Assembly: GCA_020628865.1 (NCBI GenBank)
Contig: JAHDEJ010000003.1
Location: 175,159-214,235, forward strand
Reading direction: 5' to 3'
Length of the DNA: 39,077 nucleotides
From: Acidimicrobiales bacterium
GTDB lineage: Bacteria > Actinomycetota > Acidimicrobiia > Acidimicrobiales > SHLQ01
Shown: in pieces, positions 1 through 39,077 of the stretch
Layout of the letters: each line of letters opens with the position of its first letter
Numbering within the stretch: position 1 is the first letter of the stretch
Translations under genes and position numbers: made by a program
Notes under the pieces: generated by a model
Database searches by the model: none
The model's input: the letters and a program-made list of their open reading frames with translations, nothing else
Told to the model about the DNA's origin: nothing

Positions 1-25
1 AGGCACCTGAGAGCGGGAGGGCGGA

Positions 26-31
26 TAGGGT
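26..31 (+). promoter_or_regulatory. -10 box of rarA, leaderless type
   Basis: TAGGGT lies exactly six bases upstream of the GTG start of rarA and fits the actinobacterial -10 pattern TANNNT. This spacing puts transcription start on the G of the GTG, so the mRNA would have no leader and no Shine-Dalgarno. No -35 can be judged because the window begins 25 bases upstream. Confidence 0.55.
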
Positions 32-37
32 CGGGGC

Positions 38-1354
38 GTGACTGACCTGTTCGCTGCTGCCGCCGAGGTTCGCCAACAACAGAGTGCGCCGCTGGCCGAC
101 CGGCTGCGCCCGATCCGGCTCGACGACATCGTCGGCCAGGAACACCTGCTGGCCCCGGGCCGGCCGCTGCGCAGCCTCATCGAGAGCGACACGCTCGGCT
201 CCGTCATCTTCTGGGGCCCGCCAGGCACCGGCAAGACCACCCTCGCCCGCGTCATCGCCCGAACCACGGAGCGCTGGTTCGAGCAGCTCTCGGCCGTGAG
301 CGCGTCCGTCAAGGACGTGCGCCAGGTGCTCGCACAGGCATCCGATCGGCTCGGCCAACACGGGCAGGGCACCATCCTGTTCCTCGACGAGGTGCACCGA
401 TTCAACAAGTCGCAGCAGGATGCCCTCCTCCCCGGTGTCGAGAACGGACTCATCACGCTCATCGGTGCCACCACCGAGAACCCGAACTTCGAGGTCAATG
501 CCGCCCTCCGCAGCCGATCCACGCTCTTCCGGCTGGAACCGCTCGGGCCCGAGGCGCTCCACGGGCTCATCGAGCGCGGCCTCGACGCCGAGTCCATCAG
601 CGCCTCCGAGGACGCCGTACAGCTGTTGATCGACCGCAGCGGCGGCGACGGACGCCAGGTGCTCACCGCCCTCGGCGTCGCGGCGGCCATCGCCAAGCAG
701 CAGCAGAGCGCAATCGAACTCGATCACATCGAAGCTGCGCTGGGCACGAAGGCCATCCGTTACGGCCGCGATGATCACTACGACGTCATCAGCGCATTCA
801 TCAAGAGCATCCGGGGCAGCGACGTCGACGCCGGCCTCTACTGGCTCGCCCGAATGCTCGATGCGGGGGAGTCGGCCCGGTTCATCGCCCGTCGCCTCGT
901 CATCCTGGCGTCGGAGGACATCGGCATGGCCGACCCCATGTCGCTCATCATCGCCGACGCAACAGCGCGGGCCGTCGAGTTCGTGGGCCTCCCCGAAGCT
1001 CAGCTCAACCTCGCCCAGGCCGTCATCCATCTCGCCACCGCTCCGAAGTCCAACACGGTGACGACGGCGATCTTCGCCGCGAAGGAAGCGGCCCGGGGTG
1101 CTGGCACCGGAGAGGTACCCAAACACCTGCGTGATGCGCACTACCAGGGAGCCGCCGGCCTGGGCCACGGAACCGGCTACGCGTACCCCCACACACATGA
1201 GGCAGGATGGGTTGCCCAGGAGTATCGCCCCGCGGAGGTCGCGGATCAGGTGTACTACAAACCATCGGGTCACGGCGCCGAGCCGGCCCGATGGGACCGC
1301 TGGAAGAAGGATCGAGGCGGAGAAGATGCCGAAACGACTGTTCTGGATGAGTAG
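38..1354 (+). CDS. rarA: replication-associated recombination protein A (AAA+ ATPase, MgsA/RarA)
   Basis: RarA is an AAA+ ATPase related to clamp loaders that acts at stalled replication forks. The 438-residue product has Walker A GPPGTGKTT (residues 60-68), Walker B ILFLDEVH with D117 and E118, sensor 1 GATTENPNF near residue 143, and an arginine-finger stretch ALRSRSTLF. The C-terminal half carries the family's SDVDAGLYWLARML and ASEDIGMADP motifs. Length is normal. The GTG start is supported by the motif beginning near residue 20 and by a -10 box six bases upstream. The end overlaps the next gene by 29 bases, which suggests coupled translation. RarA-like genes sit near alaS in other actinobacteria. 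Identification is firm. Confidence 0.95.
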   Translation: MTDLFAAAAEVRQQQSAPLADRLRPIRLDDIVGQEHLLAPGRPLRSLIESDTLGSVIFWGPPGTGKTTLARVIARTTERWFEQLSAVSASVKDVRQVLAQASDRLGQHGQGTILFLDEVHRFNKSQQDALLPGVENGLITLIGATTENPNFEVNAALRSRSTLFRLEPLGPEALHGLIERGLDAESISASEDAVQLLIDRSGGDGRQVLTALGVAAAIAKQQQSAIELDHIEAALGTKAIRYGRDDHYDVISAFIKSIRGSDVDAGLYWLARMLDAGESARFIARRLVILASEDIGMADPMSLIIADATARAVEFVGLPEAQLNLAQAVIHLATAPKSNTVTTAIFAAKEAARGAGTGEVPKHLRDAHYQGAAGLGHGTGYAYPHTHEAGWVAQEYRPAEVADQVYYKPSGHGAEPARWDRWKKDRGGEDAETTVLDE

Positions 1355-1670
1355 CGGCTACGCCGCTGGCGCTGCGTCGAGCTGGTGGATGCAGCGCAAA
1401 GTGAGGCGCACGGCCGAGAAGATGCTGCCCGCAGCCATTCGCAACGAGGTGACGAACCGGGTCACCGAAGCGTCGGGCCGCGCCTTCGAGAAGGCGACGA
1501 GCAACCCGGCCGCAGAGCAGGCGAAGAAGGCCTGGCGCCAGGTTCGCCCCGAGATCGATCTGACCGACACGGCCCCGGAACCGCCCACGCTCGAACTGCT
1601 CGACGGCGGCCTGGCCGAAGACTCGACGCTCAGCAGAATCCGGGAACGGGCTCGACGCGTCCGAAGCTGA
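1326..1670 (+). CDS. small hypothetical protein, probably membrane-anchored (DUF6167-like)
   Basis: This 114-residue protein lies between rarA and alaS. It starts inside the end of rarA, with the purine-rich GAGGCGGAG just upstream acting as a possible ribosome site. The N-terminus RLFWMSSGYAAGAASSWWM is hydrophobic with aromatics and is followed by basic RKVRR. A long helical region rich in Ala, Glu, Lys and Arg comes next, then an acidic and a basic tail. The pattern recalls the small DUF6167-type proteins found just before alaS in Streptomyces and relatives; that is recall, not a search. No catalytic motif is visible. An upstream start near 1098 would overlap rarA for 257 bases and is unlikely. 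Function is unknown; I infer a single-pass inner-membrane protein with a cytoplasmic helical tail. Confidence 0.7.
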   Translation: MPKRLFWMSSGYAAGAASSWWMQRKVRRTAEKMLPAAIRNEVTNRVTEASGRAFEKATSNPAAEQAKKAWRQVRPEIDLTDTAPEPPTLELLDGGLAEDSTLSRIRERARRVRS

Positions 1671-1702
1671 CACCGAGCCGACCAGCCGCGAATCCGCAGC
1701 GA

Positions 1703-1708
1703 TAGACT
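1703..1708 (+). promoter_or_regulatory. -10 box upstream of alaS
   Basis: TAGACT lies nine bases upstream of the alaS ATG. It fits TANNNT, and transcription would start two to four bases before the ATG, giving an almost leaderless mRNA. No Shine-Dalgarno is visible. No clear -35 is seen. Confidence 0.45.
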
Positions 1709-1717
1709 CTGCGTCCC

Positions 1718-4285
1718 ATGGATGCAAAAGAAGTACGTCGCCGATTCACCGAATTCTTCACCTCTCGCGGCCACGAAGCCGTCGCATCGGCGAGCATCAT
1801 CCCCCACGACGACACCCTGCTGTTCACCAACTCGGGCATGGTGCCGTTCAAGCCCTTCTTCCAAGGCACTGAGGTGGCGCCGTACAAGCGAGCCACCACC
1901 GTGCAGAAGTGTGTCCGCGCCGGCGGCAAGCACAACGACCTCGACGAGGTCGGTCGCACGGCCCGCCATCTCACGTTCTTCGAGATGATGGGCAACTTCA
2001 GCTTCGGTGACTACTTCAAGGAGGACGCCATCCCGTTCGCCTGGGAGCTGCTCACCGAAGTGTTCGGGCTCGACAAGGACCGGCTCTGGATCACCTGTCA
2101 CCTCACCGACGACGAAGCCGAAGAGATCTGGGCGACGAAGGTGGGCGTCCCGCGCGATCGCATCCAGCGCCTGGACGAAGACAACTGGTGGCGCATGGCC
2201 GACACCGGCCCGAACGGCCCCTGCTCCGAGATCTTCTTCGACCTGGGCCCGGAGTACGGCCCGGAGGGCGGCCCCGAGAACCCCGAGGCAGATGCTCGCT
2301 ACGTCGAAATCTGGAACCTCGTGTTCATGCAGTTCGATCAGCAGCCGGACGGCGAACAGATCCCGCTGCCGAAACCCTCGATCGACACCGGCGCCGGCCT
2401 GGAACGCATCCTGACCGTCCTGCAGGGTGTCGGGTCCGTCTGGGAGACCGACGAGTTCGTGAAGCTGCTGGCGAAGGCCTCGCAGCTCTCCGGAGTCGCC
2501 GACGGCGACGACCCGAAGACCGACGTGTCGCTGCGCATCCTCGCCGATCACGCCCGCTCGACCACCTTCATGATCAACGACGGCGTCTTCCCGTCCAACG
2601 AGGACCGCGGCTACGTGCTGCGCCGCATCATGCGACGCGCCATCCGCCACGCCTACCTCCTCGGCGTGCAAGACCCCGTTCTGCCCGAACTCGTCTCGAC
2701 CGTGGTCGAGATCATGGGCGACGACTATCCCGAGGTCCGCGAGAACGAGTCCAAGATCCGGGACATCGTCGAGCGCGAAGAGATCCGTTTCCGTCAGACG
2801 ATCGAGACCGGCCTGAACATTCTCGATTCCGAGATGGCCCAGCTCGATTCCGGCAGTGCGCTCCCGGGCGACGTCGCCTTCAAGCTCCACGACACGTTCG
2901 GGTTCCCCCTCGAACTCACCGAAGAGATCGTGGCCGAGCGCGGCGGCGAGGTCGACACGGACGGCTTCACGGCCGCGATGGAAGAACAGCGCACCCGGGC
3001 CCGCGCCGATCAGAAGGCCAAGGGCGGCGCCGTCGACGTGTCGCAGTTCGCTTCGCTCGCTGAGGCCAACGGCCCGACCGAGTTCGTCGGACGTGACGAA
3101 CTGATCGATGTCACCGCATCCGTGCTCTGGGCCGGCGACGAGGGCGTCGTCCTCGACCGCACACCCTTCTACGCCGAATCCGGTGGCCAGATCGGCGACA
3201 TCGGCACCATTGCCGGCCCGAACGGCACCGTGACCGTCACCGACACCACGTACGGCGTGCCCGGGCTACACCTGCACCATGTCGACGGAGCGCCCGCTGC
3301 GCTGGCTGTCGGCGACATGGTCACCGCCACGATCGACGTCGCTCGCCGTGATGCCATCCGCCGCAACCACACGGGCACCCACCTGCTCCACTCCGCATTG
3401 CGTCGGGTGTTGGGCGATCACGTCCAGCAGCAGGGTTCGTGGGTCGGCCCCGACCGTCTGCGGTTCGACTTCAGCCATTTCGAATCCGTCACGCAGGACC
3501 AGATCCGCGAGATCGAAGATCTGGTGAACGCCGACGTCCTCTCGAACCCGACCACCGAGCACGTCGAAATGTCGATGGACGCCGCCCGTGAACGTGGCGC
3601 TATCGCATTCTTCGGCGACAAGTACGGCGACGTCGTACGCGTGCTCGACGCCGGCCCCAACTCGGTCGAACTGTGCGGCGGCACCCACGTGTCCGCCCTT
3701 GGCGACATCGGCCCGCTGAAGATCCTGTCGGAGAGCTCGATCGGTTCGAACATCCGACGGGTCGAGGCCGTGACCGGGACGGCGACGATCGACATCCTCC
3801 GCGACGAGGAAACCACGATCGCCAAGGCCGCTGACCTCGTCGGAGTCCCGGTGGACGACGTCCTCATGGGCATCGAACGTCGGATGACGGAGCTCGCGGA
3901 CCTCCGCAAAGAACTGGCCGAAGCGAAGCGCGCCTCCGCGGTGGGCCGAGCCGACGACCTGGCTGCCGGCGCCGTCGACGGCGTGGTGATCGCCCGCATC
4001 GACGACCTCGATCGGGACTCGCTGCGCGACCTCGCACTCGCCATTCGAGACAAGGGAGCCACCGGCGTGGCGCTCGGCGCAGCGCTCGAAGCCGGTGGCG
4101 TCGCACTCGTTGCCGCCGTCACGGACGACTCGCCCCTGCACGCAGGGGAGTGGATCGCCGATGCCGCAAAGCTCGTCGGCGGTGGCGGCAAGAAGAGCCC
4201 CGATGTCTCGGTCGCCGGTGGCCGCGACCCCGAACAGCTCGATGCAGCCCTCGACCTCATCCGGGCCGCTGCCGGAATCGGCTGA
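1718..4285 (+). CDS. alaS: alanine--tRNA ligase
   Basis: AlaS is the class II synthetase that charges tRNA-Ala with alanine. The 855-residue product begins with the family N-terminus (RRRFTEFFTSRGHE), then motif 1 region LLFTNSGMVPFKPFF and the TFFEMMGNFSFGDYFK block. The editing domain carries the zinc ligands H551 and H555 (HTGTHLLH) and C653 and H657 (CGGTH). A C-terminal coiled-coil/C-Ala domain ends in VGGGGKKSPDVSVAGG, typical of the family. All key residues are present. The stop is one base before the ruvX start, so alaS-ruvX-mltG form an operon. A -10 box lies just upstream. Confidence 0.98.
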   Translation: MDAKEVRRRFTEFFTSRGHEAVASASIIPHDDTLLFTNSGMVPFKPFFQGTEVAPYKRATTVQKCVRAGGKHNDLDEVGRTARHLTFFEMMGNFSFGDYFKEDAIPFAWELLTEVFGLDKDRLWITCHLTDDEAEEIWATKVGVPRDRIQRLDEDNWWRMADTGPNGPCSEIFFDLGPEYGPEGGPENPEADARYVEIWNLVFMQFDQQPDGEQIPLPKPSIDTGAGLERILTVLQGVGSVWETDEFVKLLAKASQLSGVADGDDPKTDVSLRILADHARSTTFMINDGVFPSNEDRGYVLRRIMRRAIRHAYLLGVQDPVLPELVSTVVEIMGDDYPEVRENESKIRDIVEREEIRFRQTIETGLNILDSEMAQLDSGSALPGDVAFKLHDTFGFPLELTEEIVAERGGEVDTDGFTAAMEEQRTRARADQKAKGGAVDVSQFASLAEANGPTEFVGRDELIDVTASVLWAGDEGVVLDRTPFYAESGGQIGDIGTIAGPNGTVTVTDTTYGVPGLHLHHVDGAPAALAVGDMVTATIDVARRDAIRRNHTGTHLLHSALRRVLGDHVQQQGSWVGPDRLRFDFSHFESVTQDQIREIEDLVNADVLSNPTTEHVEMSMDAARERGAIAFFGDKYGDVVRVLDAGPNSVELCGGTHVSALGDIGPLKILSESSIGSNIRRVEAVTGTATIDILRDEETTIAKAADLVGVPVDDVLMGIERRMTELADLRKELAEAKRASAVGRADDLAAGAVDGVVIARIDDLDRDSLRDLALAIRDKGATGVALGAALEAGGVALVAAVTDDSPLHAGEWIADAAKLVGGGGKKSPDVSVAGGRDPEQLDAALDLIRAAAGIG

Positions 4286-4286
4286 C

Positions 4287-4718
4287 ATGACCGACCGACC
4301 GGGGAGAGCCCTCGGGCTCGACCTCGGCACCGTCCGCATCGGCGTGGCGGTGAGCGACGATGCCCGCACGGTGGCCACGCCCCTCGAAGTCATCGACCGA
4401 CGAGACCGACAGAAGGCCGACCGGCAGCTGGCGGATCTGATCGAGGAATGGGAGATCTCCATCATCGTGGCGGGCCTGCCCTTGCATCTCAACGGCTCAA
4501 AGGGCGCCACGGTCGGGTTCGTCGAGAAGGAGATTCGTCGGTTGGGTGCCACCCTTGCGGCCCCCATCGTCACCTACGATGAGCGCCTGACCAGTGTCAC
4601 CGCTCATCGTTCGCTGTCGGAGCAGAACCTTTCGGCCCGGGAGCAGCGAAACGTGGTGGACATGGTTGCCGCGGCGGTGATCCTGCAGGGTTGGATGGAG
4701 TCCACACACGATGACTGA
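4287..4718 (+). CDS. ruvX: Holliday junction resolvase-like RuvX/YqgF (pre-16S rRNA nuclease)
   Basis: RuvX/YqgF is an RNase H-fold nuclease involved in 5'-end maturation of 16S rRNA and once proposed as a Holliday-junction resolvase. The 143-residue product shows LGLDLGTVRIGVAVSD with the first catalytic Asp, then VAGLPLHLNGSKG, TYDERLTS with the catalytic Glu, and DMVAAAVILQGWME with the last Asp. I start at the ATG one base after the alaS stop, because residues upstream of it do not resemble the family. It overlaps mltG by eight bases. The alaS-ruvX-mltG-aroE order matches other actinobacteria. Confidence 0.93.
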   Translation: MTDRPGRALGLDLGTVRIGVAVSDDARTVATPLEVIDRRDRQKADRQLADLIEEWEISIIVAGLPLHLNGSKGATVGFVEKEIRRLGATLAAPIVTYDERLTSVTAHRSLSEQNLSAREQRNVVDMVAAAVILQGWMESTHDD

Positions 4719-6183
4719 CGAGCGAAACGACGAGCCGGAGGCGTCCGGGGTCGATCGGCTGTTGAGCCGGTTCGGGACCGTGCCCGTGGATCCGAATCGC
4801 ACGCCCCCCGGTCCGCGCCCGAACGGCGACGGCCTGGAGCGCCCGAAGCCGGGCCCCCGGCCGAGGCCGCAACCCCAACGACAGCCGCAGGAGGCTCGGG
4901 TGCCCGCAGCCAGCGGTGCCGCGCCTGCAGGGGCGCCCACGTCGCTGTTCTCCGAGCCGCACGACGATGTCTTCGGCGAAGCCGTGCCTGCGGTACTGGA
5001 GCCCACGCCAACCGTCTCCGTGTTCGAGGACCCCGTCGTCGAGCCCCGAGAGGTCATCGACCGTCGCGACTGGGTTCGCATGCCCCGACGCACCGGACCC
5101 CTCTTCCGCTTTCTCGCCGTGGCCTTCGTGCTCGGGCTCGCCGTCTCGTTCGTCTTCACACGCGTCACCGGCTGGTACGACGACCAGATCGACCCGCCGG
5201 GCGAACCGGGCGCCTCCGTCGAGTTCGCCATTCCATCCGGGGCGACCGCCAACGACGTCACACAGGGCCTCTTCGCCGAGGGCGTCATCGCGAACCCGAC
5301 GCTCTTCCGGTACTGGTTGGGCGACAACTTCGACGGTGAGTTCCAGGCCGGCGACTACTCCTGTCTGCAGACCGACATGTCGTTCGACGAAGCGCTCGCC
5401 TGTCTGGACGGTGTGGGCCCGCTGCCACCGCAGTTCTTCTCCATCACGATTCCCGAGGGTCTCACGCTCGATCAGATGATCTCCGTGTTGACTCGGGAGA
5501 ACCCGGCCTTCAGCCGCGCCGACCTCGAGCGTGACCTGCAGGCGACCCTGGTGAGCGTCGGCATCGAAGGCGTTCCCGCCGGCCCGTTCCCGGAGTCCCC
5601 GGACCCGACGGGCAGTGGCAAGGAGGGGCTGCTCTTCCCGGCCACCTACCAGATCGATGAGAAGAAGGCCGACGACACGCTCGACATCCTGATCCGCATG
5701 GCGGACACGATGGAGCAGAAGTTCATCGAGGCCGAAAGCGCCGGACGGTCGCCCATCATCGACGAACTCGGACTCAGCGATTATCAGGTGCTGATCATCG
5801 CATCGCTCATCGAGGAGGAGTACCGAATCCCCGAGGATCAAGGTCGTATCTCGCGCGTGATCTACAACCGGCTCGCGAACCGCTGGAGCCTCGGCATCGA
5901 CGCCACCTCCTGTTACGCCGCACAGAAGTCCTGCGCCGACCTCACCGTGGACGACCTGGCGAGCACGTCGCCGTGGAACACGCGAAACCTCGACAACATC
6001 AATCTGCCGCCAACGCCGATCGCGTCGCCCAGCGAATCCTCGATCCGTGCAGCGCTCAACCCGGAAGCGGGACCGTGGTTCTACTACGTCCTCACCGGTG
6101 AGGACGGCAGTCACACGTTCGCCGAGACGGACGCCGAGTTCCAGGCAGCCAAGGCGATCTGCATCGAAAAGGGCCTCTGCTGA
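4711..6183 (+). CDS. mltG: endolytic murein transglycosylase MltG (YceG-like)
   Basis: MltG is an inner-membrane lytic transglycosylase that cuts nascent glycan strands. The 490-residue product has a cytoplasmic tail of about 125 residues rich in Pro, Arg and Gln, one membrane helix near residues 131-150, then the extracytoplasmic YceG domain. Family motifs are EGLLFPATYQI (305-315), the catalytic ASLIEEE with E368, VIYNRL, and the closing SPWNTR and LPPTPIASPS. Two cysteine pairs, C218/C231 and C401/C408, lie outside the membrane and could form disulfides; I do not expect these in the E. coli enzyme. The second pair sits in a short insertion after the IDATS motif. The long tail is common in actinobacterial MltG. 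It overlaps ruvX by eight bases. Confidence 0.94.
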   Translation: MTDERNDEPEASGVDRLLSRFGTVPVDPNRTPPGPRPNGDGLERPKPGPRPRPQPQRQPQEARVPAASGAAPAGAPTSLFSEPHDDVFGEAVPAVLEPTPTVSVFEDPVVEPREVIDRRDWVRMPRRTGPLFRFLAVAFVLGLAVSFVFTRVTGWYDDQIDPPGEPGASVEFAIPSGATANDVTQGLFAEGVIANPTLFRYWLGDNFDGEFQAGDYSCLQTDMSFDEALACLDGVGPLPPQFFSITIPEGLTLDQMISVLTRENPAFSRADLERDLQATLVSVGIEGVPAGPFPESPDPTGSGKEGLLFPATYQIDEKKADDTLDILIRMADTMEQKFIEAESAGRSPIIDELGLSDYQVLIIASLIEEEYRIPEDQGRISRVIYNRLANRWSLGIDATSCYAAQKSCADLTVDDLASTSPWNTRNLDNINLPPTPIASPSESSIRAALNPEAGPWFYYVLTGEDGSHTFAETDAEFQAAKAICIEKGLC

Positions 6184-6197
6184 CCTCCGGGCACACG

Positions 6198-7004
6198 TTG
6201 CTCGCCGGAGTGATCGGTTGGCCCGTCACGCACTCGCGGTCCCCAGCCATTCACACGGCGGCAGCCGAGGCGACCGGTGCCGACCTGGTGTACGTCGCGT
6301 TCCCGGTCGCGCCGACGGACACCGAGGCGGCGGTCGATGCGATGCGCACCCTCGGTCTTCGTGGTCTCTCGGTGACGATGCCGCACAAAGAACTCGTCCT
6401 CCCGCACCTCGACGCCTTGACCGACGCGGCGCAGGCCCTCGGAGCGGTGAACTGCATCACGAACACGGACGGCCGCCTCGTGGGCGACAACACGGACGGC
6501 GAGGGCTTCGTCCTCGGGCTGCAACACGACAGCGGCCGCACCATCGAGGGCCGGCACGTGGTGGTCGTGGGTGCCGGTGGCGCGGCCCGCGCGATCGTTC
6601 GCGCCTGCGCGCAGGCCGGTGCCGCCACGGTGACGGTGCTCAACCGCACCGCCGAGCGAGCCGAGGCCGCCGCTGCGATGGCGGGGGAGGTCGGCCGGGC
6701 CAACGACCCGACTGCGCTCGCCACCGCCGACATCGTCGTGAACGCGACACCGTGCGGCATGGCGGGCACCGATCACTCCGATCGCCTTCCCTTCGATGTG
6801 GACGCAACCGCTCCGCATGCAGAGGTCGTCGACATCGTCTACAACCCCCGGCTGACCCCACTCCTGGCCGCCGCGCGGCAGTCCGACCGGATCGCGTACG
6901 GGGGCCTCTCGATGCTCGCCGGACAGGCCGCCGCCCAGTTCACCTCGTGGACCGGCCTTCAGGCCCCGCTGCCCACGCTGATGGCGGCGGCAATCGGCGA
7001 CTGA
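6198..7004 (+). CDS. aroE: shikimate dehydrogenase (NADP+)
   Basis: AroE reduces 3-dehydroshikimate to shikimate in aromatic amino acid synthesis. The 268-residue product has the substrate motif SRSP (residues 13-16), catalytic K64 in MPHKE, D100 in GDNTDGEGF, the NADP loop GAGGAARAI near residue 126 and NRTAERAE, which favours NADP. The C-terminus GGLSMLAGQAAAQF is standard. I use the TTG start 14 bases after the mltG stop because it gives the usual short lead into GVIGWPVTHS; GTG at 6210 is possible. No strong ribosome site is seen, consistent with coupling to mltG. Confidence 0.95.
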   Translation: MLAGVIGWPVTHSRSPAIHTAAAEATGADLVYVAFPVAPTDTEAAVDAMRTLGLRGLSVTMPHKELVLPHLDALTDAAQALGAVNCITNTDGRLVGDNTDGEGFVLGLQHDSGRTIEGRHVVVVGAGGAARAIVRACAQAGAATVTVLNRTAERAEAAAAMAGEVGRANDPTALATADIVVNATPCGMAGTDHSDRLPFDVDATAPHAEVVDIVYNPRLTPLLAAARQSDRIAYGGLSMLAGQAAAQFTSWTGLQAPLPTLMAAAIGD

Positions 7005-7093
7005 GACTCTGCGTCCCAACCTGTTGAATTTTGCTCAGAGGGGCCGATTGACCTCGTAGGCCCACTCGCTGCACTACGGGAGTCCACTTCGCC
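7005..7093 (+). other. intergenic leader before the DUF4388 gene
   Basis: This 89-base AT-richer gap separates aroE from the DUF4388 gene. A ribosome-site candidate GGGAG lies at 7078-7082, eleven bases before the ATG, which is rather far. TTGAAT (7024-7029) and TTGACC (7048-7053) resemble -35 boxes, but no well-spaced TANNNT follows either, so I do not assign a promoter. No terminator hairpin is visible. Confidence 0.35.
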
Positions 7094-8713
7094 ATGTCCC
7101 TTCAAGGCACCCTCAGAACCCTCGGCATCACCGAGGTCCTTGAGTTCCTCGCAGACCGTTCTGCGACCGGACGTCTCGACATCACCGCCGACTCCGGTTC
7201 GGCCACCTACTGGATGTTGCGCGGCGAAGTCGCCGAAGTCGACTACGAGTTCGAGCGCGAGTCGGGCGTCGACGCCGCCGAATCGACCTACTACGCATTG
7301 AGCGAACTCGACGGCACGTTCTTCTTCGATGAAGGTGAAGCGCCCGAACACGGCACGCCGACCGAATCGGTCGCCGACGTGCTCGGTCGTACCGCGGACA
7401 CTGCCGAAGGTTGGTCGTTGGTCGAGGAGCAGATTCCGACGCCGCAACATCAGCTGATTCGTTCCGACGCGCTCGACGGATCCGTCACCATCGAGCCGGC
7501 GTGGTGGCGCGCCCTCGACGCCATCGGATCCGGCTGCTCCTCGCGAGCGCTCGCAGAGAGCCTCGGCATGCGAGCACTCGCCGCGTCGACCATGGCCGCC
7601 GACATGGCCCGGGTCGGCCTGATCGTCGTCGACGAGCCCGTCGCCGACGACGCACCAGCTTCCGTTGCCGAACCGACGAGCTTCGACGAAGCGCCGGTTG
7701 AGCCCGAACCGATGCCCGAACCGCCGGTCGAGTTCTCGGTGGCGCCCATCACTGAGGACGAGCCTGCCTCCGCACCGGCCGGCATGTCCTTTGGAACCGA
7801 CTCGGGCGCCGAGGCGTTCGAACCACAGCCCGATTCGTTCTCCGTCGCTCCAGAACCCGCAATGGCAGCACCCGTTGCAGAAGCACCCGCCGCCGCCCCA
7901 GAGGCATGGGACACGGCACCCGAGGTACCGACAATCGCCGAGCCTGAGCCCGCCCCCACCTGGGACGCCGCTCCGGCCGAACCGGAAGCGCCCACGTCGT
8001 GGGACGCACCACCGGCGGCGCCTGCCCCAGAGGCTGCACCCGCCGGCTGGGACGCCACGCCCGAACCCGAGGCTGCTGCCTGGGACACCCCTGCGCCTGC
8101 TCCTGAGCCGGCTGCTGCCTGGGACACCCCGGAGCCGGTTGCCGAGCCTGCGGCCGCATGGCCGACCGCCGAGCCCGCACCGACGGCCCCGGAACCGGCA
8201 CCAGCCGCCGCTGCGAACGATGACGATGGGTGGGCCACAGACCACTCGGCTGCGCCTGCAGCCAGCGCACCGGCCGAAGCGAACGATGCCGCTGCCGCCC
8301 TCGCTTCCTGGGGAGCAGCCGCCGCAACGCCATCGATGGCGCCAGCCCCTGCACCCGCACCGGAACCGGTCGCCGCCGCTCCGGCCCACAACCCCTTCGC
8401 CGACCTCCCGACGGAGGCCGACCTCGCCGCACCGCCGCCACCTGCGCCCGCTCCGGCCCCGGTGATGGAGACCGCACCAGCAGGCGAACCGGCGTATCAG
8501 ACGCCGCCCACGCAAGCTGCCGTGTTCGGCTCTGCACCCCCGGCGCCGAGCCCGTACGCACCCGACGCCGCACCCATCGAGCCGGCGCCGATCGCGCCGC
8601 CGGTCGGCACGGTCGACGAGCTTGCGCCGTTGGCGGAACTCGACGACGTCGACGACGAAGACTTCGGAACCGACGACCGCAGCAGTGTGCTGAAGTTCCT
8701 GCGTCGGGACTGA
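7094..8713 (+). CDS. DUF4388 (PATAN-like) protein with a long Pro/Ala tail and Trp-Asp repeats
   Basis: The 539-residue protein has three parts. Residues 1-100 form a DUF4388 domain (SLQGTLRTLGITEVLEFLAD, then TGRLDI). This domain is found in bacterial signalling proteins, including PatA-like regulators; its biochemical role is not established. Residues 100-180 look like a helix-turn-helix or winged-helix unit (GCSSRALAESLGMRALAAS). Residues 185-525 are low-complexity Pro, Ala and Glu with Trp recurring every 11-18 residues, mostly as Trp-Asp. The last 12 residues, DRSSVLKFLRRD, are charged and distinct, like a binding peptide. There is no signal peptide or membrane helix. The gene is coupled to a prepilin peptidase one base downstream, which hints at type IV pilus-like or surface functions; this is inference from context. 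Confidence 0.8.
   Translation: MSLQGTLRTLGITEVLEFLADRSATGRLDITADSGSATYWMLRGEVAEVDYEFERESGVDAAESTYYALSELDGTFFFDEGEAPEHGTPTESVADVLGRTADTAEGWSLVEEQIPTPQHQLIRSDALDGSVTIEPAWWRALDAIGSGCSSRALAESLGMRALAASTMAADMARVGLIVVDEPVADDAPASVAEPTSFDEAPVEPEPMPEPPVEFSVAPITEDEPASAPAGMSFGTDSGAEAFEPQPDSFSVAPEPAMAAPVAEAPAAAPEAWDTAPEVPTIAEPEPAPTWDAAPAEPEAPTSWDAPPAAPAPEAAPAGWDATPEPEAAAWDTPAPAPEPAAAWDTPEPVAEPAAAWPTAEPAPTAPEPAPAAAANDDDGWATDHSAAPAASAPAEANDAAAALASWGAAAATPSMAPAPAPAPEPVAAAPAHNPFADLPTEADLAAPPPPAPAPAPVMETAPAGEPAYQTPPTQAAVFGSAPPAPSPYAPDAAPIEPAPIAPPVGTVDELAPLAELDDVDDEDFGTDDRSSVLKFLRRD
7907..8164 (+). repeat. degenerate Trp-Asp/Pro-Ala repeat coding region
   Basis: Seven tryptophans at protein residues 272, 290, 303, 319, 330, 343 and 356 are spaced 11-18 residues apart. 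Each sits in a unit like A-W-D-T/A-x-P-E-P-x-A. The DNA units are related but diverged, so this is an old expansion rather than a recent tandem duplication. Two more Trp (380, 406) follow in looser spacing. Confidence 0.7.
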
Positions 8714-8714
8714 C

Positions 8715-9551
8715 ATGTTCGTCGCCCTCGTCGGCGTGCTCGGCCTCCTTGTCGGCGGCCTGCTCCGACTCGTCAGCGAGACCGTTCGCGACCATGACGG
8801 TGGCGGCCGCACCTGGGGAACCTGCGCCTCTTGTGGCGACGCCCATGGTCTGGCGTCCGCGATACCGGTCGTTGGGGTTCGTCGGGCTTGCAGCTCCTGC
8901 GGACACCAGCCCCATCCCGGCCGGGTCGTCCTCGATCTCACGACTGCGGGCGTCTTTGCCCTGCTGGCATATCGCGTCGGCGCTGCATGGGCGCTCGTCC
9001 CACTGTTGCTCTTCGCCTCGGCGCTCCTCGCCGTCTCGGCCGTCGACCTCGAACGGTTCCGGATCCCGGATCGCCTGCTCTTTCCGGCACTCGGGGCCGG
9101 CATCGTGCTGCTCGCCGTGTTCAGCGGACCGGGGGAGTGGACGGGTCATCTCGTGCCCGCAGTCGTCGGCATGCTCGCCTACGGCGTGCTCCTGTTCATC
9201 CCCAATCTGATCGCACCGGCGATGCTCGGCTTCGGTGACGTGAAGCTCGCGCTTCTCCTCGGCCTGTTTCTCGGATGGATGCGACCCACGGTGGCCGAAG
9301 GCCTCGTCCTGATCATCTGGTCGCTGGTGGCCGGCATGTTGTTCGGTGTCCTGTCGGGCATCGTCGTTGGCATCGGCCGACGCGTCTTCGGACCGACCTT
9401 CCTCGCCGACCCGGACTTCCCGGTTGCCCCCGGCGAGGATCCGCCTCCGATTCACCGGACGGCGGTGCCCATGGGACCCGGTCTGGCCCTCGGCGCCTTC
9501 ACGGTGATGCTGTTCTCCGGCTCGATTCTGGGCGGCTCTGGCGTCTTCTGA
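8715..9551 (+). CDS. type IV prepilin peptidase (A24 aspartic protease, PilD-like)
   Basis: A24 peptidases cleave the leader of type IV prepilins and pseudopilins at the membrane. The 278-residue product has an N-terminal membrane helix, a four-cysteine knuckle (C37, C40, C59, C62), and several further membrane helices. The two catalytic aspartates are D111 in AVDLERFRIPD and D175 in GFGDVKLA. The four-Cys region is that of full-length PilD-type enzymes, but whether the methyltransferase activity is kept cannot be told. It begins one base after the DUF4388 stop. A peptidase of this family occurs near aroE in mycobacteria too. No prepilin or pilus ATPase gene is in the window. Confidence 0.9.
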   Translation: MFVALVGVLGLLVGGLLRLVSETVRDHDGGGRTWGTCASCGDAHGLASAIPVVGVRRACSSCGHQPHPGRVVLDLTTAGVFALLAYRVGAAWALVPLLLFASALLAVSAVDLERFRIPDRLLFPALGAGIVLLAVFSGPGEWTGHLVPAVVGMLAYGVLLFIPNLIAPAMLGFGDVKLALLLGLFLGWMRPTVAEGLVLIIWSLVAGMLFGVLSGIVVGIGRRVFGPTFLADPDFPVAPGEDPPPIHRTAVPMGPGLALGAFTVMLFSGSILGGSGVF

Positions 9552-9569
9552 ACCGGCCGGATGGTCCCG

Positions 9570-9575
9570 TAGACT
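9570..9575 (+). promoter_or_regulatory. -10 box of aroB, leaderless type
   Basis: TAGACT stands exactly six bases upstream of the aroB GTG, which would make the GTG the first codon of the transcript. It lies in the 30-base gap after the prepilin peptidase gene. A weak -35 candidate TTCTGA is at 9546-9551 with an 18-base spacer. Confidence 0.6.
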
Positions 9576-9581
9576 GCGGGG

Positions 9582-10595
9582 GTGACCGACCACACAACCG
9601 TCCTCGTCGACCTCGGCGATCGCAGCTATCCCGTGGAGATCGGCGACGGCGTCCGCCATCGAGTGGCCGACCATCTGCCGGATCGAGTCCGCAAGGTCGC
9701 CGTGGTGACCCAGGAATCCATCGGCGTCGACATCGACAGTGGCCGCGATCAACGAACCTTCTTCATCGGCGAAGGGGAGCAGCACAAGGTCGTCGCAACA
9801 GTGGAAACACTGTGCCGGCAGTGGGCTGACTGGGGACTCAACCGCAACGACATCGTCGTCGGTGTCGGTGGCGGCATCGTGACCGACGTGGCTGGTTTCG
9901 CCGCCTCGGTCTACCACCGCGGCATCCCAGTGCTCCACGTGTCCACGACACTGCTCGGCCAGGTGGATGCGGCCATCGGCGGAAAGACGGGCGTCAACCT
10001 CCCAGAGGGCAAGAACCTGTTTGGGTCGTACTGGCAGCCCACAGCCGTGCTGTGCGACACCGAAACCCTGCGCACCCTTCCCGAGCGTCACTATCGGGCC
10101 GGTCTCGGCGAGCTGGCCAAGTACCACTTCCTCGGCGGCGAAGCGCTCGACGCGCTTCCGCTCGACGGACGGGTCGCGGCCGCGGTCCGGATCAAGGCCG
10201 ACGCGGTCATGAACGACGAGCGCGAAGGCGGGCTCCGGGCGCTGCTCAACTACGGCCACACGCTCGCGCATGCACTCGAGACCGTCGGCGAACACGAACT
10301 CCTGCACGGCGAAGCCGTGGCCATCGGCCTGATCTATGCGGCCGAGGTCGCCCGGTTGATGGATCGAATCGACGACGCCGCCGTGGCAGAGCATCGGCGA
10401 GTCGTGGCGGCCTACGATCTGCCGCTCCAGCCGCCGCCCGACATCACGTTCGACGACGTGCTGCCCCTGTTCTCCCGCGACAAGAAGGCGCTGACCGGGC
10501 TCACCTTCATCCTCGATGGCCCGAACGGACCCGAGATCGTCGAAGACGTCCAACCGGACGTCCTCCGGGCCGCTTGGGATCGACTCCGCTCATGA
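9582..10595 (+). CDS. aroB: 3-dehydroquinate synthase
   Basis: AroB converts DAHP to 3-dehydroquinate, using NAD and a divalent metal. The 337-residue product carries GVGGGIVTDVAGFAAS (NAD binding), STTLLGQVDAAIGGKTGVN (substrate loop), GKNLFGSYWQP, and metal ligands in GELAKYH, NYGHTLAHALE and LHGEAVAIG. It is a little shorter than typical 360-residue enzymes, mainly at the ends. The start is set by the leaderless promoter and gives a normal N-terminus. It overlaps pepQ by four bases (ATGA). In mycobacteria aroC and aroK sit beside aroB; here they are absent from the block. Confidence 0.96.
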   Translation: MTDHTTVLVDLGDRSYPVEIGDGVRHRVADHLPDRVRKVAVVTQESIGVDIDSGRDQRTFFIGEGEQHKVVATVETLCRQWADWGLNRNDIVVGVGGGIVTDVAGFAASVYHRGIPVLHVSTTLLGQVDAAIGGKTGVNLPEGKNLFGSYWQPTAVLCDTETLRTLPERHYRAGLGELAKYHFLGGEALDALPLDGRVAAAVRIKADAVMNDEREGGLRALLNYGHTLAHALETVGEHELLHGEAVAIGLIYAAEVARLMDRIDDAAVAEHRRVVAAYDLPLQPPPDITFDDVLPLFSRDKKALTGLTFILDGPNGPEIVEDVQPDVLRAAWDRLRS

Positions 10596-11671
10596 GCCGG
10601 ATCGCAGCGCTCCAACAGCTACTCGAAGACGAGGGCGTCGACGCGCTGGTCGTGACTGCACGGTCCAACATCCGGTACCTCAGCGGCTTCTCCGGGTCCG
10701 CCGGAACACTCGTGGTCGGTGCCGCCGGGGCGACCCTCGTCACCGACAACCGTTACGCGCTGCAGGCACCCGACGAGATCGCCCGACACGGCGCCCCGGT
10801 CGAGGTACGCATCGGGCCGTCCGGCGGGTTCCCCGACGTGGTGGATCTCGTGAAGACCGCACCGGTCGTCGGGCTGGAGAGCGACCACATCACCTGGGGC
10901 CAGGCGGCACGGTTCGCCACCGCGCTTCCCGGCGACACCACATCGACCTCCGGGCTGATCGAGGGGCTGCGCGAACGAAAAGACGACGCCGAGATCGCGT
11001 TGATCGAGTCGGCTGCGGGCCTGGCCGATGCCGCGCTCGCCGATGTCCGAGACCTGCTTGCGAACGAGCCGACCGAACGAGCCTTCGCAACCGAACTCGA
11101 AGCAGCCATGCGTCGGCGGGGAGCCGACCGCGCCGGATTCGAGACGATCGTCGCCGCCGGCGCCAACAGCGCCCGCCCCCACCACCGTCCGGGCGACACC
11201 CCGGTACGTCCGGGCGATCTCGTGGTCGTCGACTTCGGTGCGGAGACGGGCGGCTACCGCAGCGACATGACACGAAGCTTCGTCGTGGGCACGCCGAACG
11301 ACCGCCAGGCGGAGCTGCTGGATGGCGTCCTCGCGGCGCAAGCCGCTGGAGTCGCCGCCGCTGGACCCGGGGTTCCCACCGCCGAGATCGACGCCGCCTG
11401 TCGAGACCACCTCACCTCCATCGGTCTGGGGGAGTGGTTCAGCCACGGAACCGGACACGGGGTGGGACTCGATATCCACGAGGCTCCGTCGGTGAGCGCC
11501 AGCGCCACTGCTACGCTCGCCCCTGGCCACATCATCACGGTCGAACCCGGCGTCTACCTTCCCGAGGTGGGAGGCGTCCGCTGGGAAGACACGCTGGTGA
11601 TCACCGACGATGGCGCCCGCGCCCTCACGAAGGCCGAGAAACGACCCATCGTCGACCTGCACACCGCCTGA
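10592..11671 (+). CDS. pepQ: Xaa-Pro aminopeptidase / dipeptidase (M24 family)
   Basis: M24 peptidases remove N-terminal residues next to proline with a dinuclear metal centre. The 359-residue product has a creatinase-like N-terminal domain (NIRYLSGFSGSAG) and a pita-bread C-terminal domain. Metal ligands are visible in order: Asp in VVVDFGAE, Asp in YRSDMTRSF, His in SHGTGHGVGLDIHE, Glu in TVEPGVY and Glu in GVRWEDTL. All five are intact. The start overlaps the aroB stop (ATGA). The aroB-pepQ-efp-nusB order is conserved across actinobacteria. The choice between aminopeptidase P and prolidase cannot be made from sequence alone. Confidence 0.93.
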   Translation: MSRIAALQQLLEDEGVDALVVTARSNIRYLSGFSGSAGTLVVGAAGATLVTDNRYALQAPDEIARHGAPVEVRIGPSGGFPDVVDLVKTAPVVGLESDHITWGQAARFATALPGDTTSTSGLIEGLRERKDDAEIALIESAAGLADAALADVRDLLANEPTERAFATELEAAMRRRGADRAGFETIVAAGANSARPHHRPGDTPVRPGDLVVVDFGAETGGYRSDMTRSFVVGTPNDRQAELLDGVLAAQAAGVAAAGPGVPTAEIDAACRDHLTSIGLGEWFSHGTGHGVGLDIHEAPSVSASATATLAPGHIITVEPGVYLPEVGGVRWEDTLVITDDGARALTKAEKRPIVDLHTA

Positions 11672-11680
11672 GGAGTTCTC

Positions 11681-12244
11681 ATGCCCACCATCACCACCAA
11701 CGATCTCAAGAACGGGATGCACCTCGACCTCGACGGTGACCTCGTTCAGGTCCAGGACTTCCAGCACGTGAAGCCGGGCAAGGGGCACGCGTTCGTGCGC
11801 ACGACCCTGCGCAACGTCCGCACCGGCTCCACCGTCGACCGCACCTTCCGTGCCGGCGAGAAGGTCGAACGGGCGATGATCGACAAGCGCGACATGCAGT
11901 ACCTGTACAAGGACGGCGAGGACTACGTCTTCATGGACAACGAAAGCTACGACCAGCGCAACGTGTCGCCGGCCACCCTCGGAGACACCGCCAACTACAT
12001 CATCGAGGGCCGCTCCGCCACCGTGCTCATGTACGGCGAGGAGATCGTCGGCACCGACCTGCCGGCGTCCGTGGAGCTCACGATCGCCGAGACCGAGCCG
12101 GGTCTCCAGGGCGACCGTTCTTCGGGCGGCACGAAGCCGGCCACCCTCGAAACCGGCGCCCCGATCCAGGTTCCGCTGTTCGTGAACATCGGCGACGTCG
12201 TGAAGGTCGACACCCGCTCCGGCGAGTATCAGTCGCGAGCGTGA
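11681..12244 (+). CDS. efp: translation elongation factor P
   Basis: EF-P binds ribosomes stalled on proline runs and promotes peptide bond formation. The 187-residue product has the KOW-like N-terminal domain with K34 in the loop KPGKGHAF, the position lysylated in E. coli. The two OB domains end in [13 protein letters not shown], as expected. No modification genes lie nearby. A good ribosome site GAGGAG (11670-11675) precedes the ATG by five bases and overlaps the pepQ stop. The stop overlaps nusB by four bases. The DUF4388 protein and MltG here have proline-rich tracts, so EF-P would be needed for their synthesis (inference). Confidence 0.97.
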
Positions 12245-12657
12245 GCGGTTCACCACTTTCGCTCAGCCGCCGGGAGGACCGTGAGGCGGCCCTGTCGTTC
12301 CTCTACGAGGCCGACATGTCCGGCGACACGATCGACGAGGTGACGCAACGACGCTTCGCCGACCCGGACGAATACGGCACCACCCTCGCACTCGGCGTTG
12401 CCGAGACGCTCGACGAACTCGACGAGCGCGTCGATGCCGTCGCCGACGAGTGGACCATCGCCCGCATGGCCGGCATCGACCGCGCCATCCTGCGAATGGG
12501 CGTGTGGGAGCTGCTGCACAATGCCAACGTTCCTGTCTCGGCCGTCGTGTCGGAAGCGGTTGCGCTGGCCGAGCAGTACTCCACCGAGAAGTCGGCACCC
12601 TTCATCAACGGCATCCTCGTGAAGATCGCTGGGCAGGTTCGGCCGTCTGATGACTGA
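12241..12657 (+). CDS. nusB: transcription antitermination factor NusB
   Basis: NusB binds boxA RNA with S10 (NusE) in rRNA antitermination complexes. The 138-residue helical protein shows the family N-terminus [18 protein letters not shown] and C-terminal signature [12 protein letters not shown], then [23 protein letters not shown]. The GTG start overlaps the efp stop (GTGA). The stop overlaps the next gene by eight bases. Confidence 0.95.
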
Positions 12658-13174
12658 GGCGCAGCCGATCGCGTCGCTCCTTGGCGACACGACCGGCGAC
12701 GCCGGCCTGCGCACCTGGCGGGTCGGGGACGCCCCCGCACTGCTCGCGGCCTGGAACGATCCCGAGATCGCTCGCTGGAACGGCGTCCCACCGGAACCCA
12801 GCGTCGAGCTCGCAACCAAGTGGCTCACGGGTGCGAGCCGGCAGACGACCGGATCGCCGTCGGTCGACGTCGTGCTCGTCGACGACAGCGACGAGATCCT
12901 CGGCGAGATCGGCTTCGTGATCGATCGGCAACGACAGGTGGCCGAGGTGGGCTTCTGGGTTGGCGGCGCCCACCGTCGTCGTGGCGTCGGCTCGCGGCTG
13001 CTCACTGCGGCTCGGCAGCTGGCGCCCGCCCTCGAACTCGAGCGAGCGTTCGCCATCAGCGAAACGGAGAACGAGGCCGCCATCGCCCTCCTCGGCGCCT
13101 GCGGATGGCCGGAGGTTGCGACCACAACGTCGAAACGACGGGCGTTCCTCCTTCCCGCTCCCAAACCAGCGTGA
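12650..13174 (+). CDS. GNAT-family N-acetyltransferase (RimJ/RimL-like)
   Basis: This 174-residue acetyltransferase has the acetyl-CoA pyrophosphate loop in GGAHRRRGVGSRLL (R-R-x-G-x-G) and a preceding beta strand VAEVGFWVG. The N-terminal LRTWRVGDAPALLAAWNDPE is typical of RimJ/RimL-like GNATs, which acetylate protein N-termini or small amines. The substrate cannot be inferred. It overlaps nusB by eight bases and the MFS gene by four, so it is translated as part of the efp-nusB chain. This gene and the MFS gene are not part of the usual conserved block. Confidence 0.85.
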   Translation: MTEAQPIASLLGDTTGDAGLRTWRVGDAPALLAAWNDPEIARWNGVPPEPSVELATKWLTGASRQTTGSPSVDVVLVDDSDEILGEIGFVIDRQRQVAEVGFWVGGAHRRRGVGSRLLTAARQLAPALELERAFAISETENEAAIALLGACGWPEVATTTSKRRAFLLPAPKPA

Positions 13175-14367
13175 CCGCGGAACGGATCTACCTCGTCAGT
13201 GGGCTCATCCGTCGCGCCTGCTCCCGCGGTTACTGGCCGTTGTTGTTCGTTCGCCTGGTGACCGAGGTCGAGCTGAGCGCGCTGGAACTCGTGCTCCTCG
13301 GCACGGTCATGGAGCTGACCATTCTCACGATGGAGATTCCGACCGGGGTGGTGGCCGACGTGTACAGCCGCAAGTGGTCGGTCGTCATCTCCTTCCTCGT
13401 CATGGGTGTCGCCATGGCGCTCAGCGGCCTGTTCGAGCCGTACATGCTGCTGGTCGGCACCCAGATCCTCATCGGGTTCGGCAACACGTTCGAGACCGGG
13501 GCAGAGACCGCGTGGATCACCGCCGAACTCGGCGGGCCAGCTGCGGCCGAACCGGTGATCCTGCGTCGAGCCCGACTCCAGCTGCTTGCCGGTGTCGTCG
13601 GCATCGTCGGGTTCGCCGGACTCGCCGCCCTGACCTCGCTGACCGTCGCTCTGGTCGTCATCGGTGTGATCTATGTCGGTTGGGGCGTCGTGCTCGGCGC
13701 GCTGATGCCGGAGACGAACTTCGAGCGAAGCCGGGGTGATGGTTGGTCGGCGTTCACCCACATGCTGACCGACGGGTATGGGCAGGCTCGGCGCATCCAC
13801 CCACTGCGGATCCTCGTGACCGTGGTGTTCATCGGCGGGCTCGCCAAGGAGGCGATCGACCGGCTCGACGTCCAACGGCTGGTCGACGTCGGCCTTCCCA
13901 CCGAGTTCGACGAGGTCCTGGTGATCGGATTGATCACCGCAGTGAAACTCCTCATCGCGTCGGCGCTGCTCTTCGCTGCGCACCGACGGATCGGCGAGAC
14001 CGACCTGATCGCAGCGATGGCGGTGCTCCTGCTCGGCGTCGCCGTGGGCGTTCTCCTGCTCGCACAGGTGAACGTGCTCGGGATCGCGGCACTCGGACTG
14101 ATCCTGCAGGGCGGCTTCCACTTCGCCACCGAACCCGTCGTCACCACCTGGACGAATCGCTTTGCGTCCGACGACGCCCGTGCGACCGTCCACTCGTTCA
14201 TGGGCCAGGCAGAAGCCTTCGGCGAGATCCTGGGTGGGATCGTGCTCGGTGTGGTCGCCCAGCTGATCTCCGTGCCCACGGCAATGACCGTCTCCGGCGT
14301 CCTGTTCCTGCTCGCTGCGGTCACCGCCACGCGAGCCCGGTCCGGATGGGACACCGCGCAATCCTGA
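13171..14367 (+). CDS. major facilitator superfamily transporter
   Basis: The 398-residue protein has about ten to twelve hydrophobic helices. The loop between helices 2 and 3 carries GVVADVYSRKW, matching MFS motif A (G-x-x-x-D-x-x-x-R-K). A charged central loop near residues 185-215 separates the two halves. I start at GTG, which overlaps the GNAT stop (GTGA); the first helix begins shortly after. The substrate is unknown; drug or metabolite efflux is usual for such proteins. An internal charged stretch, AIDRLDVQRLVDVGLP, lies on the loop after helix 7. The gene ends convergently with phzF, 36 bases away. Confidence 0.85.
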   Translation: MTAERIYLVSGLIRRACSRGYWPLLFVRLVTEVELSALELVLLGTVMELTILTMEIPTGVVADVYSRKWSVVISFLVMGVAMALSGLFEPYMLLVGTQILIGFGNTFETGAETAWITAELGGPAAAEPVILRRARLQLLAGVVGIVGFAGLAALTSLTVALVVIGVIYVGWGVVLGALMPETNFERSRGDGWSAFTHMLTDGYGQARRIHPLRILVTVVFIGGLAKEAIDRLDVQRLVDVGLPTEFDEVLVIGLITAVKLLIASALLFAAHRRIGETDLIAAMAVLLLGVAVGVLLLAQVNVLGIAALGLILQGGFHFATEPVVTTWTNRFASDDARATVHSFMGQAEAFGEILGGIVLGVVAQLISVPTAMTVSGVLFLLAAVTATRARSGWDTAQS

Positions 14368-14403
14368 ACGCACTCGGCGGCCAATCGCCGTCGTTCGACT
14401 CGA

Positions 14404-15282
14404 TCAGATGACGACGGATCCTGTGACGCAGGTGACGGCGTCGCCACCGACCCAGATCTCGCCGTCCGCCTCCTCCACGTGCACGCGGCCCGCACGGTCG
14501 AGCGCCGTGCCCTGCGCCGCCACGTACGGCGCCTCCAACCGGCCGCTGCTCAACAGCCACTGCGCAAGGGCGGCGTTCAGGCTGCCCGTCACCGGATCTT
14601 CGACCGCCTGACCCCGAGATCGGAAGAACGCACGAACCTCGACCGCAATGTCCTCATCCGCATGGGGTCCGGCCACGCCGATCTTGTTGGGTCCGGCCAC
14701 GCCGATCGGGTGTGGCCCCACAACCCCGATGTCGTAGTGCTCCTCGGCCGCGAAGTCTGGCTTGAGCGCAAGGACCGCCTCGGCGCTCTCGAGGAGCACG
14801 GCCACCCAGCCGGGGCCATTGTCGGCCCATTGTGCGTCGACGATCGCCGAGCGATCGACGGCCAGGACGTTACAGACTCGGGCGATGTCAGCTTCGTCGA
14901 CTGGTCCCGAGCGAAGCAGTTCAGGCGCGGCGAACGCCAACCGTCCCTCGTGGTGCCGGAGCGTCACGAGCCCGAGACCACATTCTTGGATGATCGTTCC
15001 CTCGGTCTTGGGAACGCCGCCGGCTTCCAACCACGCGTGGCAGGTCCCGATGGTGGGGTGGCCGGCGAACGGCAGCTCAGCGGTCGTCGTGAAGATACGC
15101 ACCCGGTAGTCGGCGGCCGGATCGGTCGGCGGCACGAGGAACGTCGTCTCGCTCAGGTTCGTCCACGTTGCGAATCGCTGAAGTTCCTCGTCGCTGAGGC
15201 CCGTGCCATCGTGCACGACGGCCACCGGATTGCCCCGGTAGGGAACGGACGTGAACACATCGACCTGGGAGAAAGCTCGCAT
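14404..15282 (-). CDS. PhzF-family isomerase/epimerase-like protein
   Basis: PhzF-like proteins have two diaminopimelate-epimerase-like lobes; PhzF itself isomerises a phenazine precursor, but most relatives have unknown substrates. The 292-residue product has the conserved E45 in LSETTFLVP, FAGHPTIGT in the first lobe, and DPVTGS plus the following SLNAAL in the second. A short tandem repeat (IGVVGPHP, IGVAGPNK, IGVAGPHA) is inserted before EVRAFF. No phenazine genes are near. The start ATG has TAGGAA exactly six bases upstream, one base off the local leaderless promoter pattern; the same bases could act as a weak ribosome site. Confidence 0.88.
   Translation of the reverse strand: MRAFSQVDVFTSVPYRGNPVAVVHDGTGLSDEELQRFATWTNLSETTFLVPPTDPAADYRVRIFTTTAELPFAGHPTIGTCHAWLEAGGVPKTEGTIIQECGLGLVTLRHHEGRLAFAAPELLRSGPVDEADIARVCNVLAVDRSAIVDAQWADNGPGWVAVLLESAEAVLALKPDFAAEEHYDIGVVGPHPIGVAGPNKIGVAGPHADEDIAVEVRAFFRSRGQAVEDPVTGSLNAALAQWLLSSGRLEAPYVAAQGTALDRAGRVHVEEADGEIWVGGDAVTCVTGSVVI
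14665..14731 (-). repeat. 24-bp tandem repeat inside the PhzF gene
   Basis: The 19 bases at 14665-14683 recur exactly at 14689-14707, a 24-base period. A third, diverged copy follows at 14713-14731. The repeat keeps the frame and encodes about three copies of an eight-residue unit, I-G-V-x-G-P-x-x. The two near-identical copies point to a recent in-frame duplication. Confidence 0.85.
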
Positions 15283-15288
15283 CTGCTC

Positions 15289-15294
15289 TTCCTA
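15289..15294 (-). promoter_or_regulatory. possible -10 box of the PhzF gene
   Basis: On the minus strand TAGGAA lies exactly six bases before the ATG. The last base is A, not the T of the TANNNT pattern seen at other starts here, so the call is tentative. It might instead be an AGGA ribosome site on a longer transcript. Confidence 0.3.
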
Positions 15295-15303
15295 GCACGA
15301 CGT

Positions 15304-15338
15304 GTTCCCGTCGGAAACGGAGATTTCCGCCGAAAATC
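15304..15338. promoter_or_regulatory. pair of related inverted repeats, operator-like
   Basis: Two dyads lie side by side. The first (15304-15318, centre 15311) pairs six of seven positions around a central T. The second (15322-15338, centre 15330) pairs seven of eight around a central C. Centres are 19 bases apart and, aligned, 10 of 15 positions match (core TT-x-C-C-G-N-C-G-x-A-A-A). The first overlaps where a -35 box of the divergent PhzF gene would fall. Which protein binds, if any, is unknown. Confidence 0.4.
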
Positions 15339-15373
15339 GTCGGTCCACCTGCGCGACCCGCAGGACAAACCAC

Positions 15374-15379
15374 TACGGT
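15374..15379 (+). promoter_or_regulatory. -10 box of the pyr operon
   Basis: TACGGT fits TANNNT. Transcription would start about seven bases downstream, near 15386, leaving a leader of about 48 bases that contains the PyrR-binding hairpin and a ribosome site. No good -35 is visible at 17 bases. Confidence 0.5.
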
Positions 15380-15397
15380 GAAGTTTGCGACCGTGAA

Positions 15398-15417
15398 GTG
15401 CGTCCCGTGAGGCGCAT
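15398..15417 (+). promoter_or_regulatory. PyrR-binding hairpin in the pyr leader
   Basis: The RNA folds into a seven-pair stem: 15398-15404 with 15411-15417, including one U-G pair near the loop and one G-U at the base. It closes a hexaloop CCGUGA, which fits the CNGNGA loop of known PyrR-binding sites, where a U-G pair also lies near the loop. The ribosome site GGGAGGA (15424-15430) begins six bases after the stem and the GTG start of pyrR three bases after that. No terminator follows. This layout fits translational repression by PyrR with UMP/UTP, as reported in mycobacteria, rather than Bacillus-style attenuation. Confidence 0.8.
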
Positions 15418-15433
15418 ACGGCCGGGAGGAACC

Positions 15434-16054
15434 GTGGTAGACGCGCACATGCGCTCAGATTCGAACGCCGAGACGGCGACATCGAGCAATCCCATCGGTC
15501 GTTCCTCCGGTCGGTTCGTCGCTCGCACGCAGGTCCTCTCCGTCGACGACGTCGCTCGAGCCACCCGGCGGATGGCGCACGAGATCATCGAGCGCAACCA
15601 TGGCCTCGACCGGGTCGTCCTCATCGGCATGGAGCGCGGTGGCGTTCCGATCGCCGAAGCGCTGGCCAAGGCCCTGCTCGACATCGAGGGCATCGACGTG
15701 CCGCTCGGTTCGGTCGACGTCTCGTTCTACCGGGACGACATCGGCACGGCCCGGATCGTCCCGGAGGTCACCCGCATCTCGTTCCCGGTCGAACAGGCCC
15801 ACGTCGTGCTCTGCGACGATGTGCTGTTCACCGGCCGAACCGTCCGGGCCGCACTCGACGCCGTGACCGATTTCGGCCGGCCGTCAACGATTCAGCTCGC
15901 CGTCATGGTGGATCGAGGCCACCGAGAGCTGCCGATCCGGCCTGACTATGTCGGCAAGAACCTCCCTACCAGCCGGGGCGAGAGCGTCAACGTGTCCCTC
16001 GACGGTGTGGCGCTCGGAACGATGGTGCACGACGAGGAGAACATCGCCGAATGA
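15434..16054 (+). CDS. pyrR: bifunctional pyr regulatory protein / uracil phosphoribosyltransferase PyrR
   Basis: PyrR binds pyr mRNA when UMP or UTP is high and has uracil phosphoribosyltransferase activity. The 206-residue product has MERGGVPIAEALA and the PRPP-binding signature VVLCDDVLFTGRTVRAALDA. The end RPDYVGKNLPTS followed by SVNVSLDG is typical. I choose GTG at 15434 because GGGAGGA lies three bases before it; ATG at 15449 would be 18 bases from that site. The first 25 or so residues are a poorly conserved extension. The stop overlaps pyrB (ATGA). It is first in the operon and lies directly after its own likely binding hairpin. Confidence 0.95.
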   Translation: MVDAHMRSDSNAETATSSNPIGRSSGRFVARTQVLSVDDVARATRRMAHEIIERNHGLDRVVLIGMERGGVPIAEALAKALLDIEGIDVPLGSVDVSFYRDDIGTARIVPEVTRISFPVEQAHVVLCDDVLFTGRTVRAALDAVTDFGRPSTIQLAVMVDRGHRELPIRPDYVGKNLPTSRGESVNVSLDGVALGTMVHDEENIAE

Positions 16055-16980
16055 AGGATCTGCTCACGATCGACCAGCTCGGCGCGGACGGCATCAACGA
16101 GATCATGAAGGCAGCCGACAGCTTCGCTGAGGTCTGCCAGCGCCCCGTGCCCAAGGTTCCGGCCCTGCGCGGCCGGACCGTCGCTTCGATGTTCTTCGAG
16201 GACTCCACCCGCACCCGCACCTCCTTCGAGACTGCGGCACGGCGGCTCTCCGCCGACACGCTCAACTTCAGCGCCGCCTCCTCCTCGGTCAACAAGGGCG
16301 AATCGCTTCGAGACACGGTCGAGACGATCGAGGCGATGGGGGTCGACGCCATCATCGTCCGGCACCGTTCCTCCGGAGCACCACAGCAGATCGCCAAATG
16401 GGCGTCGGCGTCGGTCATCAACGCCGGCGATGGCTGGCACGCCCACCCCACACAGGCGCTGCTCGACGTCTACACGATCCGTCAGGAAGGCCGCAGCTTC
16501 GAAGGGCTTCGCATTGCCATCGTCGGCGACATCCGCCACAGCCGGGTGGCCCGGAGCAACATCGAGGCCTTCTCCGCGCTCGGCGCCGAGGTCACGGTCG
16601 TCGCTCCGCCCACGCTGCTCCCGCCTCACGTGGACGCGCTCGGCGCCAAGGTGAGCCACGACATCGATGCCGTTCTCGCCGAAACCGACGTGCTCTACCT
16701 GCTCCGCATGCAGCGCGAGCGGATGGACCAGGCGCTCGTACCGTCGCTCGGCGAGTACCACCGGGCGTTCGGCCTCACACCGAATCGGGCGAGCCGGCTC
16801 GCCGACAACGCGCTCATCATGCATCCCGGGCCGATGAACCGGGGCGTGGAGATCTCGCCCGAGGTCACCGACGACCCACGGGTTCGCGTCCTCAATCAGG
16901 TGACCAACGGCGTGATCGTCCGCATGGCGGTCCTGTATCTGGTCCTCAGCAGCGCCGCCGCAGAACGGAGCGCGTCATGA
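16051..16980 (+). CDS. pyrB: aspartate carbamoyltransferase catalytic subunit
   Basis: PyrB joins carbamoyl phosphate and aspartate. The 309-residue product has the carbamoyl-phosphate loop EDSTRTRTSFE, the mobile-loop lysine in SSSVNKGESLRDT, INAGDGWHAHPTQALLDVY with the catalytic His and Gln, DIRHSRVARSN, the aspartate loop LLRMQRER, and HPGPMNRGVEI. All catalytic residues are intact. No regulatory subunit pyrI is present, as usual outside gamma-proteobacteria and archaea. It overlaps pyrR and pyrC by four bases on either side. The intact PyrB beside a degenerate PyrC recalls the PyrB-PyrC' complexes of Pseudomonas. Confidence 0.98.
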   Translation: MKDLLTIDQLGADGINEIMKAADSFAEVCQRPVPKVPALRGRTVASMFFEDSTRTRTSFETAARRLSADTLNFSAASSSVNKGESLRDTVETIEAMGVDAIIVRHRSSGAPQQIAKWASASVINAGDGWHAHPTQALLDVYTIRQEGRSFEGLRIAIVGDIRHSRVARSNIEAFSALGAEVTVVAPPTLLPPHVDALGAKVSHDIDAVLAETDVLYLLRMQRERMDQALVPSLGEYHRAFGLTPNRASRLADNALIMHPGPMNRGVEISPEVTDDPRVRVLNQVTNGVIVRMAVLYLVLSSAAAERSAS

Positions 16981-18281
16981 CCGTGCAGGTACTGCGGGGC
17001 GGGACGATCGTCGACCAGGCCGGCGAGCGTCGTGGCGACGTCGCCATCGACGATGGCGTGATCATCGAGGTGGCCGAGTCGATCGAGCCGCCGCTCGGGT
17101 CCGAGGTCTTCGACGCCTCCGACGCCTATGTACTCCCCGGTCTCGTCGACCTCCACACGCACGTGCGGGAGCCCGGACGTGAGGAGGCCGAGACCATCGA
17201 AACCGCCGCCCGAGGCGCCGCGCTCGGCGGCTACACGGCCATCGTCGCCATGGCCAGCACCACCCCCACGATGGACAGCCCATCGATCGTCCGGGACGTC
17301 CTCGCAATCGCTGAGGGTGCCCCGTGCGAGGTCGTGCCCTCCGCCGCCCTCACCGTCGGCCGCAACGGCGAGCTGCTCACCCCGATGGGCGAACTCGCCG
17401 CCATGGGCGTCCGCATCTTCAGCGACGCCGGGCGCGGCGTGCAGGATCCTGCCCTCATGTGGCGGATCATGGAATACGCCACCGGCTTGGAAGCCATCAC
17501 CGGCGGTCAGCCGATCGTGCTGGCTCAACACTGCGAGGTGGAAGCCCTCTCTGCCGCCGGGCACATGCACGAGGGGGAGTGGTCCAACCGTCTCGGCATG
17601 GCCGGGCAGCCGATCGAGGCCGAGACGCTCATGATGATGCGAGACATCACGCTCGCTCGACGGACCGGCGCCCGCCTGCACTTCCAGCACATCAGCTGCG
17701 CTGAATCGGTCGAGCTCGTGCGCCAGGCCAAAGCCGAGGGGCTCCAGATCACCGCTGAGGCAACGCCACATCACCTCACTCTCACCCATGCCGAGTGTGC
17801 GTCCTACGACCCGGTCTTCAAGGTGAATCCGCCGCTGCGCAGCGACGACGACGTGGCGGCCCTCCGCGCCGGTCTGGCCGACGGCACGATCGACGCCATC
17901 GCCACCTGCCACGCTCCGCACGAGCCGCACACCAAGGAGTTCCCGTTCGATCAGGCGCCCCCCGGCATGCTCGGGCTCGAGTCCGCTGTCGCCGTCGCCC
18001 TCACGGAGCTCGATCTGCCGATCACGTCGATCGCCGGACTGCTCTCGTGGCAACCGGCAGCGATCGCCGGCATCGACGACCGCCACGGGCGACCGATCGC
18101 CGCCGGAGAGCCGGCAAACGTGTGCGTGATCGATCCGAACGAGACGTGGACGGTTCGGGGCACCGAGATGGCCAGCCGAAGCCACAACAGTCCGTGGGAG
18201 GGTCGCGAGCTTCGCGGCCGCGTCCGCCACACCATCTTGCAGGGAGAGTTCGTCGTGACCCAGGGAGAAGCAACCCGATGA
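16977..18281 (+). CDS. pyrC: dihydroorotase-like protein, possibly catalytically inactive
   Basis: By fold and place this is the class I dihydroorotase of the pyr operon (434 residues). Retained are H60 and H62 in DLHTHVREPG, substrate R64, H185 in AQHCE, H238 in FQHIS, EATPHHL, NPPLR and H315 in CHAPH. Three key positions differ from active enzymes such as B. subtilis PyrC. The bridging metal ligand Asp (second D of TDDG, D151) is A151 in FSDAG. The catalytic Asp of TDHAPH (D304) is C311 in ATCHAPH. The substrate Asn of MPNT is S94 in MAST. I checked these codons (gcc, tgc) in the DNA. Most likely a pseudo-dihydroorotase that structurally supports PyrB, with the active enzyme elsewhere; altered chemistry is the alternative. 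It overlaps pyrB and carA by four bases. Confidence 0.9.
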   Translation: MTVQVLRGGTIVDQAGERRGDVAIDDGVIIEVAESIEPPLGSEVFDASDAYVLPGLVDLHTHVREPGREEAETIETAARGAALGGYTAIVAMASTTPTMDSPSIVRDVLAIAEGAPCEVVPSAALTVGRNGELLTPMGELAAMGVRIFSDAGRGVQDPALMWRIMEYATGLEAITGGQPIVLAQHCEVEALSAAGHMHEGEWSNRLGMAGQPIEAETLMMMRDITLARRTGARLHFQHISCAESVELVRQAKAEGLQITAEATPHHLTLTHAECASYDPVFKVNPPLRSDDDVAALRAGLADGTIDAIATCHAPHEPHTKEFPFDQAPPGMLGLESAVAVALTELDLPITSIAGLLSWQPAAIAGIDDRHGRPIAAGEPANVCVIDPNETWTVRGTEMASRSHNSPWEGRELRGRVRHTILQGEFVVTQGEATR

Positions 18282-19355
18282 CCAACAAGGAAGCAGCGCT
18301 CGTCCTCGCCGACGGCACCGTCTTCGAAGGGGAGGCGATCGGTGTCGCCGTCCCCGACGGGATCAGCACGGGCGAGGTCGTGTTCAACACGGTGATGACC
18401 GGGTACCAGGAGGTGATGACCGACCCCTCGTATGCGGGGCAGATCATCACGTTCACCTACCCCCACATCGGCAACTACGGCGTGAACGACGTCGACTACG
18501 AATCACGACGAGCCTTCTGCCGAGGCATCATCGTGCGCGATCCGGCGCGCCGCACGAGCAACCACCGGGCGACCGGTGATCTGAGCGACTTTCTCGAGGC
18601 CCAGGGCCTCGCCGGGATCGGTGGCCTCGACACGCGACGCCTGACCCGCCACATCCGGGACCTCGGCGCGATGCCGGGAGCCTTCGGAACGGCCGACGAA
18701 GCGGCCCTGCTCGCTGCAGCGAAGGCCGAACCCGGGACCGACGGAATCGATCTCGTCGCGACCGTCACCTGCGACGAGCCGTACACAGTCGACTCGGACG
18801 GACCCCGACGCATCGTCGCGATGGACTTCGGGATCAAGACCTCCATCCTCAACCAGCTGCGTGAACTCGGATCGGTCGAGGTGGTGCCCGCACAGACCAC
18901 GGCCGACGAGATCCTCGCCCGCGAGCCCGACGGCGTGTTCCTGTCCAACGGACCTGGAGACCCCGAACCGCTCACCCACATTCGCGACACCATCGGTTCA
19001 CTCCTCGGTGAAGTGCCGATCTTCGGCATCTGCCTCGGGCATCAGCTGCTGTCGGCCACACTCGGCGCAGACACCTACAAGCTGCCGTTCGGCCACCACG
19101 GCGGGAACCATCCGGTGCAGCGCCTCCGCGACGGCCTGGTCGAGATCACCTCGCAGAACCACAACTACGCGGTGAGTGAAGACTCGCTCGTCGACGCAGA
19201 ACTGACCCACATCAACCTCAATGACGGGACCGTCCAGGGCATTCGCTCGACCACGGCACCCGCGTTCAGCGTGCAGTACCACCCCGAAGCCGGGCCCGGG
19301 CCGCACGATTCCCGCTATCTCTTCGCTGACTTCGAGCAGCTGATGGAGGACTTCC

Positions 19356-19369
<14 letters not shown>
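18278..19369 (+). CDS. carA: carbamoyl-phosphate synthase small (glutaminase) subunit
   Basis: CarA hydrolyses glutamine and passes ammonia to CarB. The 363-residue product has the N-terminal CPSase domain ([20 protein letters not shown]) and a class I amidotransferase domain with the nucleophile Cys in [10 protein letters not shown] and the His-Glu pair in [12 protein letters not shown]. The glycine loop SNGPGDPEP is intact. The start overlaps pyrC (ATGA) and the end overlaps carB by 14 bases. Confidence 0.98.
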
Positions 19370-22633
<3,264 letters not shown>

Positions 22634-22637
<4 letters not shown>

Positions 22638-23551
22638 CCGACCTCTCGACCGCCGTCGGCGACCTGCCGCTCCCGAACCCCGTCATGACGGCCTCGGGTA
22701 CGGCCGGGCACGGGAGCGAACTCGGTCGGTACGTGCCGCTCGATTCGCTCGGTGCGCTCGTGGTCAAGTCATTGTCGATCATGCCGTGGGATGGCAATCC
22801 GCCGCCCCGCGTGATCGACCTGCCCGGAGCCATGATGAACAGCGTCGGGCTGCAGGGGCCCGGCGTCGCCGGCTGGATCGACGAGGAGCTCCCGGCGCTG
22901 CGACGCAGCGGGGCCCGTGTGGTCGCCAGCATCTGGGGACGGACGATCGAGGAGTACGGACAGGCCGCGGATGCGCTGGCCGCCGTGCAGGACGACCTGT
23001 TCGCCGTCGAGATCAACGTCTCGTGCCCGAACCTCGAGGACCGCCGCCGAATGTTCGCGCACTCCGGCGACTCTGCCGCAGCGGTGCTCGAGGCCACGGA
23101 GTCGCTCACGGTCCCGCGCTGGGCGAAGCTGAGCCCGAACGTGGCCGACATCGCCGACATCGCCGGTGCCGTGCACGCAGCCGGTGCCGATGCCGTCACG
23201 CTCACGAACACCCTGCTCGGACTCGTGCTCGACCCACAGACGGGTCGTCCGGTCCTCGGAGGCGGGGGAGGGGGCGTGTCCGGTCCCGCCATGCGCCCGG
23301 TCGCGTTGCGGGCCGTGTTCGACGTCGCCGCCGCACACCCGGAACTTCCCATCATCGGGGTCGGCGGTATCGCTGATCCGGAGCACGTGGTCCAGTACCT
23401 TCGAGCAGGCGCCTCGGCCGTGCAGGTCGGGACCGCAACGTTCGCAAATCCACGCTCGACTGCGTCGATCATCACCGGCCTCGACCGCTGGTGCGCCGAT
23501 CACGGCGTCGAGCGGGTTGCCGACCTGATCGGCACCGCCCACACGATCTGA
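22634..23551 (+). CDS. pyrD: dihydroorotate dehydrogenase, class 1 (1B-like)
   Basis: PyrD oxidises dihydroorotate to orotate with FMN. The 305-residue product has [10 protein letters not shown]45 in [17 protein letters not shown], and the class 1 catalytic Cys C131 in INVSCPN; class 2 enzymes have Ser there. FMN phosphate is held by GVGGI and AVQVGTATF. There is no membrane-binding N-terminal extension. Class 1B enzymes need the FAD/2Fe-2S subunit PyrK, but no pyrK lies in this operon. A run of glycines and a Val (GGGGGGVSG) sits after the LDPQTGRPV stretch, as in other class 1B enzymes. GTG start overlaps the carB stop. Confidence 0.94.
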
Positions 23552-23571
23552 CCCAACCCAAGGAGCCCCCA

Positions 23572-24267
23572 ATGACCGAGGTACCCGAAGAGCTTCGCAG
23601 CAAGCTGTGCCTGGCACTCGATGTCGACGACCTCGTCGAGGCCGTTCGACTCGGCAAGACCCTCTCACCGTGGTTCGGTGCCGCCAAGGTCGGGCTCGAG
23701 CTGTACACGGCGGCCGGAACCGACGCCATCGGCACGCTCATCGGCCTCGGGTACGACGTGTTCCTCGACCTGAAGATGTACGACATCCCCACGACCGTCG
23801 AGAAGGCGTCTCGAGTCCTCGGCGCACTCGGCGTCACGTTCGCCACGTACCACGCCCAGGGCGGCCTCGACGTGCTCCGCGCCGGAGCCGAGGGACTCCG
23901 CGCCGGCGCATCCGATGCCGGGCTCGACGACCCGATGCCGCTGGCCATCACGGTGCTCACCTCCGACAAGGACGCCCCGGATCACATCGTCCCCAAGCGC
24001 GTCCTGCAGGCGGCAGAGGCCGGCATGTCCGGCCTCGTCTGCTCGGCCAACGACGTGAAGGAAGCCAGCCACTACGCGCCGCGGCTCTTCAAGGTCACGC
24101 CGGGCATTCGTCTGGCCGAAGGCGACACCCACGATCAGGTTCGCGTGGCCACGCCCAAGGCTGCCATCGAGAACGGGTCGGACCTGCTCGTCATCGGTCG
24201 GGCCGTGACCCTCGCTGAGGACAAGGAAGCCGCAGCCGAGGCCATCGTCAACGACATGCTGGGCTGA
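23572..24267 (+). CDS. pyrF: orotidine 5'-phosphate decarboxylase
   Basis: PyrF performs the last step to UMP. The 231-residue product is the short bacterial type, with ALDVDD, AAKVGLELY, the catalytic triad in FLDLKMYDIPTTV (Asp-Lys-x-x-Asp), YHAQGG, TVLTS, TPGIR and the phosphate-binding LVIGRAVT. Many actinobacteria (mycobacteria, Streptomyces) carry a longer variant, so the short type is notable. The ATG is preceded by AAGGAG (23560-23565), six bases away, and is not overlapped with pyrD. It is the last gene of the operon. Confidence 0.97.
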   Translation: MTEVPEELRSKLCLALDVDDLVEAVRLGKTLSPWFGAAKVGLELYTAAGTDAIGTLIGLGYDVFLDLKMYDIPTTVEKASRVLGALGVTFATYHAQGGLDVLRAGAEGLRAGASDAGLDDPMPLAITVLTSDKDAPDHIVPKRVLQAAEAGMSGLVCSANDVKEASHYAPRLFKVTPGIRLAEGDTHDQVRVATPKAAIENGSDLLVIGRAVTLAEDKEAAAEAIVNDMLG

Positions 24268-24294
24268 GACCGGCCGGCCTTCGCCTCCGACCGC

Positions 24295-24300
24295 TAGATT
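24295..24300 (+). promoter_or_regulatory. -10 box of mihF, leaderless type
   Basis: TAGATT lies exactly six bases before the mihF ATG in the 39-base gap after pyrF, so mihF likely has its own promoter and a leaderless mRNA. The preceding GGCCGGCC palindrome is short and has no T-run, so I do not call a terminator. Confidence 0.6.
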
Positions 24301-24306
24301 CGGGAC

Positions 24307-24600
24307 ATGTCCCAAGCGTCCGTGCACCGCAAGGCTGCTGCCGTCCGCGACCATCGCGAGGCGATCGAAGCCCGCGTCAGCGCCGGGTCCCTGTCGTTGC
24401 ACTCGCTCTTCGAGGAATCCGCAGACGACCCCGTGCTGGCGGAGACGAAACTCCTCGGGCTGGTCGAATCGATCCCCGACATCGGCAAGGTCCAGACACG
24501 TCGCGCCTTCGAGGCGATCGGTCTCGCCGAGACCGTCCGTGTGACTGCCACATCCTCCGCAGAGCGCCTGGAGCTCGCAGAACGGCTCGGCCTCCAGTGA
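24307..24600 (+). CDS. mihF: mycobacterial-type integration host factor (mIHF)
   Basis: mIHF is an actinobacterial nucleoid protein, unrelated to enteric IHF, that bends DNA through a helix-two-turns-helix unit. The 97-residue product shows the family core: the helical start RKAAAVRDHREAIEARVSAG, then LLGLVESIPDIGKVQTRRAFEAIGL, where PDIGKV is the DNA-binding turn. It lies directly before gmk, its standard place in actinobacteria, and overlaps it by four bases. The product is slightly shorter than mycobacterial forms. No IHF/HU gene is near. Confidence 0.93.
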   Translation: MSQASVHRKAAAVRDHREAIEARVSAGSLSLHSLFEESADDPVLAETKLLGLVESIPDIGKVQTRRAFEAIGLAETVRVTATSSAERLELAERLGLQ

Positions 24601-25175
24601 GTGCGGTCGTCGTCATCAGCGGCCCCGGAGGCGTCGGCAAGGGCACGGTGGTCCGTCGCCTCATCGAGCTTCGCCCCACCCTCACGTTGAGCCGAAGCTG
24701 GACGACCCGAGATCCGCGGCCGGGTGAAGACCTCGAGTCCTACACCTTCGTCTCAGAGGACGAATTCCGGGCCGCAATCGACGCTGAACAATTCCTCGAA
24801 TGGGACCATCATTTCCTCGCCTACTACGGCTCGCCGGTTCCCGATCCCGCAGACCCGAACGACCTCGTCCTCGAGATCGATGTAAACGGAGCGATGCAGA
24901 TCGCCGCCCAGCGCCCCGATGCCCTGTTCGTGTTCATCGACACCCCGTCGCTCGACACCCAGCGGGAGCGGATGGTCGGACGCGGCGACACCGAGGAACA
25001 GGTCGAGCGGAGAATGGCGGCCGGCGCAGCCGAGCGCACGCTCGCCGAGGAACTCCCGTACGTGCACGTCGTGAACGACGACGTCGATCGTGCAGCGCAG
25101 GAGATCAGCGCCCTCATCGACGAGCATCACGAGACGATGGAGCTTGAGGCGATGGCTCCCGACGAGCTCGACTGA
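24597..25175 (+). CDS. gmk: guanylate kinase
   Basis: Gmk phosphorylates GMP to GDP. The 192-residue product has the P-loop SGPGGVGKGT, the GMP-binding SWTTRDPRPGE and YTFVSEDEF, FLEWDHHF with YYGSP in place of the usual YGT, and LVLEIDVNGA. The lid region carries RGDTEEQVERRM. The start overlaps mihF (GTGA). Supplies GTP precursors and lies with rpoZ as in most actinobacteria. Confidence 0.97.
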   Translation: MSAVVVISGPGGVGKGTVVRRLIELRPTLTLSRSWTTRDPRPGEDLESYTFVSEDEFRAAIDAEQFLEWDHHFLAYYGSPVPDPADPNDLVLEIDVNGAMQIAAQRPDALFVFIDTPSLDTQRERMVGRGDTEEQVERRMAAGAAERTLAEELPYVHVVNDDVDRAAQEISALIDEHHETMELEAMAPDELD

Positions 25176-25205
25176 ACCAAACCCCGAAACCCGAACAACG
25201 GCTGC

Positions 25206-25211
25206 TACGAT
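25206..25211 (+). promoter_or_regulatory. -10 box of rpoZ
   Basis: TACGAT fits TANNNT. Transcription would start near 25218, leaving a leader of about 32 bases with a ribosome site AGGAG (25240-25244) five bases before the ATG. This is a leadered start, unlike several neighbours. Confidence 0.5.
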
Positions 25212-25249
25212 TGTCCGCTGCAGCTGGTGCACCCGCAACAGGAGTTGTG

Positions 25250-25576
25250 ATGTCTGAGAACACGTCGATGATCGAACCACAGGTCGAAGAACTGCTTGAA
25301 CTCTCGGGTTCGAAGTTCCGCCTGGTCACGCTCGCGTCGAAGCGCGCCCGCCAGATCAACGCCTACTTCGGGCAGCTGGGTGACGGCCTCGGCGCCAGCA
25401 TCCCGCCGCAGGTGACCTCCACGGCCCGCAAGCCGCTGTCGATCGCCTTCGAAGAGATCGCCGCAACCAAGATCGAGCCCATCGAGCGTGACTTCGAGGC
25501 CGAGGCACTCGCCGAAGCCCAGGCCGCAGCCGATGCGGCAGCGATGGACGCCGAAGCGTCCGACGACGCCGGCTGA
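25250..25576 (+). CDS. rpoZ: DNA-directed RNA polymerase omega subunit
   Basis: Omega helps assemble RNA polymerase through the beta-prime subunit. The 108-residue product has the family core ELLELSGSKFRLVTLASKRA followed by RQINAYFGQLG, and then KPLSIAFEEIAATKI. The tail is acidic and alanine-rich (AEAQAAADAAAMDAEASDDAG). I start at the ATG after AGGAG; an upstream TTG frame would add 13 residues without family support. It is followed eight bases later by coaBC, as in many actinobacteria. Confidence 0.95.
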   Translation: MSENTSMIEPQVEELLELSGSKFRLVTLASKRARQINAYFGQLGDGLGASIPPQVTSTARKPLSIAFEEIAATKIEPIERDFEAEALAEAQAAADAAAMDAEASDDAG

Positions 25577-25584
25577 ATCCGCAC

Positions 25585-26802
25585 ATGACCCGCCCGGACG
25601 ACGGTTCCGCCCTCGAAGGCGCCCGCATCGTTCTGGGCGTGACCGGCGGCATCGCCGCCTACAAGGCCATCGACGTATCGCGCCGTCTGGTCGACGCCGG
25701 CGCGCACGTCAGCCCGATCCTCACAGAAGGCGCCGAGCACTTCGTCGGTCGTGTCACCTTCGACGCGCTCGCATCGGAGAAGGTCCAGTCCACGCTGTGG
25801 GACGAGACCAGCCCGATTCCCCACACCCGCCTTGGCCAGACCGCAGATCTCATCATCGTTGCGCCGGCGACCGCACGGCTGCTCGCCGACTATCGGATGG
25901 GCCGCTCGGACGATCTGCTCACGGCCACGCTGATCGCCACGCGCGCCCCCGTACTCGTCGCACCGGCGATGCACACCGAGATGTGGGAACACCCGGCCGT
26001 GCAGGACAACATCGCCACGCTGCGGGCTCGCAACGTTCACATGGTGGACCCCGAAGAGGGCCGCCTGGCCGGTGGAGACTCTGGAGCCGGCCGACTCGCC
26101 AGCCCCGCCTCGATCGTTGCGCACGCCGAACGCATTCTCGGCCCCAACGACCTCCGTGGGCTCCGCGTCGTCGTCACCGCCGGCGGCACGCGCGAGCCGA
26201 TCGATCCCGTTCGGGTCATCTCCAATCGTTCGACCGGCAAGCAGGGCTATGCGCTTGCCGAGGCCGCCTGGGCGCGCGGTGCCGAGGTCACACTCGTCAG
26301 CACGGTGGATCTTCCGGAGCCAATCGGTGTCACGGTGGTCCCCGTCGAGACTGCCGCCCAGATGCAAGCGGCTGTCGAATCGGTCGATGACCACGACGTG
26401 ATCATCATGGCCGCGGCCGTCGCCGACTTCCGTCCGGCCGATCCGGCCGGTCAGAAGATCAAGAAGACGGGCGGCGACGTGCCGACGATCAACCTCGAGA
26501 AGACCCACGACTTCCTCGTGGATCTCGGCGAACGCAAGACGTCGACACAGACGATCGTCGGCTTCGCAGCCGAGACCGAGAACCTGCGCGAGAACGCCCT
26601 CGGCAAGCTCGAGCGCAAGCGCCTCGACCTCATCGTCGCCAACGATGTTTCCGCCGCCGGGGTCGGCTTCGGCCACGACACCAACGAGGTCACGATCCTC
26701 GTTGCCGACGGCACCGAAACCGCGGTACCAATGGGTACGAAACGGGTGATCGCCGATGCGATCTTCGACGCTGTCGTCCGGGTTCGAGGAGCCCTCCCGT
26801 AA
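25585..26802 (+). CDS. coaBC: CoaBC: phosphopantothenoylcysteine synthetase/decarboxylase
   Basis: CoaBC makes 4'-phosphopantetheine from phosphopantothenate and cysteine in CoA synthesis. The 405-residue fusion has the FMN-dependent CoaC domain first (GVTGGIAAYK, H80 in IPHTRLGQ, APAMH at 127-130), then CoaB (SNRSTGKQG with N214, AAAVADFRP, KIKK at 291-294). In E. coli a Cys in the CoaC flap (ACG) aids catalysis; here the aligned residue is G163 in LAGGDSGAGR. I recall other actinobacterial CoaBC sequences with a non-Cys residue in this flap, so it may be a lineage trait rather than damage. Nearby rpoZ and metK match the actinobacterial order. Confidence 0.95.
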   Translation: MTRPDDGSALEGARIVLGVTGGIAAYKAIDVSRRLVDAGAHVSPILTEGAEHFVGRVTFDALASEKVQSTLWDETSPIPHTRLGQTADLIIVAPATARLLADYRMGRSDDLLTATLIATRAPVLVAPAMHTEMWEHPAVQDNIATLRARNVHMVDPEEGRLAGGDSGAGRLASPASIVAHAERILGPNDLRGLRVVVTAGGTREPIDPVRVISNRSTGKQGYALAEAAWARGAEVTLVSTVDLPEPIGVTVVPVETAAQMQAAVESVDDHDVIIMAAAVADFRPADPAGQKIKKTGGDVPTINLEKTHDFLVDLGERKTSTQTIVGFAAETENLRENALGKLERKRLDLIVANDVSAAGVGFGHDTNEVTILVADGTETAVPMGTKRVIADAIFDAVVRVRGALP

Positions 26803-26829
26803 GTCCTCATCCACGTTCAATCCGGCGCG

Positions 26830-26835
26830 TAGAGT
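26830..26835 (+). promoter_or_regulatory. -10 box of metK
   Basis: TAGAGT fits TANNNT. Transcription near 26842 would give a leader of about 21 bases with ribosome site AGGAGA (26852-26857), five bases before the GTG. The leader is too short for a SAM riboswitch. Confidence 0.5.
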
Positions 26836-26862
26836 CGAACGCGTCCGCAACAGGAGAAACCC

Positions 26863-28059
26863 GTGTCAGGAAACTACAGCTTCACCTCCGAATCCGTGAC
26901 GGAGGGCCATCCGGACAAGATGGCCGACCAGATCTCGGATGCCATCCTCGATGCCATCCTCGAGCAGGACCCGATGAGCCGTGTCGCCTGCGAAACGCTC
27001 GTCACGACGGGCGTCGCCATGATCGCCGGCGAGATCACGACGAAGGCGTACGTGGACATCCCGTCCGTCGTCCGTGAAACCATCAACGGCATCGGCTACG
27101 ACCGCGAGTCGTTCGGGTTCGACGGCAACACCTGTGGCGTCATGGTGTCCATCGACGAGCAGTCGCCCGACATCGCCCAGGGCGTCGACGACTCTGAAGA
27201 GCTCCGCTCCGGCGCCTCGGCAGAGGACGAACTCGACAAGCAGGGTGCCGGCGATCAGGGCATGATGTTCGGCTACGCGTCGGACGAAACCGACGTGCTC
27301 ATGCCGCTCCCGATCCACGTGGCCCATCGCATGGCCGAGAAGCTCGCCGAGGTCCGCAAGTCCGGGCTCGTCCCGTACCTCCGCCCCGACGGCAAGACCC
27401 AGGTCACCTTCGACTACGAGGATGGCAAGCCCGTTCGCCTCAGCACGGTGCTCGTGTCCACGCAGCACAACGACGGCATCGACCGTGACTCGATGATCCG
27501 CCCCGACCTGATCGAGCACGTGATCAAGCCGGTCATCCCCGAGCAGTTCGCGGACGACGACTACGACGTCCACGTCAACCCGACCGGTCGCTTCGTCATC
27601 GGTGGCCCCGTCGGCGACGCCGGCCTCACCGGCCGCAAGATCATCGTCGACACGTACGGCGGCATGGGCCGTCACGGCGGTGGCGCCTTCTCCGGCAAGG
27701 ATCCGTCCAAGGTGGACCGTTCGGCTGCCTACGCCACCCGTTGGGTCGCCAAGAACGTGGTCGCCGCCGGCGCAGCCAGCAAGTGCGAGGTGCAGGTCGC
27801 TTACGCCATCGGCATGGCCCGCCCGATGTCGGTGCTCGTCGAGACCTTCGGCACCGAAACCGTCGATCCGGCCGCCATCGCTGCTGCCGTGAACGACGTG
27901 TTCGATCTGCGCCCGGCCGCAATCCTGCGAGATCTCGATCTTCGCCGCCCGGTGTTCAAGCCGACCGCCGCGTATGGCCACTTCGGTCGCACGGGCGATG
28001 GCTTCACGTGGGAGAACACCGACCGAGCCGCAGATCTCAAGAGCGCCCTCGGCCTCTGA
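26863..28059 (+). CDS. metK: S-adenosylmethionine synthase
   Basis: MetK makes SAM from methionine and ATP. The 398-residue product has all signature motifs: [53 protein letters not shown], and [20 protein letters not shown]. Active-site residues are intact and length is normal. The GTG start is chosen because AGGAGA precedes it. The SAM made here would feed the two methyltransferases and RsmB coded downstream. A gap of 79 bases follows, which holds the priA promoter and nothing else I can name. Confidence 0.98.
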
Positions 28060-28124
28060 CCGGCATCACCCCGGCCCGTTCGCCCTCGGCGATGCGGCCA
28101 CTGGGTGCCGTCACATCCGAGCGC

Positions 28125-28130
28125 TAGGGT
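28125..28130 (+). promoter_or_regulatory. -10 box upstream of priA
   Basis: TAGGGT lies eight bases before the priA GTG, slightly more than the six bases at other leaderless starts here. The mRNA would have a leader of one to three bases. No ribosome site is visible. Confidence 0.45.
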
Positions 28131-28138
28131 GCTCGGCT

Positions 28139-29926
28139 GTGGAACCACAAGCGCTTCCAGGATTCGAACGTCCCGTCGCCCCGCGGCGGGACGTTCCGCG
28201 TCCGGAAGGGCGGGTGGTCCGGGTGCAGCCCGACATCACCTCGGTCACCGGGGCCTTCGACTATGAGGTTCCCACCGCCTGGGAAGCCGACGGACGCGCC
28301 GACCGGGTCGCCGTCGGCTCCATGGTGCGCGTGGACTTTTCGGGCCGCCGCACTGCCGGCTGGGTCGTCGACACCGACGTCGAGCCGACGGCCGACGTCG
28401 AGATTCGTCCGCTCACGAAGTGGTCCGGCGTCGGCCCACCGGCGGAACTCATCGAGCTTGCCGGGTGGGCGGCATGGCGATGGAACGGCCGCATCCCGCA
28501 CTTCCTCCGGGCTGCATCGCCACCACGCATGGTGCCGTCCGTGCGCGAACGTCCCCGAGCGCAACCTCCGGCCGCTGACCCCGGCCGCGTGGCCGCCTTC
28601 GACGGCCCACTCACGCTGGTTCGGACGACCCCGGCCGACACCGGGCTCGACCTGGCCGTGGCCGCAGCGTCGCTCGGCGGCGCGCTCATCCTGGTCCCCA
28701 CGATCGCCCGCAGGAGGGCCCTCGCCCGGTCGCTGCGGGACCTCGGCATCGACGTCGCCGAATACAACGACCAGTGGGAGCGAGCGGCCGGCGGGGCCGT
28801 CACCATCGGCACTCGACTCGCCGCGTGGGCGCCGACGCCCCGCCTGCAGTCGATCCTCGTCCTCGACGAACACGACAGCGCGTACAAGGAGGAACGAACC
28901 CCGGCCTGGAACGCTCGCGACGTCGCCATCGAACGCGCTCGACGCCTCGGGGTTCCCTGCGTCCTCGCCTCGTCCGCGCCATCGCTCGAAGCGCTGGAAC
29001 GGGCCGAACGCCGACTGGTCCCCGAGCGATCCAGCGAGCGCAACGGTTGGCCGCATCTTCACGTCGTCGACCTCCGGAAGAAGGACGTGCCGGGCCTGCT
29101 CACCGACGACATCGTCGATCTGGTCCGAGGCCCCGGCCCGATCGCCTGCATCCTCAACCGCAAGGGACGCGCCCGCATGCTGGCCTGCGCCACCTGCGCA
29201 TCTCTGGCCTCCTGCGCTGCATGCGCAGCTGCGCTGGGGCAGCCGGACGAGGAGCATCGGCTCGTCTGTTCCCGGTGCGGAACGGAACGCCCCGTGGTCT
29301 GCACGGAATGCGGGGGCACCCGGATGAAACTGGTCCGGCCCGGCATCGGTCGGATCGCCGAAGAGTTGCGTGCACTCGCAAAGCGGGACGTGCTCGAGAT
29401 CACCGCCGACACGCCCGAACGTGATCTCCGGGGCGACCGCCTCCTCATCGGCACCGAGGCGCTGCTGCATCGGCTCGAGCGCGCCACAGCGGTCATCTTC
29501 CTCGACTTCGATCAGGAGCTCGCCGTGCCCCGCTATCGCGCCGCGGAAGACGCCTTTGCGCTGCTGACGCTGGCGTCGAGGCTGGTGGGGCCGCGGGCCG
29601 ACGGGGGCCGGGTCGTCGTCCAGACACGCCGGCCCGAGGACATCGTGCTGGAGGCGGCCCTCCACGGCGATCCAGACCGCCTGGCGCGCGCCCAACGAGA
29701 CATCCGCATGGTCTTCTCCCAACCGCCATACGGTGCGTGGGCGCTCGTCTCCGGCGCCGGTGCGGCCGAGTTCGTGGACGCCCTGCCCGACACCGTCCGC
29801 ACGCTCCGCAACGACGACCGTTGGCGCCTCTCGGCGACCGACCACGAAACCCTGCTCGACGCCCTGGCATCCACGCCGCGTCCACCCGATCGGGTCCGCG
29901 TCGAGGTCGACCCCCTGGACGCCTGA
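28139..29926 (+). CDS. priA: PriA-like primosomal protein N', helicase motifs degenerate
   Basis: PriA restarts stalled replication forks. The 595-residue product keeps the N-terminal DNA-binding domain (DITSVTGAFDYEVP), an eight-cysteine zinc region near residues 345-395 (CATCASLASCAACA, then CSRCGTERPVVCTECGG) and a C-terminal domain. Walker A (GxTGSGKT) is missing; its place holds TTPADTGLDLAVAAA. Motif II DEEH is altered to DEHD. The protein therefore probably cannot hydrolyse ATP, a known trait of actinobacterial PriA, annotated as a probable replication restart protein. The GTG is chosen from the promoter-like TAGGGT; later in-frame starts are possible because the first 25 residues are not conserved. 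Confidence 0.88.
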   Translation: MEPQALPGFERPVAPRRDVPRPEGRVVRVQPDITSVTGAFDYEVPTAWEADGRADRVAVGSMVRVDFSGRRTAGWVVDTDVEPTADVEIRPLTKWSGVGPPAELIELAGWAAWRWNGRIPHFLRAASPPRMVPSVRERPRAQPPAADPGRVAAFDGPLTLVRTTPADTGLDLAVAAASLGGALILVPTIARRRALARSLRDLGIDVAEYNDQWERAAGGAVTIGTRLAAWAPTPRLQSILVLDEHDSAYKEERTPAWNARDVAIERARRLGVPCVLASSAPSLEALERAERRLVPERSSERNGWPHLHVVDLRKKDVPGLLTDDIVDLVRGPGPIACILNRKGRARMLACATCASLASCAACAAALGQPDEEHRLVCSRCGTERPVVCTECGGTRMKLVRPGIGRIAEELRALAKRDVLEITADTPERDLRGDRLLIGTEALLHRLERATAVIFLDFDQELAVPRYRAAEDAFALLTLASRLVGPRADGGRVVVQTRRPEDIVLEAALHGDPDRLARAQRDIRMVFSQPPYGAWALVSGAGAAEFVDALPDTVRTLRNDDRWRLSATDHETLLDALASTPRPPDRVRVEVDPLDA

Positions 29927-29941
29927 CCGCTGAGCCAGCGG
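29927..29941. promoter_or_regulatory. perfect 6-bp inverted repeat, operator or weak terminator
   Basis: CCGCTG-AGC-CAGCGG begins directly after the priA stop. A stem of six pairs closes a three-base loop, and no T-run follows, so an intrinsic terminator is unlikely. It covers roughly -39 to -25 of the next gene's start at 29966, the -35 area, so it could be a repressor or activator site. Confidence 0.45.
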
Positions 29942-29953
29942 ACCCGTTCGACC

Positions 29954-29959
29954 TACACT
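29954..29959 (+). promoter_or_regulatory. -10 box of the molybdopterin oxidoreductase gene, leaderless type
   Basis: TACACT lies exactly six bases before the ATG, which would make the mRNA leaderless. The inverted repeat just upstream covers the -35 position. Confidence 0.6.
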
Positions 29960-29965
29960 TCCGAC

Positions 29966-32017
29966 ATGGGAACGATTCAGGTACTCGGCACATGCCATCA
30001 CGACTGCCCCGACAGCTGTGGGTGGACGGCCACCGCCGAAGACGGTGTGCTCACGAACCTCAGAGGCAATCCTGAGCATCCCTTCTCCAAGGGCGAGCTG
30101 TGCCCCAAGGTGAACCGTTTCGTCCACCGGGTGAACGACCCGGATCGGCTCCTGCATCCGATGATTCGGACGGGGGAGAAGGGCGCAGGCGAGTTCCGGC
30201 AGGCGACGTGGTCCGAGGCACTCGACCACATCGTGACCGAGGTGAACGCTCGACGGGACCAGCATGGCGGCGAGACGATTCTGCCCTGGTGGAGCGCCGG
30301 CACCCAGGGCACCATTCAGCAGAGCGCCATCCATCCCCACTTCTTCCATCGCCTCGGCGCCATGGAGCAGGCCGGGAACGTCTGCGGCGCCGTCGCCGCA
30401 GTGGGTATGGCGGCAGCGTACGGCTCCACACGCGGGGCCGACCCGCTGCAGCTCGAGCATTCCGAACTGGTCATCCTCTGGGGCACGAACACCAGGCTCA
30501 CCAACCGCCACCTGTGGCCGACCGTTGAGCTCGCCCGCTCACGGGGAGCGAAGATCGTCGTCGTCGACCCGATGAAGACCATCACGGCGGACGCGGCCGA
30601 CCAGCACATTCAGCCGCTGCCGGGCACCGACATGGCGCTCATCCTGGCGATGATGCACGTGCTCATCGACGAGGATCTCCTCGACCATGCGTACATCGCC
30701 GATCACTCCGTCGGATTCGACGAACTGGCTGCTTCGGTGAACGACCGCACGCCCGAGTGGGCGGCACCGCTGTGCGGTCTCGACGCCGACACGATCCGTA
30801 CCTTCGCCCGGAGCTACGGCTCGACCCAGGCGGCGATGATCCGCGGTCTCGTCGGCGCGGAACACCATGCGCACGGCGGTTCCGTCTTTCGATCGTTGTC
30901 GCTGCTGCCGGTGCTCACGGGGGCGTGGCGCCATCGGGGCGGCGGCATGGCTCGCAGCGTCGGGGCGTGGCAGGAACTCGCCGACGTCGACTACGGCGTG
31001 TTCTCGCCGCCGACGATGGCCGCCGAGCCGCGCCGGTCCTACCTGCAACCCCAGCTCGGACAGGCGCTGACCGATCCGACCATGGACCCGCCCGTCACCG
31101 TGCTGTTCGCGTGGAGCGGCAACCCGGCACTCTCCATGCCCAACACCGGCGCCGTCGAGGCCGGGCTGCGCCGCACCGACCTCTTCACCGTCGTCTCCGA
31201 GCAGTTCATGACCGACACGGCCCGCTTCGCCGATGTCGTCCTTCCCGCAGCCATGCAGACGGAGACCCTCGACATCGTTCCCTCCTGGGGGCACCTGTGG
31301 CTCGGATGGAACGAACCCGCAACGCCGCCCATGGGCGAGGCCGTATCGAACACCGAACTCTTCCGACGGCTCGCCGCCGCGTTCGACTTCAACGAGCCAG
31401 AGCTCCATCTGGACGACGAGGACCTCATCGAACTGGCCCTCCACCCCGACGTGGACCGGAGCGAGCTCAGAACCAACGGCTTCGTGCGAATCCGCGACAC
31501 GGACGACCTCATGCCATACGCGGACGGAGGCTTCGCCACGGCGAGCGGGAAGGCCGAGTTCGCAAGTGACGCGATGGAAGCCATCGGTCAGCCGCGCGTG
31601 CCCACCTGGACGCCAACGCCGGAGGGCGCTGGATCCGAGCTGATGGAACGATTCCCGCTGATGCTCACCACGCCGAAGAAGCAGCCGAGGTTCCTCAACA
31701 CCTCGTACTCGATGCTGGAAGCCCACCACAGCCGGGAGAAGGGGCCGTTCATCGAGCTCGACGCCGCCGACGCCGCGGCCCGGGGGCTCGCCGACGGCGA
31801 TACGGCGACGGCGTTCAACGACCGCGGTCGGATCACGTTGACGGTGCAGATCTCCGAACGTCTCCGACCCGGGTTGGCCGCCATCGCGTGGGGTTGGGTG
31901 GGCGACGCCTACGGAGGCACGCCGGCCAACGGGCTCACGAACGACGCCACCACCGACATCGGCGGCGGTGCCGCCTACGGCGACACGCTGGTTCAGGTGG
32001 AGCCGGCCGCCGTCTGA
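29966..32017 (+). CDS. molybdopterin oxidoreductase of the DMSO reductase family, substrate unknown
   Basis: The 683-residue protein belongs to the bis-MGD superfamily that includes formate dehydrogenase, nitrate reductase and DMSO reductase. A 4Fe-4S ligand set is visible at C10, C14, C18 and C46 (C-x3-C-x3-C, then C-P-K). The likely molybdenum ligand is C140 in GNVCG, with GTNTRLTNRH and VVDPMKTITAD following. The C-terminal molydopterin-dinucleotide-binding domain is present (PLMLTTPKKQPRFLNTSY, ARGLADGD). No signal peptide, electron-transfer subunit or chaperone gene is near, so it is a cytoplasmic, solitary enzyme. I infer that it uses a soluble donor or acceptor. The substrate cannot be told. 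Its last 25 bases overlap the end of a minus-strand gene. Confidence 0.9.
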   Translation: MGTIQVLGTCHHDCPDSCGWTATAEDGVLTNLRGNPEHPFSKGELCPKVNRFVHRVNDPDRLLHPMIRTGEKGAGEFRQATWSEALDHIVTEVNARRDQHGGETILPWWSAGTQGTIQQSAIHPHFFHRLGAMEQAGNVCGAVAAVGMAAAYGSTRGADPLQLEHSELVILWGTNTRLTNRHLWPTVELARSRGAKIVVVDPMKTITADAADQHIQPLPGTDMALILAMMHVLIDEDLLDHAYIADHSVGFDELAASVNDRTPEWAAPLCGLDADTIRTFARSYGSTQAAMIRGLVGAEHHAHGGSVFRSLSLLPVLTGAWRHRGGGMARSVGAWQELADVDYGVFSPPTMAAEPRRSYLQPQLGQALTDPTMDPPVTVLFAWSGNPALSMPNTGAVEAGLRRTDLFTVVSEQFMTDTARFADVVLPAAMQTETLDIVPSWGHLWLGWNEPATPPMGEAVSNTELFRRLAAAFDFNEPELHLDDEDLIELALHPDVDRSELRTNGFVRIRDTDDLMPYADGGFATASGKAEFASDAMEAIGQPRVPTWTPTPEGAGSELMERFPLMLTTPKKQPRFLNTSYSMLEAHHSREKGPFIELDAADAAARGLADGDTATAFNDRGRITLTVQISERLRPGLAAIAWGWVGDAYGGTPANGLTNDATTDIGGGAAYGDTLVQVEPAAV

Positions 32018-32532
32018 CGGGCCTGGCGCCTCGCCTCGGCCACGGCGATGGACGCGGCCACGCCGACGTTGAGCGAGCCGACCTTGCCCATTTGCGGGAT
32101 GTAGCCGACTGCGTCGCAGAGCGGGAACATCTCCTTGCTCAGTCCGCGATCCTCGTGACCCACGACGAGGCAGACATCGCCCGCCATCTCCACCGACTCC
32201 AGGGGAACGGCTTCGTCAGCCAACTCGATACCGACGATCGTGAAGCCGGCCGATCGGGCCAACGCAGCCGCCTCGGTCGGCGTTTCGACCGCCGTCCACT
32301 CGACGTAGCGCTGCGTTCCCATCGCCGTCTTGTTGGTCTTGGCGTGGTTCGGCGATTCGGTCGCGCCCACGAGCCAGAGCTGGTCGACGCCGAGGGCGGC
32401 CGAGGTCCGCAGGATGGTCCCGACGTTGTAGGGCGTCTGCACCGAGTCGAGAATCAGCGACACCCGCTGGGTGGTCTGTCGGCGCCAGTCACGGTGCAGG
32501 CGCTTGAGTCCGGTCGGATCGAGGTTCTTCAT
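31993..32532 (-). CDS. TrmH/SpoU-family RNA 2'-O-methyltransferase
   Basis: This 179-residue SPOUT enzyme transfers a methyl group from SAM to ribose 2'-OH of rRNA or tRNA. The three family motifs are in place: YNVGTILRTSAALGV (motif 1 with Asn and Arg), LVVGHEDRGLS (motif 2), and IPQMGKVGSLNVGVAASIAV (motif 3, with the trefoil knot). It lacks the N-terminal substrate domain of rRNA enzymes and is close to TrmH-like short forms; the target is unknown. The start overlaps the stop of the upstream methyltransferase (ATGA), so both are co-translated. Its stop lies inside the end of the convergent oxidoreductase gene. Confidence 0.9.
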   Translation of the reverse strand: MKNLDPTGLKRLHRDWRRQTTQRVSLILDSVQTPYNVGTILRTSAALGVDQLWLVGATESPNHAKTNKTAMGTQRYVEWTAVETPTEAAALARSAGFTIVGIELADEAVPLESVEMAGDVCLVVGHEDRGLSKEMFPLCDAVGYIPQMGKVGSLNVGVAASIAVAEARRQARQTAAGST

Positions 32533-33143
32533 GTGGTGCCCACCGTCGTTTCGAGGATTCGATAGCCCTTCCGCGAGCTGAGACGAGTCGTCGGCCAACC
32601 CTGGTCGGTCATCCACGTCGCCAGGCTGTCGCTCCCGAGATGCTTCTGGACCACCATCCACGCACACCCGCCGGGGGAGAGCCTTGGGATCCACTCGGCA
32701 AGCAGACCGTGCAGGGCCTGTTTGCCGATACGAATCGGCGGGTTCGAGACGATCAGGTCGAAGCGCTGGTCGGCCGGAACCTCCGCACCGGTGACGAAGC
32801 TGGCGGTCTCGATGCCGTTGGCATCGGCGTTCTCGCGAGCGAGGGCGAGCGCCCGCTCGTTCACGTCGACACCGAAGACCGCAGCCCCAGGTGCCCGCCG
32901 GGCCATGGTGAGCGCGATGGGGCCATAGCCACAGCCCAGGTCGAGCACGCTCGTTGTTTCGTCCGGCACCGGTGGCATCTCCTGCAGGAGATAGCGGGTG
33001 CCGGGGTCGACCCGACCGGCCGAGAACACACCACTGTCGGTATGGAGCTCGAGAAACACATCGGCGAGAGACAGCTCGATCTGCTGTCGGTTCGACCCAA
33101 CCGAGGGCTGGGCGTCGAAGTAGTGGGAACCTTCCGAACTCAC
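32529..33143 (-). CDS. class I SAM-dependent methyltransferase, RsmC-like (MTS domain)
   Basis: The 204-residue protein carries an MTS-type methyltransferase fold: SAM motif VLDLGCGYGPIALTMA, FGVDVNERALALARENA, and the catalytic SNPPIRIGKQAL, as in 16S rRNA guanine methyltransferases of the RsmC/RlmG group. The N-terminal pseudo-domain of RsmC is absent. I use GTG at 33143, since TACCGT lies exactly six bases before it on this strand; ATG at 33167 would give 212 residues but would face the def start directly. The methylated site is unknown. It is translated ahead of the TrmH-family gene. Confidence 0.88.
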   Translation of the reverse strand: MSSEGSHYFDAQPSVGSNRQQIELSLADVFLELHTDSGVFSAGRVDPGTRYLLQEMPPVPDETTSVLDLGCGYGPIALTMARRAPGAAVFGVDVNERALALARENADANGIETASFVTGAEVPADQRFDLIVSNPPIRIGKQALHGLLAEWIPRLSPGGCAWMVVQKHLGSDSLATWMTDQGWPTTRLSSRKGYRILETTVGTT

Positions 33144-33149
33144 CCCGTA

Positions 33150-33159
33150 ACGGTATCCT
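33150..33159. promoter_or_regulatory. overlapping divergent -10 boxes of def and the methyltransferase
   Basis: On the plus strand TATCCT (33154-33159) lies six bases before the def ATG. On the minus strand TACCGT (33155-33150) lies six bases before the methyltransferase GTG. The two hexamers share bases 33154-33155, and the two start codons are only 22 bases apart. Two polymerases could not occupy both at once. Confidence 0.6.
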
Positions 33160-33165
33160 GAGGAC

Positions 33166-33738
33166 ATGAGCGCGCCGTACCGAATCCGACACTACGGTGA
33201 CCCCGTCCTGAAGCAGGTCGCCAAAGAGGTCACCGAGATCGACGGTGCACTGGTGCGTCTCGTCGACGACATGCTCGAGACCATGTACGAAGAGCCCGGC
33301 ATCGGCCTTGCGGCTCCGCAGGTCGGCGTGCGCAAGCGGCTCTTCGTCTACGACATGTACGCCGGCGAGGACCCGAAAGCGATCATCAACCCCGAGATCG
33401 TCGAGTCCGACGGCGAGTGGGAGTTCGACGAGGGCTGTCTCTCGGTTCCCGGTCTGTCCTGGAACATCGTCCGTCCCAAGACCGTGCACCTCATCGGTCT
33501 GGACCTCGACGGCAACGAACTGTCGATCGAAGCCGACGAGCTCGAGGCTCGCGTCTTCCAACACGAGCTCGACCACCTCAACGGGGTCCTGCTCATCGAG
33601 CGGTTGGACGACGAGCAGCGCAAGGAAGCCATGAAGGTCCTCCGCGAGCGGGCGGAAGCCGGCGATTCTGCGGCCAGCCGCCTTGGCGCCGACCTCGGCA
33701 TCGAGGTGCCCCGTTCCGGTGGCCTGAGCCTTCCCTGA
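33166..33738 (+). CDS. def: peptide deformylase
   Basis: Def removes the formyl group from new proteins. The 190-residue product has the three motifs GIGLAAPQVG, EGCLSVPG and QHELDHLNG, whose Cys and two His bind iron, with the catalytic Glu in HELDH. The C-terminal tail is longer than in E. coli, as in actinobacteria. The start is supported by the -10 box TATCCT six bases upstream. It forms the usual def-fmt pair. Confidence 0.97.
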   Translation: MSAPYRIRHYGDPVLKQVAKEVTEIDGALVRLVDDMLETMYEEPGIGLAAPQVGVRKRLFVYDMYAGEDPKAIINPEIVESDGEWEFDEGCLSVPGLSWNIVRPKTVHLIGLDLDGNELSIEADELEARVFQHELDHLNGVLLIERLDDEQRKEAMKVLRERAEAGDSAASRLGADLGIEVPRSGGLSLP

Positions 33739-33745
33739 TCGTCCG

Positions 33746-34627
33746 ATGAGCCTCGCCCCCATGCCGGAGACCGTCCGGCGGGTCGCCTTCCTGGGCACGC
33801 CAGCCATCGCGGTGCCCGCACTCGTGGCGCTCGTGGAGGCCGGATACGAGGTCCCGATCGTCGTCTCCGGCGCCGACAAGCGGCGCGGCCGGGGCCGCTC
33901 CACCTCGCCGACACCCGTCAAGGAGCGGGCGCTCGAACTCGGCCTCATCGTGGACACCGACGTCGAAGCCGTGCTGGATCACGACGTCGACCTCGCCGTC
34001 GTCGTCGCCTTCGGTCAGCTCATCCGCCCCCACGTTCTGGCGGAGGTCCCGATGGTGAACATCCACTTCTCACCGCTCCCGCTCTGGCGCGGGGCCGCTC
34101 CCATCGAGCGAGCGATTCTCGCCGGCGACACGGAGACCGCGGTGGTCATCATGACCGTCGCGGAGGGCCTCGACGAAGGCAACGTGCATCGCAGCGTGAC
34201 GGTGCCGATGGCCACCACCGACACCACCGGCAGCCTGTGGGCCGAGCTGAGCGTGATCGGCGCCGAGCTGCTCGTGGAAACGCTCGAGGCCGGCCTCGAC
34301 GCTGGTGCTCCGCAGGAGGGCGATGTCGTCTACGCCCACAAGCTGTCCTCCGAGGACCGACGGATCGACTGGAGCAAGTCCGCCGTGCAGGTCGATCGAG
34401 TCGTTCGCGTCGGCGGCGCTTGGACCACCTTCCGGGGCGAGCGCTTCAAGATCCACGAGGTCGAGGTGATCGATGGTTCTGGTTCACCCGGGCTGCTCGA
34501 GGCCGACGCAGTGCTCACACCGGACGGTGCGATCCGGCTCGTCACCGTGCAGCCGGCCGGAAAGCCACGCCTCGGAGCCCAGGACTGGCTCAACGGCGCG
34601 CAGGCCGACGGCGAGTCGTTCGAGTGA
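33746..34627 (+). CDS. fmt: methionyl-tRNA formyltransferase
   Basis: Fmt formylates initiator Met-tRNA. The 293-residue product has GTPAIAVPALVALV, the catalytic Asn-His in VNIHFSPLPLWRGAAPIE, the Asp loop GLDEGNV, and a C-terminal OB-like domain (GERFKIHEVEV). All catalytic residues are present. The start ATG lies seven bases after the def stop with no ribosome site; ATG at 33761 (MPETVRRVAF) would also fit. Ends in a four-base overlap with rsmB. Confidence 0.96.
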   Translation: MSLAPMPETVRRVAFLGTPAIAVPALVALVEAGYEVPIVVSGADKRRGRGRSTSPTPVKERALELGLIVDTDVEAVLDHDVDLAVVVAFGQLIRPHVLAEVPMVNIHFSPLPLWRGAAPIERAILAGDTETAVVIMTVAEGLDEGNVHRSVTVPMATTDTTGSLWAELSVIGAELLVETLEAGLDAGAPQEGDVVYAHKLSSEDRRIDWSKSAVQVDRVVRVGGAWTTFRGERFKIHEVEVIDGSGSPGLLEADAVLTPDGAIRLVTVQPAGKPRLGAQDWLNGAQADGESFE

Positions 34628-35751
34628 GCGACAGCGGTGTTGCCGCCCGTCGGCTGGCCATCGATGCGCTCGAACGCATCGATCGTGATGGCGCCTATGC
34701 AAACCTGCTCCTGCCGCAGCTGCTGACCGAGTCCGAACTCGACGAACGGGACCGAGGATTCGTGACCGAGCTCGTCTACGGATCCACCCGAATGCGGCGA
34801 GCGCTCGACCATGTGATCGCCCGTCATCTGATGCGCGACGACGTGGAGCCACGAGTACGAGCGGCGCTACGGATCGGGGCATATCAGCTGCTCTTCCTGC
34901 GTACGCCGGCACATGCGGCGGTCGATGCCACCGTCGGCGCCACGCCAAAACGGGCCCGTGGGTTCGTGAATGCCGTGCTGCGCAAGGTCGGCCGGGACTC
35001 CGCCGAGATCGACTGGCCGAACGACGGGATCCGGTTGAGCTACCCGACATGGATGCTGACTCGACTGACGGAAGACCTCGGCGAGCGGGCCGTTCCGGTG
35101 CTTGCCGCAATGAACGAGGCCGCCGTGGTGCACACGCGTGCCGACGGCTACCGCCAGGATCTGGCGTCCCAGGAGGTCGCCGCGTTGGTGGCCTCTGCAC
35201 ATGGCGATCTGGTGATCGATCTCTGCGCCGCCCCCGGCGGCAAGTCCACCCACATCGCCGGACGGGGAGCGACGGTCATCGGTGTCGACCTCCACGAGCA
35301 TCGGGCCGGGCTGATCGCGCAAGCCGCAGCCGACACGGCGTCGTCGGTTCTGCCGATGACCGCAGACTCGACCAACCCGCCCCTTCGGCCGGGATGCGCC
35401 GACGCCGTGCTGGTCGACGCTCCATGTTCTGGGCTCGGGTCGTTGCGGCGTCGCCCCGACGCGCGCTGGCGGATCGAGGCGTCCGACGTGGGTGCGCTCG
35501 CCGAGCTCCAGTTCGCCCTCGTCCGTTCTGCGACGACGCTCGTGCGACCCGGCGGTCAGGTCGTGTTCAGTGTGTGCACACTGACGGATGCCGAATCGCT
35601 CGGGGTCGACCAGCGCATCGAATCCGAACTGCCGGAGCTCGTGCCGGAGCCGTTGTCGGCACCGTGGGAACCCCACGGCCGCGGCGGCCGGCTCCTGCCG
35701 GACACGTTCGCCGGCGACGGTATGACCGCGTTCTCCTACCGCCGAGCCTGA
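34624..35751 (+). CDS. rsmB: 16S rRNA m5C967 methyltransferase RsmB/Fmu
   Basis: RsmB methylates cytosine 967 of 16S rRNA. The 375-residue product has a NusB-like N-terminal RNA-binding domain (ARRLAIDALERIDRDGAYAN, GFVTELVYG) and a methyltransferase domain with DLCAAPGGKSTHIA (SAM), VDAPCSGLGSLRRRPDARWR with the first Cys and SVCTLTDAE with the catalytic Cys. The E. coli STCS site is changed to SVCT, keeping Cys. The GTG overlaps the fmt stop (GTGA). It ends seven bases from the convergent acyl-CoA dehydrogenase. Confidence 0.95.
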   Translation: MSDSGVAARRLAIDALERIDRDGAYANLLLPQLLTESELDERDRGFVTELVYGSTRMRRALDHVIARHLMRDDVEPRVRAALRIGAYQLLFLRTPAHAAVDATVGATPKRARGFVNAVLRKVGRDSAEIDWPNDGIRLSYPTWMLTRLTEDLGERAVPVLAAMNEAAVVHTRADGYRQDLASQEVAALVASAHGDLVIDLCAAPGGKSTHIAGRGATVIGVDLHEHRAGLIAQAAADTASSVLPMTADSTNPPLRPGCADAVLVDAPCSGLGSLRRRPDARWRIEASDVGALAELQFALVRSATTLVRPGGQVVFSVCTLTDAESLGVDQRIESELPELVPEPLSAPWEPHGRGGRLLPDTFAGDGMTAFSYRRA

Positions 35752-35758
35752 CAGCCTC

Positions 35759-36904
35759 TCAGTAGGAGCGTTTGGCGACCTCTTCGAGCATGACCTCGGT
35801 GGCGCCGCCGCCGATCGGCAGGATGCGGGCGTCGCGAGCCATCCGTTCGACCGCCGACTCACGCATGTAGCCCATGCCTCCGTGAAACTGCACGCAGTCG
35901 TACATGACCTCGTTGACGACCTCGCAGCCGAACGCCTTCGCACCGGACATCGCCTTCACGTTGTCCTCACCCTGATCGCCCAGCCATGCGGCGTGGTACA
36001 TCGATGCCCGGGCGGCATCGATCTTCGCCTGGTTCATGGCCATCCGCTGCCGGATCGCGCCGAGGTCGAAGAGCGTCTTGCCGAACGCCGCACGTTCCTG
36101 GCAGTACTCGTTCGTGATGTCGATGGCAGCCTGTGCGGCGCCGACACCCATCCCGATGAGCACCATCCGTTCGTTCTGGAAGTTCTTCATGGTCTCGTAG
36201 AAGCCGCGATGTTCGGTTCCCAGCAGGTTCTCCTGCGGAACCCAGACGTCTTCGAGGATCAGCTCGGCCGTGTCGCTGCAGAGCCATCCGTGCTTGTCGA
36301 GCTTCTTGCCGACGGAGAAGCCCTCGGTGCCCTTGTCCACCAGGAACATGGAGATGCCGTACTTGTTCTCGGAATCGGTGCGAGCGGCAACGATGACGGT
36401 GTCGCCGTAGACCCCGTTGGTGATGTACATCTTCGTGCCGTTGATGCGCCAGCCATCACCGTCGCGCACCGCCGTGGTGCGCATGCCAGCCACGTCCGAA
36501 CCCGCGTCCGGCTCGCTCACGCCGATCGCCATGATGTGGCTGCCATCCATGATTCCGGGGAGGTAGCGGTCGAACTGTTCGTCGTTGCCCGAGTTGAGCA
36601 GGTGCGGCGAGCTCATGTCGGTGTGCACGAGGACGGTCACGTCGAACCCGGCGAACGTCGACGCCCCCAGCGCCTCGCTGAAGGTCGCACTGGCGAGGTA
36701 GCCCATTCCGAGCCCGCCGCGATCCTCCGGCACCCGCAGCGACAGCATGCCGAGCGCCCCCATCTGCTGGAGGATGTCGCGCGGGACCTTGCCGGCGTCC
36801 TCCCATGCCTCGCCGTGCGGCGTCACTTCCTTCTGGACGAACTCGACCGTCTGGTCGTAGATCGCTTCCAACTCGTCGGTCATGTAGGCGTTGCGAAGGG
36901 TCAT
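35759..36904 (-). CDS. acyl-CoA dehydrogenase (isovaleryl/long-chain-type base position)
   Basis: A flavin enzyme that makes a 2,3-double bond in acyl-CoA. The 381-residue product has GVSEPDAGSDVAGM and ITNG (FAD/substrate loop), QFHGGMGY near the end, and ARDARILPIGGGATEVM. In short- and medium-chain enzymes the catalytic Glu lies in IYEGT; here that position is Gly. The likely base is the Glu in QNERMVL, as in isovaleryl- and long-chain acyl-CoA dehydrogenases (inference). It is co-translated with the biotin-carboxylase gene (ATGA), so isovaleryl-CoA or a related branched acyl-CoA (e.g. citronellyl) is the likely substrate. No electron-transfer flavoprotein gene is near. Confidence 0.93.
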   Translation of the reverse strand: MTLRNAYMTDELEAIYDQTVEFVQKEVTPHGEAWEDAGKVPRDILQQMGALGMLSLRVPEDRGGLGMGYLASATFSEALGASTFAGFDVTVLVHTDMSSPHLLNSGNDEQFDRYLPGIMDGSHIMAIGVSEPDAGSDVAGMRTTAVRDGDGWRINGTKMYITNGVYGDTVIVAARTDSENKYGISMFLVDKGTEGFSVGKKLDKHGWLCSDTAELILEDVWVPQENLLGTEHRGFYETMKNFQNERMVLIGMGVGAAQAAIDITNEYCQERAAFGKTLFDLGAIRQRMAMNQAKIDAARASMYHAAWLGDQGEDNVKAMSGAKAFGCEVVNEVMYDCVQFHGGMGYMRESAVERMARDARILPIGGGATEVMLEEVAKRSY

Positions 36905-38658
36905 TGGGTCTCTCCGGTGGATTCTGGGGTGTCGAACGTGATCAGTGGTTGGTCGCCATCGACCTGTTGGCCGACCTCGACGAGCACCTCGGCCACGGTC
37001 GCCGACCCGGCGATCGTGATCGGGTGCAACATCTTCATGGCTTCGATCGTGCAGAGCGTCTGGCCGGCCTCGACCACATCACCAGCTGCGATGTTGATCG
37101 CGGTGATGAGGCCGGGGAACGGCGCCCGTACATCGGCCCCGACGGCACCTGCAGCGCCAGCGCCGCTCCAAGAGCCGTCTCGAGTCGGGCTGGCATACGC
37201 AAGGCCCGATCGATGCGGCGTCATCCGGCGAGCGTGCCGGGTCGTCCAGGGCGAATCGGGAGGTGATCCATCGAAGGGGGACGCAGACGGCAGCGGGGTC
37301 TCGTCGAGGAATCGGGTGGTCACGGTGGCACCTCGCACCTCGGGCTGGCGAACCAACCACCGGTGGAAGTCGAGATTCGTGACGACGCCCTCGACAATCG
37401 TCGCGTCGAGCACCTGCGTCAGCTGGTCGAGGGCCGCGATCCGATCGGTTCCTGTGACGACGAGCTTGCCGACCATCGAGTCGTAGTGCGGGCTGATGAC
37501 CGATCCGCTCTCGATCGCGGCGTCCCAGCGGACGGCGTCGCCATCGTTTTCTGATCCGACGGCAACGGTCGAGACGTCTCCGGTCTGGGGCACGTGCCCC
37601 TCCCAGGGGTTCTCGGCGTTGATCCGTGCCTCGAAGGAGTGAGACAGGCCCGCGGCCCGCATCTCGTCCCACGCGGTGGCAGAGACGGGCAGCGCCTCGC
37701 CATCCGACACGGCGATCTGGAGTGCAATCAGATCGACGCCCGTGATCTGTTCGGTGACGGTGTGTTCGACCTGGATACGGGTGTTCATCTCGAGGAAGAA
37801 GAATTCGTCGCTTCCAGCGTCGACGATGAACTCGACCGTCCCCGCCGAGTCGTATCCGATACCCGAAGCCAGCGCCACGGCGGCCTGCCGCATCGCAACC
37901 TCGGTCTCCACGGGCAGGTTCGGTGCCGGAGCCTCCTCGAGCACCTTCTGGTAGCGGCGCTGCACGGAGCATTCGCGGGTACCGAGATCGGCGACGGAGC
38001 CGTGCTTGTCGGCGACGATCTGGACCTCGATGTGGCGTGGGCGGGTGATGTACCGCTCCACGATCACGTCGTCGTCACCGAACGCTCGCATCGACTCGGT
38101 GCGGGCCTCGGCGAGGGCCGTGGCGAACTCGTCCGGCGCGTGGGCGATACGGATGCCCTTGCCACCACCACCGGCAGATGCCTTCACGAGCACCGGATAG
38201 CCGATCTCGTCGGCTGCCGCCGCAAGTGCAGCGTCGTCCTGGCTCTCGTTGTAGCCCGGGATGAGCGGCACGCCGGCCCGTTCTGCGACCGAGCGAGCCT
38301 CGATCTTCGAGCCCATCGACGCCACGGAAGCGGGGGAGGGACCGATCCAGATCATCCCGGTGTCCATGACCGCCGCGGCGAAGTCGGTGCGCTCGGCGAG
38401 GAACCCGTACCCCGGGTGAACATGGGTGGCGCCCGAGCGCTCGGCAGCGGCGAGGATCGCGTCGATCGAGAGGTAGCTCTCATCGAGGGCCGCTGGCCCG
38501 ATCCGCTCGGCGTGATCAGCCTCGGCCACGTGCGGCGCCTCGGCGTCGGGATCGGCGTAGACGGCGATGCTCTCGTGTCCGAGGGAACGACAGGTTCGGA
38601 TGATGCGGCGAGCGATCTCGCCTCGGTTGGCAATGAGGATCCGATGCACGGCGATCAC
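36901..38658 (-). CDS. acyl-CoA carboxylase biotin carboxylase/BCCP subunit (MCC alpha-like)
   Basis: The 585-residue alpha subunit holds biotin carboxylase (ILIANRGEIARRI, ATP-grasp loop GGGGKGIR, CSVQRRYQKVLEEAPAPN, EMNTRIQVEHTVTE) and a C-terminal BCCP domain with biotinyl Lys near K542 in EAMKM. A Pro/Ser-rich linker joins them. With the carboxyltransferase upstream and an acyl-CoA dehydrogenase downstream, it most likely carboxylates methylcrotonyl-CoA in leucine breakdown; propionyl- or geranyl-CoA are alternatives. The GTG at 38658 overlaps the upstream stop (GTGA); the next GTG, at 38649, would cut three residues. Confidence 0.93.
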   Translation of the reverse strand: MIAVHRILIANRGEIARRIIRTCRSLGHESIAVYADPDAEAPHVAEADHAERIGPAALDESYLSIDAILAAAERSGATHVHPGYGFLAERTDFAAAVMDTGMIWIGPSPASVASMGSKIEARSVAERAGVPLIPGYNESQDDAALAAAADEIGYPVLVKASAGGGGKGIRIAHAPDEFATALAEARTESMRAFGDDDVIVERYITRPRHIEVQIVADKHGSVADLGTRECSVQRRYQKVLEEAPAPNLPVETEVAMRQAAVALASGIGYDSAGTVEFIVDAGSDEFFFLEMNTRIQVEHTVTEQITGVDLIALQIAVSDGEALPVSATAWDEMRAAGLSHSFEARINAENPWEGHVPQTGDVSTVAVGSENDGDAVRWDAAIESGSVISPHYDSMVGKLVVTGTDRIAALDQLTQVLDATIVEGVVTNLDFHRWLVRQPEVRGATVTTRFLDETPLPSASPFDGSPPDSPWTTRHARRMTPHRSGLAYASPTRDGSWSGAGAAGAVGADVRAPFPGLITAINIAAGDVVEAGQTLCTIEAMKMLHPITIAGSATVAEVLVEVGQQVDGDQPLITFDTPESTGETQ

Positions 38659-39077
38659 ATCCGGTAGACGAGGCGGTCGCCGCTGGCGGGGGCCTCTTGT
38701 CGGGCGGCGAGTGCCAGGCACAGGCCGAGGGCGTCACGGGTGTCGAGGGGCGAGATCAGCCCGTCGTCCCAGATGCGGGACGTCGCGTAGTAGGGATCGC
38801 TCTGCTCTTCGTACTGGCCGCGGATCGACCGGCGGATCTCGGCGATTTCCTCTTCGGTGGTCTCGGCGCCCTTCATGCCGCCGAGACGGATGTCGGTCAA
38901 CACGGTCTCCGCCGTGTCGGCCGCCATCGTGGCGATGCGACTGTTGGGCCAGGCGAACAGGAACCGCGGGCCGAAGCCTCGACCGCACATGCCGTAGTTG
39001 CCGGCGCCGTACGAGCCACCGATGAGCACCGTGTACTTGGGCACCCGGGCGTTGGCGACGGCGTTGACCATCTTCGC
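38655..39077 (-). CDS. acyl-CoA carboxylase carboxyltransferase subunit (MCC beta-like), 3' part
   Basis: The last 140 residues of a carboxyltransferase beta subunit; the gene continues past the right edge. It shows KYTVLIGGSYGAGNYGMCGR, PRFLFAWPNSRIATM, then the REQYEEQ-type segment (RGQYEEQSDPYYATSRIWDD) and DTRDALGLCLALAA, all hallmarks of methylcrotonyl-CoA carboxylase beta subunits. It is followed by the alpha subunit (four-base overlap) and the acyl-CoA dehydrogenase, giving the module CT-BC/BCCP-ACAD. Confidence 0.9.
   Translation of the reverse strand, partial: AKMVNAVANARVPKYTVLIGGSYGAGNYGMCGRGFGPRFLFAWPNSRIATMAADTAETVLTDIRLGGMKGAETTEEEIAEIRRSIRGQYEEQSDPYYATSRIWDDGLISPLDTRDALGLCLALAARQEAPASGDRLVYRM

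Follow-up and report, generated by a model that had tools for sequence, protein, structure and literature searches.

Bidirectional promoters have been described whose divergent start sites are separated by 10, 18 or 23 bp, the 18-bp form being reported as the commonest in E. coli (PMC12825309). A separate literature describes leaderless genes, which in Actinobacteria carry the motif TANNNT some 12 bp 5' of their start codons (PMC3160421), as do those of M. tuberculosis (PMC3898074); such promoters are described as GC-rich, with no clear -35 element, and an SRN extension before the hexamer is described for M. tuberculosis (PMC3898074). The -1 base of M. tuberculosis promoters is usually C or T, closely juxtaposed divergent promoters are common, and a figure legend in the same paper presents prpD and Rv1129c as both leaderless (PMC3898074).

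Here, we analyzed a window, the whole 39,077-nucleotide stretch of DNA from an Acidimicrobiales bacterium, in which the deformylase gene def and a methyltransferase gene, here called mts, diverge from one another. We consider it highly probable that positions 33141-33168 constitute a doubly leaderless bidirectional promoter, from which def and mts would be transcribed, each starting at its own start codon, as weak and largely independent transcripts. The features of the locus are as follows:

33166..33738, plus strand: def, peptide deformylase (NF001159, TIGR00079, PF01327)
33746..34627, plus strand: fmt, methionyl-tRNA formyltransferase (TIGR00460, 191.9 bits, cut-off 201.5)
34237..35751, plus strand: open reading frame with an rsmB-like 16S rRNA methyltransferase, below the equivalog cut-offs (bounds are those of the frame, not the gene start)
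32529..33143, minus strand: mts, MTS-domain class I methyltransferase (PF05175, 124 bits), with its GTG start deduced from relatives
33165..33167, minus strand: ATG that would lengthen mts and overlaps the start codon of def (open reading frame list; not preferred)
31993..32535, minus strand: SpoU/TrmH-family RNA methyltransferase, next after mts (bounds are those of the frame, not the gene start)
33150..33159, no strand assigned: shared core ANNNTANNNT (ACGGTATCCT), two overlapping -10 boxes (from the sequence), conserved in relatives as A-CG[G/C]-TA-N-CC-T
33154..33159, plus strand: putative def -10 box TATCCT, 6 nt before the def ATG (33166-33168)
33150..33155, minus strand (read 33155-33150): putative mts -10 box TACCGT, 6 nt before the GTG at 33143-33141
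33151..33153, plus strand: CGG, 5' of the def box, matching the SRN (CGN) extension of M. tuberculosis promoters (PMC3898074)
33156..33158, minus strand: GGA, 5' of the mts box, matching SRN in the opposite direction

Re-reading of the window, in which 33150-33168 is ACGGTATCCTGAGGACATG, confirmed at every coordinate the claim of an earlier note that back-to-back -10 boxes with a common TA lie between start codons separated by 22 nt. The palindromic TA at 33154-33155 belongs both to TATCCT of def and to TACCGT of mts, such that the two -10 elements, on opposite strands, have bases in common, and in either direction the first T of TANNNT lies about 12 bp 5' of the start codon. By eye, nothing resembling a Shine-Dalgarno sequence was seen between TACCGT and the mts GTG, and no usable site precedes def, where GAGGA ends 1 nt before the ATG, which is too close for a usable Shine-Dalgarno sequence. 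A sigma-70 consensus scan returned no promoter at the def/mts site because it demands a -35 match.

In the proposed mechanism, the housekeeping RNA polymerase would bind ANNNTANNNT in either orientation, with the palindromic TA serving as positions -12/-11 of both -10 boxes and the inner bases of each box serving as the extended -10 of the other. Transcripts would begin with, or adjacent to, the A of the def ATG in one direction and the G of the mts GTG in the other, which puts some 23 bp between the two start sites. Translation of both mRNAs would begin at their 5'-terminal start codons. Two polymerases would be sterically exclusive, but by default the site would be expected to yield two weak transcripts, largely independent of each other, and not to act as a switch. 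The start sites, the two-way activity and the use of the inner bases are what we infer; the -1 base of mts, which is G where C or T is usual in M. tuberculosis (PMC3898074), counts against this explanation.

The earlier note had gone further, stating that, if both genes are leaderless, the two transcription units would be mutually exclusive at this point. The geometry upholds the physical part of that statement, as two polymerases cannot occupy the site together. A regulatory switch, in which the core forces a choice between the def-fmt-rsmB and mts operons, biased by a regulator or mutation, seems unlikely: competition at E. coli bidirectional promoters is reported to arise under strong activation only, and at five of five such promoters the basal activity did not suffice for it (Warman et al. 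2026, PMC12825309), leaving regulatory exclusion unsupported. In addition, the layout has been lost repeatedly among relatives while both genes persist, as in 32 loci in which mts has its own box elsewhere (displaced loci), so exclusion would not be indispensable. In favor of a switch are the steric overlap and the competition reported under activation in E. coli; moreover, the def-fmt-rsmB neighborhood and that of mts with the SpoU/TrmH-like methylase both look translation-related by their domain matches. These matches bear out part of the further claim that both operons act on translation, in which mts itself is a candidate only. RsmC, a 16S rRNA methyltransferase, was rejected as the identity of mts (NF007023, 60.9 bits against a cut-off of 295), leaving the MTS domain PF05175 as the sole profile whose threshold the protein reaches. 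Elsewhere, the genome carries a second, distant deformylase-like gene with 43% identity (G000:C18:93419-93880).

It is quite improbable that the site serves def alone, with ATG 33167, or a transcript that begins within def, giving rise to mts, and with TACCGT as a by-product of a conserved def extended -10. The in-frame ATG does exist, and CGGTA is common before def even where mts is absent; the evidence on the other side comes from relatives. Of 167 mapped loci, 16 lacked def in the stretch; the def start region was read in the other 151 genomes, all from the same order, which are a selection of the matches found, since not all of the listed matches were taken in. A wider locus search returned mostly distant genomes, and of its 80 loci L031-L038 were looked at. 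Among relatives with a readable def start, 150 of 151 carry TANNNT 4-9 nt before it.

Position -16 of def is the informative base because def has no need of it: it completes the mts box alone. This base is A in all 51 loci where mts has an in-frame start at a distance of 6-8 nt (direct loci) and in 11 of 88 other loci, where it is mostly C (Fisher, 1.5e-27), with two loci having weak mts matches, L021 and L029, counted as mts-positive (mts_other) in this comparison and dropped from the later tree and mini-ORF scoring. Collapsed by genus, the counts are 30/30 versus 10/69 (4e-17); by class, A is found in 4 of 38 loci without adjoining mts, 3 of 32 displaced loci and 4 of 18 others. The 11 of 88 loci that retain A without a direct mts start stand against the bidirectional reading. 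When def fragments were placed on a rough, midpoint-rooted tree, the layout changed 26 times; in 20 cases the A changed on the same branch and in the same direction, and the 6 cases with no matching change count against the bidirectional reading. This covariation suggests that the base is fixed where the promoter is shared and tends to be lost where the mts promoter has relocated. Conservation of the overlap in relatives, which the earlier note had named as a check, was thereby found both at def -16 and in the def box, and its suggestion that one mutation could tilt the balance between the operons draws natural support from the A-to-C/G/T differences at that position. The inner bases are near-invariant in direct loci (A-CG[G/C]-TA-N-CC-T), all 51 of which have the SRN extension on both sides; as 23 of 32 displaced loci have it as well, the inner bases may serve def alone.

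Several relatives depart from these layouts. In L005 (G006), def and mts are separated by a gene for a LysE/RhtB-type exporter, which has a TAGCCT of its own located 7 nt upstream of an in-frame GTG, and the A at def -16 is retained. In G033 and G328 (f16 g21), def and mts are about 1.6-1.7 kb apart and not back to back. Family f7 (L184, L200, L205, L233, L244, L259, L260 and L264) has a different predicted mts promoter layout: in these eight loci, the mts start is offset by only 1-5 nt from its expected place, and no reverse TANNNT was found at leaderless spacing.

The longest mts frame in the window opens at the in-frame ATG 33167-33165, which overlaps the def start codon and counts against the bidirectional reading, so that the GTG start at 33143 is a predicted one. 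We prefer this GTG because 51 relatives have an in-frame mts ATG or GTG 6-8 nt beyond the reverse box and because, in 34 of these 51 direct loci, no further in-frame mts ATG or GTG occurs upstream before a stop, which also argues against a site serving def alone. On this evidence from the relatives, a start at ATG 33167 was set aside. By eye, the hexamer located 12-7 nt upstream of that ATG on the minus strand is TACGGC, lacking the final T of TANNNT. A single relative, L211, retains the shared box with no ATG, GTG or TTG start for mts; an in-frame CTG seen by eye 7 nt past the box is a possible leaderless start.

Eleven loci in five families (L012, L023, L121, L155, L156, L160, L212, L224, L225, L241 and L246) retain the shared box with no direct mts start. 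Instead, each of the 11 carries a short ORF of 5-24 codons, which begins at a start codon 6-9 nt from the box and ends in a TGA that shares bases with the start codon of mts in a GTGA or ATGA (RTGA) overlap. The peptides are mostly dissimilar across families, and shuffling of the spacer yields such a mini-ORF in about 1-6% of trials per locus. Because these loci were found via a complete reverse TANNNT box, their A is present by construction; they were therefore excluded from the comparison of 51 with 88 loci and rescored blind to A, whereupon 11 of 17 loci with A and 0 of 40 without it had a mini-ORF, two loci being unscorable. The simplest reading of the mini-ORF loci is that the mts mRNA begins at the shared box, which, together with the base at def -16, speaks against a promoter for def alone.

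That the two hexamers overlap by chance, the genome being compact, an idea favored by the shortness of TANNNT with its three specified bases, is hardly credible in view of the covariation, the positional peak and the spacing control. In the bacterium's own genome (G000, 5.36 Mb), of which 1.13 Mb was sampled and 993 genes were called by a simple codon model, TANNNT lies at gaps of 6, 7, 8 and 9 nt before the called starts of 82, 35, 18 and 11 genes, and at other gaps before 0-8 genes each. This peak, first visible in a 333 kb sample, agrees as a prediction with the published leaderless-gene signature of Actinobacteria. Genome G500 (400 kb), where gene calls were poor (79% coverage), gave few motif peaks and no shared arrangement among 70 divergent pairs, and was left out of further analysis.

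The bidirectional layout itself recurs. The pattern CAY-N6/7-ANNNTANNNT-N6/7-RTG was found at 15 places in the whole own genome versus 3 for the reversed pattern; 12 of the 15, def/mts included, lie exactly between ORFs with a positive coding score, another is truncated at the end of its contig and the other two fail. Twelve pairs remain when def/mts is set aside, and 8 of these have Pfam domains on both sides. The fourteen other places (L302-L316) include pairs of a JAB-domain gene with smpB, ThiS with a histidine phosphatase, a CofC-like gene with an unknown one, and an aldehyde dehydrogenase with a thioesterase. Across 59 relatives, 6/6 spacing gave 164 sites versus 35 for 10/10 spacing. 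Boxes on both sides occur in 20 of 141 divergent pairs in the 1.13 Mb; 3 share the TA, and no other offset was seen twice among the 20. The 18-bp arrangement with leaderless starts at gap 6 was found at no place in the own genome. Across the phylum, in 181 genomes outside the class, the 6/6 pattern occurred 353 times against 238 for the reversed-pattern control, a mild excess, and strong claims are therefore limited to the order. The motif, its spacing, conservation, covariation and recurrence are properties of the compared sequences themselves.

A broader proposal, which we put forward tentatively and hold to be possible though doubtful, is that Acidimicrobiia and other Actinomycetota possess a distinct, recurrent class of minimal promoter with start codons 22-24 nt apart, one TA and mutual extended -10s, in which the def/mts pair would co-set two translation-related operons and selection would keep a leaderless mini-ORF to reach an mts that has moved. 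Whatever its generality, the def/mts site offers a compact natural test of what a promoter needs, with its 10 bp, two start codons and single shared TA. The relatives, in which the boxes are shared, separated or linked through a mini-ORF, lend themselves to asking if sharing couples the operons or merely economizes, and the pattern search yields more candidate pairs in the own genome and in related genomes.

Compared with known systems, the def/mts site resembles the Warman/Grainger bidirectional promoters in its overlapping -10 elements on opposite strands (PMC12825309, PMC10268837), and its inferred distance would be that of the 23-bp class if both genes start at their start codons (PMC12825309). 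Unlike in those promoters, the start sites would coincide with the start codons, and therefore the promoter core and the intergenic region would be the same 22 nt. The motif and spacing are identical to those of described leaderless genes, as are the GC-rich setting, the SRN and the lack of a clear -35 (PMC3160421, PMC3898074), whereas those accounts, as cited here, concern single genes; for the prpD/Rv1129c pair, the legend states no shared TA, unlike the situation at def/mts (PMC3898074). The mini-ORF loci recall the mycobacterial leaderless small ORFs (Shell et al. 2015, PMC4633059) in the leaderless mini-ORF itself, in the precise RTGA overlap and in a layout better conserved than the peptide; unlike the small ORFs as presented there, the mini-ORF here appears to retain the shared promoter once the mts start has moved. 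In the literature searched, no report of the combined architecture was found, and the claim of novelty goes no wider than that search. Collectively, two-way promoters of the 23-bp class are known, and what is new is their predicted doubly leaderless, deeply conserved form.
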